Of a stretch of DNA of 56,713 bases, positions 1-56,713 are shown in pieces; the first letter of the stretch is position 1, and the number at the start of each line of letters is the position of its first letter. The DNA is from Nitrospirota bacterium (GTDB lineage: Bacteria; Nitrospirota; Thermodesulfovibrionia; Thermodesulfovibrionales; JdFR-85): assembly GCA_035873375.1 (NCBI GenBank), contig JAYWMQ010000038.1, forward strand, positions 1 through 56,713, read 5' to 3'. The translations under genes were made by a program, and so were the position numbers. Below the pieces are notes generated by a model that saw nothing but the letters and a program-made list of their open reading frames with translations, did not search any database and had not been told where the DNA came from.

Positions 1-126
1 ACAGCGGCGACTACGGTGACAGCGGCGACTACGGTGACAGCGGCGACTACGGTGACAGCGGCGACTACGGTGACAGCGGCGACTACGGTGACAGCGGCGA
101 CTACGGTGACAGCGGCGACTACGGTG
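1..126 (+). repeat. 18-bp coding minisatellite, seven exact copies
   Basis: The unit ACAGCGGCGACTACGGTG occurs seven times without a mismatch from base 1, and probably continues upstream of the window. It lies in frame in the truncated gene and encodes SGDYGD. Exact identity of all copies implies recent expansion or continuous homogenisation by slippage, so copy number is likely variable between strains. Confidence 0.95.
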
Positions 127-152
127 ATACTGCTGACTACAGTGGTGGGTGA
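1..152 (+). CDS. C-terminal end of a repeat-rich protein (5' truncated by window)
   Basis: Only the last 49 codons are present; the frame begins at base 3 and ends at TGA 150-152. Seven exact 18-bp units encode repeated Ser-Gly-Asp-Tyr-Gly-Asp, then a decayed eighth unit gives the tail TADYSGG. No domain can be recognised from this fragment. The Gly/Asp/Tyr-rich tail is reminiscent of the glycine-rich end (DSGGY) of the rhodanese lipoprotein at 4101-5792, so an envelope or surface protein is possible, but that is inference. No rho-independent terminator is obvious before the next gene at 246. Confidence 0.7.
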   Translation, partial: SGDYGDSGDYGDSGDYGDSGDYGDSGDYGDSGDYGDSGDYGDTADYSGG

Positions 153-245
153 TAACGCTTTAAACAATGATTGCCGTGTGGTAATCTAAAAGATATTTTT
201 TTAAAAACCCCTTAATAAAAATTTCTCATCAGAGGTAATTGAATT

Positions 246-716
246 ATGAAAATACTGGTTGCTGTAAACGAGACAAAGGGCTCTAAGAATGCAGTTGCAA
301 AGTTTGTTGAGATGTTTTCGGTTTGCCGTCCTGAATTGATAGTGCTTCTGTATGTAGAAAAGTTTGACGCCAGTTTCTTAATGGATGAAATGCTCGGTGA
401 GTCAGAAATAAAGGCTTTGGAGGAGGCGATACAGGGTACGGAATATAAGGAAATGCTGGACAAGAAGGCCCAGACGATTCTCAATTATTACAAGAAGCTC
501 CTTGAGGATAATGGGTTAGGCAGTGTAAAGACCGTGACCAAGGAGGGCCATCCTGCAGAAGAGATTCTCGCCGCTGTAGAAGAGGAAGGCGTGGACATGA
601 TAGTTATCGGATCGAGAGGTAAAAGGTTCGAGCCCTTGCTCATGGGAAGCATCAGCAGGGAAGTGCTCGAAAAGGCAGACATGCCTGTTTTGGTCATAAA
701 AGGCCAGAAGTTTTAA
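246..716 (+). CDS. Universal stress protein, UspA family
   Basis: A 156-residue single-domain Usp protein, cytoplasmic. It opens with the family's first strand (MKILVAVNET) and carries a nucleotide-binding signature late in the protein, GSRG at residues 122-125 followed by GS at 134-135. The spacing between the second Gly and the GS is 8 rather than the usual 9 residues, so ATP binding is likely but not certain. The ATG is preceded by an AGAGG ribosome site. It is a stand-alone gene between two intergenic gaps. Usp domains also occur at the C-terminus of the TrkA-type protein at 8179. Physiological partner unknown. Confidence 0.9.
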   Translation: MKILVAVNETKGSKNAVAKFVEMFSVCRPELIVLLYVEKFDASFLMDEMLGESEIKALEEAIQGTEYKEMLDKKAQTILNYYKKLLEDNGLGSVKTVTKEGHPAEEILAAVEEEGVDMIVIGSRGKRFEPLLMGSISREVLEKADMPVLVIKGQKF

Positions 717-872
717 TGTTGAATGTGTTTTCGATGATTAGCATTCTGTTAAAGCAGGATGTTATAATGAAACATGGGTAGCATCATAAAGAATTTTAGA
801 GAATCATCATTCAAATGTTCCCTGAAGAAAGTAAAAAAAGATAAGTTGCCACTCATAGTTTATAAACGTAAT

Positions 873-905
873 ATCAGAGGGACTACATTTTGTAGTCCCT
901 CTGAT
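873..905. terminator. 15-bp perfect inverted repeat, probable terminator
   Basis: Bases 873-887 pair perfectly with 891-905 around a TTT loop. The 257-bp gap between usp and the flavoprotein gene contains this hairpin and a TATAAT box at 763-768. A long T-run does not follow, so it may be a bidirectional or weak terminator, or an RNA-stability element in the leader of the next gene. Confidence 0.5.
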
Positions 906-973
906 TTCCAGATGTCTTATTCAAAACCTTTAAATCCTGAATCAAATAATAATAAAAGTGAGGTGCTCGATAC

Positions 974-2356
974 TTGGATATTAACAGTAAACAGAACGGT
1001 ATAGTAATTCTTGGTGGAGGTCTTGCAGGGCTTTCAGCAGGATATGTTTTGTCCAGGGAGGGGAAAAAGGTGTTGGTAGCAGAGGGGGATTCTACAGTTG
1101 GTGGACTATCAAAGACATACAAGCATAATGGGTTTATGTTTGACCTTGGAGGACACAGATTCATAACTCACAACAGGTCGTTGGAACGTTTCGTTAATGA
1201 ACTCCTGAAAGGTGAATTTCTTAAGGTAATGAGAACCAGTCAGATATATATGTTCGGCAGGTATTTCGATTATCCGTTGAAGCCCGTAAATGCCATGTTC
1301 GGTCTTGGTATTTTGACCAGCCTGCAGATACTCCTGGACTACTGGAAGGAGAAGATCAAAAATGTACTAAAGCCGCCCGAGATAATCTCTCTTGAAGACT
1401 GGGTAGTGAGTCAGTTTGGCCGCAAGATGTTTGACCTGTATTTCAAAGAGTACAGTGAAAAGGTCTGGGGGATTGATTGCAAAAGCATAAGTCAGGAATG
1501 GGTCTCTGAAAGAATAAAAGGTCTTTCTCTTTGGGAGGCCATAAAGAATGGTTTTACCAAGGTCAGTGGAAAAAGTATAAAAACTCTCGCGGATGAGTTT
1601 ATCTATCCCCCATATGGAATCGGTCAGCTTTCTGATAACTTGAAAGAAGGCATAGAGGAAGCAGGTAGTTCCGTATTGACTGAAACAAGGGTAATCAAGG
1701 TTAATCATGAAAACTTTAATGTAAGCAGCATAACGGTTGATAACAACGGAAAACAGTATGATATTGAGGGCAAGGAATTTATTTCGAGTGTTCCGCTGAC
1801 ACACCTTGCGAAGATGCTTCATCCTGCTGCTCCAGCCGATATAATGGAAGCTGCCTCTAAATTAAGATACAGGGATATTGTAATTGTGACGGTAATGCTC
1901 GACCGTGAAAAGGTGACCGACCTGACATGGTTATATTTTCCCGAGAAAGACATGCCCCTGGGAAGGATACATGAACCAAGGAACTGGAGTCCCTATATGG
2001 CCCCGGAAGGGAAGACACATGTAGTGGCAGAGTTTTTCTGCTTTAAGGGTGATAAGATATGGAACTCAAGTGATGAGGAGCTTACAGCCATTACAGTAGA
2101 GAATCTTGAGAAGCTGGGCTTTATTAATAAAAACGAGGTCATAGACAGTTCTGTGGTGAGGGCGGCAAAGGCATATCCACTTATGGAAGTCGGATACAGG
2201 GAGCCTTACGAGAAGATCCTGCAATATCTGAAGAACTTCAAGAACCTTCGTCCTATCGGCAGAGGCGGTCTGTTCAAGTACTATAATATGGACCGTGCCA
2301 TAGAGTCGGGGATTGAGGTAGCTGAAGAAATATTAGGCAAGAAGGTGTTAGAGTGA
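974..2356 (+). CDS. FAD-dependent amine-oxidase-fold flavoprotein (protoporphyrinogen oxidase / UDP-galactopyranose mutase-like)
   Basis: A 460-residue soluble flavoprotein. The N-terminal dinucleotide-binding motif is GGGLAG at residues 14-19, with the ribose-binding Glu at 37 at the end of strand 2. The following GG(H/L) segment (LGGHRF) and the C-terminal FAD-contact stretch (GRGGLFKYYNMDRAIESG) are typical of the NAD_binding_8/amine-oxidase superfamily that includes HemY-like oxidases and UDP-galactopyranose mutases. Substrate cannot be told from sequence; it is clearly different from the two true mutases at 16349 and 21435. The start is TTG, preceded by GAGGTG. It lies 31 bp upstream of a radical SAM gene, probably one transcript. 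Confidence 0.75.
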   Translation: MDINSKQNGIVILGGGLAGLSAGYVLSREGKKVLVAEGDSTVGGLSKTYKHNGFMFDLGGHRFITHNRSLERFVNELLKGEFLKVMRTSQIYMFGRYFDYPLKPVNAMFGLGILTSLQILLDYWKEKIKNVLKPPEIISLEDWVVSQFGRKMFDLYFKEYSEKVWGIDCKSISQEWVSERIKGLSLWEAIKNGFTKVSGKSIKTLADEFIYPPYGIGQLSDNLKEGIEEAGSSVLTETRVIKVNHENFNVSSITVDNNGKQYDIEGKEFISSVPLTHLAKMLHPAAPADIMEAASKLRYRDIVIVTVMLDREKVTDLTWLYFPEKDMPLGRIHEPRNWSPYMAPEGKTHVVAEFFCFKGDKIWNSSDEELTAITVENLEKLGFINKNEVIDSSVVRAAKAYPLMEVGYREPYEKILQYLKNFKNLRPIGRGGLFKYYNMDRAIESGIEVAEEILGKKVLE

Positions 2357-2387
2357 AAAAAAAGGTGTGTAATAACGGTGAATTGAT

Positions 2388-3833
2388 ATGAAGTGTTTTC
2401 TTGTAGTACCGGCATGGTTGCCTGAGGACATATTTTCAGCAAAGACGGCGGGATCCCAGATTAACTACTGGCAGCCCCTGGGCCTGCTCTATATTGCTGC
2501 ATCTGTGAGGCAGGCAGGACATGAGGTGAGGTTTCTCAACGGCGCTTTTATGCGCAATGCAGAGATAATGAAGGAAATCGAAAAAGAGAGACCGGATATT
2601 GTGGGGCTCTATTCAACTACATTTGGATGGAAGAAGGCAAAGGAAGCAGCCAGGGCCATAAAGGAGATAGATAAAAATATATTTGTCTGCGTTGGTGGCC
2701 CTTATCCGATTGCAATGCAGGAAAAATGCCTTGAGGATTGCGATTGGCTTGATGCAGTGGTGACGGGTGAGGGTGAGCATACCCTGGTAGAGATGATGGA
2801 GAGATTATCTGAGGGTAAGGGAATGGAAGGGGTTCTTGGTGTGGTGTACCGTGAGGGTGGGGAGATAAGGAAGAACCCGCTGAGACCCCTTCTCGAGGAC
2901 CTTGACAGCCTTCCCTTTCCTGCAAGAGACCTCTTGGGCGAGGGAGCAATCAAATACGTTCCACCCCCGGCTACATACAAGAGGAAGCCTGTGGCGGTAA
3001 TGATAACTTCCAGGGGGTGTAACCGTAAGTGCCTCTTCTGTTTTCAGATAGACAAGACCCGCAAGAGTGGAGTCAGATACCGCAGTGTAGAGAATGTGAT
3101 GGAGGAAATAGAATTGTGTCTGAAGCAGGGGTACCGCGAGATAAAATTCATAGATGATACCCTTGCAGCAAATTACGACAGGGCAATGCAGATAGCAAAG
3201 GAGATCAAGGCGCGTAAACTTGATTTTACATGGTTTGCCTCTGCATGTGTCAGCCAGGTGGACAGACCGCTTCTTGAGGCTTTTAAGGAGGCAGGGTGCT
3301 GGTCCATTCTGTTTGGGGCGGAGAGCGGGGTGCAGAAGAATCTTAATGCCATCAAAAAGGGGATTACTCTTGAACAGACGCGTAAGGCAGTCAAGACAGC
3401 CAAGGAGGTTGGATTAAAGGTACTTACTCCTTTCCTTTTCGGCATACCGGGGCAGACGTACGAGGACGGGCTCAAGACCATAGAATTTGCCTGTGAAATA
3501 GACCCTGATGTGGCCAATTTTCACGCGCTCACACCTTTTCCGGGCTCCGAGCTTTACGACAATATAGAGAAGTACGGGACAATGTCGACAGACTCCAGTG
3601 ACTTTACTTATCAGGGTGCGGCATTCGTTCCCTATACCATGACCAGGGATGAGATATGGAAGCTGCGGCAGTTGGCTTTCAAAAAATTCTATTCGAGGCC
3701 GAAGTATATTTGGGGACGGATACTGCGGATGAGGACAATGGATGATCTGAAGGCCGCTCTCCAGGGAGCAAAGAGTCTCTTCTGGCTGTGGGTAAAAGGA
3801 GATATATTCCGCAAGGATAAGGGTGTTTCGTAA
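2388..3833 (+). CDS. B12-binding domain radical SAM protein
   Basis: A 481-residue enzyme with an N-terminal cobalamin-binding Rossmann domain (about residues 1-140) and a radical SAM TIM-barrel domain beginning with the CX3CX2C cluster motif at Cys211, Cys215 and Cys218. The classical DXHXXG cobalamin His motif is absent, as is common in this class. The C-terminal 90 residues are basic and helical. Family members carry out methylations or rearrangements of lipids, tetrapyrroles or antibiotics; no specific substrate is evident. Context, directly after a flavoprotein, suggests a two-enzyme modification pathway, which is inference. Confidence 0.85.
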   Translation: MKCFLVVPAWLPEDIFSAKTAGSQINYWQPLGLLYIAASVRQAGHEVRFLNGAFMRNAEIMKEIEKERPDIVGLYSTTFGWKKAKEAARAIKEIDKNIFVCVGGPYPIAMQEKCLEDCDWLDAVVTGEGEHTLVEMMERLSEGKGMEGVLGVVYREGGEIRKNPLRPLLEDLDSLPFPARDLLGEGAIKYVPPPATYKRKPVAVMITSRGCNRKCLFCFQIDKTRKSGVRYRSVENVMEEIELCLKQGYREIKFIDDTLAANYDRAMQIAKEIKARKLDFTWFASACVSQVDRPLLEAFKEAGCWSILFGAESGVQKNLNAIKKGITLEQTRKAVKTAKEVGLKVLTPFLFGIPGQTYEDGLKTIEFACEIDPDVANFHALTPFPGSELYDNIEKYGTMSTDSSDFTYQGAAFVPYTMTRDEIWKLRQLAFKKFYSRPKYIWGRILRMRTMDDLKAALQGAKSLFWLWVKGDIFRKDKGVS

Positions 3834-3837
3834 GGGG

Positions 3838-3875
3838 TTTTTAATCCGGGAGGGAAGAGAAAACCGGATTAAAAA
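3838..3875. terminator. 12-bp inverted repeat after the radical SAM gene
   Basis: TTTTTAATCCGG (3838-3849) pairs with CCGGATTAAAAA (3864-3875) across a 14-nt loop, starting 5 bp after the radical SAM stop codon. A-rich and T-rich arms suit a terminator; the downstream strand continues in A rather than T on +, so efficiency is uncertain. Confidence 0.45.
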
Positions 3876-3938
3876 GAGGGGGTACTGCAGGAGTCCCGGA
3901 GTTTCAGGGGCAGGCGACAAAAACCATTTGGTTTAGGT

Positions 3939-3944
3939 TATAAT
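3939..3944 (+). promoter_or_regulatory. -10 box candidate for the rhodanese-porin operon
   Basis: A TATAAT hexamer lies 157 bp upstream of the rhodanese lipoprotein gene. No good -35 hexamer is visible at 17-18 bp. It also precedes the 32-residue open frame at 3979. Confidence 0.3.
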
Positions 3945-3978
3945 TGTCCGGCATACAGTTAAGGTATCCTCGTAAGGC

Positions 3979-4077
3979 ATGAACAATTCAAGCAGTATTT
4001 ATGAAGGGGAGGTGATAGAAGGCAGCAGATACAGCGGATGTGGAGTGAGTGGCTCAACCTCGTACCATAAATTTTAA
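3979..4077 (+). CDS. Possible 32-residue leader or small peptide
   Basis: An ATG-initiated frame of 32 codons fits exactly between a TATAAT box and the rhodanese gene, with a weak GTAAGG ribosome site and a TAA 23 bp before the next gene's ATG. The peptide is rich in Ser, Gly and Tyr (ends SGSTSYHKF) with a single Cys. It matches no family I recognise. It may simply be chance within a 5' leader. Confidence 0.2.
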   Translation: MNNSSSIYEGEVIEGSRYSGCGVSGSTSYHKF

Positions 4078-4100
4078 ACGAAAAGGAGGCAAAGGGGAGA

Positions 4101-5792
4101 ATGAGTTTTCTAAAACGTAAAAAAAGTCTTTCGATATCCCTGGTATCGGTTCTTATGATACTGACGGTTTCTTTGTTTTTGTTCAGCTGTGCAAAAGATT
4201 ATGATACTTCTGAAGAAATAGCCGCAGCACGGGTGAAATATACGGATACTGTCATGATAAGTCCACTTACACTCAAAAACTGGCTGGATAATGGTTATCC
4301 CGGTGATATCTACGGTAACAACAAGGTGGTTGTGCTCTTTGTAGGCACACAGGACCAGTACGATGCCGGCCACATACCCGGTTCTCAGTTGGTCGGTTAT
4401 GGTGACATCAAGGCTGACAGGTCTGATGGGGTAAGTATGACAATCGATATGGTTGCCACAAAGGCCCAGATGGATGGGGTTATACAGAAGACAGGTATAG
4501 ACGGAGGCACGCTGATCGTCTTAACCGGTCCGAGTGGTAACTTTTCATTCATGAATACTTCAAGGGCATACTATAATTTCCGTTATTGGGGATTTCCGAG
4601 GAGCAAGCTGAGGGTACTGGACGGGTTTGTTGATACCACATGGGCGGATGCCGGTTATCGCCTTGAGTTTGAAACCCCCACAGCGCCGGAAGCTTCCACC
4701 TACAGTGTCTGCTACCTGAAGCAGTACCCCGACAGGTTCAGGGCACCACTTGAGGATATGATAAATGTGGCTAAAGACACTGATGATAAGACAGTGGTGA
4801 TAGATACAAGGAGCAACGCTGAATATAGCGGTAATACAAACTCAACTCCTGGCTCTGCTGGTGCCAGCTCTGGAGAGTATGTTGCCTTTGAAGGACATAT
4901 AAGAGGTGCAGAATGGATGGAATATACTAACCTTTTGGATAGTGACGGAAAGCTTCTGTCTGGTACGGACCTGGAGGCTGCAATGGATGCCATTGGTGTG
5001 AACGGAACCACAACAGCTTATCCTTACTGCCGTACAAGCTGGAGGGCTGCGATTACATTCCTGGCGCTCGACGGTGTGCTGAACTATCCTGTGAAACTCT
5101 ACGACGGTGCATGGATAGAGTGGGGGCAGATGACTGCACAGTACGGAGCCCTTGATGCAGGCTCTTCATGGATAACAGACAAGGAATTGAAAGATATATC
5201 AGATGCTGTAGTTGTTGACAATACCGATTCCGGCTTTTCCGTAGTTGGTACCTGGAGCACCTCAACAAGCGCCGGCAATGGTGATTATTACGGTTCAAAC
5301 TTCAGGTATATCGAAGCGGGGACTGGCGCCAATTCAGCCACATGGACTCCTGCTTTGTCCTCGGCTGGAGATTATGATGTTTATGTCTGGCATACTGCAA
5401 AGCCCGTTTATGAAACGGATGCCAAGTTTACTGTTACTCACAGCGGTACAACTGATACGGTGACACCAGATGTTAATTTAACTCAGAACGGTGGAATGTG
5501 GTACAAGCTGGGGACATATACCTTTGACGCAGGCGGTTCAGAGGATGTGACTGTGACCGATGAAGCAACTGCAGGTACTTATATTCCTGCTGATGCCGTT
5601 GCATTCGTGCCTGCAGGGACTACTTCATGGTTGTCCGAGGCTGTTACATATAACGCAAATGTTGAGTCAATTCTGGCCAATTCCTTTATCCCTAATGCAG
5701 ACAATGTCAACAGGACGGATGAGGAGATATGTGCTGTTGAGGGTCCTGGCGGCGGTGGTGCCGGAGGCGGCGGTGATTCAGGCGGATATTAA
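4101..5792 (+). CDS. Tandem-rhodanese lipoprotein with golvesin-like C-terminal domain
   Basis: A 563-residue envelope protein. Residues 1-30 form a lipoprotein signal ending in LFSC with Cys30 as the lipidated residue. Two rhodanese domains follow: the first (about 45-190) has no catalytic Cys in its active-site loop, the second (about 200-350) has DTRS at 235-238 and a catalytic Cys310 followed by Arg (CRTSWR), as in active thiosulfate sulfurtransferases. Residues about 370-510 match the golvesin/Xly carbohydrate-binding-like beta domain (VVDNTDSGFS..., DAVAFVPA). The tail is polyglycine ending DSGGY. The ribosome site AAAGGAGG is strong. It is followed after 54 bp by a porin gene. Sulfane sulfur handling on the cell envelope is the likely role; the substrate is unknown. 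Confidence 0.85.
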   Translation: MSFLKRKKSLSISLVSVLMILTVSLFLFSCAKDYDTSEEIAAARVKYTDTVMISPLTLKNWLDNGYPGDIYGNNKVVVLFVGTQDQYDAGHIPGSQLVGYGDIKADRSDGVSMTIDMVATKAQMDGVIQKTGIDGGTLIVLTGPSGNFSFMNTSRAYYNFRYWGFPRSKLRVLDGFVDTTWADAGYRLEFETPTAPEASTYSVCYLKQYPDRFRAPLEDMINVAKDTDDKTVVIDTRSNAEYSGNTNSTPGSAGASSGEYVAFEGHIRGAEWMEYTNLLDSDGKLLSGTDLEAAMDAIGVNGTTTAYPYCRTSWRAAITFLALDGVLNYPVKLYDGAWIEWGQMTAQYGALDAGSSWITDKELKDISDAVVVDNTDSGFSVVGTWSTSTSAGNGDYYGSNFRYIEAGTGANSATWTPALSSAGDYDVYVWHTAKPVYETDAKFTVTHSGTTDTVTPDVNLTQNGGMWYKLGTYTFDAGGSEDVTVTDEATAGTYIPADAVAFVPAGTTSWLSEAVTYNANVESILANSFIPNADNVNRTDEEICAVEGPGGGGAGGGGDSGGY

Positions 5793-5846
5793 GCAGGCAG
5801 TGGAACTTAAAAGTCATAACAATCAGGTAATAAGGAGGAGTTACTC

Positions 5847-7058
5847 ATGAGAGATATAAGGAAGAAACTTGGGCTCTTCTCGGTTTTGGCCCTGGTCTTT
5901 GTCTTTGTGCTCGGCATGGCTGTGGATTCAGCCCAGGCCGGTGTGAAGATAAAGGGTAAGAGGGGATTATCGCTCAGGATCAGTTATTTTTCGCAGTTTT
6001 ACGGTGTATGGCGCGATACAGGTTCAGGCCCTGACGGCACTGACGATACAGTTGACTTCTACTTTAAAAGGAACAGGTTCAATTTCTCCGGTCAGCTGAA
6101 CAGGAACGTAGGGTTTGTAATACAGATTGAGCATAAAGGCCCCAGGTTGATCAATGACCTGAATGTTGCTGATGCACCGTCAACCAGGCTTGATATGCTC
6201 GATGCCTTTATGAAGTTCAAGATAGCAAAGTCCCTCAGGTTGAGGGTAGGTTTGACCAAGGATCCCCTTACAAGGGAGAACAACGAGGGTTGTTTTGATC
6301 CGCTCAGTATTGACCGCTCCCTCTTTATCTACAACCCCTTTGCAGCATCAAGGGACGTGGGTATAGTTGCTTGGGGAAATTTTGTCAATAAGAGACTTCA
6401 GTACAGGATAGGTATCATGGAGGGCAGGGAGGATATAAATACACCTAAAAGCTCCCTGCGTTACACTGGCAGACTCCACCTGTCCCTTTTAAAACCCGAG
6501 GCATCAATTGTTTACTTCGGCACCTACCGCGGTATGAAAAAAGTGCTGACCATAGGTGGTGGTATGCAATATGAGCCGGATGTCATTTATGGCAATCTTG
6601 GTGCAAAGACCGACGCCAAGGATAACGTAACATGGACAGTGGACGGTTTCTTTGAGTATCCCACGCCTGTCGGCGCATTTACCCTTTCAGGTGCATATCT
6701 CGATGTCAGTTTCGATGATGCATACAAGGGTTTTGACCCGGATCCGAAGGCTACGGGAATGTACGGAGAGAGAAATGGGTACTATGTAAAGGCAGGCTAT
6801 CTCCTTCCCATGAAGATATGGATAGGAAGGGTGCAGTTCTACGGCCGGTATGAAAACTGGAAGTATGCGAAGCTTAATGAGCAGGAAGACCAGGATTTAA
6901 CGTGGATAGCACCTGGTATCAATTATTACATAAAAGGTCAGAAGTTAAGGCTCAGTGCTGAATACGCCATGACTGATTTTGAAAAGGAAGGCACTGTAAG
7001 GAACGTCAAGACCGAAGATTTCAATACCCTGAGAGTAATGCTCCAGCTCCTGCTGTAA
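5847..7058 (+). CDS. Phosphate-selective porin (OprO/OprP)-like outer membrane protein
   Basis: A 403-residue outer-membrane beta-barrel. A signal peptide of about 32 residues ends in AQA. The mature part alternates hydrophobic and polar residues, starts with the typical RISYFSQFYGVW strand, contains the KNRFNFSGQLN-like arginine-rich segment of the OprO/OprP family and ends in a hydrophobic strand (LRVMLQLLL), though without the usual terminal Phe. The ribosome site AAGGAGG precedes the ATG. It is probably co-transcribed with the rhodanese lipoprotein, suggesting uptake of an oxyanion or sulfur compound, an inference. A strong terminator follows. Confidence 0.8.
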   Translation: MRDIRKKLGLFSVLALVFVFVLGMAVDSAQAGVKIKGKRGLSLRISYFSQFYGVWRDTGSGPDGTDDTVDFYFKRNRFNFSGQLNRNVGFVIQIEHKGPRLINDLNVADAPSTRLDMLDAFMKFKIAKSLRLRVGLTKDPLTRENNEGCFDPLSIDRSLFIYNPFAASRDVGIVAWGNFVNKRLQYRIGIMEGREDINTPKSSLRYTGRLHLSLLKPEASIVYFGTYRGMKKVLTIGGGMQYEPDVIYGNLGAKTDAKDNVTWTVDGFFEYPTPVGAFTLSGAYLDVSFDDAYKGFDPDPKATGMYGERNGYYVKAGYLLPMKIWIGRVQFYGRYENWKYAKLNEQEDQDLTWIAPGINYYIKGQKLRLSAEYAMTDFEKEGTVRNVKTEDFNTLRVMLQLLL

Positions 7059-7094
7059 AGGAACAGGAAGTCCAACAATCAGGTACTGCTTTTC

Positions 7095-7132
7095 AAAAGG
7101 CGGCACATTCAACTGAATGTGCCGCCTTTTTT
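7095..7132 (+). terminator. Rho-independent terminator of the rhodanese-porin operon
   Basis: A 16-bp perfect stem (7095-7110 with 7115-7130) with an AACT loop and a GC-rich core runs into a short T tract, 36 bp after the porin stop codon. Confidence 0.92.
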
Positions 7133-7177
7133 ATGGGTCCGCTTTTGGACTGAAGAGTATGTATCTGAGTTGAATCT

Positions 7178-7207
7178 TTTACACGGTGGCTTCTGAAATT
7201 ATATAAT
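7178..7207 (+). promoter_or_regulatory. hemH promoter giving a leaderless transcript
   Basis: TTTACA (7178-7183), an 18-bp spacer and TATAAT (7202-7207) form a near-consensus housekeeping promoter. Only six bases separate the -10 box from the hemH ATG at 7214, so transcription should begin at or within a base of the A of the start codon. No ribosome site is present. Confidence 0.75.
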
Positions 7208-7213
7208 CCATAT

Positions 7214-8182
7214 ATGAAGAAGACAGGTGTTATTCTGCTTAACCTTGGCGGGCCCGACAGTCCGGGGGCTGTCAGACCCTTCCTTTACAATCTCTTTTCA
7301 GACAGGGATATTATTCCACTTGGCCCGGCCTTTATGCAGAAACCCCTTGCGTGGCTCATATCCGGACTCAGGGCAAAAAGGACGAAAGAGGCATATGCGC
7401 AGATAGGTGGTGCATCTTCTATTCTGAGAATTACCGGGCAGCAGGCTGATACACTACGGGAGGCGCTCAGGGGTGAGGGGGATTTCAGCGTATACGTTGG
7501 TATGCGATACTGGCATCCCTTTATTGAAGATTCAGTCAGGCAGGCCTGCAAAGACGGTATCAGGCGACTCATCGGCCTCAGTCTCTACCCCCATTACTCA
7601 AGGGCAACCACCGGCTCTACAAGAGAGCAATTTGGCAGGGCGGCCGGAAAGTTCGGATTAGAATCCACGTTCATAAGCTCATGGTATGACCATCCACTTT
7701 ACATTGACGCTCTGGTGGAGACTATAAGGATGGAACTGAAGGGGCATGAGACGGACGGAGTGCACTTGCTTTTCAGCGCTCACAGCCTGCCGGTGAGTTT
7801 TATTGAGGAGGGAGATCCGTATGTAAATGAGATTAAAGGGACTGTGAAGGCTGTTATCAGGAGACTGAGGACCGGGATGCCGGTTGTCCCACCGTATCAC
7901 ATCAGTTATCAGAGTAAAAGCGGACCCGTTAAATGGCTGGAACCGTCAACTGATGAGGTTATTGTTGAGCTTGCTGGGAAGGGCGTCAGGAGGATAGTGG
8001 TTGTGCCCGTTAGTTTCGTCTCGGACCACATGGAGACACTCTACGAGATAGATATCCTTTACAGGGGCTTGGCGGAAAAACACGGGATGGAGCTTGGGAG
8101 GGTGGAGTCGTTAAATACCCGTCCGCTATTCATATCAACGCTGAAAGACCTTGTGCACAGGGCATCAGAGGGTTTTCAATGA
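7214..8182 (+). CDS. hemH: Ferrochelatase (protoporphyrin/coproporphyrin)
   Basis: A 322-residue enzyme of normal family length that inserts Fe(II) into a porphyrin at the end of haem synthesis. It begins with the family motif LLNLGGP, contains FSAHSLP with the metal-binding His190, and has VPVSFVSDHMETLYEID with the conserved Glu274. No ferredoxin or transmembrane extension is present, so it is a soluble or peripheral form. The ATG lies six bases after a TATAAT box, without a ribosome site. The gene overlaps the downstream TrkA-type gene by 4 bp (ATGA), so the two are translationally coupled. Whether the natural substrate is protoporphyrin or coproporphyrin cannot be decided here. Confidence 0.95.
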   Translation: MKKTGVILLNLGGPDSPGAVRPFLYNLFSDRDIIPLGPAFMQKPLAWLISGLRAKRTKEAYAQIGGASSILRITGQQADTLREALRGEGDFSVYVGMRYWHPFIEDSVRQACKDGIRRLIGLSLYPHYSRATTGSTREQFGRAAGKFGLESTFISSWYDHPLYIDALVETIRMELKGHETDGVHLLFSAHSLPVSFIEEGDPYVNEIKGTVKAVIRRLRTGMPVVPPYHISYQSKSGPVKWLEPSTDEVIVELAGKGVRRIVVVPVSFVSDHMETLYEIDILYRGLAEKHGMELGRVESLNTRPLFISTLKDLVHRASEGFQ

Positions 8183-9642
8183 AACGTAACAGGCTTGTAA
8201 TTATCGGCCTTGGCCGTATAGGCCGGGAGCTGCTGAAAAAACTTCCAAGAGACTTTGAAATAACATGTATTGACTTGAATCCCGACCTTCAGGAGAGGGC
8301 AAGGAAACTAAGGGGAGATGAAGTCAGGTTTATAGCCGGAGATGCCACCAGCAGACTGGTCCTTGAGGATGCAGGTGTGGAAGATGCTGATGTAGTGATA
8401 ATTACCACTACTACTGAAAAGGTTAATGTAGAGGTTGCCCGTCTCCTGAAAGAGCATTTCAGTACAAAGAGGGTCATCTCGGTTGGTGTAACACAGGAGA
8501 ATATCGAGGCACTTGAGGGGCTTGGAGTGGAGGTGGAGAACATCTATACTGCCAGCGCTACCGGGATACGGAACAGGATTGAACGGAAATCAAGGGCAGC
8601 TCATGCCATCGGCCTTGGCAAAAACGAAATACTGGAGGTTGAGGTCCATCCGAACTCCAGGCTTGCCAACAAGCCCATTGGTGCACTTGCACCTATCAGA
8701 TGGCGCATAGGGATTATATACAGGGATGGAAATATTATTATGCCAAGGAAAGACAGGGTGCTGAAACCCAGGGACAAGGTGATCATACTCGGAGACCCGG
8801 CAGTCTTAAAGACCGTTTCTGAAATACTTACCTTTAGTTTCCAGCGTTTTCCCCTTGAATATGGTTCTACCGCCGTTGCCTATCTGAGCGGAAAGGAGGA
8901 TGAGGGATTTTTCAATGAGCTTGAATATCTCTTTTCCGTCTTCCCTCTGGATAAAATAATCTTTATCTATACAAAAAAGGCAGCGGCGAGGTCCGGGAAG
9001 TTTAGGGAGTTTATCAGTGGAAAGAGTTTTAAAAACATTGAGGAGAGGGAGACGGTTCTCTCTACGTACAATGCAATACAGGGTGTGATATCGGAAGAAA
9101 GGGGTGAGTACGGGCTCATTGTGTTGTCAAAGGATCTGCTTGTTTCTCCGGATTTCAGAAAAAGGCGCCTTCTGAACAGCCTTGCCTCAATTGCTGTCTG
9201 CCCGATCCTTCTTTCAGCCGGTACATTTCCATATGAGAAGGTTGTTGTTCCCTGTGTTGAGGGGATAGATGTTCAGCGTGTAATGGATACTGCTTTTGAG
9301 ATATCCTCGTCCTTGAACAATGAGATAACAGCACTGCTTGTTGAGCCGTCAGGTTATATATCTACCGAGGAAGAGGTTAAGGATTTTGAGGAGATGAAGA
9401 AGAATATCTCTGATATGGCCCTTGTATACAAGTCGAGTGTTAAAGCTCCTGTTCTTAAAGGGAACCCTGTCAAGGCGGTAGCCGGGGTTTTGAAGGATTA
9501 TGACCTCCTGATTGTTGACACCGGAGGCTGGAAGACCCGGCGATGGTTTTCATTAATGCTGAACCCGGATGTGGTATGGCATATCGTTAACAGGTCCCCG
9601 ATCTCCACACTGCTGATCCCGCCGGTAGAGGAGTCTTTGTAA
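8179..9642 (+). CDS. TrkA-type NAD-binding regulator with C-terminal Usp-like domain
   Basis: A 487-residue cytoplasmic regulatory subunit. Residues 1-120 form a TrkA-N/RCK Rossmann domain with GLGRIG at 10-15; residues about 140-215 form a TrkA-C domain; the rest (about 225-487) resembles two degenerate Usp-like halves, the last with a KVVVPCVEGID start. It follows hemH with a 4-bp overlap and precedes an antiporter gene by 3 bp. It therefore probably gates that antiporter in response to NAD(H) or another nucleotide. Comparison with family: KefB/KefC carry the RCK domain fused, here it is separate and enlarged. Confidence 0.85.
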   Translation: MKRNRLVIIGLGRIGRELLKKLPRDFEITCIDLNPDLQERARKLRGDEVRFIAGDATSRLVLEDAGVEDADVVIITTTTEKVNVEVARLLKEHFSTKRVISVGVTQENIEALEGLGVEVENIYTASATGIRNRIERKSRAAHAIGLGKNEILEVEVHPNSRLANKPIGALAPIRWRIGIIYRDGNIIMPRKDRVLKPRDKVIILGDPAVLKTVSEILTFSFQRFPLEYGSTAVAYLSGKEDEGFFNELEYLFSVFPLDKIIFIYTKKAAARSGKFREFISGKSFKNIEERETVLSTYNAIQGVISEERGEYGLIVLSKDLLVSPDFRKRRLLNSLASIAVCPILLSAGTFPYEKVVVPCVEGIDVQRVMDTAFEISSSLNNEITALLVEPSGYISTEEEVKDFEEMKKNISDMALVYKSSVKAPVLKGNPVKAVAGVLKDYDLLIVDTGGWKTRRWFSLMLNPDVVWHIVNRSPISTLLIPPVEESL

Positions 9643-9645
9643 ACT

Positions 9646-10818
9646 ATGGGTGAACAACTCCTTATAATGTTTGTGGTTATTGGCGGCGCAGCCGTTATAC
9701 CCTTTTTTGCCAGAAAGTTTATGCTGCCCTCTGCAGCACTGGAGATAATCTATGGCATTGTCCTCTTCAGCGTTTTTTTATCCGGGAAACCCGAGTGGTT
9801 TTCCCTGCTGAAGGATATAGGGTTTATATATCTGATGTTTATTGCCGGGATGGAGCTTGATATAAGAGGTCTTATGAGGCAGGGAAGGTTCTTCTGGTAT
9901 GTCCTCATCTCGGCCCTCTCCCTGCTCTTAACCCCGCTTGTATTTATTCAGATGGGTTACTCTTTTTATATCGGAATAGCCGTCTCTGTAGTATCTGCAG
10001 GGATTATCATACCCGTGCTTAAGGAGTCGGGGATGATAAGGACGGATATTGGTCAGGATGTCATAGGGGTGGCCCTTACGGGAGAGCTACTGTCCATAGT
10101 GGTACTGACGGGTATTGATATATATCACCGTCTGGGTCTGACGGTTATGGCAGGAGTGGAGGGGCTTAAGCTTCTGTTACTTCTGGGTGTGGCAGCAGTT
10201 TTTCTCAGAATACTTTATGTTATTGCCTGGTGGCATCCCGAGAGGATTGAGAATGTGATGGAGAGCAATGACCCTGTTGAAGAAGGTATAAGGGCGGTTA
10301 TCTCCATAGCCTTTGCCGGTGCACTTATCGCCTATGGTTCAGGTGTTGAGCCGATACTCGGCTCTTTTATGGCAGGCCTCATTTTTAGCTATGTCTTTAA
10401 GAGCAAGGGACGATTCGAGGACAAGATAAATGCCGTGGGTTTCGGTTTTTTTACTCCGTTTTTCTTTATCGGTGTCGGTGCTGACTTTGATCCGGGATTG
10501 CTGAAATCCCTTCAGGGTATCTCTTTTTCGCTGTTCCTGACGTTGATGGTCTTTGTGAGCAACGCCTTTCCACTGTTTCTTGCACGTTTCATGGGACTGG
10601 GCAGTCTTGAGGCCCTGGGTATGTCCTTAATCCTTTCCGCTCCGCTTTCAATGATTGTTGTGGCAGGCACTCTCGGTGTTAGGATGGGGCTGCTGACGCC
10701 CGAGATGAACGGCTCCCTTATCCTTACAGCCATAATCTCGAGTATAATCTACCCCTCACTTTTCAGGGCAGTGAGCAGGAGGATGAGTCCTTCCCCTAAA
10801 CCCCTTCAACCGATGTGA
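9646..10818 (+). CDS. CPA2-family cation:proton antiporter (KefB/NhaS3-like membrane subunit)
   Basis: A 390-residue polytopic inner-membrane protein with 11-13 hydrophobic segments. The LMFIAGMELDIRGL and GSFMAGLIFSYVFKSK stretches and the FFFIGVGADFDPG segment are hallmarks of the Na+/H+ or K+/H+ exchanger family. The C-terminus is short and lacks the cytosolic RCK domain, which is supplied by the upstream gene 3 bp away. Ion specificity cannot be read. Its 3' end overlaps the 3' end of thiE on the other strand by 23 bp. Confidence 0.88.
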   Translation: MGEQLLIMFVVIGGAAVIPFFARKFMLPSAALEIIYGIVLFSVFLSGKPEWFSLLKDIGFIYLMFIAGMELDIRGLMRQGRFFWYVLISALSLLLTPLVFIQMGYSFYIGIAVSVVSAGIIIPVLKESGMIRTDIGQDVIGVALTGELLSIVVLTGIDIYHRLGLTVMAGVEGLKLLLLLGVAAVFLRILYVIAWWHPERIENVMESNDPVEEGIRAVISIAFAGALIAYGSGVEPILGSFMAGLIFSYVFKSKGRFEDKINAVGFGFFTPFFFIGVGADFDPGLLKSLQGISFSLFLTLMVFVSNAFPLFLARFMGLGSLEALGMSLILSAPLSMIVVAGTLGVRMGLLTPEMNGSLILTAIISSIIYPSLFRAVSRRMSPSPKPLQPM

Positions 10819-11419
10819 TAAGTTTTGCAGTTTCTTCCTCTATATTGTCGGATGACAGGATGGCAGAGATGAGTGCTACTCCCCGTGCACCTGATTTAAT
10901 CACATCCGGTACCCTCTCAATCTTTATTCCCCCAAGTCCAAAAACAGGAATAGAGACCCTTTCAGTCACTTCCTTCAGCTTTTCGATACCCACAGGCGGG
11001 CCATATTTTTTCTTTGAAGGTGTCGCATATACAGGGCCAAAGGTTATAAAATCAGCCCCGTCCCTTTCAGCATCGATGGCCTCTTCAAGTGTGTGAGTGG
11101 ATACGCCAATGAGCATTTTTCCTCCGGTGATTTTCCGGACAGCCCGTGGGGGGAAGCTCGTCCCTGCAAGGTGAACCCCGTCTGCCTCAACCGACAGTGC
11201 TACATCCAGCCTGTCATTGACAAAGAGCCTCGCTCCATAACGGGAAGTGATCTCCCGAAGTTTACATGCCATCACATACAGTCGTCTCACGGAAAAGTCC
11301 TTTTCCCTTAACTGAAGGGCCTTTACTCCCCCTTTAAGTGCATCTTCGATCCCCTCATAAAAAGGCGTCTTCATCTGCCTTCCGTCCGTTATAAGGTAGA
11401 GACTGAAATCAACCTTCAT
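10796..11419 (-). CDS. thiE: Thiamine-phosphate synthase
   Basis: A 207-residue TIM-barrel enzyme that joins HMP-pyrophosphate to thiazole phosphate to give thiamine phosphate. Visible family motifs: LYLITDGR, LQLREKD, LFVNDRLDVAL, GVHLAG, IGVSTHTLEEA, DFITFGPVYATPSKK and the phosphate loop GLGGI/GVALISAI. I chose the ATG at 11419, 4 bp after the upstream stop; a longer TTG start at 11464 would add 15 residues and overlap the upstream gene by 40 bp. Together with thiSGC at 34.5-36.8 kb it supplies most of the thiazole and coupling branch. It is co-oriented with the membrane protein gene before it. Confidence 0.93.
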   Translation of the reverse strand: MKVDFSLYLITDGRQMKTPFYEGIEDALKGGVKALQLREKDFSVRRLYVMACKLREITSRYGARLFVNDRLDVALSVEADGVHLAGTSFPPRAVRKITGGKMLIGVSTHTLEEAIDAERDGADFITFGPVYATPSKKKYGPPVGIEKLKEVTERVSIPVFGLGGIKIERVPDVIKSGARGVALISAILSSDNIEEETAKLITSVEGV

Positions 11420-11423
11420 TGTA

Positions 11424-11996
11424 CTAAACAAGGGTTTCAATCCACAGAAAGAATATGTTTTCAAGAAAGAAGGTCACCCCTGTCAGTATCCAGAGAACCC
11501 TCGCAATGTTTTTTGGTTTTACCTTCATGAGATGCAATACGATTGATATAAGTATGAACCATCCCGTGGATATCCACTTCAGGTTCCACGGTGAGACCCA
11601 GAGTACAAGTAGTGATATAAATGTTCCCAGTCCTAAAAAGGGTCCCCAGAGATAGAAGGGGCTGCTCCTGTCTGTCAGTCTTCCCGCCCTGAGTGCACCT
11701 ATCATGTAGACCTGCCACCAGCCCCCCATAAACATAAACATCACCCCGTAGCGGTCAAGGCGGGCAAGCGTTGTTTCCCTCAGAGGGAAGGCCCTGGTTT
11801 CAATTGCCCATATAGTAAAGAAAAAGATAGCAGGGACAAGGGCGGTGAAAAGAAATCCGCAGAAATCAAGAACATAGGAGCCAAGAGGCGCCTCATGCCG
11901 TTCTCTTCTTTCATTTCTTGCACTTATAAAAAACTCCATTCCCAGGAACACCGGCACTATAAGGTATGCCAGCTCCTGATATCTGTAAGCCTCCAT
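11424..11996 (-). CDS. Hypothetical polytopic membrane protein
   Basis: A 190-residue integral membrane protein with about five hydrophobic segments, rich in Trp and Phe. An acidic/basic loop near residue 30 (SARNERRERHE) and a Gly-Trp-Trp segment in the middle are notable. I do not recognise a family. It has a good ribosome site (CTGGAGG), is transcribed divergently from the polysaccharide locus and lies 4 bp upstream of thiE. The context would permit a role in thiamine-precursor transport, but nothing in the sequence shows it. Confidence 0.65.
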   Translation of the reverse strand: MEAYRYQELAYLIVPVFLGMEFFISARNERRERHEAPLGSYVLDFCGFLFTALVPAIFFFTIWAIETRAFPLRETTLARLDRYGVMFMFMGGWWQVYMIGALRAGRLTDRSSPFYLWGPFLGLGTFISLLVLWVSPWNLKWISTGWFILISIVLHLMKVKPKNIARVLWILTGVTFFLENIFFLWIETLV

Positions 11997-12054
11997 TCTT
12001 GTGTTCCTCCAGTTTTTTTTGATATAGTATTCCCGATTGGTTTTAAATTCTATA

Positions 12055-12081
12055 TTAACATGTTAAGTCTTAACATGTTAA
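12055..12081. promoter_or_regulatory. Tandem 12-bp palindromes, candidate operator
   Basis: TTAACATGTTAA occurs twice without mismatch, at 12055-12066 and 12070-12081, separated by GTC. The whole array is itself a dyad. It lies between the divergent membrane-protein gene and the polysaccharide locus. Centre-to-centre spacing is 15 bp. It is well placed to bind two dimers of a regulator upstream of the -10 box at 12134. Confidence 0.75.
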
Positions 12082-12133
12082 TTCTACATGCTTTCCCTTT
12101 CGTTTTGGGGCATCCGTCCATTGACTTTTTAAC

Positions 12134-12139
12134 TATAAT
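12134..12139 (+). promoter_or_regulatory. -10 box of the polysaccharide locus
   Basis: A TATAAT hexamer lies 25 bp before the proposed ATG at 12164. No -35-like hexamer occurs at 16-19 bp upstream, which would fit a promoter needing an activator bound at the palindromes about 55 bp further upstream. Confidence 0.45.
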
Positions 12140-12163
12140 TTAAGTAACATATTGAATAACCTT

Positions 12164-14338
12164 ATGAAATATAAAAATATTTTCATAATCGTATCCTTAC
12201 TGTACATTTTTGCGTGTGCAGCTCCGCTATTTGCCCAGGAGTTCCAAACCATTCCGATATCCCCTGCGCCTCAGTCATCACAACAATCATCGACAATTGA
12301 GAAAAAACAACCTCCTCAGCAGTCCCTGCAGTCGTCGCAGTCGTCCGAACAGGGGGAACTGGGCTTGGAGACTGTGCTCCCTGTAGAAGAACCTTCAGAG
12401 AAGCCTTCAGAGTTTGAGGAGTATATTTCAGGAAAGGTTTCCCTGACGGTTTCGACCAATCTCAAGCAGTTTGGTTACGACCTTTTCAGGAGACCCCCAT
12501 CAACATTTGCTCCTGTCGGGAACGTGCCTGTTGGTCCTGGTTATGTTATCGGTCCCGGTGATGAGATAAAGGTGTCTATCTGGGGGATGGTGGAAGGACA
12601 GTGGGATCTTGTGGTAGACAGAGATGGGAATATAAGCATTCCCAAAATTGGAACTTTTGGCGTTTCAGGTCTAAAATTCAGTGAATTAAGAAGGCTTTTA
12701 CATAAGCAGTTTTCCAAATACTATACAGGGTTTGAGATGAATGTGAGCATGGGTTCACTGAGAACCATCAGGGTGTACGTAGTCGGTAATGCCCGGAGTC
12801 CAGGCGCATATACGCTATCTTCGCTTTCCACTCTCATAAATGCACTGTTTGAGGCCGGCGGGCCCAGCAAAACAGGGACAATGAGGGATATACAGGTAAA
12901 GCGAAACGGTAAGACCGTAGTCCATTTGGATATGTATGATTTCCTGTTGAAGGGCGACAAAACAAGGGACATAAGGTTAATGCCGGAGGACGTGATATTC
13001 ATACAACCGGTTGGACCCCTTGTTGCCATTGCAGGTAGTGTTAACAATCCTGCCATATACGAGCTGAAAGGTAAGACCACCATCGCTCAGTTGATAGATA
13101 TGGCGGGAGGATTAAATGACGTTGCCTTTAAAGGCAGGGTGCAAATAGAGCGGATTATTGATAACAGCCGGCAAACAGTGTTTGAATCCGACCTGCAGAA
13201 GATACGGGATAAAGATATTGCAGTGCAGGCAGGGGATGTGGTAAAGATATTTCAGGTCGTTAAAGACGAGAGAATAGTGAGGCTTGCCGGTGCGGTACAG
13301 AGGGAAGGCGAGTATGGGTTCAGCCCGGCAATGACCGTCAGGGAGCTAATCTCAATGGCGGGAGGGCTTAAGTATTATGCATATGACAAGGAAGCCGAGC
13401 TGACAAGGATACATATTACCAGTGAAGGACCAATTACCGAGAAGATACTGATCAACCTTGAGAAGGCCCTGACAGGGGATCCCGACAGCAATATCCCTTT
13501 GCAACAGAACGACTATCTGTTTGTCCGCGCCATACCCGAGTGGAGGCTTTACCAGACAGTGGTGATTGAGGGGGAGGTCAGGTTCCCGGGTACATATACC
13601 ATCAAAAAGGGCGAGAGACTTTCATCCCTGATAGAGAGGGCCGGAGGTTTTACCGGCAAGGCGTTTCTGAAGGGAGCGGTATTTACAAGAAAACGTGTTG
13701 AGGCATTACAACAGAAACAGATTGAGGAGATGATAGACAGGCTTGAAAGAGAACTTCTGAGTACGGGGACGGCACGGGTAGCTACAGCAGCTTCTTCAAA
13801 AGAGGCGAGATTGATGCAAATGGAGACAGAGCAGAAGAGACAATTTATTGCAAAGCTCAGAACTGTAAGGGCAAAGGGAAGGGTGGCAATCCAGTTGGAG
13901 TTGCCGGATAAACTCAGAGGAACACTTTATGATATAGAGCTTGAAGACAGTGATTCAATCTATATTCCTACAGATCCACAGACAGTGCAGGTAATTGGTT
14001 CCGTATATAATCAGACGGCTTTTATTTATGAAAATGGAAGGAATGCCAAGTATTATATATCCCTTGCAGGTGGTTATACGGAGAATGCCGATGGTGGAAA
14101 TGTATATATACTCAAGGCCAATGGCTCTGCAATGAAGGTGAGTAGAGGGTTCCTGGGTCTTTCATGGAACAGTGAATACTCAAGATGGGATGTTGGGGCA
14201 GGACAGGTGGAGTCGGGTGACACAATAGTTGTGCCTGAGAAGCTTGAGAGAATAGCATGGATGCGCAATATTAAGGATATTACCCAGATTCTGTACCAGA
14301 TTGCCGTAACCTCTGGAGTACTGATTGCAACATTTTAA
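12164..14338 (+). CDS. SLBB-domain polysaccharide export protein (Wza-like)
   Basis: A 724-residue exported protein of the polysaccharide export family. It has an N-terminal signal sequence (cleavage either after LFA or at a weak lipobox at IFAC), then a Ser/Gln-rich linker (about 30-75). The poly-export domain starts about residue 110 (YVIGPGDEIKVSIWG, DRDGNISIPKIG) and several SLBB beta-grasp repeats follow (VYVVGNARSPGAYTL, VAIAGSVNNPAIYEL, VRLAGAVQREGEYGF, VVIEGEVRFPGTYTI, VQVIGSVYNQTAFIY). The large size resembles group members with multiple SLBB repeats rather than 380-residue Wza. A TTG at 12152 would add four residues; I prefer the ATG because it begins a clean signal peptide. It probably forms the outer-membrane channel for the glycan built by the following genes. 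Confidence 0.92.
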   Translation: MKYKNIFIIVSLLYIFACAAPLFAQEFQTIPISPAPQSSQQSSTIEKKQPPQQSLQSSQSSEQGELGLETVLPVEEPSEKPSEFEEYISGKVSLTVSTNLKQFGYDLFRRPPSTFAPVGNVPVGPGYVIGPGDEIKVSIWGMVEGQWDLVVDRDGNISIPKIGTFGVSGLKFSELRRLLHKQFSKYYTGFEMNVSMGSLRTIRVYVVGNARSPGAYTLSSLSTLINALFEAGGPSKTGTMRDIQVKRNGKTVVHLDMYDFLLKGDKTRDIRLMPEDVIFIQPVGPLVAIAGSVNNPAIYELKGKTTIAQLIDMAGGLNDVAFKGRVQIERIIDNSRQTVFESDLQKIRDKDIAVQAGDVVKIFQVVKDERIVRLAGAVQREGEYGFSPAMTVRELISMAGGLKYYAYDKEAELTRIHITSEGPITEKILINLEKALTGDPDSNIPLQQNDYLFVRAIPEWRLYQTVVIEGEVRFPGTYTIKKGERLSSLIERAGGFTGKAFLKGAVFTRKRVEALQQKQIEEMIDRLERELLSTGTARVATAASSKEARLMQMETEQKRQFIAKLRTVRAKGRVAIQLELPDKLRGTLYDIELEDSDSIYIPTDPQTVQVIGSVYNQTAFIYENGRNAKYYISLAGGYTENADGGNVYILKANGSAMKVSRGFLGLSWNSEYSRWDVGAGQVESGDTIVVPEKLERIAWMRNIKDITQILYQIAVTSGVLIATF

Positions 14339-14385
14339 GTGCCTGCCGGTATTTTCCCGGACTTTATATTTTGGAGGCTTGAAGA

Positions 14386-15351
14386 ATGAGACATTATGAT
14401 TCGGTAAAACGTATTCTTGTTACCGGTGGCGCCGGTTTCCTTGGATCACACCTTTGCGAAAGACTTTTGAGCGAGGGTCATGAAGTTATCTGTTTGGACA
14501 ACTTCTATACGGGTCGCAAGGAAAATATTGCTCATCTTATGAACAACCCTTATTTTGAGACATTGCGTCATGACATATGTTTTCCCCTCTACATCGAGGT
14601 GGATCAAATTTACAACCTTGCCTGTCCTGCATCGCCGATACACTACCAGTTTGATCCTGTTCAGACAACAAAAACATCTGTGATCGGCGCTATTAATATG
14701 CTTGGCCTTGCAAAGAGGCTCAGGATAAAGATCCTTCAGGCCTCAACCAGTGAAGTATATGGAGACCCTGAAATTCATCCACAGCCCGAGACCTATTGGG
14801 GAAATGTAAATCCCATCGGATTCAGGGCCTGTTATGATGAGGGAAAACGATGTGCTGAGACACTCTTTTTTGACTATCACCGCCAGCACAAGCTCAGTAT
14901 AAAAGTAGCGAGAATATTTAATACCAGCGGGCCGAGGATGCATCCTAATGATGGCCGTGTTGTAAGTAATTTTATAATGCAGGCTTTACGGGGAGAGGAC
15001 CTGACGGTTTATGGCGACGGAAGTCAGACGAGGAGCTTCTGCTACGTTGATGACCTTGTAGGGGGGTTGATGAAACTCATGAACAGTCCTGACGATTTTA
15101 CCGGACCTGTAAATCTTGGTAATCCTGCGGAGTTTTCCATACTTGAACTTGCAGAAAAGATAATTAAGCTGACTGGATCAGAGTCAAGGATATGCTTTAA
15201 AGAGTTGCCTGCAGATGACCCCAGGCAGAGACAGCCTGATATAAGTCTGGCAAAAGAAAAACTGAATTGGGAGCCCTCTGTCCAGATGGAAGAAGGATTA
15301 AAGAGGACTATTAAGTATTTTAAAGATCTCATAGCAGGAGATGTAGAGTGA
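14386..15351 (+). CDS. UDP-glucuronate decarboxylase (UDP-xylose synthase)
   Basis: A 321-residue short-chain dehydrogenase-type enzyme. It has the NAD-binding GGAGFLG at residues 14-20, a catalytic STSE at 120-123, and Tyr150 with Lys154 in the RACYDEGKR motif that distinguishes UXS from dTDP-glucose dehydratases. [21 protein letters not shown] and [16 protein letters not shown] are near-invariant UXS segments. Product: UDP-xylose (or the 4-keto-pentose) for the polysaccharide. The gene has a strong ribosome site (TTGGAGG) and overlaps galE by 4 bp (GTGA). No UDP-glucose dehydrogenase is in the window, so UDP-glucuronate must come from elsewhere. Confidence 0.93.
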
Positions 15352-16343
15352 TACTCATAGCGGGTGGTGCCGGGTATATCGGGTCTCATATCAACAAACT
15401 TCTGAATGAAAGGGGCTACAAGACCGTGGTATTTGATAGTTTGATCTATGGTCACAGGGAGTTTGTCAAATGGGGAGAGTTTGTCCTGGGAGACCTGTCT
15501 GATATCGAACAGATCAGGCTGGCCTTTAAGGAATATCCTGTCAGTGCTGTAATGTATTTTGCAGCATTTGCGTATGTTGGAGAATCAGTTGAAGATCCGC
15601 AAAAGTACTACATAAATAATGTAGCCAATACTTTGAATATTTTAAAGGTGATGAAGGAGTTTAATGTAGACTGCTTTATTTTTTCATCAACCTGTGCTAC
15701 CTATGGCAATCCTGTAGAGGTGCCCATAACTGAAGACCACCCCCAAAATCCCATAAATCCGTACGGACGGAGTAAATTGATGGTTGAAAAGATACTGTCT
15801 GATTACAGTAGTGCCTACGGATTGAAAAATGTTGCCCTGAGATACTTTAATGCCGCCGGAGCTGATCCTGAGCAGGAGATTGGCGAATGGCATGACCCTG
15901 AAACCCATTTGATCCCGCTGGTTCTGGATGCAGCTATTGGCCGAAGGGAGAATATAAAGGTTTTTGGAACGGATTATGCTACGCCTGATAAGACATGTAT
16001 AAGAGATTACATACATGTCACCGACCTGGCAGATGCACATATATTGGCATTGGAGTACCTGTTAAACGGAGGAAAGAGCGATGTTTTTAACCTTGGAAAT
16101 GGTAGCGGGTTTTCAGTAAAAGATGTAATAGAGACTGCAAGAGAGGTAACCGGAAGAGAGATTGTGGATATTGCTTCACCGAGAAGGGCTGGGGACCCTG
16201 CAGTGCTTGTAGGCAGCGCCCGAAAAACCAACGAGGTTTTAGGATGGCAACCAAAATACTCTGAATTGCGAAAAATAATAGAGACTGCCTGGGATTGGCA
16301 CCAGAAACTCAATAGAGGATTTCATGAAAGAAAGGACAAATAG
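15348..16343 (+). CDS. galE: UDP-glucose 4-epimerase
   Basis: A 331-residue epimerase with GGAGYIGSH at residues 6-14, SSTCATYG at 113-120 and the catalytic Tyr139/Lys143 pair (YGRSK). The segment [23 protein letters not shown] is typical of bacterial GalE. It makes UDP-galactopyranose, the substrate of the UDP-galactopyranose mutases encoded 5 bp downstream and at 21435, and so starts a galactofuranose pathway. It starts with GTG, overlapping the stop of the decarboxylase gene. Confidence 0.93.
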
Positions 16344-16348
16344 ATAAA

Positions 16349-17458
16349 ATGTATCTGATAGTGGGGTCGGGGCTGGCGGGTTGCGTACTGGCTGAAAGGA
16401 TCGCTAATGTTCTAAAAAAAGAGGTCCTGGTTGTTGAAAGAAGAGACCATATAGCCGGTAATATCTATGATTTTAAAGACAGCGAAGGGATATATATACA
16501 TAAATATGGCCCGCATGCTTTTCATACTGCTGATAAAAAGGTCTGGGACTATCTGAGTCAATTCACGGAGTGGTATCCGTATTTTCATAAAGTCAGGGCA
16601 ATAGTTGACGGTCTTGAAATACCGTTGCCTTTTAACCTGAATGCCCTTTATAAAGCCTTTCCGCCTGGACTGGCTTCTAAATTAGAGAATAAACTGATTG
16701 ATACCTTTGGTTACAATGTGAAAATTCCGATTCTTAAATTAAAGGAATTCGATGATAAGGAGTTGCAGTTCCTTTCAAATTATATTTATGAGAAAGTCTT
16801 TCTCGGATACACTTTAAAGCAGTGGGGCTTAACACCTGAAAATCTTTATCCATCTGTTACTGCAAGAGTGCCTGTTTATATCAGCAGGGATGACAGGTAT
16901 TTTCAGGATAAATATCAGGGAATACCTGAAAGTGGGTATACAAGCGTGATAGAAAAGATGCTGGACAACTCCCGTATAAGGGTGGAACTGAATACGGATT
17001 TCAGGGAAGTTAAAGATTCTGTAAAATTTGAGAAGCTTGTATACACCGGCTGCATTGATGAGTTTTTCGACTTCAGGTTTGGAGAACTTTCATACAGGAG
17101 TCTGGATTTTAACTTTAAATCATATGATAAGGAGTTCTTTCAGTCAGTAGCACAAATAAATTATCCCGAAAATTATGATTATACGAGAATTACAGAATAT
17201 AAACATTTCCTGAATACGGAAAGCAAAAAAACAACAGTTGCATATGAGTATCCTCAGGAATACAAGACCGGTGACAATGACCCGTACTATCCCGTTCCAA
17301 ATGATGAAAATAGTAATATTTACATGAAATACAAGGAAGAAGCTGAAAAACTAAAGGATGTGACCTTCATTGGACGGCTGGCAGAATATAAATATTATAA
17401 CATGGACCAGATAATTTCAAGAGCCTTGAAGACATTTGAGGAGTCTTTTTATGAATGA
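16349..17458 (+). CDS. glf: UDP-galactopyranose mutase, copy 1
   Basis: A 369-residue flavoenzyme converting UDP-galactopyranose to UDP-galactofuranose. The FAD motif GSGLAG is at residues 6-11; GPHAFHT, the LKQWGL segment, the SRDDRYFQDKYQGIPESGYT stretch and YTRITEYKHF are all family signatures, and the C-terminal FIGRLAEYKYYNMDQ closes the FAD site. It has an unusual insertion near residue 90-130 (FPPGLASKLENKLIDTFGYNVKI) compared with copy 2. It is preceded by galE and overlaps the following glycosyltransferase by 8 bp. Confidence 0.93.
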   Translation: MYLIVGSGLAGCVLAERIANVLKKEVLVVERRDHIAGNIYDFKDSEGIYIHKYGPHAFHTADKKVWDYLSQFTEWYPYFHKVRAIVDGLEIPLPFNLNALYKAFPPGLASKLENKLIDTFGYNVKIPILKLKEFDDKELQFLSNYIYEKVFLGYTLKQWGLTPENLYPSVTARVPVYISRDDRYFQDKYQGIPESGYTSVIEKMLDNSRIRVELNTDFREVKDSVKFEKLVYTGCIDEFFDFRFGELSYRSLDFNFKSYDKEFFQSVAQINYPENYDYTRITEYKHFLNTESKKTTVAYEYPQEYKTGDNDPYYPVPNDENSNIYMKYKEEAEKLKDVTFIGRLAEYKYYNMDQIISRALKTFEESFYE

Positions 17459-18377
17459 AACGGAGTTGCCATTATTAACGGTCAATATTCTTGCATATAA
17501 CAGGAAAGATGATCTAAGGACAACATTGCAGGAGCTTTCAGGTAACATTGATTATCCAAAAGAGAAGATAGAGATTATTGTCAATGACAATGCCTCAGGT
17601 GATGGAACCGCTGAGATGGTCAGGGAGGAGTTTCCCGGTGTCAAGCTCATAAAGATACCTGAGAATGTAGGTATTGCAGGCTGGAATTATGGTTTTGTCA
17701 ATGGGACAGGAAAGTATTTTCTTGTCCTGGACGATGATTCGCACCCTGTTGAAGGGGTGAAGGATGCCGTTGTTTTTCTGGAGGAGAACAAGGATATTGG
17801 CATATTGGCGTGTCAGATAATAGGAGGTGCGTTTACAACGGGCAGGCGCACGCATTTGCAGGACTGGATAGGGTTTATAGGGGCCGGGGCAATAATCAGA
17901 AGAGAAGTGATAGACAGGGTAGGTGGTTATGCAGACTGGATGTTCCTCTACTCCCATGAATGGGAATATGGACTCAGGGTGCTGGATGCTGGATTCGGGA
18001 TTAAATACTTTGAAAAATGTGTTGTCAATCACCGTGCTTCAACAATGCACAGGAGTTTTAAGAGATTAAGAACTTTTACTACGAGGAATGAATTGGCTAT
18101 AGTCTACCTGTATTTTCCCTGGAAAAAAATACCTTCATTGTTTCTCCGAACCTTATACTGGAATATGCGGACATTCAGAAAGGACGGGATTGCCAATATC
18201 TGGTATGCTGCAAATGGATCCCTGCTGTTTCTAAAACTCCTGCCCAGGATCAGGAACAGGAGGAAGGTTGTAAATGAAAAAATACAGGAAGTTTACATTG
18301 CAAGTTTCTGGTCCACGCAGCCTGTCTTTCAGAGTCTGCAAAAAAAGGTAAAATCTCTTATCAGGGGTGCTAAATAG
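17451..18377 (+). CDS. Family 2 glycosyltransferase
   Basis: A 308-residue GT-A glycosyltransferase. The fold opens with VNILAYNRKDDL, followed by VNDNASGDGTAEM and the metal-binding DDD in VLDDDSHP. An SHEWEYGLRVLDAG acid segment supplies the likely base. The ATG at 17451 has a GAGGAG ribosome site with normal spacing; an upstream TTG at 17436 would be inside glf and looks unlikely. Acceptor and donor unknown; the location between glf genes suggests a galactofuranosyl or related transferase. The C-terminal third is basic, consistent with membrane association. Confidence 0.85.
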   Translation: MNETELPLLTVNILAYNRKDDLRTTLQELSGNIDYPKEKIEIIVNDNASGDGTAEMVREEFPGVKLIKIPENVGIAGWNYGFVNGTGKYFLVLDDDSHPVEGVKDAVVFLEENKDIGILACQIIGGAFTTGRRTHLQDWIGFIGAGAIIRREVIDRVGGYADWMFLYSHEWEYGLRVLDAGFGIKYFEKCVVNHRASTMHRSFKRLRTFTTRNELAIVYLYFPWKKIPSLFLRTLYWNMRTFRKDGIANIWYAANGSLLFLKLLPRIRNRRKVVNEKIQEVYIASFWSTQPVFQSLQKKVKSLIRGAK

Positions 18378-18409
18378 AGTCTGTGTATAAATATAAGAAT
18401 TGAGCCGTT

Positions 18410-18435
18410 ATTCCCGCGGTTTGTTGAGCGGGAAT
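18410..18435. repeat. Short REP-like hairpin (ATTCCCGC/GCGGGAAT)
   Basis: ATTCCCGC (18410-18417) pairs with GCGGGAAT (18428-18435). Such GCGGGAAT dyads are a widespread dispersed intergenic repeat type in many bacteria. It lies 33 bp after a glycosyltransferase stop codon in the 311-bp gap before the Wzz gene. Confidence 0.5.
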
Positions 18436-18492
18436 CCAGTCTTTTCAGTGAGAAAGTTTGACTTTTCCGTGTAAAAACTATTATTATTTTTT

Positions 18493-18630
18493 ATGACAAG
18501 CAAATACATTTTAATGGCTTTTTGTTTATTTTGCAGACCTGTAAGTGCAGTTCCTCTTTCTGCACAGGAGTTTCAGGTTGTATCGAAATTCCCCGAATTC
18601 AGTTACCACAACAACTATCAATCAGCATAA
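18493..18630 (+). pseudogene. Truncated N-terminal remnant of an SLBB export gene, or 45-residue exported peptide
   Basis: An ATG-started 45-codon frame encodes a signal-peptide-like start ending VPLSAQEFQ, closely resembling the APLFAQEFQ junction of the SLBB protein at 12164. DNA similarity continues past this (CAGT-A-CACAACAA stretch near 18599-18615 versus 12272-12290) with a TAA at 18628. This looks like a decayed duplicate of the export-gene start, standing just upstream of the Wzz gene. An alternative is a genuine short secreted peptide. No clear ribosome site is visible. Confidence 0.5.
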
Positions 18631-18688
18631 GCGGATTCCGTTGCAGTTTCCAAAATAGTTGTAGTTTCCGTAATAAAGGAGAGAAGGA

Positions 18689-19891
18689 TTGGAGAAACAG
18701 CAAACTGAACCAAAAGATGATAGTATCAGCCTTCTTGACCTTCTTCTTGTTCCCCTAAAGCGGAAAAAGATAATTCTTGTTGTTACGCTTGCCGTTGCTG
18801 CAATTACTGCTGCAATAAGCCTGAGTATGCCCGAGAGGTATATGGCTAAAACGAGGATATTACGGCCTCAGCAAGAGAGTTCTGCCGTGGTATCAAAGGT
18901 TCTGAGCCAGTTTGGGAGTGCTGCCGGAACGGCAGCCGGATTATTCGGACTTAACAGTCCAAATGCACTTTATATTGCGTTGCTCACGAGCAGGCCTGTT
19001 ATGGAGGCTGTTGTAGAGCGATTTGATCTGGTACGGTTATATGGAACTGAAACAGCTGTGGCTGCAAGCGAACAACTGTCTACAAATGTAAAAGTCAGAT
19101 CCAGTAGTTGGAGTGGGATCATAACCATTTCAGTCTACGATGGAGTGCCTCAATTGGCTGCCGACATAGCAAATGCCCTTGTTGAAGAACTTAAGAACCT
19201 GACAAGGAGGCTTGCAATTACCGAGGCAGCACAACGCCGGGTTTTCTTTGGAGAGCGTCTTAGGGAGACGAAAGAACTGCTAATAAACGCTGAACAGGAT
19301 ATGGCAAGTTTTAAGGCAAAGACCGGAGCCTTAAAGCTTGATGCCCAGGCAAAGGCTGTTATATCAGCTATTTCAGGCATGAGGGCAAAGATTGCGGAAA
19401 AAGAGGTGCAACTCAGTGTTATGAAAACTTACTCTGCTCCTGACAACCCTGATCTTCAGAGGCTTGAAGCAGCGTTGCAGGCCTTGCGATCAGAATTAAA
19501 GAAACTTGAGACAGGGAAGGGAAAAGGATATGACCATCTGATGTCTACTGAAGGAATGCCGGAAGTGAGTATTGAGTATATAAGAAAGCTCCGGAATCTT
19601 AACTTTGCCGAAGAGTTATATAACCTCTTCCTGAAGCAGTATGAAGCAGCAAGACTTGATGAAGGAAGGGATCCGGTGATGATTCAGGTATTAGAGAAGG
19701 CAATCCCTCCGGAGAAACGGGTTGAACCTAAAAGAAGGCGCATGGTTATTCTTGCTGCTTTGGCAGGATTCCTGTTCTCCATTTTCCTGACGTTTCTCAT
19801 GGAGTATATAGAGAAAGTTTCAAAAGACCCTGTACATAGAGTCAAGCTTGAAAGGTTAAAGAAAGCTTTATCGATAAAGTCCGGCAAGTGA
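18689..19891 (+). CDS. Wzz-type chain-length determinant / polysaccharide co-polymerase
   Basis: A 400-residue inner-membrane protein with the Wzz topology: a short cytoplasmic start, transmembrane segment about residues 29-47, a long periplasmic helical domain with coiled-coil stretches (about 160-330), the proline-containing PPEKRVEPKRR segment and a second transmembrane segment about 350-372. There is no C-terminal tyrosine-kinase domain. It begins at TTG behind an AAAGGAGAG ribosome site. It is expected to work with the SLBB exporter (12164) and the ligase/polymerase (24857) in controlling glycan length. Confidence 0.88.
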   Translation: MEKQQTEPKDDSISLLDLLLVPLKRKKIILVVTLAVAAITAAISLSMPERYMAKTRILRPQQESSAVVSKVLSQFGSAAGTAAGLFGLNSPNALYIALLTSRPVMEAVVERFDLVRLYGTETAVAASEQLSTNVKVRSSSWSGIITISVYDGVPQLAADIANALVEELKNLTRRLAITEAAQRRVFFGERLRETKELLINAEQDMASFKAKTGALKLDAQAKAVISAISGMRAKIAEKEVQLSVMKTYSAPDNPDLQRLEAALQALRSELKKLETGKGKGYDHLMSTEGMPEVSIEYIRKLRNLNFAEELYNLFLKQYEAARLDEGRDPVMIQVLEKAIPPEKRVEPKRRRMVILAALAGFLFSIFLTFLMEYIEKVSKDPVHRVKLERLKKALSIKSGK

Positions 19892-19901
19892 AGGATACAT
19901 T

Positions 19902-21326
19902 ATGCTGAAACAGTTACTTCCTAAAGTCGCAATTCTTGTTGTCAACTGGAATAAAAAGACAGATGTTCTTAACCTGCTCAGTTCATTGCGGAGCTTTGAC
20001 TGCGACCAATGCAAAACACTTGTTGTGGATAATGCCTCTACGGATGGTTCAGTAGAAGCTGTAAGAGAGGGGTATCCGGAAGTAACAGTAGTGCAAAACA
20101 AGGAAAACCTTGGTGGTACCGGCGGCTTTAATACCGGGCTTCGTTATATCCTGCAGGGGGATATGGGAGAGTTTGATTATATCTGGCTGCTTGATAACGA
20201 TACCCAGGTCGAGCCCTCAACATTGAGAGAACTTCTTAAGGTTGCAGAGTCGGATTCCAAGATAGGGATTGCCGGCTCCAAGATAATGAATCCGGAGAGG
20301 CCCGGCTTTATTGTAGAGCTTGGTGCAAATATAGACTGGAAGCGAGGGATTTACAGGCCGTTGATGAAAAATATTCCTGACAGGAATGACTTGAAGGATT
20401 ACTATGATGTTGGTTACGTTTCTGTCTGTTCAGCCCTGGTGAGAGTTGAAGCGGTCAGAAACATAGGGCTTATGGATAGCCGATACTTTATTATATGTGA
20501 CGATATGGACTGGGGAATTACATTTAAACGCCACGGATATCGGGTTGTGGCCGTGAATCGATCGATTACTTTTCACCCGGCATACAGCGAAAAAGAAGGG
20601 TGGTCCCCTTCCAGTGCATATTATAAATTCAGAAACTTGTTGCTCATGTTCAGCAAGCATGCACAGAAATCCAACCGGATTCTATCATTATTTCATTGTA
20701 TGCGAAGACCCATAAAGAAAGCTTGTTTTTTCTGGATTACCGGAAACCCCGAAATAGCAAAGGTTTATACATTACCTCTTATCGATTTTTTCCGTAACAA
20801 GTGGGGACGATATGATTATCAAATTGAACTGCCCCAGGATACCAGACGTTATATTCAAGATGTCTCAAACTATAAACGCTTTATAATAATACCGCCGGGC
20901 AACAGGGCATTAACTGAAAAGATAATTCAAAAAATTCGACATGAGGTGGAGAATCCCCATATCTGTTTGCTGATTGCAAAGGAGCGTATGTATCTGTTTT
21001 CAGACGTTGACGTGGAGGAGATCAAAGTTCTTGATGCGAGTAAAAAATTCGGATATTTCAGGACGTTAATTAGCCTTATAAGAGAAAAGTTTGACTTTGC
21101 GGTTACTTCTCCTGGGGGAGGAACGGGAACTTTTGGTAATGTAAACTATGCAGTAAAAAACGTCTATGCATTTGATGAAGACAGGAAGCTTTTTTTTGAA
21201 TCGCGTATCCAGTCATGGAAACTTTTTTTATTGACCATTCTTGGTAATATAACTTCATTAATTGTATTTCCACTTGTCTTGATAGTCAGCCTCCGTTACA
21301 GGGTTAAGATTGTTAAGAACATATAA
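19902..21326 (+). CDS. Family 2 glycosyltransferase with extra C-terminal domain
   Basis: A 474-residue protein. The N-terminal 270 residues are a rhamnosyl/galactofuranosyl-type GT-A domain: VAILVVNWNKKTDV, VVDNASTDGS, LGGTGGFNTG, the DXD-type LLDNDTQ, and CDDMDWGI as the catalytic acid region. Residues about 310-440 add an alpha/beta domain of unknown role (RFIIIPPGNRALTEK, FDFAVTSPGGGTGTFGN) and a terminal hydrophobic helix anchors it. The extra domain resembles a nucleoside-diphosphate or capsule-type Rossmann fold but cannot be assigned. The gene follows Wzz by 10 bp. Confidence 0.82.
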   Translation: MLKQLLPKVAILVVNWNKKTDVLNLLSSLRSFDCDQCKTLVVDNASTDGSVEAVREGYPEVTVVQNKENLGGTGGFNTGLRYILQGDMGEFDYIWLLDNDTQVEPSTLRELLKVAESDSKIGIAGSKIMNPERPGFIVELGANIDWKRGIYRPLMKNIPDRNDLKDYYDVGYVSVCSALVRVEAVRNIGLMDSRYFIICDDMDWGITFKRHGYRVVAVNRSITFHPAYSEKEGWSPSSAYYKFRNLLLMFSKHAQKSNRILSLFHCMRRPIKKACFFWITGNPEIAKVYTLPLIDFFRNKWGRYDYQIELPQDTRRYIQDVSNYKRFIIIPPGNRALTEKIIQKIRHEVENPHICLLIAKERMYLFSDVDVEEIKVLDASKKFGYFRTLISLIREKFDFAVTSPGGGTGTFGNVNYAVKNVYAFDEDRKLFFESRIQSWKLFLLTILGNITSLIVFPLVLIVSLRYRVKIVKNI

Positions 21327-21434
21327 TCTGGGTCAACCTCTTTATGATATTGTAAGATTAAAGCAGGGAGATTGAATCCTTACCGCTATAGGGACAAAGT
21401 TTTTTTATAAGAGGGAAAATACAGGGGTGACTGA

Positions 21435-22523
21435 ATGAAAGTTGATTTTCTTATTGCCGGTGCTGGCTTTGCTGGTTGTACCTTAGCTGAAAGAATTGCC
21501 ACACAATTTGATAAGAAAGTATTGCTGGTAGAAACTCGGAACCATATCGGCGGCAATACCTATGATTATTATAATGAAGACGGTCTTCTTATTCAGAAGT
21601 ACGGCCCGCATATTTTTCATACTAATCTAAAAGACGTTTGGGATTATCTTTGCCGGTTTACTGAGTGGAATGGATATATTCACAGGGTAATCGCTGTGGT
21701 AAGGGGAAAGGAAGTTTATTTGCCCATTAATCTTGATACCATGGAGCGCCTTTATGACCGTAAGTTTACATCTGAAGAACTTGAGGAGTATTTTGAGCAA
21801 CATAGGGTGAAACTCGATAAGATCAGAAATTCAAGGGATGTGGTTGTTTCACAAGTCGGGGAAGAGTTATATGACCTGTTCTTCAAAAACTATACAAAAA
21901 AGCAGTGGGGCATTTATCCTGATGAGCTCGACCCGGAAGTAACGAAACGGCTTCCTGTAAGGTTTAACCGGGACACCAGATATTTTACAGATGCGTATCA
22001 GGGCATACCAAAACATGGTTTCACAAGAATGTTTGAGAGGATGATAGATAATAAAAACATTCATCTGCTGCTGAAGACAGACTATAGGGAAATCATTGAC
22101 TCGGTTGAGTATAACAAGCTTATTTACACAGGGCCCATTGATTATTACTTTGATTACATGTTTGGCAAATTACCATACAGGAGCCTTGACTTTAAATTTG
22201 AGACACTTGATATGGAGAAATATCAGAATGCAGGTGTTGTAAATTATCCCAATGATTATAATTATACAAGGATAACCGAATTTAAGCACTTTTATCTTCA
22301 ACAGCACCAGAAGACGACAATTTGTTATGAGTATCCCCTGGCTGAAGGAGATCCATATTATCCCATTCCTAAACCCGAGTGCCGGGAGATTTATCAGAAG
22401 TACAGGAAGGAGGCCGATAAGTTAAGGTCAGTCTATTTTATAGGAAGACTTGCCCAGTATAAATATTTAAATATGGATCAGGTAGTTGCCGGGGCTTTAA
22501 AATTATTTGAGGAGTTAATTTAG
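21435..22523 (+). CDS. glf: UDP-galactopyranose mutase, copy 2
   Basis: A 362-residue mutase closer to the classical family form than copy 1: GAGFAG at residues 8-13, GGNTYDYYNEDGLLIQKYGPHIFHT, KQWGIYPDELDPEVTKRLPVRFNRDTRYF and YTRITEFKHF. All flavin- and substrate-binding signatures are present. It has a GGGGTGA ribosome site. The second mutase is followed 12 bp later by a Galf-type transferase. Two mutases in one locus suggest separate acquisitions or different polymers; they differ over much of their lengths. Confidence 0.94.
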   Translation: MKVDFLIAGAGFAGCTLAERIATQFDKKVLLVETRNHIGGNTYDYYNEDGLLIQKYGPHIFHTNLKDVWDYLCRFTEWNGYIHRVIAVVRGKEVYLPINLDTMERLYDRKFTSEELEEYFEQHRVKLDKIRNSRDVVVSQVGEELYDLFFKNYTKKQWGIYPDELDPEVTKRLPVRFNRDTRYFTDAYQGIPKHGFTRMFERMIDNKNIHLLLKTDYREIIDSVEYNKLIYTGPIDYYFDYMFGKLPYRSLDFKFETLDMEKYQNAGVVNYPNDYNYTRITEFKHFYLQQHQKTTICYEYPLAEGDPYYPIPKPECREIYQKYRKEADKLRSVYFIGRLAQYKYLNMDQVVAGALKLFEELI

Positions 22524-22535
22524 AATAAAAGACAG

Positions 22536-23546
22536 ATGACTGATAGAAAGAGAGAGAAGGTTGCAGCAGTTATTGTAACTTATAACAGGAAGAAACCATT
22601 GGATGAATGTCTCCATGCCGTGTTGAGGCAGTCATATCCTGTAGAAGCCGTATACATTATAGACAATGCATCCACAGACGGCACTCCTGAGTATCTGAGG
22701 GAGAAATGCTTTATTGAGAAAGCGTTGTCTCCTGAGGGTGCACCTGAGGAGGAGGTGAAGACACTTCCGTTGCCGCCCTTTCCGGATAAGACTGTCGAGA
22801 TTCATTATGTCAGGATGCACGAAAATACAGGAGGTGCAGGCGGTTTTTATGAGGGCATTAAGAGGTGCTACGAGTCCGGGGTTGACTGGGTGTGGTTGAT
22901 GGATGATGATGGTATTCCTGCAGAAGACCAGTTGGCAGAATTGCTGGATAAATCACTGAGGAACGATCTGCTTATGGCTGGTCCTATTGTAATAGATAAG
23001 AACCATGAGCAGACCCTGTCTTTCAGGCAAGGAGACATGGACGGTCTTGAGAATAGTGTTGATGCCCTTAAAGAATATGCAGTAAATGGAATTATATATA
23101 ACTGTATGTTTCCTTTTAACGGGACCTTAATCTCGACAGGAGTGATCGAGAAGATTGGAAACATCAAAAAAGAGATGTTTATCTGGGGTGATGAAAAAGA
23201 GTATGTGATGAGGGCTGAATCAAATAATATAAGGATGGGAACCGTCATTACCGCTTTACATCGGCATCCTGCACGGATAGCGAACAGGGCAGAAGTATTG
23301 TTTGGTTTTTTGGGCAAAGTCAGTGTTAGAACAGATCCCAAGGCCCACATTTATTATAGAAATCTGGGGTATCAGCATAAAAAGTATTTCACTGTAAAAA
23401 AAAAGTTGAAGATTTTAATAAAATATACACTCTATTTTCTCATAAATTCAAGACTTAACATTAAAGGGCTTATAAAGTTTTACAGGTACTATTTTGACGG
23501 AGCAACTGACAGATTCCTTTTGCCCCCAAAGCGCAAGCAACCCTGA
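22536..23546 (+). CDS. GlfT1-like galactofuranosyltransferase (GT2), paralogue A
   Basis: A 336-residue GT2 enzyme. VAAVIVTYNRKKPL, IDNASTDGT, ENTGGAGGFYEGIKR, and the metal-binding DDD at 123-125 (WLMDDDGIPAEDQL) match the rhamnopyranosyl-galactofuranosyltransferase group, as does WGDEKEYVMRAE and HRHPAR at the acceptor side. It would use UDP-Galf made by the upstream mutase. It is a tandem paralogue of the next gene; an internal tract (22767-22955) is nearly identical to it, while the C-terminal half is much more diverged. Confidence 0.88.
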   Translation: MTDRKREKVAAVIVTYNRKKPLDECLHAVLRQSYPVEAVYIIDNASTDGTPEYLREKCFIEKALSPEGAPEEEVKTLPLPPFPDKTVEIHYVRMHENTGGAGGFYEGIKRCYESGVDWVWLMDDDGIPAEDQLAELLDKSLRNDLLMAGPIVIDKNHEQTLSFRQGDMDGLENSVDALKEYAVNGIIYNCMFPFNGTLISTGVIEKIGNIKKEMFIWGDEKEYVMRAESNNIRMGTVITALHRHPARIANRAEVLFGFLGKVSVRTDPKAHIYYRNLGYQHKKYFTVKKKLKILIKYTLYFLINSRLNIKGLIKFYRYYFDGATDRFLLPPKRKQP

Positions 23547-23607
23547 ATTACGTCACAATGAATCTTTGTAGTACTTATCCGGTTTGTGTAACAGACTCTT
23601 GATAGGT

Positions 23608-23613
23608 TAAAAT
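23608..23613 (+). promoter_or_regulatory. -10 box of the second Galf transferase, near-leaderless start
   Basis: TTGTGT (23584-23589), an 18-bp spacer and TAAAAT (23608-23613) stand 10 bp before the ATG at 23624, so the transcript would have only a few untranslated bases. No ribosome site precedes this gene. Confidence 0.45.
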
Positions 23614-23623
23614 ACGACTATAT

Positions 23624-24628
23624 ATGACTGATAAAAAGAGAGAAAGGGTTGCAGCAGTTATTGTGACTTATAACAGGAAGGAAGCACTGAATGACTGTCT
23701 CAATGCCGTGTTGAGACAGTCATACCCTGTAGAAGCCGTATACGTTATAGACAATGCATCCACAGACGGCACGCCGGAGTATTTGATGGAGAAGGGCTTT
23801 GTTGACAAAGCGTCAAGTCCTGATGTGGCGCCTGTGGAGGAAGTGAAGACACATCCGTTGCCGCCCTTTCCGGATAAGACTGTCGAGATTCATTATGTCA
23901 GGATGCACGAAAATACAGGAGGGGCAGGCGGTTTTTATGAGGGCATTAAGAGGTGCTACGAGTCCGGGGTTGACTGGGTGTGGTTGATGGATGATGATGG
24001 TATTCCTGCAGAAGACCAGTTGGCGGAATTGCTGGATAAATCAATAGAGAAGAAGTTGCTTTTCTCAGGCCCCCTTATAATAGATAAATCCAGGACGAAT
24101 TCTTTGTCTTTTTGGCCTCCTTTCCTGAGAAAGGTCGAAAACTCAGTGGATAATGTTGTGCCATGTGCAGAAGATGGCGTTGTTTATGGCTGGGTAACCC
24201 CCTTCAACGGGACTCTTATTTCCAGGAAGGTTGTTGAGAAAATCGGGAATGTTAAGAAAGAGATGTTTATCTGGGGCGATGAGAGAGAGTATGAACTTAG
24301 AGCCAGGGCAAATAACATAGAGGTAGGTACGGTAGTTAGTGCTATACATTTGCACCCTGCACGAAAAGGGAAGAAGGTGGACATATTATTTGGTCTTTTT
24401 GGTAGAGTTGTTGTCCGGCCTGCCAGTAAAGCTAATATTTACTATAGAAACCTGGGATATATAATCGGGAACTATTATGGAAGAGCCGGACACGTAAAGA
24501 ATATTATAAAGCACACGGTCTATTTCCTTATAAATTCAGGCTTTAATATTAAAGGACTTATGGATTTTTACAGATACTATATTGATGGTGCAACCGATAA
24601 GTATTACTTGCCGCCAAAACGTAAGTAA
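23624..24628 (+). CDS. GlfT1-like galactofuranosyltransferase (GT2), paralogue B
   Basis: A 334-residue paralogue of the preceding gene with the same motifs: VAAVIVTYNRKEAL, ENTGGAGGFYEGIKR, WLMDDDGIPAEDQL and WGDEREYELRA. Residues 1-75 are moderately conserved with paralogue A, 78-140 almost identical, and the C-terminal acceptor-recognition half clearly diverged, so acceptor specificity probably differs. It lacks a ribosome site and may have its own promoter. It is followed by a 228-bp gap in which I see no gene. Confidence 0.88.
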   Translation: MTDKKRERVAAVIVTYNRKEALNDCLNAVLRQSYPVEAVYVIDNASTDGTPEYLMEKGFVDKASSPDVAPVEEVKTHPLPPFPDKTVEIHYVRMHENTGGAGGFYEGIKRCYESGVDWVWLMDDDGIPAEDQLAELLDKSIEKKLLFSGPLIIDKSRTNSLSFWPPFLRKVENSVDNVVPCAEDGVVYGWVTPFNGTLISRKVVEKIGNVKKEMFIWGDEREYELRARANNIEVGTVVSAIHLHPARKGKKVDILFGLFGRVVVRPASKANIYYRNLGYIIGNYYGRAGHVKNIIKHTVYFLINSGFNIKGLMDFYRYYIDGATDKYYLPPKRK

Positions 24629-24856
24629 TAGCAATACAAGATTGACTGAATGTATACTGAAGTCGTTATAGAACAAAGAGAAGATATCCTTTAAACCTTG
24701 ATGTCAAGGAAACATGGCATGCGAAATACAGGTTGGGAAGTTTAGATGATCATTTCTTTTTGACCGGAATACCAGGGGGTGAATACCATTGACATGCAAG
24801 TGGATATTTTGTAATCGGGTATCGAAATCTCACTACATAGAATGAGAACATTTTAA

Positions 24857-26188
24857 ATGATGAATACAAGCCGTTCTGACTATATAATAAGGCTTTTTGA
24901 TGTTGCATCGATAACAAGAAAATTGTTGGTTATATTTATATTGTTACTGCCTCTGCAACGACTGCTCAAAAAGCTGTTTATCCAGAATAAGTTTCTTGTT
25001 AAATTTGTGTCTTACTCTGATGAAGTATCAACCTTGTTGATGTTTGCCATTTTATTTACCTTTATTGCGTTGAAGCCACGGGTTTACGTCTTTAGAATAA
25101 TGGAACTTCCCACAACCAGGCCTCTTTTTCTGTTTATACTGGTAGCTTCTTTTTCCATGGTATACAATAGTGTATACGTATTCCAGGGGGTTTTTGGGAT
25201 ATATGATGTTATAAAGAATATTCTTGTTTTTTACGTATTTGCTACCCTGAGATGGCGGCGTGAAGAGTTCCTGTCATTTGTCTTCTGGATTAAGGTGATT
25301 GTAATTGTACTTGCTGTTACAGGAATAATCGGAGAGATTCTTGCAATTGGAGGCATAGACCCGAGGCTGAACCCACTTGTAAGAATGTACGGAGAACATA
25401 AAAAGAGATTGGGTCTGGACAGGGTGATCTCTATTACCGGAGCCGGGGGAGTGAATTACCTTGGACTGTATGCATTAATGGGACTTTTTCTGATTTATGC
25501 AACCACAAAAGGCAAACTGGAAAAGTTTTTAGGCATGTTCTCGGCTTTAGGTCTGATATTCCTTACCTTCTCAAGGCAGGCTTGGATGGGATTGTTTGCC
25601 ATGATGGTGTTAACGAAAAGAAAATTAATATGGCCGGGACTTTTGATCGTTGCCGGTATTGCCCTGATGACGATTCCCTCAGTACAACGGTATACCCCGG
25701 ATCAGTACTATAGGAGCTTTACGTATTTTGAAGCTTTCAGGATTTTTCTTGACCATCCTTTTTTTGGAGCTGGTCCCGGGATGTTTGGCGGGCTGGCATC
25801 TGTAATATTCCATTCCCCGTACTATGATGATTGGCCACGTTATTTTCTGGGTAAGATTTACAGTTTTGGAAGCTTGGATGCCTTCTGGCCGTCTATTTTT
25901 GCAGAAGTGGGAATCCTGGGATTTACGGCGTATCTGTATATATGGGTAGCTCTGTATCGCAAGCTTTCCCTGATCTCCGGGTGGTATAAATCGAATGGAG
26001 ATACCCTGATGTATAACATAGGAACTGTGCTGAAGAATTATTCTGTTGCACTGGTAATAATGTGTTTTTTTACAGGGTTTAATAAACCGTTTGTAGTTTA
26101 TACTTTTTTTGCCCTGTGTGGTATTTACTTGTCGTTGTTCTTGCAGCGTGAAGAAGATGGTTTAATAGTGACCAATGAGCAAGTCTGA
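24857..26188 (+). CDS. O-antigen ligase / Wzy-type polymerase family membrane protein
   Basis: A 443-residue polytopic inner-membrane protein with about 11-12 hydrophobic segments. The large periplasmic loop near residues 280-350 and the motif FLDHPFFGAGPGMFGG (H-x-F-x-G-x-G-x-G type) are typical of the Wzy_C/O-antigen ligase family. It may polymerise repeat units or ligate the finished glycan; sequence alone cannot decide. It is the only such protein in the locus, and no Wzx flippase was found. Confidence 0.85.
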   Translation: MMNTSRSDYIIRLFDVASITRKLLVIFILLLPLQRLLKKLFIQNKFLVKFVSYSDEVSTLLMFAILFTFIALKPRVYVFRIMELPTTRPLFLFILVASFSMVYNSVYVFQGVFGIYDVIKNILVFYVFATLRWRREEFLSFVFWIKVIVIVLAVTGIIGEILAIGGIDPRLNPLVRMYGEHKKRLGLDRVISITGAGGVNYLGLYALMGLFLIYATTKGKLEKFLGMFSALGLIFLTFSRQAWMGLFAMMVLTKRKLIWPGLLIVAGIALMTIPSVQRYTPDQYYRSFTYFEAFRIFLDHPFFGAGPGMFGGLASVIFHSPYYDDWPRYFLGKIYSFGSLDAFWPSIFAEVGILGFTAYLYIWVALYRKLSLISGWYKSNGDTLMYNIGTVLKNYSVALVIMCFFTGFNKPFVVYTFFALCGIYLSLFLQREEDGLIVTNEQV

Positions 26189-26259
26189 CAGCGCTTGTGC
26201 GGGCTGAGAAGAATCTCCCCGGACAGGGTTATGAATAAACAATATACAAGGAGGCTGTA

Positions 26260-26931
26260 TTGAAAGCGGTAATTCTTGCAGCAGGAGCAGGTACAAGAAT
26301 TGGCAATCAACTGCCAAAATGTCTAATGGAGCTACCCTCAGGTAAGACCATTATAGGAAACCAGATAGATATACTGAAAGAAAAGGGTATAAGAGAGATA
26401 GTAATTGTCGTTGGCTTCAAGAAGGATATTATAATGGAAAAGTATCCGGATGTTATTTACAAGTATAATCCTTTTTATCATATGACCAATACTTCAAAAA
26501 GCCTGATGATGGCACTGCAGAGTATTGATGTGGGAGATACTCTCTGGCTTAATGGCGATGTTTTTCTGGAATCAGCAGTAATAGACATTGTGTTAGCTGA
26601 AAGAGGCAATGTGATAGCTGTAAATAAGGCAAAATGTGATGATGAAGAGGTGAAATACAAGACTGGTAGTGATGATAGGATTATGGAAATATCAAAAAGT
26701 GTAGAGCATGCAGAAGGTGAGTCCGTTGGAGTAAACAAGATCGTTGCAGAAAGTTTTAACCCGTTTATGGAAAGCTTAAGCCAATGTAAGGACAGTGATT
26801 ATTTTGAGAGGGGTATCGAGATCTGTATTTCTAAAGGAATGGATTTTTTCCCTGTTGATATTTCGAAGTGCAAGTGTGTTGAAATCGATTTCCAGGAAGA
26901 TTTTGAAAAAGTGAAGGAATTTTTTGAGTAA
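26260..26931 (+). CDS. LicC-like nucleotidyltransferase (phospho-alcohol cytidylyltransferase)
   Basis: A 223-residue NTP transferase. It begins MKAVILAAGAGTRIG with the downstream LPKCLMEL lysine motif and has the LWLNGDVFLE catalytic Asp region. The overall pattern resembles LicC phosphocholine cytidylyltransferases and other small CDP-alcohol-forming enzymes. It starts with TTG behind AAGGAGG. The next gene is a CDP-glycerol glycerophosphotransferase-type protein, so it probably produces the CDP-activated alcohol that is transferred to the glycan. The exact alcohol (glycerol, choline or other) is not readable. Confidence 0.78.
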   Translation: MKAVILAAGAGTRIGNQLPKCLMELPSGKTIIGNQIDILKEKGIREIVIVVGFKKDIIMEKYPDVIYKYNPFYHMTNTSKSLMMALQSIDVGDTLWLNGDVFLESAVIDIVLAERGNVIAVNKAKCDDEEVKYKTGSDDRIMEISKSVEHAEGESVGVNKIVAESFNPFMESLSQCKDSDYFERGIEICISKGMDFFPVDISKCKCVEIDFQEDFEKVKEFFE

Positions 26932-27002
26932 TAAATGACTTATGACCGAAAATATAAGGTTTCGTCAAGAAACTTAAGCATGAAAGGGCAATCAGAACTG
27001 TA

Positions 27003-28238
27003 ATGTTGAATCTGGACAGGTTAAAGGCAGGGTTGAGTGAGAAACTTTTTTTAAGTCCAAATGCACGACGATTGACGAATTATATATACAGGGGGTTATT
27101 CAGAAGTGAAGGTAAGAATGTTAAGGAATACTGCAGGAAGAATAGTTCAAGGGCATTGGTCGGTTTATCCATATCACATGTACATTTCATGGAACATATA
27201 AGGGAACTGGTTGACGCTCTTAAGAGAGATGAGAAAATGTGTCCTGTTCTTTATACTACGACAAAACAGATACCAATGATGAAAGATAAAAAAACCGAAA
27301 CATTTAAGTTTTTTTTATCCAGATATAACATTGCATACAACAAAGACCTCTTTGCTTACCCCTGGTTAAAAACTTCAAAGCTAAAGCTGTTTCTTGAACT
27401 TACGTTATCATCGTATGGCAGTGAACTGAGATGCCCCAAGGTTTTATATACCCACGGGATGGCCGGGTTGAATTTTACAAAGGACTTTAAATATGTACGG
27501 TATCTTCAAAGGTATAATGCTATTTTCCTGAATGGACCGTTGCATAAAAAAGCCCTGCTTACTGCTCAGGGATACTATGGTGTTAAGTTGCCACCAATGT
27601 TTGAGATTGGCTATCTGAGAGGAGACAGGCTCCTTAATATGGCAAGAACATTTAAAAGGAAACCCTTTCTTGATTCTCTTGGGCTTTCGGATGCTCCAAC
27701 GGTTATGTATGCCCCAACGTGGGGGGATTTTTCTTCAACCACTGAATGGATAGATAAGGTTGTTGAAGTGTGTGGAGATATGGGGATTAATTTACTGCTC
27801 CGCCTTCATCCCATTGTACTGACACTAAAAGCTAAATGGAAGACCGGGGGTGTTGACTGGAACATGAAGCTTTATAATATTGAAAAAAAGTATCCTCATG
27901 TCAGGGTTGCAATGAGTCATGACATCGATGATATAATGCTGGTTTCAGATGTTATGATTACTGATGTGAGTGGAATGGCCCTTGAGTTTTTGACGATGGA
28001 CAAGCCGGTTGTTTTCCTGCCGGCACCAAGATATTTTGAAATATATGGCACGGAAAGACCTGAAAAATGGTGCAGGCCGGATTATGAAATAGAAGATATG
28101 GATGGGTTGAAAAAAGACTTGAGGAAAGCGATAGAAGGAACCGGTTTCAAATTTCCCGTTGACGAACTGGTGTATAATAGAGGAAAGACACTTGATGTAA
28201 TGGTACAGAGGATTGAAAATATCCTTCACAATGAATAG
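27003..28238 (+). CDS. CDP-glycerol glycerophosphotransferase family protein
   Basis: A 411-residue teichoic-acid-type transferase. Family segments include LYTHGMAGLNF, PTVMYAPTWGDFSSTTEW, LLLRLHPI, SDIDDIMLVSDVMITDVSGMALEFLTMDKPVVFL and the terminal regulatory helices. The enzyme transfers a phospho-polyol from a CDP donor onto a growing chain or sugar. It is unusual outside Gram-positives but known in O-antigen and capsule loci. Ribosome site weak. It pairs with the cytidylyltransferase 71 bp upstream. Confidence 0.82.
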   Translation: MLNLDRLKAGLSEKLFLSPNARRLTNYIYRGLFRSEGKNVKEYCRKNSSRALVGLSISHVHFMEHIRELVDALKRDEKMCPVLYTTTKQIPMMKDKKTETFKFFLSRYNIAYNKDLFAYPWLKTSKLKLFLELTLSSYGSELRCPKVLYTHGMAGLNFTKDFKYVRYLQRYNAIFLNGPLHKKALLTAQGYYGVKLPPMFEIGYLRGDRLLNMARTFKRKPFLDSLGLSDAPTVMYAPTWGDFSSTTEWIDKVVEVCGDMGINLLLRLHPIVLTLKAKWKTGGVDWNMKLYNIEKKYPHVRVAMSHDIDDIMLVSDVMITDVSGMALEFLTMDKPVVFLPAPRYFEIYGTERPEKWCRPDYEIEDMDGLKKDLRKAIEGTGFKFPVDELVYNRGKTLDVMVQRIENILHNE

Positions 28239-28364
28239 TGGAGTTGCAGGGGGGATGTAAGAGCCTTTTTTATAAACGCAACGGCTCTCTGAATTCTTTC
28301 GGATTATTTGGTTTTTTTATTAAGAGGTCAGAGGAACCGGGAACTTTGTAGAAAGAGGGAATTC

Positions 28365-28973
28365 ATGGTTATGGAAAATCATGTAGTATGGCACGATGGA
28401 GCAGTAAAGAGGTCTGACAGAAACGCTTTAAATAATCACAGGAGTGGGCTTGTATGGTTTACCGGACTTTCTGCATGTGGAAAATCCACTATTGTACATA
28501 ATGTCGAGAAGAAACTCTTCGTTCGGAGAATACGAACTTACGTTCTTGATGGTGATAATGTCCGCCACGGCCTGAATTCCAACCTTGGCTTCAGCCGTGA
28601 GGACCGCAAAGAAAACCTTCGTAGAATAGTTGAAGTTTCAAAGCTTTTTGCTGATGCCGGGATACTTGTGCTTGCTGCCTTTATCTCCCCTTACAGGGAA
28701 GACAGGGAGTATATCAGGCAAAGGTTTAATGATGATAACTTTTTAGAGATTTATGTGAAGTGTTCTGTGGAGGAGTGTGAGAGACGGGATCCCAAGGGTC
28801 AGTATAAGAAGGCAAGGGCTGGAATCATAAAGAACTATACAGGTATATCTGCTCCTTATGAGGAACCTGAAAATCCTGACATGGTTATTGATACAGAAAA
28901 CTTTGACCTGGAAAGCTCGGTTTCCAAGGTAATCGAGCTTTTGGAAAAGAGTAACATCCTGTCCATTAAATAG
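28365..28973 (+). CDS. cysC: Adenylyl-sulfate (APS) kinase
   Basis: A 203-residue kinase that phosphorylates APS to PAPS. The P-loop is GLSACGKS at residues 34-41 (the usual GLSGSGKS has Cys here), followed by LDGDNVRHGLNSNLGFSREDRKENLRR and FISPYREDRE, both near-invariant CysC motifs. I chose the ATG at 28365; the open frame extends upstream but without conservation. It sits before a sulfotransferase, so it supplies PAPS for glycan sulfation. The ATP sulfurylase needed to make APS is not in the window. Confidence 0.93.
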   Translation: MVMENHVVWHDGAVKRSDRNALNNHRSGLVWFTGLSACGKSTIVHNVEKKLFVRRIRTYVLDGDNVRHGLNSNLGFSREDRKENLRRIVEVSKLFADAGILVLAAFISPYREDREYIRQRFNDDNFLEIYVKCSVEECERRDPKGQYKKARAGIIKNYTGISAPYEEPENPDMVIDTENFDLESSVSKVIELLEKSNILSIK

Positions 28974-29130
28974 TATCATTACTGTTCGGAAAAGAATATC
29001 GACATGCTTTTTATTGTTCATGTCCGTTTGAGTCATTCCTGATTAATTACATATGATGATATTTCTTGCATTACGATGATAAGAGAACATGTTACATAAA
29101 CAACACAGGGTTTTTGGGGAGGAGTAGTAT

Positions 29131-30162
29131 TTGATTAAAGAGGATGGCAGCATTAAAGGACCGGTTTTTGTTGTTGGTAATAGCCGTAGCGGTACCACAA
29201 TGATGGGTCATATATTGCGTAATCATCCAATGATTTTTACCCTCCATCATGAAGTGCATTTTTTTGAACAGTTATGTGCATCGAGCGACTATAATCGTGT
29301 TCTGTCTTTTGAGGAGTCAGTGAAGCTGGCAGCACGACTTTTATGCATTAACCACGATAGCTATTGGACACAGGGAGACCCCGCCCGCTTTTCTGAAGAG
29401 GCTAAGACGGTTATACGTTCAATTCAGGACAGGTCAACAACACCTGTTGTTATATTCGAACAGTTTCTCCGGTATGTGGCTCAAAAAAACGGTAAGCCGA
29501 TTCCCTGTGATCAGACCCCCCGTTATATCCTCTATATTGCTGATATACTGAGACTGTATCCGGATTCGCGTGTTATCAACATGATTCGTGATCCCCGACC
29601 TGTCTTGCTGTCTCAAAAAAACAAATGGAAACGACGATGGATGGGGTACAAGAACTTTCCTTTAAAAGAATCAATCCGCACTAAAATAAATTATCACCCG
29701 GTTACTATAAGCATGATCTGGAATGCATCAGTCCGTGCTGTAAACCCTTTTGCCGACCATCCAAGGGTTTTAGTGGTGAAGTTTGAAGACCTTCTGACAG
29801 ATTCTGAGGCAGAGGTGAGGAGGATTTGTGATTTTCTTGGAGTGGACTTTTATAAGGAGATGCTCGATATTCCCCAGGGAGGTTCTTCGTTAAAGAAGTT
29901 TACTGCGAATAAAGGTATAGACGGCAGCAGGGTTGAGGCATGGCGAGAAGGTGGGCTCAATCAAACAGAAATATACCTTTGTCAGAAGATTACCGGCACG
30001 TTAATGAGAAAATACGGGTATAAGCCTGAACGTGTTAAGGTTAACCCCTTAACATTGCTTTGGTATCTTCTTTCGCTTCCGGTAAAGCTGGCAATGTCCT
30101 TTGTTCTTAACCTTAAGCGGATGAAGAGCATTCCGGAGGCTATCAAGAGAAGACTTTTATGA
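29131..30162 (+). CDS. Sulfotransferase family protein
   Basis: A 343-residue PAPS-dependent sulfotransferase. The 5'-phosphosulfate loop is GNSRSGTT at residues 16-23 and the 3'-phosphate-binding segment is MIRDPRPVLLSQKNKW (Arg153). The later LVVKFEDLLTD stretch is typical of the same fold. It begins at TTG after GGAGGAG. A C-terminal hydrophobic patch (about 307-325) may tether it to the membrane. Co-located with cysC, it probably sulfates the polysaccharide. Confidence 0.88.
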   Translation: MIKEDGSIKGPVFVVGNSRSGTTMMGHILRNHPMIFTLHHEVHFFEQLCASSDYNRVLSFEESVKLAARLLCINHDSYWTQGDPARFSEEAKTVIRSIQDRSTTPVVIFEQFLRYVAQKNGKPIPCDQTPRYILYIADILRLYPDSRVINMIRDPRPVLLSQKNKWKRRWMGYKNFPLKESIRTKINYHPVTISMIWNASVRAVNPFADHPRVLVVKFEDLLTDSEAEVRRICDFLGVDFYKEMLDIPQGGSSLKKFTANKGIDGSRVEAWREGGLNQTEIYLCQKITGTLMRKYGYKPERVKVNPLTLLWYLLSLPVKLAMSFVLNLKRMKSIPEAIKRRLL

Positions 30163-30206
30163 TAAATCGTTTTTTTATTCCGGTGTGCTTATTGGTTTAT
30201 CTGTTT

Positions 30207-30364
30207 CAAGCTTATAAAGAGCACCTGGAAAAATTCATTAACTCAATGAACATTCATTGATATAGTCCGAAACCTTTTGCACTTAACTGTGAAAGGCAGA
30301 GAGTTGATGAATCGTAAATCAAGGTATCGAAAATGAATTTTTTCAGCTACTCTTCATAGGCTTG
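30207..30364 (+). mobile_element. MITE-like element, copy A
   Basis: A 158-bp non-coding element between the sulfotransferase and formyltransferase genes. Its ends are imperfect 33-bp terminal inverted repeats (starting CAAGC.TAT.AAGAG and ending as its complement). The central 137 bp (30219-30355) match the reverse complement of copy B with 22 mismatches, about 84% identity by hand alignment. No open frame is present. No target-site duplication is clear. Confidence 0.75.
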
Positions 30365-30448
30365 AGGGGTATGATTTGATAAGTTGTTTGATGTGAGTAT
30401 AAGAATGAGAATATATAAAACTAACTCGGGTTTTGAGGTGCAAAGACA

Positions 30449-31249
30449 ATGAAAATAGTTGTTATTACAACGGATGAACCCTTTTATCTGCCCTTAACAA
30501 TTCGAAAATTGCTCGAAAGTCCTGTGAGGGATGATATAAAGAAGATTGTCCTGTTGCCCCCCACGGCTAAAAAAAGAACATGGAAGACCCTTATCAGGGA
30601 GCAGCTGGGGTTTGGATATATATATTTTGTTTTCAGGAGCCTGCAATTTATAATCTTTAAAGTATTATCAAAAATGAACATGGAATTGAACAGGAGATAT
30701 TATTCTGTTGAGGCGGTTGCAAGGGCTTATAAGGTTCCCTTGTCGAAAATAGATAATATAAACTCTGCTGAGGCGATAGAGAGTATCAAGGCCGACAGCC
30801 CTGACCTGATTGTTTCCCTGTCAGCAAGTCAGATATTCTCCAAAAAGGTGATTCGTCTTGCAAAATGGGCAACAATTAATGTTCACAATGCCCCGCTGCC
30901 TAAGTATCAGGGGATGCTGCCCAGTTTCTGGGTACTGTATCATGGTGAGAAAGAGACTGCAACAACCGTTCATCTTATGGATGAAACTATTGATACAGGT
31001 GATATTATTGTGCAGAAAAGAGTGACTATTTCGGACAATGAAACCCTTGACTCTTTGATTAAAAAGACCAAGCTTCTGACCGTAGATGCCCTGCTGGAGG
31101 CTTTTGGGTTATTTCCCGGGCATGATGGAAAACCACCAACAATACCGAACCTGCGTGAAGAGGCCACGTATTTCAGTTTTCCACAGAAGAAAGATATAAA
31201 AAAGTTCAGAAAGTCTGGAAGAAAGGTGCTATGGAAAGGCATATATTAA
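30449..31249 (+). CDS. Formyltransferase (methionyl-tRNA formyltransferase-like, sugar N-formylation)
   Basis: A 266-residue 10-formyl-THF-dependent formyltransferase of the PF00551 fold. The catalytic triad Asn144, His146 and Asp182 is in NVHNAPLPKYQG and MDETIDTGDI. It lacks the C-terminal tRNA-binding domain of Fmt, so its likely target is an amino-sugar nucleotide or a glycan amino group. It overlaps the downstream deacetylase by 19 bp, which fits deacetylation followed by formylation of an N-acetyl sugar. A 5' MITE-like element separates it from the sulfotransferase. Confidence 0.85.
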   Translation: MKIVVITTDEPFYLPLTIRKLLESPVRDDIKKIVLLPPTAKKRTWKTLIREQLGFGYIYFVFRSLQFIIFKVLSKMNMELNRRYYSVEAVARAYKVPLSKIDNINSAEAIESIKADSPDLIVSLSASQIFSKKVIRLAKWATINVHNAPLPKYQGMLPSFWVLYHGEKETATTVHLMDETIDTGDIIVQKRVTISDNETLDSLIKKTKLLTVDALLEAFGLFPGHDGKPPTIPNLREEATYFSFPQKKDIKKFRKSGRKVLWKGIY

Positions 31250-32016
31250 CTGTTGATGTAGAGGATAATTTCACTTTCGATGAGTTGGCCAATGAAGAGG
31301 ATTGGCCGAAATACGAGGGACAGGTAGTGGAAAACACCTTAAATATTCTCTCTTTACTCCGGCAATACAAAGCAGGGGCCACTTTTTTTGTGGTGGGCAT
31401 GCTGGCTGAAAGGCACCCTGAACTCGTAAAATACATAATGGATGATGGTCATGAGATAGCATCGCACAGTTACCTGCACAAATCTCTGAGGAATGTTGCG
31501 ATGGAGGATATAGAGGAGGATATAAGAAAGTCTTCCGATATCCTCTCTTCCCTGACAGGAGAGCAGGTGCTTGGTTTCAGGGCTATGGGATATACCATTC
31601 CACAGGATGAGATGACATTCTACAGTCTGCTGCAAAAACACGGCTATAAATACGATTCGAGTAAAAAAAAGAACTGGGAGGGCAATTGTCAGACGATACA
31701 GAAAGACCATTTATATCGTGTTTTCCCCTCTTCTGTTAACATATTTGGATTAAAGACCGTCTTTTCAGGAGGAACATATTTAAGGTTGCTCCCGGAATTC
31801 ATTATAAACAAGGGGTTTTCCCAGTATAGTATGGCTGGGCAGCCTGTAATGCTGTATGTGCACCCCTGGGAGTTTAACAGGGATCAACCAAAAAGAAACG
31901 TCCGATTCAAGTATAAAATACTGCAATCCCCTTTGACTTTCAGCACAGAGAGAAAACTCAGAATCTTGCTTGAAAAGTATGAATTTGTATCAGTCAGGAA
32001 ATACATAGGGGTTTAG
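31231..32016 (+). CDS. Polysaccharide deacetylase (NodB fold, DUF3473-type)
   Basis: A 261-residue metal-dependent deacetylase. The metal-binding Asp is in TVDVED (Asp9, Asp12) and the two His ligands are His79 and His83 in HEIASHSYLHKS; GFRAMGYTI and YVHPWEF match the XrtA/PEP-CTERM-locus deacetylase subfamily. No signal peptide is present, so it acts in the cytoplasm, on lipid-linked intermediates. It is coupled to the formyltransferase upstream. Together they would replace N-acetyl with N-formyl. Confidence 0.88.
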   Translation: MERHILTVDVEDNFTFDELANEEDWPKYEGQVVENTLNILSLLRQYKAGATFFVVGMLAERHPELVKYIMDDGHEIASHSYLHKSLRNVAMEDIEEDIRKSSDILSSLTGEQVLGFRAMGYTIPQDEMTFYSLLQKHGYKYDSSKKKNWEGNCQTIQKDHLYRVFPSSVNIFGLKTVFSGGTYLRLLPEFIINKGFSQYSMAGQPVMLYVHPWEFNRDQPKRNVRFKYKILQSPLTFSTERKLRILLEKYEFVSVRKYIGV

Positions 32017-32029
32017 GAAAATAGATATC

Positions 32030-33244
32030 TTGCAGATTAATAATTATCACTATATCAGGGGCGGTGCCGAACGGTATTATTTTGAGGTTACGCGGCTGCT
32101 TGAAGAGCACGGCCATAGAGTGCATTGTTTTTCTGTGAAGCATGAAAGCAATCTGGAGTCACCGTATTCAAAATATTTTGGCAGGCCGATGAGCTTTGAT
32201 TCCGGACAGGGCGTGGTAACGAAACTTGGAACCGCGTTGAGAATGCTTTACTCTTTTGAGAATAATAAATTAATGAGGAGGCTGCTGTCTGATTATAAGG
32301 TTGATATAGCTCACGCCCATAATATTTACCACAGGGTCTGCCCTTCAGTGTTTGATGTCTTGAGAAAACATAAGATACCGGTTGTCATGACCCTTCATGA
32401 TTATAAGCTTGGATGTTCAACATATAATTTTTACAGAGATAACCATATATGTACGGAATGCCTTACGGCTGGAAGGTACAGGGTAGTCAAAAACCGCTGT
32501 ACAAAAGGGTCATTAACGCAGAGTCTGTTTCATTATCTGGAGGCGGAGGTTCACGGCCTGCTTGATATATACGGTAAAAATGTGACGTTTTTTATCTGTC
32601 CGAGTCTTTTTTCCCTAAAGAAACACGCAGAGATTGGAGTGGATGAAAAGAAATTAGTCCACATACCCAACTTTATAAATATTGCAGCTTACGAACCTGA
32701 TTACGAAAGCCATGATTACATCCTCTTTGCCGGACGCCTCTCCGCAGAAAAAGGTATTCGTACATTACTTGATGCTGTAAGGGGAATTGATGTGCTGGTC
32801 AGGATTGTCGGAGAGGGACCAGGGGGAGATGAGTACAGGGCCTATGCGAAGGATAAAAAGATTAACAATGTTGTATTTGAGGGATACAAGACGGGTGAAG
32901 ACCTCATAAATCTCTTCAGGAACGCTGCCTTTCTGGTGCTTCCTTCCGAGTGGTACGAAAATGCGCCGATGACCGTGCTTGAGGCGTTTGCCTATGGTAA
33001 GCCGGTTGTTGGCTCTGATATAGGTGGAATCCCTGAAATGGTGGTGGAGGGGAAGACCGGTCTGCTCTTTAAGCCCGGAGATTACAGGGAGTTAAGAGAA
33101 AAGATTAATTATCTTATCTCTATGCCGTCCATGATTGCCGGGATGGGCAGAGAGGCAAGAAAGAAGGCTGAAGAGGAGTACAATGCGGATGTTCATTATC
33201 AGAGGTTGATGGAGGTTTATGAAAGGGCCTGCGGGAAAAGGTAA
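32030..33244 (+). CDS. Family 4 glycosyltransferase, first copy
   Basis: A 404-residue GT-B glycosyltransferase. QINNYHYIRGGAERYYFEV at the N-terminus, the AHAHNIYHRVCPSV donor-side loop, FAGRLSAEKGI and the nucleotide-binding LPSEWYENAPMTVLEAFAYGKPVV (E-x7-E) are family GT4 motifs. The only usual start is TTG at 32030, which would delete part of the first beta strand; the frame is open upstream with IDIL before it, so an unusual start is possible. Donor sugar unknown. Confidence 0.85.
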   Translation: MQINNYHYIRGGAERYYFEVTRLLEEHGHRVHCFSVKHESNLESPYSKYFGRPMSFDSGQGVVTKLGTALRMLYSFENNKLMRRLLSDYKVDIAHAHNIYHRVCPSVFDVLRKHKIPVVMTLHDYKLGCSTYNFYRDNHICTECLTAGRYRVVKNRCTKGSLTQSLFHYLEAEVHGLLDIYGKNVTFFICPSLFSLKKHAEIGVDEKKLVHIPNFINIAAYEPDYESHDYILFAGRLSAEKGIRTLLDAVRGIDVLVRIVGEGPGGDEYRAYAKDKKINNVVFEGYKTGEDLINLFRNAAFLVLPSEWYENAPMTVLEAFAYGKPVVGSDIGGIPEMVVEGKTGLLFKPGDYRELREKINYLISMPSMIAGMGREARKKAEEEYNADVHYQRLMEVYERACGKR

Positions 33245-33247
33245 CCG

Positions 33248-34342
33248 ATGAAGATTGCATATATTGTTCTTAAAGGAATGCCCCTTGGCGGCGGTATTGA
33301 GAAGTACACGGAGGAGCTCGGCTCAAGGCTTGTAGAAAAGGGACATGAAGTCATTGTGTACACAATGAGGCATTACGGGGCCAGAGACGGTGTATACAGG
33401 GGAATGAGAATAAAGACCGTTCCCACCCTGAAGAGCAGAAGTCTTGAGAAACTCACGGCTTCATTTCTGGCAGCCATTGAGCAATGTCTTGAGAAGGATG
33501 TGGATATCGTGCATTTTCATGCCTTTGGCCCTGCAATGTTCTGTTTTATTCCAAGACTTTTTGGCAGAAAGGTTGTGGTTCAGGGACACGGGCTTGAATG
33601 GAAGAGGTCGAAATTTGGCAGAATTGGAAGATTCTTTCTGAAATTGGCAGAACTTCCATCTGTGAGATTTCCCCATACTGTAACCGTGGTCTCCAAACAG
33701 CAAAAAAAGTACCTGATGGATACCTATGGCATAGAATCATTTTTTATCCCGCCGGGGGTTAATCCACCAAACATGGAGAAGCCGGACCTTATAAAAGAGT
33801 ATGGACTTTGTGGAAATGATTACATTCTCTTTATGGCAAGGCTTGTAAGGGAGAAGGGCGCACATTATTTGATAGAGGCTTATAAGAGGCTTAACACGGA
33901 TATGAAACTCGTTATTGCGGGTGATGCCAAACATGAAGAGCTTTATAAGTCAGAGCTTTACCGGATGGCAGAGGGAAATAAAAATATAATTTTTACATCT
34001 CTTGTAAGGGGTAAAATGCTTGATGAACTCCTTTCAAACAGTTATCTCTTTGTTTTACCTTCCGAGGTGGAGGGGTTGCCGATTGTCCTTCTTGAGGCAA
34101 TGAGTTATGGTAACTGCTGTCTTGTCAGCAATATTCCTGAAAACATTGAGGTCCTGAATGATCTTGGATATACGTTCAGGAACAAGGATATTGATGACCT
34201 TTCGGCAAAGTTGCGCTATTTGATAGAGAACCGTAAGGCCGTGGAGATGGTAAAGGAGCGGGCAAAGAGTCATGTCCTTGAGACTTACCACTGGGACAGG
34301 ATTACTGTGCAGTTTGAAGAGATTTACAGGAAACTCTTATAA
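33248..34342 (+). CDS. Family 4 glycosyltransferase, second copy
   Basis: A 364-residue GT-B enzyme. MKIAYIVLKGMPLGGGIEKYTEELGSRL, VHFHAFGPAMF, LFMARLVREKGAHYLIEAY and LPSEVEGLPIVLLEAMSYG (the E-x7-E catalytic region) identify GT4. It follows the previous transferase after 3 bp and ends the plus-strand polysaccharide run. The 3' neighbour is a MITE-like element and then thiC on the opposite strand. Confidence 0.88.
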   Translation: MKIAYIVLKGMPLGGGIEKYTEELGSRLVEKGHEVIVYTMRHYGARDGVYRGMRIKTVPTLKSRSLEKLTASFLAAIEQCLEKDVDIVHFHAFGPAMFCFIPRLFGRKVVVQGHGLEWKRSKFGRIGRFFLKLAELPSVRFPHTVTVVSKQQKKYLMDTYGIESFFIPPGVNPPNMEKPDLIKEYGLCGNDYILFMARLVREKGAHYLIEAYKRLNTDMKLVIAGDAKHEELYKSELYRMAEGNKNIIFTSLVRGKMLDELLSNSYLFVLPSEVEGLPIVLLEAMSYGNCCLVSNIPENIEVLNDLGYTFRNKDIDDLSAKLRYLIENRKAVEMVKERAKSHVLETYHWDRITVQFEEIYRKLL

Positions 34343-34359
34343 TCCCCGATTGAACGATT

Positions 34360-34513
34360 AGCTGAAGGAGAGTGCCTGAAAAATTTCATTTTCGATACCT
34401 CAATCTACAATTTATCAAGTTACTGCCTTTCACAGTTATGGACAAAAGGTTTTGGACTATATAAATAAATGTTCATCGAGTTAATGAAATTTTTCAGGTG
34501 CTTTCCTTCAGCT
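34360..34513 (-). mobile_element. MITE-like element, copy B (inverted relative to copy A)
   Basis: A 154-bp non-coding element between the last glycosyltransferase and thiC. Its ends form a 31-bp terminal inverted repeat with about three mismatches: 34360-34390 with 34483-34513, beginning AGCTGAAGGA. The interior matches copy A in reverse complement. The two terminal arms could fold into a long hairpin and serve as a terminator for the convergent genes. Confidence 0.8.
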
Positions 34514-34559
34514 GGACACGGTTTATGGACACCCTCACACACACGGTTGAAACGGCATG

Positions 34560-35843
34560 TTACTTCCTCTTCAGGGCCTTCTCAACTGTCCTGATAGCGC
34601 AGAACTCACCGCACATGCTGCAGACCTCTGTTTCTGAAGGCGGGACCTCAGAGCGGTAACGCCTTACCTTTTCGGGATCAAGACTCAGCTCTATCTGACC
34701 GTTCCAGTCAAGGGCCTTTCTCCGGCGTGCCATTTCCCTGTTCCGCTCTATTGCCCCCGGTATACCCTTGGCAATATCTGCTGCATGGGCTGCAATTTTT
34801 GATGCTATTACGCCTTCTCTTACATCATCAATAGATGGCAGCCTGATATGTTCGGCAGGGGTGACATAGCAGAGGAAATCTGCCCCGGCTGATGCCGCAA
34901 TTGCGCCACCAATGGCGGCAGTTATATGGTCATAACCCATGGCAATATCCGTTACGAGCGGACCGAGGACATAAAAAGGCGCCCCATTGCACAGTTCTTT
35001 TTCCATCCTTATATTAAGCTCAACCTGATTCAGTGGAACATGACCGGGCCCTTCAATCATACTCTGAACTCCGGCGTCCTGTGCCCTCTGGTGCAACTCT
35101 CCAAGTATGATAAGCTCCTGGACCTGTGCCCGGTCTGTGGCATCTGCAATGCAACCAGGCCTCATCCCATCACCAAGACTGAGAGTCATGTCATATTTTT
35201 TTGCAATATCGAGCAGCCTGTCATAATACTCATAGAGCGGGTTTTCCCTCTTGTTGTAAATCATCCATTCAATCAAAAAAGCACCACCGCGGCTTACTAC
35301 ATCAAGTATCCGGCCCTCGTTGCGCAGGTGTTTTACAGTATCAAGAGTAAGCCCTGAATGGACGGTGATGAAATCAACCCCCTCTTTGCCATGGTCTTCA
35401 ATAACATTGAACAGGTCCTCCACGGTCATCTTTGCCATTGAGCCATAGACCTCTACTGTCCTTACAATCGCCTCATAAATAGGAACAGTTCCAATGGGTA
35501 CAGGAGATTTTCTGAGCATCAAGCTCCTCATGTCCTTTATCGGTCCTCCTGTGGAAAGGTCCATAACTGCATCTGCACCGTAAGTGACGAGGGTGTCCAG
35601 CTTTTCCATCTCCTCTTCAAAAGAGATGCGGTCTTTTGATGTGCCGATATTTGCATTGATCTTTGTCTTGAGCCCTTTGCCTACTGCAACCGGTTCAATC
35701 TGGTGAATATTATTGCGAAGGATTACAGTAACACCCTCTGCAATGTCCCTGCTCAATATTTCAGGGGAGATGCTTTCCAGCTCAGCGCATCTCCTTACCT
35801 CCTCTGTTATTTCTCCGCTTTTTGCTGATTCTATTCTTGTCAT
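34560..35843 (-). CDS. thiC: Phosphomethylpyrimidine synthase, short form
   Basis: A 427-residue radical SAM enzyme that converts AIR to HMP-phosphate in thiamine synthesis. INANIGTS, the GADAVMDLSTGG, TVPIYEA, DFITVHSGLT, SRGGAFLIEWM and IEGPGHVPLNQ segments are ThiC signatures. The C-terminal cluster motif is Cys408-X2-Cys411-X3-Cys415, one residue shorter than the common CX2CX4C. The protein lacks the N-terminal extension of E. coli-type ThiC (about 600 residues). It is the last gene of the TPP-regulated thiS-thiG-thiC operon. Confidence 0.95.
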   Translation of the reverse strand: MTRIESAKSGEITEEVRRCAELESISPEILSRDIAEGVTVILRNNIHQIEPVAVGKGLKTKINANIGTSKDRISFEEEMEKLDTLVTYGADAVMDLSTGGPIKDMRSLMLRKSPVPIGTVPIYEAIVRTVEVYGSMAKMTVEDLFNVIEDHGKEGVDFITVHSGLTLDTVKHLRNEGRILDVVSRGGAFLIEWMIYNKRENPLYEYYDRLLDIAKKYDMTLSLGDGMRPGCIADATDRAQVQELIILGELHQRAQDAGVQSMIEGPGHVPLNQVELNIRMEKELCNGAPFYVLGPLVTDIAMGYDHITAAIGGAIAASAGADFLCYVTPAEHIRLPSIDDVREGVIASKIAAHAADIAKGIPGAIERNREMARRRKALDWNGQIELSLDPEKVRRYRSEVPPSETEVCSMCGEFCAIRTVEKALKRK

Positions 35844-35870
35844 AGTTTTTTAACCTCGGTTTTTCAGTGT

Positions 35871-36644
35871 TTACAGGAGCATTCCTTCAAGGGGACTGCT
35901 TGCAGTTGCATAAAGTTTTTTCGGAATTCTGCCTGCCTTATAGGCAAGTCTTCCTGCAATAACGGCATGTTTCATTGCCCTGGCCATTGCAACAGGGTCT
36001 TTGGCCCCGGCAATTCCTGTATTTATAAGAGCCGCATTACAGCCAAGCTCCATTGCAATTGTCGAGTCGGAAGCTGTTCCAACACCGGCATCAACAATTA
36101 CAGGGGTATCAACGGTTTCGAGAATTATCTTTATATTGTATGGATTTCTTATACCGAGGCCGGAACCGATAGGCGCACCAAGGGGCATTACCGCAGCAGC
36201 TCCTGCATCGACGAGTCTCTTTGCAATGATCGGATCATCATTGGTGTAAGGGAAGACAATAAAGCCCTCTTTGGCAAGAATCTCGGTTGCCTTGAGGAGT
36301 CCGCAAACATCCGGAAAAAGTGTTTTTTCATCACCTATAACCTCAAGCTTGACCATGTCAGAGACCCCGGCCTCCCTTGCAAGACGCGAGTATCGCAGGG
36401 CATCCTCAACAGTGTAACAGCCTGCAGTATTGGGGAGAATTTTGTACCTCTTCGGGTCTATGTAGTCAAGTAGATTGGGTGATTTCCTGTCCAGAATATT
36501 TATTCTTCTGACTGCAACTGTGACAACGTCTGTGCCGGATTCTTCAACTGCCTTTGCTGTTTCCTCGAAATCCCTGTATTTGCCTGTTCCAACCCACAGC
36601 CTTGACTTAAACTCTACTCCCCGTATAATAAACCTGTCTTCCAT
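35871..36644 (-). CDS. thiG: Thiazole synthase
   Basis: A 257-residue TIM-barrel enzyme that builds the thiazole ring from DXP, dehydroglycine and ThiS thiocarboxylate. [74 protein letters not shown] are near-invariant. Its ATG lies 3 bp after a GGAGGAGGA ribosome site that is itself the Gly-coding end of thiS. The two genes overlap by 38 bp. A glycine- or tyrosine-derived dehydroglycine source (ThiO/ThiH) is not in the window. Confidence 0.95.
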
Positions 36645-36846
36645 AACATCCTCCTCCTACAAAACTTACAACCTCTACTGTATCACCATCATTCAGCAGA
36701 AAATTGCTGTAATCAGGCTTGCTTATAATCTTGAGATTTACTTCTACAGCAACCCCCGCCGAATGAATATCAAGCTCCTTCAGGAGGTCTTCCACACTCT
36801 TTATATCTCCGGTGATATATTCCTCTCCGTTTAAGCGTATTCTCAT
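36607..36846 (-). CDS. thiS: Sulfur carrier protein ThiS with C-terminal extension
   Basis: A 79-residue ubiquitin-like sulfur carrier. The core (residues 1-66) has normal ThiS length and the expected VVSFVGGG end. There is no stop codon after the Gly-Gly: the frame continues for 13 residues ([13 protein letters not shown]) into thiG. A free C-terminal Gly-Gly is needed for adenylation by ThiF, so either the tail is removed after translation, or a base change or assembly error destroyed the stop. It is first in the operon, behind the TPP riboswitch. No ribosome site is obvious. Confidence 0.85.
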
Positions 36847-36930
36847 ATTTAACTGAAGGATTGGAGCCTTGGATTCTTATTCCTCCATTCCTCCACATCT
36901 CCATCACTCCATGGTTTCTCAATCGTGATA

Positions 36931-36971
36931 AAAAAAACAAAAAAGCCGTATCCCTGGATGGAATACGGCTT
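36931..36971 (-). terminator. Attenuator terminator of the TPP riboswitch
   Basis: On the minus strand a 9-bp stem (36963-36971 with 36943-36951) is followed by a long U tract (36931-36942). An alternative 8-bp hairpin, 36970-36977 with 36956-36963, shares the left arm and would prevent it. The pair is the expression platform of the riboswitch, upstream of thiS. Confidence 0.9.
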
Positions 36972-36979
36972 CCATCCCT

Positions 36980-37070
36980 TTCCCTACGCCGGTATAACCC
37001 GGATCAGGTTCCATGGGTCCCCCGCACTGAATTTTTGCGGGGCTCTCAGGCTCATGCCTCCCCCAGGGAC
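36980..37070 (-). promoter_or_regulatory. TPP riboswitch (THI element)
   Basis: The minus strand carries the conserved parts of the TPP aptamer: CUGAGA (37049-37044), the ACCUGAUC segment (37009-37002), UAUACCGGCGUAGGGAA at the 3' side and a P1 stem formed by UCCCU with AGGGA (36981-36985). It lies about 135 bp upstream of the thiS ATG and precedes a terminator, so high thiamine pyrophosphate should stop transcription of thiSGC. Confidence 0.95.
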
Positions 37071-37106
37071 ATCAGAAACTTATGTTCAGGTTGTTATTAT
37101 GAATAA

Positions 37107-37136
37107 AGTATAGTTAATACAAATAATAAATGTCAA
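37107..37136 (-). promoter_or_regulatory. Promoter of the thiS-thiG-thiC operon
   Basis: On the minus strand, TTGACA (37136-37131), an 18-bp spacer and TATACT (37112-37107) form a near-perfect housekeeping promoter about 37 bp upstream of the aptamer. Confidence 0.8.
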
Positions 37137-37169
37137 ACAGACGATCGGCAGTTGACTTGCAGGCCGGTT

Positions 37170-38294
37170 TCAGGTTGATATATCAGTGGTCTTCTCAATA
37201 GAGTCTAATATCTCGACAATCACCCTGTTTGAAAGGAGCATCCCCCTTTCAGTCAGACGGATCCAGCCGTTTTTCTTCAGGATAAGGCCTTCCTGTTCAA
37301 GGTGATGGAGTAGTCCAGTGGAAGTTGATATTGTATCGGTGTTAAATCCCCTGTCTGTCCTGAGCTTTAAAAATATTTCCTCGTTGATCCTGTCGAGGTC
37401 TGTCAGTGCTATCTCTTCCACTGCTGCCCTGCCTTTTTCTTCCATAAGCCGGATATAATCCGAAATGTCAGCAGTGTTGCGCAGTCTGGTCTCCTGAACA
37501 AGTGCATGGGCTGAGACGCCGAATCCCAGATACTCTCCCCGCATCCAATAGTTCATATTATGTCTGCAATGAAAGCCTTTCAGGGAATAATTGGATATTT
37601 CATAATGTAAATAACCTTTTTCTGCAAGCAGGTCTGCTGTAAGTTCGTACATCGCAATTTTGTCATCATCAGCCGGAAGTATTACCTTTCCTTCAGATAA
37701 CATGCATGAAAGTGGAGTGCCTCTTTCAACAGACAATTCATAGGCTGAAATATGAGGCGGGTTGTAGCTGAGCACCTGCTTTAAAGTATCTCTCAATCCT
37801 TCAGGGTCCTGTCCGGGTATGCCATATATGATGTCAACGGAGAAATTATCAAAATACCTGCTGGTCCATTCCATTGTATTCCGTGAGTCAGCCTCATCAT
37901 GTACTCTTCCAAGGACGTTAAGCTCATCGGGGTTCAGGGATTGTATGCCTATGCTTAATCTGTTGATGCCTGTATTGCTCAGGGCTCTGACCTTGTGGAG
38001 ATTAATTGTTCCGGGATTAACCTCGAGTGTTATCTCGGCACCATGGGAAATATGGAATTTTTGTTCAAGCTTATTTATAATTGCCTCTACCTCTGAAGGT
38101 GAAAGCAACGAAGGAGTTCCCCCGCCAATATAGATGGTCTCTACCTTACCGGCAAACGGGGTCATTTCTATTTCTTTCATTAATGCCTTCAAGTAGCGAT
38201 CTTTAATGGGTTCATTAAAAGGAATAGAGTAAAAATCACAGTAATTGCACTTTTTTATACAGAAGGGGATATGAATATAGATTGCAGCGGACAT
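37170..38294 (-). CDS. hemW: HemW-type radical SAM haem chaperone
   Basis: A 374-residue radical SAM protein with the CX3CX2C cluster at Cys12, Cys16 and Cys19 (CIKKCNYCDF) and the GGGTPSLL motif. The CX3CX2C is followed directly by DF, as in HemW rather than HemN, and the C-terminal HNMNYWMRGEYLGFG matches HemN_C/HemW. HemW is thought to insert haem into enzymes, not to oxidise coproporphyrinogen. The ATG lies six bases after TATAAT on the minus strand, so the transcript is predicted leaderless, as for hemH. Confidence 0.88.
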   Translation of the reverse strand: MSAAIYIHIPFCIKKCNYCDFYSIPFNEPIKDRYLKALMKEIEMTPFAGKVETIYIGGGTPSLLSPSEVEAIINKLEQKFHISHGAEITLEVNPGTINLHKVRALSNTGINRLSIGIQSLNPDELNVLGRVHDEADSRNTMEWTSRYFDNFSVDIIYGIPGQDPEGLRDTLKQVLSYNPPHISAYELSVERGTPLSCMLSEGKVILPADDDKIAMYELTADLLAEKGYLHYEISNYSLKGFHCRHNMNYWMRGEYLGFGVSAHALVQETRLRNTADISDYIRLMEEKGRAAVEEIALTDLDRINEEIFLKLRTDRGFNTDTISTSTGLLHHLEQEGLILKKNGWIRLTERGMLLSNRVIVEILDSIEKTTDIST

Positions 38295-38300
38295 ATATTT

Positions 38301-38306
38301 ATTATA
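38301..38306 (-). promoter_or_regulatory. -10 box of hemW, leaderless start
   Basis: The minus strand shows TATAAT (38306-38301), then six bases, then the hemW ATG at 38294. The order TATAAT-N2-ATAT-ATG is the same as at hemH. The -35 is poor. Confidence 0.65.
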
Positions 38307-38347
38307 GCCTAAGCAAGGTTGAAATAGAGTAGTATTGCAATAGTAAG

Positions 38348-38392
38348 ACGGCAGGGCATCCCAAGGTTATACGTGTAGGGATGCCCTGCCGT
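38348..38392. terminator. 15-bp stem terminator between the selenoprotein and hemW
   Basis: A perfect 15-bp stem pairs 38348-38362 with 38378-38392 around a 15-nt loop, and a T-run follows on the plus strand. On the minus strand it comes 27 bp after the selenoprotein stop, preceded by an A tract, and could end that transcript. Confidence 0.7.
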
Positions 38393-38418
38393 ATTTTTTT
38401 AAACATCAAATTTAAAAG

Positions 38419-39177
38419 TTATTTGCCTTCTATAAGCTTGATCAAGTCTTCAGCTTTTTGGTTGCCACTCAGCAGCCTGCCGTCAGGAAGGATGATGGCA
38501 GGTGTTCCCCTTATACCGAGTTTTTTAGCAAGCTCTATATTCTTGTCAATAGCATCTGTTGTGCACGTGGGTGCAGGAATGGTCTTCTTTTCATAGGCAT
38601 CTTCAAGTAGCTTGATCGATTTCTCGCACACTATGCTCTTTGACTTGTTATAAGCATCAGGATGAATGCTTGTCAGTGGATACATTTTCAGATAAAAGGC
38701 TATGTCGGTTCTTTCTTTTACGATTTTCTTCATCTCCTGATGAAGTTTTGCACAGTAAGGTCAGTCGGGGTCATCAAAGACTATAACTTTATACTTTGCA
38801 TCTGCTTTACCCAATAGCAAGGCATCATCGAGAGGTATCTGAGAAGTATCAATCCTGTTCATATCAGTCATTCTCTGCTGTGTCAGGTTGACCTTTGTCT
38901 TTACATCAACAATTGACCCCAGTACCAGATTTTTCCTTGAGGAGTCCATGTAAACAAGGACCTTTTTGTCTCCGACGTTGAGGCTGACTTCACAAAGTCC
39001 TTCAACTGGTGATTGTTGAACACCAACCACTTTTGCTTTCGGGTCAAAACCTTTCAGAACCTCGTAGGCCTCTTCTTTGGAGATATTACATTTGCCGGAT
39101 GCCGCAAGGGAGGGTGTGGTAACACTGATGAACATCAGAAGCATCAACGAGGACAACAGGATAAAAAATTTAGTCAT
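38419..39177 (-). CDS. DsbC/DsbG-like periplasmic disulfide isomerase with selenocysteine (UXXC)
   Basis: A 252-residue protein if the in-frame TGA at 38763-38761 is read as selenocysteine (residue 139). Residues 1-25 are a signal peptide ending SLA. The N-terminal part (about 30-125) looks like a DsbC dimerisation domain. The thioredoxin-type domain has the active site Sec139-Pro-Tyr-Cys142 after the usual VFDDPD, a second Cys pair at 184 and 205 spaced as in E. coli DsbC (141 and 163), and the cis-Pro loop Thr225-Pro226. A strong ribosome site (GGAGG) precedes the ATG at 39177 and a TATAAT box is at 39210-39205. Conventional gene finders would split it into 138- and about 104-residue pieces. 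A TGA-based pseudogene or sequence error is possible but much less likely. Confidence 0.88.
38728..38745 (-). promoter_or_regulatory. Bacterial SECIS-like hairpin
   Basis: On the minus strand CUUCAUC (38745-38739) pairs perfectly with GAUGAAG (38734-38728) around an AGGA tetraloop. The loop begins 22 nt after the UGA, within the 16-37 nt usual for bacterial SECIS elements, and carries G in the first two loop positions. It lies within the coding sequence of the DsbC-like gene, as expected. Confidence 0.8.
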
Positions 39178-39270
39178 ACAGACCTCCGTTCCAGATTTTT
39201 AATTATTATAGTAACACATTATGAAAAAAATATGAACATGTTGATATTGTAATTTCTAAGGCACTTTCTA

Positions 39271-39276
39271 TATCAT
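39271..39276 (+). promoter_or_regulatory. -10 box of the Crp/Fnr gene, near-leaderless
   Basis: TTGTAA (39247-39252), an 18-bp spacer and TATCAT (39271-39276) lie 9 bases before the ATG at 39286. No ribosome site is present. Confidence 0.5.
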
Positions 39277-39285
39277 TTATATATT

Positions 39286-39960
39286 ATGGTCACTGACATA
39301 CGAAAGATAGGATTATTTAAAGACCTTGAAGAAGAGGAGCTAAAGGAGATCGAGCCTTACCTGAGGCCGTCTTCGTTTTCAAGGAAAGAGGTCATTTTTG
39401 CAGAGGGTGACCCCCCGGACTATCTTTACTTTGTGATGAAGGGAAAGGTCAAGATAACCAAGTTGTCTCAGGACGGCAAGGAGATAATTATAGAGATTAT
39501 ATCGCCCTTTGATTTCTTTGGCGGTGTTGCCGTTATGAGGGGATTTCCCTATCCCGCAAATGCAGTGGCAATGGAGAAGACCGAACTTTTAAAGGTCTCA
39601 AGGAAGGACCTCCTGAGAATACTGGACAGATTTCCATCCCTGATGTATTGCATGACCATGAACCTTGGCGACAGGATGAGAGGAGCCCATGAAACCCTTA
39701 AAAATATTGCCCTTGAGCGTGTTGAGGCAAGGATAGTCTCGTTACTCCTGAAACTGGCTGAAAACCTGGGCAGAGAGACAGATGAAGGTATCCTTATCGA
39801 TATGCGGCTTTCCAGACAGGATATTGCTGATATGGTCGGCACAACAGTTGAGACTGCTATAAGGACAATGACCAGGTTCAGGAAAGCAGGGTTAATCAGG
39901 GAAGTGGATGGCAGGGTTTTAATAACAGACCCCAAGGGACTGAGCGCCTTAGGGTCTTAG
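39286..39960 (+). CDS. Crp/Fnr family transcriptional regulator
   Basis: A 224-residue regulator with an N-terminal cyclic-nucleotide-binding-type beta-barrel (about 10-130; EVIFAEGDPPDYLYFVMKGKVKI) and a C-terminal winged helix (about 150-220; SRQDIADMVGTTVETAIRTMTRFRKAGLI). There are no clustered N-terminal Cys residues, so it is not an Fe-S Fnr; it could be DNR-like or Crp-like. Without a ribosome site it is probably translated from a near-leaderless message. It is divergent from the selenoprotein gene and converges with the CcoN-like gene, either of which it may control. Confidence 0.88.
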   Translation: MVTDIRKIGLFKDLEEEELKEIEPYLRPSSFSRKEVIFAEGDPPDYLYFVMKGKVKITKLSQDGKEIIIEIISPFDFFGGVAVMRGFPYPANAVAMEKTELLKVSRKDLLRILDRFPSLMYCMTMNLGDRMRGAHETLKNIALERVEARIVSLLLKLAENLGRETDEGILIDMRLSRQDIADMVGTTVETAIRTMTRFRKAGLIREVDGRVLITDPKGLSALGS

Positions 39961-39985
39961 GAATTATTAAAGTTTACCGCTGTTG

Positions 39986-40396
39986 CTAACCCTTTTCCTT
40001 TGCAAGCAGTGTTGCAAGCATGTTGTAGAAGAACAGAAAGATTGAAAAAACCTCGATCAAACCGCTAAGGAGAGTGAGGGTCCTGTAAATGCCGGCATCT
40101 GAATAGTATGTTCCCAGCGTATAAGAGATTGCAAGGCCGATAAGTCCTATGTTTGCCAGCCAGAATTGCACCTCAGCCATTGCCTTGCTCTTTAAAAGCC
40201 TTCCCGAGAATCTTGGCAGAATATGGTATCCCACCCCATAGATCATCATGGATACCCAGCCAAGCAGCATGAAGTGGGAGTGAACAAACCTGAGGGTAAG
40301 GAAATCAGGGTTTACAATCATTAAAATGCCTAAAACGGATGCAACGGCAAGATATACCAGGCTCATGACTATAAAGTTTGTTACAAATCTGTCCAT
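39986..40396 (-). CDS. CcoN/NorB-like four-helix mini-protein
   Basis: A 136-residue membrane protein with four hydrophobic segments. VHSHFMLLGWVSMMIYGVGYHILPRFSGR is very like the haem-binding region of cbb3 oxidase subunit I and nitric-oxide reductase subunits, but only a third of a subunit is present. It keeps His residues in HSH and GYH. It has a strong ribosome site (AAGGAGG). Stand-alone small relatives of haem-copper oxidase subunits have no assigned function that I know. Proximity to a Crp/Fnr gene suggests a role in gas or redox response, which is inference. Confidence 0.65.
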   Translation of the reverse strand: MDRFVTNFIVMSLVYLAVASVLGILMIVNPDFLTLRFVHSHFMLLGWVSMMIYGVGYHILPRFSGRLLKSKAMAEVQFWLANIGLIGLAISYTLGTYYSDAGIYRTLTLLSGLIEVFSIFLFFYNMLATLLAKEKG

Positions 40397-40582
40397 AATG
40401 ACCTCCTTTGCAGCGGGACTATCTGTTTTTTTCTGATCTTGTGGTTATTTTAAGCCTTTGTACTTATACTTTAATATAACCTGAGGATTCTTTCCATGAT
40501 TCATGTCATAAGTGATTGATTTTTCGTATTGTAAGTTATATCATATTATTATCACTTAGTGACGTATATCCAGGGTGACCGG

Positions 40583-40975
40583 ATGAAAAGACTTGTTGCA
40601 GCGTTGGTTTTGCCGTTTTTATTGTGCGCAACTGCATATGGAATGGTCTTCAACGAGAAGCGGATAAACGCCAGGAGGGTTACCATAATAATTGCCGATA
40701 ATCTCAGACTTCCCAATATAACAGATGGAAAGATAGTATTCACGGACATTGGACAGAACAGGATAAGGAACCTCCGGAGGATTGATATTATAGTTGATAA
40801 GTATGGACAAACAGCGGGTGTCAGGCTTGTGTATGAAGATGATATCTCCGGCTTGAAGAGCCTCTACCTGCATAAAATAAAAGCCCTTCTGATTGAGCAA
40901 GAAAAGAAACCCATTATGAAGAGAGGTTTAATAATCAGAACCATTACTGCCGATGAACTTGCAAGCCCCTGGTAG
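40583..40975 (+). CDS. Small exported protein of unknown function
   Basis: A 130-residue protein with a signal peptide of about 20 residues ending ATAYG. The mature part is mixed polar, with a charged C-terminal half and no Cys. I chose the ATG at 40583, behind AGGGTGACC; an in-frame GTG eight codons upstream (40559) also exists. I do not recognise a family. It is followed after about 100 bp by a CsgG-like lipoprotein gene. Confidence 0.6.
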   Translation: MKRLVAALVLPFLLCATAYGMVFNEKRINARRVTIIIADNLRLPNITDGKIVFTDIGQNRIRNLRRIDIIVDKYGQTAGVRLVYEDDISGLKSLYLHKIKALLIEQEKKPIMKRGLIIRTITADELASPW

Positions 40976-41076
40976 ATTCAGGAGCCTTTCAAGAGGGGAC
41001 AATAAACAGGTCTGTATATCATAAGTTGCTCAATTCAGTTGTATTTTTCGTATAAATTTCAACGGGGAGGTTATAT

Positions 41077-41820
41077 ATGAGTACAGGAATAAAGAGAGTC
41101 CTTTATCTTGCCATGCTTGTTGTGCTTGCACTTTTCATCTCTTCTTGTGCATCAACAACGGCAGAGGTTCAACAGCAACCGACTGCTCCGACTGTTCAGC
41201 AGGCCCGGACTTATAACGGCCCGAAGGCGAGGATAACGGTTGCACGCATAAAGTGTAAGGCTGCGAAGTGTGCAGGCGCAATCGGTGATGGTTTGAGAGA
41301 TATGCTCATCAGCGGACTTTTCAGGACAAACCGGTTTGTGGTTCTGGGGGGCAGGGAAGAACTCAAGGAGATAAAAGAAGAGATTGACCTTGCTCAGAGC
41401 GGGTATGTAAAAGAGAGCGGGGCTCCCCGGGCCGGAGGGTGGGAATCAGCTGATATTATAGTGCTTGGTTCCATAACAGCTTTTGAACCAAAGGCCGGCG
41501 GGATGGGTATCGGCGCCGGGGGGCTGTTGCCCGGTGTTTTGGGGGGTATCAGGTTTGGCAAAGACGATGCTTATATCTCCATGGACCTCAGGATTATCGA
41601 TGTGAGAACAAGAAGGATTATAAACACTACAACTGTAGATGGAAAGGCGTCTTCTTTCAGGGTCGGGGGGCTCGGATTTGGCTGGGGTGGTGTTGGAATC
41701 CTTGGGGCAGGGCTGAGCGTGTATAAGAATACACCGATGGAGAAGGCCGTAAGGGTGATGATAGACAAGGCCGTGAATTTCATCTCATCCCATACACCTG
41801 AGAGCTATTACAGATATTAA
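41077..41820 (+). CDS. CsgG-family lipoprotein
   Basis: A 247-residue lipoprotein: the signal sequence ends in the lipobox ISSC at about residue 24, followed by a Gln/Thr/Pro-rich linker. The rest resembles the CsgG/penicillin-binding-protein-activator-LpoB group: GLRDMLISGLFRTNRFVVLGGREEL, ADIIVLGSITAF, and the C-terminal AISMDLRIIDVRTRRII-type strand with many glycines. Such proteins form outer-membrane secretion pores or assembly platforms. No curli subunits are near; partner unknown. Ribosome site GGGGAGG. Confidence 0.8.
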   Translation: MSTGIKRVLYLAMLVVLALFISSCASTTAEVQQQPTAPTVQQARTYNGPKARITVARIKCKAAKCAGAIGDGLRDMLISGLFRTNRFVVLGGREELKEIKEEIDLAQSGYVKESGAPRAGGWESADIIVLGSITAFEPKAGGMGIGAGGLLPGVLGGIRFGKDDAYISMDLRIIDVRTRRIINTTTVDGKASSFRVGGLGFGWGGVGILGAGLSVYKNTPMEKAVRVMIDKAVNFISSHTPESYYRY

Positions 41821-41855
41821 GCCGGAAGAATTACAGGATCCTGGGATTGTTTATC

Positions 41856-43256
41856 CTACAACAGGTATTCTGCAAGGTTTATCCTGTATTTGTTGGGATC
41901 GAGGGTCTTGACGATGCTCTTGAGGTATTCGCCTGCGGGGTCTTTTTCCGTAAGGTCCGTGATAAAGCCAGCCGTTTTTTTGCCTGCACTGTCCACAATA
42001 ATCATCACCCTTGGCCTGTCGGCAAAGAGGGGATTACATTCATAGACGAGTCCCATCTCTCGTGTATCAAGGAGTACCAGTGAGCCAACAGGATAGACCC
42101 CGACCATATTAACAAAGAATTTTGAGAGTATCGGGTCAAGTTGAGTGCCTGCGCGTTCCATCATTATACTGAGGGCCCTGTCCGGGGCAAGAGGCACCCT
42201 GGCATAAACCCTTGAAGAGGTCATTGCATCATACTGGTCTGCTATGGTGAGAACCCTTGAATAAAAATCGAGTCTGATGGGGTAGCGTACCTTTGGATAG
42301 CCGGAATAGTCATAGTTTAAATGATGTTCAAAGGCAACCACCGCACTTCGAATAGAGGTCCTGTCGATTCCTTTGAGTTTTAGTATTGTCCTGGCCCCCC
42401 AGTAAGGATGACGTTTGATTACCCGCCATTCCTCTTCAGTAAAGGCAGTTGGCTTGTTTAAAATTTCTTTCGGAATTTCCATCTTGCCGATATCATGGAA
42501 AAGGGCAACAAGTCCCAACTCTGTAAGGGCCTTGCGGCTAAGTCCGATCTTCTGGCCTATGGCGATTGAAAGAACACTGACATTGACTGAGTGGTGATAG
42601 GTGTATTCATCGTAGTCTTTTATAGCAGTCATTCCGATAAGAAGCTGTTCCTCTGAGAGTATAAGGTCGACCATTGATTCCACGACCCTCTTTGCCACTT
42701 TCATATTTACCTTCTCTCCGGCCTTCAGCTTGTTCATGACACCCTCTGTAAAGGATACGGCATTAAAATAGGTCTTCTTGACAATCCTTCTCTGGTCTAT
42801 ATCGCCATCTTCCTTTATCTTTTTCAACTTGTCAATTCTAATATTCTGGATGCTTTCAAGAGAAGTCTCCATAGCCTCATAGGGGGTGCTGGAATATGTA
42901 GCATTTATAAAGACCTTCAGAAAAGCCTTGAGGTCATCAATGCGAAGTTGTGATTCAAAGATTACCGTCCCCAGTTCTCTTTTTTGAAACTCCCGCAAGA
43001 GGTAGTCAAAATTCAGCATATACTCAAGTGGATACCTTACACGGGAATCATTTATATAGAAGAACTCACCAATAATATCAATCCTTAAACTACCTTCCGC
43101 CTCTGTCAGAGGGGTTAGAAGGTTCAGAAACTTTACTATGGCATCTATTACGGCAACATTATCGATATCGTGTAAATGACCGGTCCTCAGTACAACGCCA
43201 AGCTGATTTATTATGTTCTTCCCTGCTGTCCTGAGATCAACTTCTCTTTTTTTCAT
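41856..43256 (-). CDS. HD-GYP domain phosphodiesterase
   Basis: A 466-residue signalling protein. The HD-GYP domain (about 205-390) has HHSVNVSVLSIAIG, the HD pair His254-Asp255 (LFHDIGK), KRHPYWG, EHHLNYDYSGYP (GYP at 319-321) and DQYDAMTSSRVYA. This is the active-site set of c-di-GMP or cGAMP hydrolases. The N-terminal 200 residues have no recognised domain; the C-terminus has a PilZ-unlike beta segment. It overlaps the upstream HEAT-repeat gene by 20 bp and ends the seven-gene operon. Confidence 0.88.
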   Translation of the reverse strand: MKKREVDLRTAGKNIINQLGVVLRTGHLHDIDNVAVIDAIVKFLNLLTPLTEAEGSLRIDIIGEFFYINDSRVRYPLEYMLNFDYLLREFQKRELGTVIFESQLRIDDLKAFLKVFINATYSSTPYEAMETSLESIQNIRIDKLKKIKEDGDIDQRRIVKKTYFNAVSFTEGVMNKLKAGEKVNMKVAKRVVESMVDLILSEEQLLIGMTAIKDYDEYTYHHSVNVSVLSIAIGQKIGLSRKALTELGLVALFHDIGKMEIPKEILNKPTAFTEEEWRVIKRHPYWGARTILKLKGIDRTSIRSAVVAFEHHLNYDYSGYPKVRYPIRLDFYSRVLTIADQYDAMTSSRVYARVPLAPDRALSIMMERAGTQLDPILSKFFVNMVGVYPVGSLVLLDTREMGLVYECNPLFADRPRVMIIVDSAGKKTAGFITDLTEKDPAGEYLKSIVKTLDPNKYRINLAEYLL

Positions 43257-44880
43257 CCGTTATCCTCTTAATAGCGGTCTGGATGTTTTCCCGCAGAAGT
43301 TTGTTTTTCGAGTTCCGCAACTTCATAAGGATATCCAACGACTCTTCCGTGCCAATGATACCAAGGCCGTGTGCTGCCGCTGCCCTTATCTCGGTATTTT
43401 TTGCCCGTTTAAAGAGGGTTTTTCTCTTAAGGCTCCTGATTAGCAAGCTAATGACATCACTGTCTTTCCATTTGGCAAGGACTTCATAGAATTCCTTCTT
43501 TTCGTTATAATTTTTATCCCTGAAACTCTTGTCAGTTATCCTGTCAAGAATTATTTTTTTGGATACAGGTGTTCCTATAAGTCCTATTGCCCTGACAGCG
43601 GCAAGCCTTACCAATTCGTCAGTATCAGACAGGCAATCCTTTAGTACCGGCAAGACGCTTCCTGTACCCATTACACCAAGGGTACGTATCGCCTCTTTCT
43701 TCACCCTCCTGTCTGGGTGTCTGACAGCACGTGAGAGATACTCTACAGCTGATGTGTCACCAATCTGTCTTAGAATACATATAATATTTCTCACTACATA
43801 CCATCTCCTGTCGTGAAGGCCTTTTGCAATGGAGGGTATATCTTTTTTGCCGAGTTCCGACAGTATGATTATGATAGCCTTGCGTGCCGGGGCATTTCTT
43901 AGTTCTCCCAGGATATGGATAAATGAAGGAATTGCCCTTTTGTCCAGCAGAGAGGCAAATTCATGCAGGAGTTCTTCATTGAACTCTACCCCTTCGTCGA
44001 GTATCTCTCCAAGAAGTTTGACGAATTTTGCTGAATTGATAAAGTTTTTCAGCTCTTTCAGGCAGACATCAGCATCTTTACCATAAATATCCTCTGCGGC
44101 GCTATGCTCTATTTTCTTTAATGTATAAACTGCTGCCTCCAGATTTCCAAGGTTTATTGCAAACTCCAGTGTAGAGCTTATAAAGCCTGTCAATTCCTTA
44201 TATTCCCCCATACCTTCTGCATAAGACAACATCTCAAAGAGCAGATGTATCATGGTTATGCTCTTGTCAGGTGGGTCGTTCTCTATTTCCAGGATAATAG
44301 TCCCCAGATCTTCATCGGTAATGGGGACTACATTTAAAACCGATTCCTTTTCAAGGCCAAACGCATCTTCATAGGCATTTAGGATACCTTCGTTATTATT
44401 AGAGGCTTTTTTGGCTTTCTCAACAGCCCTTTCTTCATAGGTTTCATCTTCTAAAAGAATTGAATCATCAACAATATAATGTATGAACTGGAAATCTTTT
44501 TCCCACATAAGGGTTACTATATCATCGTCAAGGACCTCCCTTTCAAAGTCTACGGAAAGTATCCTTAAAAAGTCTTCCATTTCGTTTTTCGGAAGTCCTC
44601 TTTTAAAGGTCAGCTCCCGTATGCCATCCTTGAAAAAGAAGAGTGCGAGATTTTCTTCTTTTTCATCGCTGTGATATACAGCCTCGCCCTCAAGGAATAT
44701 ATCGTGCTGTTTGATTTTGAGGGATAGAGAGCCGGAAGAATCAAGAATTGTGGTCATCCTTGAGTATATGTTATTAATTGTCCTGGCATAGACGGGATTA
44801 TTTTCCGGATAGATTCTGAGATTTTTTTTTGCCTTGATGAGTTCCTGAATAGTATCTTTTACGTCCTGTGAGAGGGTCAT
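43237..44880 (-). CDS. HEAT-repeat protein
   Basis: A 547-residue cytoplasmic protein. The C-terminal half (about 320-530) carries at least five HEAT/PBS-lyase-type repeats (AVRHPDRRVKKEAIRTLGVMG, CLSDTDELVRLAAVRAIGLIG, KNTEIRAAAAHGLGIIG). The N-terminal part is mostly helical with an acidic stretch. Such proteins are scaffolds. The overlap with the HD-GYP gene suggests the two products act together in signalling. No enzymatic motif was seen. Confidence 0.75.
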   Translation of the reverse strand: MTLSQDVKDTIQELIKAKKNLRIYPENNPVYARTINNIYSRMTTILDSSGSLSLKIKQHDIFLEGEAVYHSDEKEENLALFFFKDGIRELTFKRGLPKNEMEDFLRILSVDFEREVLDDDIVTLMWEKDFQFIHYIVDDSILLEDETYEERAVEKAKKASNNNEGILNAYEDAFGLEKESVLNVVPITDEDLGTIILEIENDPPDKSITMIHLLFEMLSYAEGMGEYKELTGFISSTLEFAINLGNLEAAVYTLKKIEHSAAEDIYGKDADVCLKELKNFINSAKFVKLLGEILDEGVEFNEELLHEFASLLDKRAIPSFIHILGELRNAPARKAIIIILSELGKKDIPSIAKGLHDRRWYVVRNIICILRQIGDTSAVEYLSRAVRHPDRRVKKEAIRTLGVMGTGSVLPVLKDCLSDTDELVRLAAVRAIGLIGTPVSKKIILDRITDKSFRDKNYNEKKEFYEVLAKWKDSDVISLLIRSLKRKTLFKRAKNTEIRAAAAHGLGIIGTEESLDILMKLRNSKNKLLRENIQTAIKRITDEKKRS

Positions 44881-44885
44881 GATTA

Positions 44886-45164
44886 TTATATGAATAGCTG
44901 TTTGCGCTCTTTAAGATAATTTCTTATGATTACTTGGGCGCTGTTTAGCCGCTGAAGCCTCATATTTCTCTTCCTTATTGCCTGAATATCGTTAAAGGGA
45001 AACTTTTCTCCCCGTATCTCTGTCTGTATATGCTGAATTTCCTGGTAGAGTTCTTTTATCAGTTCCATCTCAAGGGGTTTGAGAAAGATAGGATTCACAG
45101 TGGCATAGCCTTCAGCTATATCCCATGAAATGGCCTTTATGCTTTTTCCTCTAATTCCCTTCAT
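44886..45164 (-). CDS. Small helical hypothetical protein
   Basis: A 92-residue, mostly helical protein, highly charged, with a possible coiled coil about residues 30-75. No family is recognised. The start overlaps the end of tatC by 14 bp and the stop is 5 bp before the HEAT gene, so it is a genuine member of the operon. The position between Tat and the HEAT protein gives no firm clue to function. Confidence 0.6.
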   Translation of the reverse strand: MKGIRGKSIKAISWDIAEGYATVNPIFLKPLEMELIKELYQEIQHIQTEIRGEKFPFNDIQAIRKRNMRLQRLNSAQVIIRNYLKERKQLFI

Positions 45165-45936
45165 CTGGAGCCTTCTTTTTCGAGAAGATTTTTGAGATTA
45201 TTATACCGGTTTCATAAAGAAGAATAATAGGAACAGCCATAAGGGTCTGGTTAAAGGCATCCGGTGTGGGTGTCAAGACGGCTGCAAGGACAAAAGCCAG
45301 AAGAACGGCATATTTTCTGTTTTTTGCGAGTGTCTTTGGTGTTACTACGCCAGCCCTTGTGAGAAACAGAATTACTATCGGCAGCTCAAATACAGCACCA
45401 AAGGAAAGGAGGAATTTCAGACAGAAATCAACATAGCTGCCCACGGAAATCATTGGTGTCAGGGATGCCGTCTTGTAAGTCAGGAGAAACCCCATGGCAA
45501 AGGGCAGGATAATAGTGAAGCAGAAGAGGGCTCCTATAAGAAACAGCATTGTTCCGGCCACTACAAAGGGTCCAACATACTTCTTTTCTGAAGGCATGAG
45601 TCCCGGGACGATAAACTTCCACAGTTGATACAGGGCTACCGGTAACGCAAGTACGATACCGGCAACCATGGCCACCTTTATATTCATCCAGAATGCCTCT
45701 GCCGGTGCGAGAAAAACAAGTTTTTGAATAGGTGAATCTTTAGTTATGAACTCTATGTAAGGTGAAGTAGTCTTTAAATGCAGATCTGACCTTAGAGGAA
45801 GTGTCAGGAGTCTGAATAGTTGCTCCGAAAAGTTAAAGGATAAGCCAAAACCAATCAGTACGGCAACAAAGGATTTTATCAGCCGCTGTCTTAATTCAGT
45901 GAGATGCTCTGTAAAGGGGAGTTTTTCCTCAGCCAT
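45151..45936 (-). CDS. tatC: Twin-arginine translocase subunit TatC
   Basis: A 261-residue polytopic protein with six transmembrane segments. The start MAEEKLPFTEHLTELRQRLIKS contains the conserved E...HL.ELR.R motif, and YQLWKFIVPGLMPSEKKYVGPF and FELPIVILFLTRAGVVTPKTLAKNRKYAVLLAFVLAAVLTPTPDA are TatC signatures. It is the receptor for folded proteins with twin-Arg signals. The gene starts 1 bp after the tatA-type stop. Confidence 0.95.
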   Translation of the reverse strand: MAEEKLPFTEHLTELRQRLIKSFVAVLIGFGLSFNFSEQLFRLLTLPLRSDLHLKTTSPYIEFITKDSPIQKLVFLAPAEAFWMNIKVAMVAGIVLALPVALYQLWKFIVPGLMPSEKKYVGPFVVAGTMLFLIGALFCFTIILPFAMGFLLTYKTASLTPMISVGSYVDFCLKFLLSFGAVFELPIVILFLTRAGVVTPKTLAKNRKYAVLLAFVLAAVLTPTPDAFNQTLMAVPIILLYETGIIISKIFSKKKAPDEGN

Positions 45937-46281
45937 CTACTCCGCTTTCCTCCCCGCTTCTTCCCCCGCATCTCCTGAAGTTCCTGTATCTGCTTTATCA
46001 TCTGTTTTTTCTGCTAAAGGTGAGTGGTCGTCTTTCTTTTCTTTTGCTGTTTTCCCTGAGATATCTACTCTTTGAAATGTATCCGACAGTCCTTCACGGA
46101 GGGGATCCTGGACCTCTTTCACCTCTGTGTCTATCTGATCTTTAATTCCGTTAATGGCCTTTTTTAGCTCAGCCACACCTTTGCCGAGTGAACGGGCAAG
46201 TTCGGGCAGCTTTTGCGGTCCAAAGACGATCAGGACAACTGCAAAAATGACTATAAGTTCCTGCATTCCTAAATCAAACAT
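45937..46281 (-). CDS. Sec-independent translocase subunit TatA/TatB
   Basis: A 114-residue protein with a short N-terminal membrane helix, the hinge FGPQKLPELARSLG and an amphipathic helix, followed by an acidic, Lys/Asp/Glu-rich tail. Length and tail resemble TatB; the FGP motif is shared by both. With only one TatA-type protein adjacent to TatC it may combine roles. It lies 3 bp from the DegP gene. Confidence 0.92.
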   Translation of the reverse strand: MFDLGMQELIVIFAVVLIVFGPQKLPELARSLGKGVAELKKAINGIKDQIDTEVKEVQDPLREGLSDTFQRVDISGKTAKEKKDDHSPLAEKTDDKADTGTSGDAGEEAGRKAE

Positions 46282-46284
46282 ATC

Positions 46285-47634
46285 TTACTCCAGCCTTATA
46301 CTCACGTATACATATCCTCTGTTCCTCTTCACAAGCAACAGGACGGTGTCTCCCTTGTCAAGTTCCTTGATCACAGAGGCCATCTCCTCTGTTGATGTAA
46401 CCCTCTTGCGATTGACCTCTAATATAACATCACCTTTCTGAATATTCTGTCTTTCAGCCGGGCTGTTGTCAATAACACCAAGGATGAGTACAGCACCGCC
46501 GTCCCTGATTCCCAACTGTTCTGCAATAGCAGGATGCATGGTTTTAGTCCTTAACCCAAGTATCTTCTCAATAACAAGTTCCGGGGTTTCAATACCCTTG
46601 CCCAGCTTCTCAATAATAACATTTAGATCGAGTTCCTTGCCTTCCCGGAAGATTTTCAAATTGACACTAGTTCCAACGGGAGTTGAAGCAACAAGTCTTG
46701 GAAGCTCGTGCATGTCTTCTATCTTTTTACCATTATACCCGACTATGATGTCACCTCGCTGTATTCCTGCCCTGTCAGCAGGTGAATCTTTTGTAACATC
46801 GGTTACCAGAGCCCCGTGTCTGTCCCTGAGTCCAAAACTCTCGGCGATCTCCGGCGTAACCTTCTGAACGGTAACACCAAGCCAGCCCCTTTCAACAAAT
46901 CCCTTTTCTTTGAGGGAAAACAGGATATCTTTTGCAAGGTTAATCGGAATTGCGAAGCCGATCCCTATGTTGCCCCCTGACGTGGAGAATATAGCACTGC
47001 TGATACCTACAACCTCGGCGTTGAGATTAAAGAGGGGGCCTCCCGAGTTACCGGGGTTTATGGCTGCATCCGTCTGGATGAAATCATCGTAGGGCCCGGA
47101 GCCTAATACCCTGCCCTTGGCACTCACAATGCCTGCAGTTACTGTGTGCCCGAGGCCAAAGGGGTTTCCTATGGCAATAATCCAGTCGCCCACCTCAAGG
47201 GCGTCTGAATCCCCTAACGGGGCAACCGGAAGAGGTCTGTCAGCCTCCACCTTGATAAGGGCTATATCAGTCTTCTGGTCCCTTCCCACAACGGTTGCCT
47301 TGTATTCGGTCTCATCCCAGAGTCTTACCCTTATATCCTCTGCCTTGTCTATGACATGGTTATTGGTCAGTATATAGCCCTCTTCATCAATAATAAAGCC
47401 TGAACCAAGGGACTGTCTCCTTAATTTCTTTTCCTCATCACGATAAGGGGTTCCGGGCAGGAAGGGAAAGGGCTTTGTTTTTTCCTTGATTATCTGCGTG
47501 GTACTGATGTTTACTACACTCTTTGCCCTTAATTTGACGATACCCGAGAATGTTTCAGGGACAGGTGAGGCAGAGGCGAGGCTGAACATCATCAAGATTA
47601 TTGCTGTTACAGCAAGGGAAAGTCTTTTTTTCAT
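46285..47634 (-). CDS. DegP/DegQ-type periplasmic serine protease
   Basis: A 449-residue HtrA protease-chaperone. A signal peptide of about 22 residues precedes a trypsin-like domain with catalytic His93 (TNNHV), Asp123 (TDIAL) and Ser197 (GNSGGP). Two PDZ domains follow, about 255-345 and 370-447. It acts in the periplasm on misfolded envelope proteins. It overlaps the upstream beta-barrel gene by 4 bp and is followed by tatA; linkage to Tat hints at quality control of exported proteins. Confidence 0.95.
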   Translation of the reverse strand: MKKRLSLAVTAIILMMFSLASASPVPETFSGIVKLRAKSVVNISTTQIIKEKTKPFPFLPGTPYRDEEKKLRRQSLGSGFIIDEEGYILTNNHVIDKAEDIRVRLWDETEYKATVVGRDQKTDIALIKVEADRPLPVAPLGDSDALEVGDWIIAIGNPFGLGHTVTAGIVSAKGRVLGSGPYDDFIQTDAAINPGNSGGPLFNLNAEVVGISSAIFSTSGGNIGIGFAIPINLAKDILFSLKEKGFVERGWLGVTVQKVTPEIAESFGLRDRHGALVTDVTKDSPADRAGIQRGDIIVGYNGKKIEDMHELPRLVASTPVGTSVNLKIFREGKELDLNVIIEKLGKGIETPELVIEKILGLRTKTMHPAIAEQLGIRDGGAVLILGVIDNSPAERQNIQKGDVILEVNRKRVTSTEEMASVIKELDKGDTVLLLVKRNRGYVYVSIRLE

Positions 47635-48419
47635 GTTTTTTCCTCTTCGTAATAGATCCGTTTCACCTTTACCTGATCCAGTGGAAAAAGGCTTAGTGTC
47701 AGGAATATCCTGAGTTCAGGGGTCCTGTTTTTGAAATCATAACCAACCCCCAGAGCCGCATAAGAATTTGAGGCAATCTTGACCCTGTAACCCATCTTGC
47801 CTTCCACCAAGTCTATGTGTTCAGAGAAATGACTCTTTTTAACGATTAGTTCACTTAATATGTTAAAGCTATGGGCAGCTGCAAGGTCAAGACCGAGTCT
47901 CAGTTCCACCTCGTCTTCCATGGAGGAACTGGTAGACTTGAAGTAAAAGAGATTTCCATGTCCCCGGAATGGCCCCACACGCTTGCTTATAAGCAGGGCT
48001 CCACCAACATGGCCAAGCGTAGAAAAAGTCTCTTTACCCGGGATCGAAAATCCTACTAAATAGGAGATAGACGGACCAAGGCGTTTCTCGGATAAGATAT
48101 TGTATTTGTAACCTATGCTCGTATCACCGATACCCCCTGTGCCTCGATAGTTGAAGATAAAGGGGATGCTTGTCAGTATTTCGATCTTGTCTGTCAATCC
48201 ATATGATGCGTTTATGAATAATCTGTAAAAGTTGGGCTCGATTGACCGCTCGAGGGAGAACATGATGCCGGGCTTGTCTTTTTCAATTGTATAGGCACTC
48301 AGGGTTGAGAAGGTGCCGTAGGGTTGTACAGGTTGAAACCCTTTTGTATCAAAGGCGGCTGAAGAGTCGACATCCGTCAGGGCCAGGAGAAGGATGATCA
48401 GGAGGGTTATCTTCTTCAT
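47631..48419 (-). CDS. Outer-membrane beta-barrel protein, unknown function
   Basis: A 262-residue exported protein with a signal peptide of about 20 residues (LLALTDVDSSAA) and alternating amphipathic strands (GIMFSLERSIEPNFYRLFINASYGLTDKIEIL, GIGDTSIGYKYNIL), typical of the MetA/phenol-degradation-like or transporter-type barrel families. It starts the seven-gene operon down to the HD-GYP gene. The substrate is unknown. The end overlaps degP (ATGA). Confidence 0.65.
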   Translation of the reverse strand: MKKITLLIILLLALTDVDSSAAFDTKGFQPVQPYGTFSTLSAYTIEKDKPGIMFSLERSIEPNFYRLFINASYGLTDKIEILTSIPFIFNYRGTGGIGDTSIGYKYNILSEKRLGPSISYLVGFSIPGKETFSTLGHVGGALLISKRVGPFRGHGNLFYFKSTSSSMEDEVELRLGLDLAAAHSFNILSELIVKKSHFSEHIDLVEGKMGYRVKIASNSYAALGVGYDFKNRTPELRIFLTLSLFPLDQVKVKRIYYEEEKT

Positions 48420-48542
48420 TACTAAAAATAGCAGAAACCCGGATACTGTGTCAACGAAAGGGCCATATCCTGTTCTCGTATTTCGGGCAGTTATGATATT
48501 ATAAACATTGCATTTTTGATATTAACGTCAGGGAGGATAAAG

Positions 48543-51086
48543 TTGGAGAAATATGAACCTGGGAAGGTAGAACTCAAGTGGCAGGCCTACTGGGAGGAAA
48601 GAGGCATTTTCAACTCCGTTGTTGATGAGAAGAAAGAGAAGTTTTACTGTCTCGAGATGTTCCCGTATCCATCGGGCAGGATTCATATGGGGCATGTGCG
48701 AAATTACGCAATAGGTGATGTCATTGCAAGATACAAGAGGATGAAGGGATTTAATGTGCTGCATCCGATGGGATGGGATGCCTTTGGCCTGCCCGCGGAA
48801 AATGCCGCCATAACCCACGGTCTTCACCCTGCAAAATGGACGTATGAAAATATAGAGTACATGAAGACCCAGCTTAAGCGGATGGGATTCAGCTATGACT
48901 GGTCTCGGGAGCTGACCACCTGCAGCCCTGAATATTATAAGTGGAACCAGTGGTTTTTCCTGAAGATGTTTGAAAGGGGGCTTGCCTACAGAAAGGCGTC
49001 CTTTGTTAACTGGTGTCCTTCCTGTGTGACGGTGCTTGCAAATGAGCAGGTTATTGATGACAGGTGCTGGAGGTGTGACAGTGAGGTGGTTCAGAAAGAA
49101 CTGGAGCAGTGGTTTCTTAAAATTACCGCATATGCAGAAGAGCTGCTTGAGGGCTGTGATGAGCTCGTTGATGGATGGCCTGAACATGTCCTGGCAATGC
49201 AGCGCAACTGGATAGGCAGGAGCGAGGGGGTTGAGATGGACTTTCCCCTCGCTGAAGGGGAGGGCGCTATAAAAATATACACCACGAGACCTGATACCCT
49301 CTGGGGCGCTACCTTTCTCTGTCTCGCACCTACGCATCCCCTTGCGGTGTCACTTGTGAGAGACCGGGCCGGACTTGATTTTATAAGGTCAAAATATGGG
49401 GTGATGGAGGAAAAACATGGTCTTTTTACAGGCCAACATGCCATCAACCCCGTAAACGGCGAAAGGATTCCCATCTATATTGCCAACTTTGTCCTGACAG
49501 AGTATGGCACAGGCGCCATAATGTCAGTACCGGCCCATGATCAGCGGGATTTTGAATTTGCACAGCAATACGGGCTTCCGGTCAGGGTGGTTATTGTCCC
49601 TCGGAATGGGGAGCTTGAAGAGCCCATACAGCAGGCATACGAGGGTGAAGGAATCCTCATAAATTCAGGACAGTTTTCGGGTATGAAGAGCAAGGATGCC
49701 ATAAAGGAGATTTCAGGATACATTGAGGAAAAAGGCCTGGGCAGGAGGGTTGTTAATTACCGTCTGCGGGACTGGGGGGTGTCAAGGCAGAGATACTGGG
49801 GGACGCCGATACCGATTATTTACTGTGATAAATGCGGTACAGTCCCTATGCCGGAAGAGGACCTGCCGGTAGTGCTGCCCGAGGATGTGAAGTTGACGGC
49901 TACAGGGACTTCTCCGCTGCAGGCCTCAGAGGATTTTATCAGGACGGAATGCCCTGCCTGCGGCGCAACTGCCCGGCGGGAAACCGACACCATGGATACA
50001 TTTGTTGATTCATCCTGGTATTTCCTGAGATATTGCTCAGGAAAGGACGAAGAACCCCTAAATAAGGAAAATATAGCCTACTGGATGCCTGTTGACCAGT
50101 ATATCGGCGGGGTGGAGCATGCCGTGCTGCACCTTCTGTATTCGCGGTTTTTCACAAGGGTTTTAAGGGATTCGGGCATAGTCGCGGTTAACGAGCCTTT
50201 CACTAATCTTTTGACCCAGGGGATGGTTTGCAAGGAGACCCTCAAGTGCCCTGAGCATGGATGGCTCTTTCCCCATGAGGTCAATGACGGCAGGTGTATA
50301 AAGTGCGGACTGCGGATTGAGCGGGGCAGGGTGGAGAAGATGTCAAAGTCAAAGAAGAATGTAGTTGATCCGGATTACCTTATAAAAAGATACGGCTCTG
50401 ATACGTCAAGGCTCTTTATCCTCTTTGCCGCCCCACCGGACAAGGACCTGGAATGGTCGGATAAGGGGATAGAGGGAGCCTACAGGTTTTTAGGCAGAAT
50501 CTGGACACTTGTAAGCAGGGATGCAAAAAAAATAAAGGCTGCAAAGAGCCAGGAAGTTAGCCTTATACATAACAACCTGCAACCCGCAACCCGCAACTCG
50601 CAACTATTCCGTAAGACCCATCAGACAATCAAAAAAGTAACCACAGACATAGAAAAAAGACTCCAGTTCAATACCGCCATAGCTTCAATGATGGAGCTCT
50701 TTAACGAGGTATCCGCCTTTACCCCTGAGACTGACAATGACTGGGCTGTTCTCAGATTCAGTATTAAAAATATACTTTTAATGTTGAGCCCCTTCACTCC
50801 TCATCTGGCTGAAGAATTATGGGAGGTCATGGGTGAGAGGCGGAGCATACTTGAGCATGATTGGCCTGAGTGGGATGAAGATGCGACAAGGGAAGAGGAG
50901 ATAGAGCTGGTTATCCAGGTCAACGGGAAGGTGAGGGCAAAGACAATGGCGCCTGCGGGTCTTGATGATGAAAGGATAAGGGAGATGGCCCTTGGTGAGC
51001 CGAAGATAAAGAAGCTGATAGAGGGCAGGACGGTCAGGAAGGTTATCGTGGTAAAGGGAAAACTGGTGAATATAGTTGTTGCCTGA
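48543..51086 (+). CDS. leuS: Leucyl-tRNA synthetase
   Basis: An 847-residue class I synthetase. I chose the TTG at 48543, behind AGGGAGG, because LeuRS begins MEKYEP.K-E-KWQ; a longer open frame starts at 48516. The HIGH motif is HMGH at 48-51 and KMSKS is at 599-603. The CP1 editing domain, two zinc-binding Cys motifs (CPSC/CWRC and CDKC/CPAC), the leucine-specific domain ([13 protein letters not shown]) and the C-terminal anticodon-binding region are all present. Between residues 678 and 688 it carries an in-frame insertion of 7-bp repeats (QPATRNSQ) at the start of the anticodon-binding domain. Confidence 0.97.
50574..50605 (+). repeat. AACCCGC 7-bp tandem repeat inserted in leuS
   Basis: Four and a half copies of a 7-bp unit (AACCTGC, AACCCGC, AACCCGC, AACTCGC, AACT) lie in frame in leuS. 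A 7-bp unit returns to frame only every three copies, and the protein insert is [11 protein letters not shown]. The same unit occurs in reverse at 52910-52971. Confidence 0.9.
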
Positions 51087-51102
51087 AACAAGTGGTTAGT
51101 GG

Positions 51103-51567
51103 ATGAAAGACATGGAATATATGCAATTAGCCCTTGAGGAGGCCCGAAAGGCCTTTGAGCTGGATGAGGTGCCGGTTGGTGCCTTGGTGGTCAAAGGGGG
51201 TATAATCCTTTCAAGGACACATAACCTGATGGAGGCCCTCCAGGACCCGACTGCACATGCAGAGGTCCTTGCAATCAAGGAGGCTGCAGACAAGCTTGAG
51301 AGCTGGAGGCTTGAAGGGGCTACCCTCTATGTCACAAAAGAGCCCTGTCCCATGTGTGCCGGCGCGATTGTAAACGCGAGGCTCTCCAGGGTTGTATACG
51401 GCTGCAGGGATGACAGGGGCGGGGCTGTGGACAGCCTCTATCATATCCTGTCGGATAAGAGGCTTAACCATCAGACAGAGGTAGTCTCAGAAGTACTGTC
51501 AGAGGAGTCGGCAGGGCTCTTGAGGAGTTTCTTCAGGGGCAAGAGGAAAAGAGCCATGGAGTTATGA
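51103..51567 (+). CDS. tadA: tRNA-specific adenosine deaminase
   Basis: A 154-residue cytidine-deaminase-fold enzyme that converts A34 to inosine in tRNA-Arg(ACG). The zinc site is His52-Ala-Glu54 with Cys82 and Cys85 (PCPMCAGA). DEVPVGALVV and SRVVYGCRDDRGGAVDSLYHIL are family segments. It starts 16 bp after leuS; an internal ATG three codons downstream is possible. It precedes tRNA-Ser. Confidence 0.95.
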   Translation: MKDMEYMQLALEEARKAFELDEVPVGALVVKGGIILSRTHNLMEALQDPTAHAEVLAIKEAADKLESWRLEGATLYVTKEPCPMCAGAIVNARLSRVVYGCRDDRGGAVDSLYHILSDKRLNHQTEVVSEVLSEESAGLLRSFFRGKRKRAMEL

Positions 51568-51633
51568 TCGCTAAATCTGTGTGAATCTGCGTAATCTGCG
51601 GCTTAAATAAAGTCTTTGTTTGTTTTTTAACAA

Positions 51634-51726
<93 letters not shown>

Positions 51727-51795
51727 AAATGTTCCATCGCCGCCCTGAGCCTCTCTTCAGTTATCTTCCTGAAGACATCCATAAGCGATATTTTT

Positions 51796-51978
51796 CTATG
51801 CAGTTTCCAGGGGAGGTTCTTCATTGTCATTCATACCGGCATTGCTGTCCGGTATGCTGTATTCTTCCGCCGCCCACGTCCCAAGATCAATCACCTTGCA
51901 CCTTTCCGAGCAGAAAGGTCTGCATGGATTTTCCTCCCATGTGGTGATGGTTTTGCATATTGGACACCTGATTTTCAT
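51796..51978 (-). CDS. yacG: DNA gyrase inhibitor YacG-like zinc protein
   Basis: A 60-residue zinc-binding protein with Cys5, Cys8, Cys23 and Cys27 (CPICKT, PFCSERC), and the following [16 protein letters not shown], which match YacG. In E. coli YacG binds GyrB and blocks gyrase. The start codon overlaps the stop of the upstream Gx-transporter gene by 4 bp. The acidic C-terminal tail is short. Confidence 0.9.
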
Positions 51979-52523
51979 ATCTTTTCTTCCTTTTTTGTTT
52001 TTGGATTTAATTTAGTTACAGTTATTTTTTCACCTAATTTTTTTAAAAGTAGTCCGGAGGCCATACCGTTAATCATACCTGTTATTATACCAAGAAATAG
52101 TATCAGAGGTGCAACGAAGAGTATGGCCTCCATGCGGCGGATGAAGAGCAGATAGGCAAGGCTGAGCTGTGTAAGGTTATGTGCCATTGCCCCGATAAGG
52201 CCGATTCCCACGGGGCTGAATATGCCTGAAAAGAGGGAGTATGCCCCGCCCATGATTAATGTGCTTGCAACACCTCCGCCAAGGCTCAGGACAAAGCCTG
52301 GACCTAAAAAACTCCCTGTAAAGAGAGAGACTATAAGTATGCGTATCAGGGTTATTGTCATGGCTACCCTGAGGCCGTACAGGATGAGGGCCGTCAGTGT
52401 TATGATATTTGCAAAGCCGAACCTCAACCAGGGCACAGGGGCCGGGATCATTCTTTCAAGGCCATGGAGTCCGATCGCATATGCTGCAAGTATTGCTATC
52501 CTTAATCTATCCTGAGATTGCAT
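51975..52523 (-). CDS. Gx transporter / heptaprenyl diphosphate synthase component I family protein
   Basis: A 182-residue integral membrane protein with about five or six segments, beginning [37 protein letters not shown], the signature of the Hpre_diP_synt_I/Gx transporter family. [17 protein letters not shown] and [13 protein letters not shown] also match. The family name is historical; the genes commonly sit with NusG-II and ApbE proteins, which is the case here. It overlaps the NusG-II gene by 17 bp and yacG by 4 bp. Confidence 0.85.
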
Positions 52524-52980
52524 CGACCTCTCCCATCGTATCCCCCCCGATTGTAACCACCACCCTGTTGGGAAGACATATAATTGCCCCCCTCTCTATC
52601 CAGCCCTGACGGATACAGAGCTTATTCGGGCAGGGTGAGTCCGTTATACGTATCTTTCCCGCTTTTACCTCGATCCTGGTAACGCCAACCGGACCGTGAA
52701 CCTCAACAGTTTTGTCTTCATTAAGGGAGAGCCTGTAAATGAGTTTTCCATTGACCTCAATAGTTGCTGTATTACCGGATAAGGCAAGCCCTTTGACAAG
52801 GAATAGCCCTGAAAGTGAAAGTAGTATGAGTGCAACGAATAAGGCCCAGTCGTATATTGTGATCTCCTTAAAGGTTTCTTTTAATAAACTCAATCCTGCC
52901 TCACAAATAGTTGCGGGTTGCGAGTTACGGGGTACAACAAGTTGCGGGTTGCGGGTTGCGGGTTGCGAGTTAAATTCCAT
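52507..52980 (-). CDS. NusG domain II (DUF1312) protein
   Basis: A 157-residue membrane-anchored protein. Residues about 44-62 form one transmembrane helix (DWALFVALILLSLSGLFLV) and the rest is a small beta domain, with CPNKLCIRQGWIERGAIICLPNRVVVTI the hallmark of the NusG_II/DUF1312 group. The first 30 residues (SQPATRNPQ...) are read from the AACCCGC repeats, so the true start is probably later; no better ATG exists. It is part of the ApbE cassette. Confidence 0.78.
   Translation of the reverse strand: MEFNSQPATRNPQLVVPRNSQPATICEAGLSLLKETFKEITIYDWALFVALILLSLSGLFLVKGLALSGNTATIEVNGKLIYRLSLNEDKTVEVHGPVGVTRIEVKAGKIRITDSPCPNKLCIRQGWIERGAIICLPNRVVVTIGGDTMGEVDAISG
52910..52971 (-). repeat. GTTGCGG 7-bp tandem repeats upstream of the NusG-II gene
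   Basis: Two blocks of the 7-bp unit, 52910-52930 (three copies, one degenerate) and 52941-52971 (four and a half copies), are in reverse orientation to the leuS copy. They lie in the 5' part of the open frame at 52980. Confidence 0.9.
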
Positions 52981-52996
52981 GTATAATCAATTGGCT

Positions 52997-54025
52997 TCAT
53001 TTGTTTTTATTCGTTTCCATTCGTGGCTTGAGGGTTATTTTGTTTTTCAGTGTATCAGTCATATGTATTTTACCCGTTTTATCAATCATTAATGCATCAT
53101 AACCAAGGGTGCCGGCTATTTTAAGACCTTTATCAATGCCTGATATGAACAGGGCTGTTGCAAGGGAGTCAGTATATACTCCGAGTGGACCCACAATAGT
53201 TACACCCATAACCCCTCCGGCAGGATAGCCGGTCTTGGGGTCAATGAGATGGTGATACCTTTTGCCGGTTTCGATAAAAAACCTCTCATAATCCCCGGAT
53301 GTGGATATTGCCATATCCCTGAGTTCAAGGGTTGCAATTATGTCGTCCATGCTTTGTCCCCTTGGATCTCTTATCCCCACCCTCCACGGTGTTCCACCGG
53401 GTTTTAACCCGTATGCCCTGATGTCTCCGGCCACAGCAACAAGGGCTGCCTTTATCCCCTCTGATTTCAGTATCTCTATGGCCCTGTCAGCAGCATATCC
53501 CTTGGCTATTCCCCCGGCATCAACGGTCATTCCCTTCCTCTTGAGAAATGCGGTCTGTTTATCCTGGTTGAGCATTAAGTCCCTGAAGTTTACAAGGGGG
53601 AGTTTCTCCCTGATCAGTGCGTCGGAAGGCCGGATTTTTTTATGAAAGTCATAGAGGTTTACTACCACCCCGACTGTCATGTCAAAGGCCCCGCCTGTTT
53701 CTGTTGATACCTCCGTTGCCCTTTCAAGCAGTGTATAGGTATCAGGGGATAGTGCTACAGGTGAAATACCGGCATTGCGGTTAATTGCCGATATCTCGCT
53801 GTCAGGGGAGAAGAAGTTGATCAGTTTCCCGATGCGCTTTATCTCTGCAAAGGCCTTGTCCATGGCATTCCCGGCCTTTTTCTCAGAGTCGGATACCACG
53901 GTTATTGTAACTATGGTATCCAGAAGGAACTCTGATTTCCTGTATGTCTCATCCTTCCTCCAATTACAGGAGAAAGTGGAAAGTATAAGTGCCAGATTAA
54001 GGGCCAGAAATAATAAACGTTTCAT
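52997..54025 (-). CDS. apbE: FAD:protein FMN transferase
   Basis: A 342-residue lipoprotein that covalently attaches FMN to Thr residues of exported flavoproteins. The signal ends in the lipobox TFSC with Cys20. Family motifs include LDTIVTITV, FDMTVGVVVNLY, VDAGGIAKGYAADRAIE, ISTSGDYERFF, YHHLIDPKTGYPAGG and the C-terminal DSLATALFISG. It is the outermost member of a cassette with the NusG-II and Gx-transporter genes, which recurs in bacteria that use extracytosolic flavoproteins. No FMN-acceptor protein (RnfG-type) is in view. Confidence 0.94.
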   Translation of the reverse strand: MKRLLFLALNLALILSTFSCNWRKDETYRKSEFLLDTIVTITVVSDSEKKAGNAMDKAFAEIKRIGKLINFFSPDSEISAINRNAGISPVALSPDTYTLLERATEVSTETGGAFDMTVGVVVNLYDFHKKIRPSDALIREKLPLVNFRDLMLNQDKQTAFLKRKGMTVDAGGIAKGYAADRAIEILKSEGIKAALVAVAGDIRAYGLKPGGTPWRVGIRDPRGQSMDDIIATLELRDMAISTSGDYERFFIETGKRYHHLIDPKTGYPAGGVMGVTIVGPLGVYTDSLATALFISGIDKGLKIAGTLGYDALMIDKTGKIHMTDTLKNKITLKPRMETNKNK

Positions 54026-54057
54026 CTTTTCACTCCTTTCCGGGTTTTCAGATTACC

Positions 54058-56610
54058 TTAAGCCGTAACCCCCCGGCTCTGAAATTCTGTCACTCCTTCC
54101 AGTACCTTTTTTAAGAAAAATCCGGTATAGGACCCTTCGTTGCGGCATACATCCTCAGGAGTGCCGGCGGCTACGAGATAGCCCCCGTCCTCTCCTCCTT
54201 CAGGCCCGAGGTCTATTATATAATCAGCGCATTTTATAACATCGAGGTTATGTTCAATGACAACAACGGTATTTCCCTTTTCCACCAGGCTGTTCAGTAC
54301 ATTAAGGAGACGCTCTATATCAACAAAGTGCAGGCCTGTGGTTGGCTCGTCAAGTATGTAAAGGGTGTCGCCCCGGGACCTTTTGCTGAGCTCTTTTGCA
54401 AGTCTCACCCTCTGAGCCTCTCCCCCGGAGAGTGTGGTTGCGGGTTGTCCAAGTTTGATATATCCGAGTCCGACATCCACCAGAACCTGCAGTTTTTCTC
54501 TCAGCAGAGGTATTTTGGAGAAGAAGTCATATGCCTCGGTAATGGTCATTTCGAGGACTTCGGATATGCTCTTGTCCTTAAACCTGATTGCCAGGGTTTC
54601 ACGGTTATACCTCATTCCCTTGCACTCGTCGCAAGGGACATAAACATCAGGCAGAAAATGCATCTCCACCTTTTTGTACCCCTCGCCCTTACAGTTCTCA
54701 CATCTTCCGCCCTGTACATTAAAACTGAACCTTGAGGGAGAGTAACCCCGTACCCGTGCATCCTGAACCCTTGAAAAAAGATCCCGGATATGAGTGAAGA
54801 TACCCGTATATGTTGCGGGATTAGACCTGGGAGTACGGCCCAGGGGTTTTTGATCAACGCATATGACCCTTGAGAGTTTCTCTGTACCCTTTATTGACCT
54901 GAATCTGCCGGGGTTGACCCTGCTGCCGTAAAGTTCCTTTAAAAGGGCCTTGTAAAGTATATCGAGGACAAGCGTGCTCTTGCCTGAGCCTGACACCCCG
55001 GTACAACAGACAAAGACACCGAGGGGAATCTTTATGTTAAGACCTTTCAGGTTGTGTTCCGTAATGCCTGTAATCTTTATGCATTCCTTTGGTCTCCTCC
55101 TCTGAGAAGGTAAAGGTATGGTTTTTCTGCCGGAAAGATACTGTCCTGTGGGTGAAGATTCCATCTCCTGGATCTCCTGAGGTGTGCCTTCCGCCACTAT
55201 CCATCCGCCTGATCTCCCGCCGCCGGGGCCAAGGTCTACCACATAATCGGCCCACATGATTGTATCTGCATCATGTTCCACGATTATAACCGTGTTTTCA
55301 GCATCCCTGATCCCGGAAAGGGTCTCGAGGAGCTTCCTGCAATCCCTTGGGTGGAGTCCGATGCTTGGCTCGTCAAGTACATAGAGTACTCCGGTAAGAG
55401 ATGAGCCGAGTTGGGTGGACAGCCTGATCCTTTGTGCCTCACCGCCTGAGAGTGTTGCAGCAGGTCTGTCCAGGGTAAGATAATCAAGCCCCACCCAACG
55501 GAGAAAATGCAGCCTGTCCCTGGCCTCTTTTATTATACGTCCTGCAATTATCCCCTCCCTTTCAGAGAGGGAGAGATTATCTATAAATTCAAGAGCCTTC
55601 TTTACAGGAAGCCTGGAGAATTCTCCAATATTAATGCCCTGGAGTTTAATGCCGAGTGCCTCCTTCTTTAACCTTAATCCGCCACATTCCTTGCAGGGTA
55701 TCAGTTCGTCAGACTCTGATGTCTCCTCAATGAGGTTTTCATATCCGAGGCCGTGACATAGTGGACAGGCCCCGAGGGTGCTGTTGAATGAGAAGAACAT
55801 GGGGGTAATTTCCGGATAGCTTAACCCGCACTTTATACATGCAAGGGTCCTGCTGAAGAGGATGTCCTCGTTCCGGTCTATGAGGTTGATAATCACCGTG
55901 TCTGAAAAATTCAGGGCGCTTTCAATGGCGGATTTCAGTTGTCGTTCAATTCCCGGCTTAACTATTAATCTGTCAACAACCATCTCTATTGTGTGCCGTT
56001 TATGTTTCTTTAATGCTATATCTCCTGTCAGATCAATCATCTCACCGTCAATTCTTGCCCGTACAAAACCCTCCCGCCTCATCTGCTGAAGCTCCTTCCT
56101 GTATTCACCCTTACGCTCTCTCACTATTGGTGAAAGGATTTGAAGCCTGGTTCCTGACGGCATCTGCAGAACTGAAAGGAGTATGTTTTCTGCGTCCTGA
56201 ACCGTGATGGGACTGCCGCAGTTGTAGCAGTATGGTTTTCCGATCCTTGTATACAGCACCCGCATATAATCGTATATTTCAGTTATTGTTCCGAGGGTGG
56301 ACCTTGGAGACCTTGAGACGGTTTTCTGCTCAATCGCCACAGAGGGAGAGAGTCCTTCAATGTAATCAACGTCAGGCTTTTGCAGTTCGCCGATAAACTG
56401 CCTGGCATAGGATGAAAGGCTCTGGACATAACGGCGCTGGCCTTCGGCATAGATTGTATCTATGGCAAGGGAAGATTTTCCTGAGCCCGAGGGGCCTGTT
56501 ATAACAATTATCCTGTTTCTCGGTATTTTCAGGTCTATGTTCTTTAGATTATGCTCTCTTGCACCCTTTATAACAATAAAATCTTGCATACGTGACATGG
56601 TGATGGACAT
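54058..56610 (-). CDS. uvrA: UvrA excinuclease subunit lacking the insertion domain
   Basis: An 850-residue ABC-type DNA-damage sensor. Walker A sites are GPSGSGKSS (39-47) and GVSGSGKST, signature motifs LSGGEAQRIRLS and LSGGEAQRVRLA, and ABC Walker B VLYVLDEPSIGLHP and TLYILDEPTTGLHF. The UvrB-binding region (about 130-220) and both zinc modules (Cys258, Cys261, Cys282, Cys285; CENCKGEGY...CDECKGMRY) are present. Between Cys285 and the CKECGG of residue 306 only 20 residues remain, where typical UvrA has about 110; the insertion domain is missing. A promoter with short leader is at 56621. Confidence 0.95.
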   Translation of the reverse strand: MSITMSRMQDFIVIKGAREHNLKNIDLKIPRNRIIVITGPSGSGKSSLAIDTIYAEGQRRYVQSLSSYARQFIGELQKPDVDYIEGLSPSVAIEQKTVSRSPRSTLGTITEIYDYMRVLYTRIGKPYCYNCGSPITVQDAENILLSVLQMPSGTRLQILSPIVRERKGEYRKELQQMRREGFVRARIDGEMIDLTGDIALKKHKRHTIEMVVDRLIVKPGIERQLKSAIESALNFSDTVIINLIDRNEDILFSRTLACIKCGLSYPEITPMFFSFNSTLGACPLCHGLGYENLIEETSESDELIPCKECGGLRLKKEALGIKLQGINIGEFSRLPVKKALEFIDNLSLSEREGIIAGRIIKEARDRLHFLRWVGLDYLTLDRPAATLSGGEAQRIRLSTQLGSSLTGVLYVLDEPSIGLHPRDCRKLLETLSGIRDAENTVIIVEHDADTIMWADYVVDLGPGGGRSGGWIVAEGTPQEIQEMESSPTGQYLSGRKTIPLPSQRRRPKECIKITGITEHNLKGLNIKIPLGVFVCCTGVSGSGKSTLVLDILYKALLKELYGSRVNPGRFRSIKGTEKLSRVICVDQKPLGRTPRSNPATYTGIFTHIRDLFSRVQDARVRGYSPSRFSFNVQGGRCENCKGEGYKKVEMHFLPDVYVPCDECKGMRYNRETLAIRFKDKSISEVLEMTITEAYDFFSKIPLLREKLQVLVDVGLGYIKLGQPATTLSGGEAQRVRLAKELSKRSRGDTLYILDEPTTGLHFVDIERLLNVLNSLVEKGNTVVVIEHNLDVIKCADYIIDLGPEGGEDGGYLVAAGTPEDVCRNEGSYTGFFLKKVLEGVTEFQSRGVTA

Positions 56611-56620
56611 GTAATCAATT

Positions 56621-56650
56621 AATATAACTCAAAAAGGGGACGGGTTGCAA
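56621..56650 (-). promoter_or_regulatory. uvrA promoter, near-leaderless
   Basis: On the minus strand TTGCAA (56650-56645), an 18-bp spacer and TATATT (56626-56621) are followed after 10 bases by the uvrA ATG at 56610. No SOS-box-like LexA operator is seen in the 103 bp visible upstream. Confidence 0.6.
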
Positions 56651-56713
56651 TGCGGGCCGTAATTTTGCAAGGTTATTGGACATAGTAAAGAGTTTTGTAT
56701 CCGGGAGTCTTAA

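Follow-up and report, generated by a model that had tools for sequence, protein, structure and literature searches.

The interrupted gene and its product

The window, meaning the whole stretch of 56,713 nucleotides analysed here, carries on its minus strand a coding sequence at 38419-39177, which encodes 252 residues if TGA is read as selenocysteine (Sec) and terminates at TAA. The frame opens with an ATG, has 138 codons before the TGA and then 113 codons up to the TAA, and its extent is supported by the translation and by homologues that align end to end. An initial reading of the letters alone (the sequence-only reading) had described two minus-strand frames split by one TGA at the first Cys of a CXXC motif, and its coordinates, frame and TGA proved exact. 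The ORFs at 38761-39177 and 38419-38733 share one frame, and the sole in-frame TGA is codon 139 (38761-38763), in the context VFDDPD-U-PYC. Alignment of relatives places this codon, the proposed Sec139, at the attacking residue of U-P-Y-C. A putative ribosome-binding site, the Shine-Dalgarno-like GGAGG, was read upstream of the ATG at 39183-39187 on the same strand. Immediately downstream of the gene, an inverted repeat at 38348-38392 (minus strand; ACGGCAGGGCATCCC ... GGGATGCCCTGCCGT) possibly marks the end of the transcript between the Sec gene and a hemN/hemW-like gene; the one hairpin that a terminator scan picked out is shorter and on the plus strand.

Several other features lie nearby. 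A TPP riboswitch at 36963-37074 (minus strand, 67.8 bits) is located upstream of thiamine genes, namely thiG-like (35871-36644) and thiC-like (34560-35843). A stand-alone COX1-family protein of 136 residues, which looks like part of subunit I of a haem-copper oxidase, is encoded at 39986-40396 (minus strand) and adjoins a Crp/Fnr-type regulator at 39286-39960.

The predicted protein begins with a putative signal peptide that takes up roughly the first 26 residues (MTKFFILLSSLMLLMFISVTTPSLAA, 39100-39177), judged by eye from the hydrophobic N-terminus; the structure model has a helix at residues 2-17. A DsbC_N dimerisation-type domain follows at residues 42-100 (38878-39054; PF10411, E 9e-11), and a thioredoxin-fold catalytic domain spans residues 125-248 (38434-38805; PF13098, Thioredoxin_2, E 4.9e-21), both over the Pfam cut-off. 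PF13462 is matched as well. The AF2 model of the monomer has a pLDDT of 92.1 and matches DsbC and DsbG structures with an E of 5e-15 and Z of 17-19, and ScsC structures as well; VIA-align gives Z 18-19 for the catalytic domain against DsbC/ScsC-type domains. The earlier assignment of both halves to one DsbC/DsbG-like thioredoxin-fold protein is thus borne out by domains and fold. Residue 139 is invariantly U or C across the aligned relatives. The alignment further shows as invariant Cys142 (38752-38754), the second and resolving residue of UPYC, Cys184 (38626-38628), by position the first of a DsbC-type second cysteine pair, its partner Cys205 (38563-38565), and Pro226 (38500-38502) in the GTP cis-Pro loop. 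The extra cysteine pair and the cis-Pro loop had likewise been noted from the sequence.

The best solved-structure matches of the protein are the enterobacterial DsbC proteins of E. coli, Salmonella and Yersinia (phmmer against Yersinia DsbC: E 5e-19). They share the DsbC_N and thioredoxin domains, the CXXC motif, the second cysteine pair and the cis-Pro. They differ in that the window protein has Sec as the proposed attacking residue and UPYC instead of CGYC, at about 24-28% identity. The NCBIfam equivalog models for DsbC (NF008129; 89.4 bits, cut-off 215) and DsbG (55 bits, cut-off 124) match below their cut-offs. Therefore, the protein is filed as DsbC/DsbG-like and not as DsbC, and its exact enzymatic role may differ from that of E. 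coli DsbC.

The active-site codon and the hairpin behind it

Relatives were collected in a scan of GTDB representative genomes and in an independent survey of the phylum. Pooled as distinct sequences, they comprise 98 genes with TGA (54) or TGT/TGC (44) at the active-site codon; no other codon, and in particular neither TAA nor TAG, was found there among the 98. This is the pattern of Sec or Cys expected by the homologue comparison that the sequence-only reading had suggested. The GTDB scan gave 49 loci, almost exclusively from Nitrospirota, mostly with TGA and otherwise with TGT or TGC. The second survey covered 396 Nitrospirota genomes; among the 150 matches listed, 85 have one TGA and 65 have no stop. 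These matches are distributed over 104 genomes, 23 of which contain both kinds. In the survey loci that were fetched, the TGA was confirmed at the active site. Independent relatives with TGA at exactly codon 139 span 39-84% protein identity.

The TGA is one base away from TGC or TGT, and the draft genome of 63 contigs also holds an intact Cys paralogue; a nonsense mutation with a decaying downstream half, or a sequencing or assembly error, could in principle produce such a frame. Against this stand the same-codon TGA in dozens of independent genomes, a downstream half that is conserved like the upstream half, with C142, C184, C205 and P226 invariant, and a hairpin behind the TGA that is unchanged in TGA genes only. 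A read error, another concern that had been raised, is ruled out because the TGA recurs in independently sequenced members of the genus. Altogether, a pseudogene or an error is extremely improbable.

The paralogue lies at C3:30995-31675 of the source genome (locus L010, also given as L010/L012). It is 58% identical to the window protein and has the same domains, but differs in its TGC at the active site, in not having kept the hairpin, and in a CXXCH motif behind the signal peptide. On another contig (L038, 6001-7718), TGA (Sec) and TGT (Cys) forms of the DsbC-like family stand in tandem. A near relative (L070, 69-726) was recovered by tblastn in two pieces of differing frame upstream of the TGA, probably as the result of an assembly frameshift.

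Outside the Nitrospirota, relatives are present in 262 of the 277 genomes of the Desulfuromonadia, the class of the Geopsychrobacter locus. All 31 loci inspected there (L127-L157) have Cys at the active site, and most have CXXCH. Stops reported in Desulfuromonadia relatives were considered as TAA/TAG alternatives and rejected: the inspected active-site codons are TGT or TGC, so the reported stops lie elsewhere in the gene. In this sample, the Sec form is characteristic of the Nitrospirota.

Behind the TGA lies a hairpin (38728-38745, minus strand) with the sequence CTTCATC AGGA GATGAAG, identified by comparison and folding as the SECIS element. It has a 7-bp stem, which begins 15 nt 3' of the TGA, and its AGGA loop is at 38735-38738; the consensus of this 18-nt element is CTTCATC-NGGW-GATGAAG. 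All 54 Sec forms keep seven of seven stem pairs, with the wobble positions unchanged too, as well as the GG of the loop and an MFE of -7.5 kcal/mol or lower. Only three of the 54 deviate in the loop, outside the GG. The 44 Cys forms, by comparison, keep three to six pairs, and none has seven. A published bSECIS model demands a loop of 3-9 nt, a stem of 4-16 bp, a G within the first two nucleotides of the loop, and a UGA-to-loop distance of 16-37 nt with an MFE of -7.5 or lower (PMC13188914); the window hairpin agrees with that model on all four points. Compared with shuffles, the window hairpin on its own folds only moderately better (z -1.95), and the force of the case lies in the comparison among relatives, not in the fold of this one sequence.

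The same signal is visible in codon choice. Among 57 degenerate codon columns with a residue conserved to at least 90% in the Sec forms, six use a single codon in 100% of the Sec forms from the GTDB scan, namely K144, L145, H146, Q147, E148 and K150. The next most uniform column is the adjacent K151 (90%), and all others reach 83% or less. In the Cys forms, columns 144-148 and 150 vary synonymously. The chance that six random monomorphic columns among 57 would form such a run is about 1e-6, a value uncorrected for relatedness. The peptide KLHQEMKK overlaps one seed of the GTDB scan, so the conservation of its amino acids is partly selected; the choice of codons is free of this bias, and the phylum survey, which used no seed, confirms it in this stretch. 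The hairpin-encoded residues KLH..M also occur in enterobacterial DsbC in the phmmer alignment. The hairpin therefore overlays a stretch that the DsbC family uses anyway, and its special feature is the synonymous codon choice.

The source genome was searched for the hairpin with up to three mismatches. A match without mismatch was found in the DsbC-like gene only, and none of the other 18 hairpin-like sites has an extended frame through a TGA at the correct distance. The hairpin is thus not a general SECIS sequence of this genome. A stem that never varies offers no covariation to prove pairing, and the 18 nt might instead be kept as a regulatory site, an internal start or a small RNA. Such a role is very improbable, as within a single gene family the element is kept only with a TGA 15 nt upstream and is lost with TGT or TGC; it also fits the bSECIS constraints and occurs without mismatch once in the genome. 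By comparison of sequences, the nearly constant hairpin 3' of the TGA indicates a SECIS element and reading of the TGA as Sec.

Selenocysteine machinery and the use of TGA

The source genome (2.67 Mb, 63 contigs, 99% complete) encodes the machinery for Sec insertion, whose presence had been named as a check on the Sec proposal. Matches were obtained for selA (598 bits), selB (378 bits) and selD (330 bits), and a tRNA-Sec model search identified a tRNA-Sec with the anticodon TCA (UCA). The next two matches of that search were rejected as an ordinary tRNA-Cys and a tRNA-Ser. The selD gene (L022, at C2:65053-65967) is a further selenoprotein gene of this genome, with a TGA of its own in frame; the hairpin behind this TGA, GGTCCGGGTGACC, differs from that of the DsbC-like gene.

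The 396-genome survey lists 68 genomes with a TGA match, and selA was found in 66 of them. The two exceptions, G142 and G215 (99% and 96% complete), have the TGA form and gave no selA or selB over the cut-off. An assembly gap, or a lost pathway with stranded selenoprotein genes, is possible in these cases.

The frame is equally open if TGA is translated as Cys or Trp, and a suppressor tRNA or an altered code could insert one of these or another standard amino acid. TGA, however, terminates 15 of the 41 ORFs in the window that start with ATG and reach 200 aa or more, a mechanical list and not every gene. It is thus a normal stop, and a genome-wide reading of TGA as an amino acid is excluded. 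The Sec machinery in the genome, the specificity of the hairpin for TGA genes and the Cys of the non-TGA relatives, which makes up a classical Sec/Cys pair, also speak against insertion of a standard amino acid, which is hardly credible. The Sec proposal of the sequence-only reading gains from the recurrence of TGA at the same codon in relatives and from the complete hairpin in 54 of 54 TGA genes against none of 44 Cys genes. On these comparative grounds, insertion of Sec at codon 139 is judged to be very nearly certain.

According to the proposed mechanism, SelB with Sec-tRNA-Sec would bind the 7-bp hairpin with its GG loop behind the UGA, and as a result the UGA at codon 139 would be read as Sec and not as a stop. 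The protein would then be exported unfolded through the Sec translocon by its putative signal peptide, and is expected to dimerise through the DsbC_N domain. Sec139 would attack wrong or oxidised disulfides, and Cys142 would resolve the mixed selenenyl-sulfide. A CcdA-type membrane reductase may keep the enzyme reduced; one CcdA-like protein, the sole member of the DsbD_TM family found in the source genome, is the candidate.

Enzymatic role, relation to known selenoproteins and significance

A periplasmic DsbC/DsbG-like thiol:disulfide isomerase/reductase with Sec as its attacking residue is considered highly probable. Its isomerase/reductase function, taken separately and on the basis of domains and motifs, is likely; action as an isomerase in the periplasm was already part of the sequence-only reading. 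The Sec could also be real in a protein whose main role is another one, such as a periplasmic peroxidase, a disulfide reductase or an apocytochrome c reductase in cytochrome-rich cells. This would suit the CXXCH behind the signal peptide of most relatives, which include those in Desulfuromonadia, as well as the DsbC and DsbG scores below the equivalog cut-offs. In addition, neighbourhood comparison found no conserved operon partner of the DsbC-like gene, so that context names no substrate. The DsbC_N domain, the DsbC-type second cysteine pair and the cis-Pro loop favour DsbC-like chemistry, and a main role other than isomerase is regarded as rather unlikely.

The history of the family was examined in a tree of 69 proteins, which calls for no fewer than 11 changes between Sec and Cys and no fewer than six for the CXXCH motif. 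The Cys forms branch from within groups of Sec forms, and a repeated change from Sec to Cys is therefore likely, though the root is weakly supported. A Sec form from a locus with the title Syntrophaceae (L066) groups with the Nitrospirota proteins, which may reflect misbinning or transfer. CXXCH stands directly behind the signal peptide in 52 of the 69 proteins, both Sec and Cys members; carriers include the Cys paralogue L010 and most members of the range L031-L075, within the N-terminal 60 residues. In an exported protein, such a motif is usually a binding site for haem c. The motif is absent from all 11 rows of the window protein's own clade. The window protein and the two relatives nearest to it have a pair of cysteines instead, where the other proteins have CXXCH and Trp: Cys30 (39088-39090) aligns with the CXXCH region, and Cys62 (38992-38994) replaces a Trp of nearly all other relatives. 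A tentative and rather doubtful explanation is a family of haem-c-tethered disulfide isomerases, in most of which a haem covalently bound at CXXCH would exchange electrons with the active site. The window clade would have lost the haem site, with C30/C62 in its place in the window protein and its closest two relatives. If true, it would link periplasmic cytochromes to disulfide chemistry, in Sec or Cys members. The CXXCH of most relatives, the same-genome Cys paralogue and the hairpin with its invariant stem all go beyond what the sequence-only reading had contained.

Selenoproteins of related type are already catalogued, both as UxxC DsbG-like and as 'thiol:disulfide interchange' proteins (PMC1088965, PMC1794560, PMC13188914), so the Sec gene adds to a known kind, though with an exceptionally clear record of its SECIS. 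The DsbG-like selenoprotein, whose model is NF041057 (PF13462; PMC13188914), was reported from one or two sequences, none stated as Nitrospirota (PMC1088965, PMC1794560, PMC13188914). It shares with the window protein Sec in place of the first CXXC Cys, a DsbC/DsbG-type thioredoxin fold and a PF13462 match. The window protein has 16 matches at E up to 10, and NF041057 is absent from them; the list of the 25 families most often matched by 42 members of the DsbC-like family does not contain it either. Another catalogued entry, the Sec-containing 'thiol:disulfide interchange protein' (WP_011366075.1) of Geobacter and Syntrophus species (PMC1794560, PMC13188914), has the PF13098 domain and the UxxC motif in common with the window protein; unlike that family, the best Desulfuromonadia relatives inspected here have Cys at the site. 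A literature search found no paper that describes this family in Nitrospirota, or the CXXCH motif of its members. What is new here is a widespread Nitrospirota clade missed by the known model for DsbG-like selenoproteins.

We infer that the apparently stop-broken gene encodes an intact disulfide-shuffling enzyme, predicted to be periplasmic. Standard gene callers cut the gene in two or terminate it at the TGA, and none of the curated Sec-aware models gave the window protein a score over the model's cut-off. Hence, many genomes probably carry a wrong annotation of this conserved redox enzyme of the Nitrospirota, an environmentally important phylum. The family also offers an unusually clean natural experiment, as Sec and Cys have interchanged repeatedly and often occur together in one genome. 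Since the hairpin is kept or lost along with the codon, the family is useful for defining the SECIS positions required by SelB, and for studying what an exported disulfide enzyme gains from Sec.
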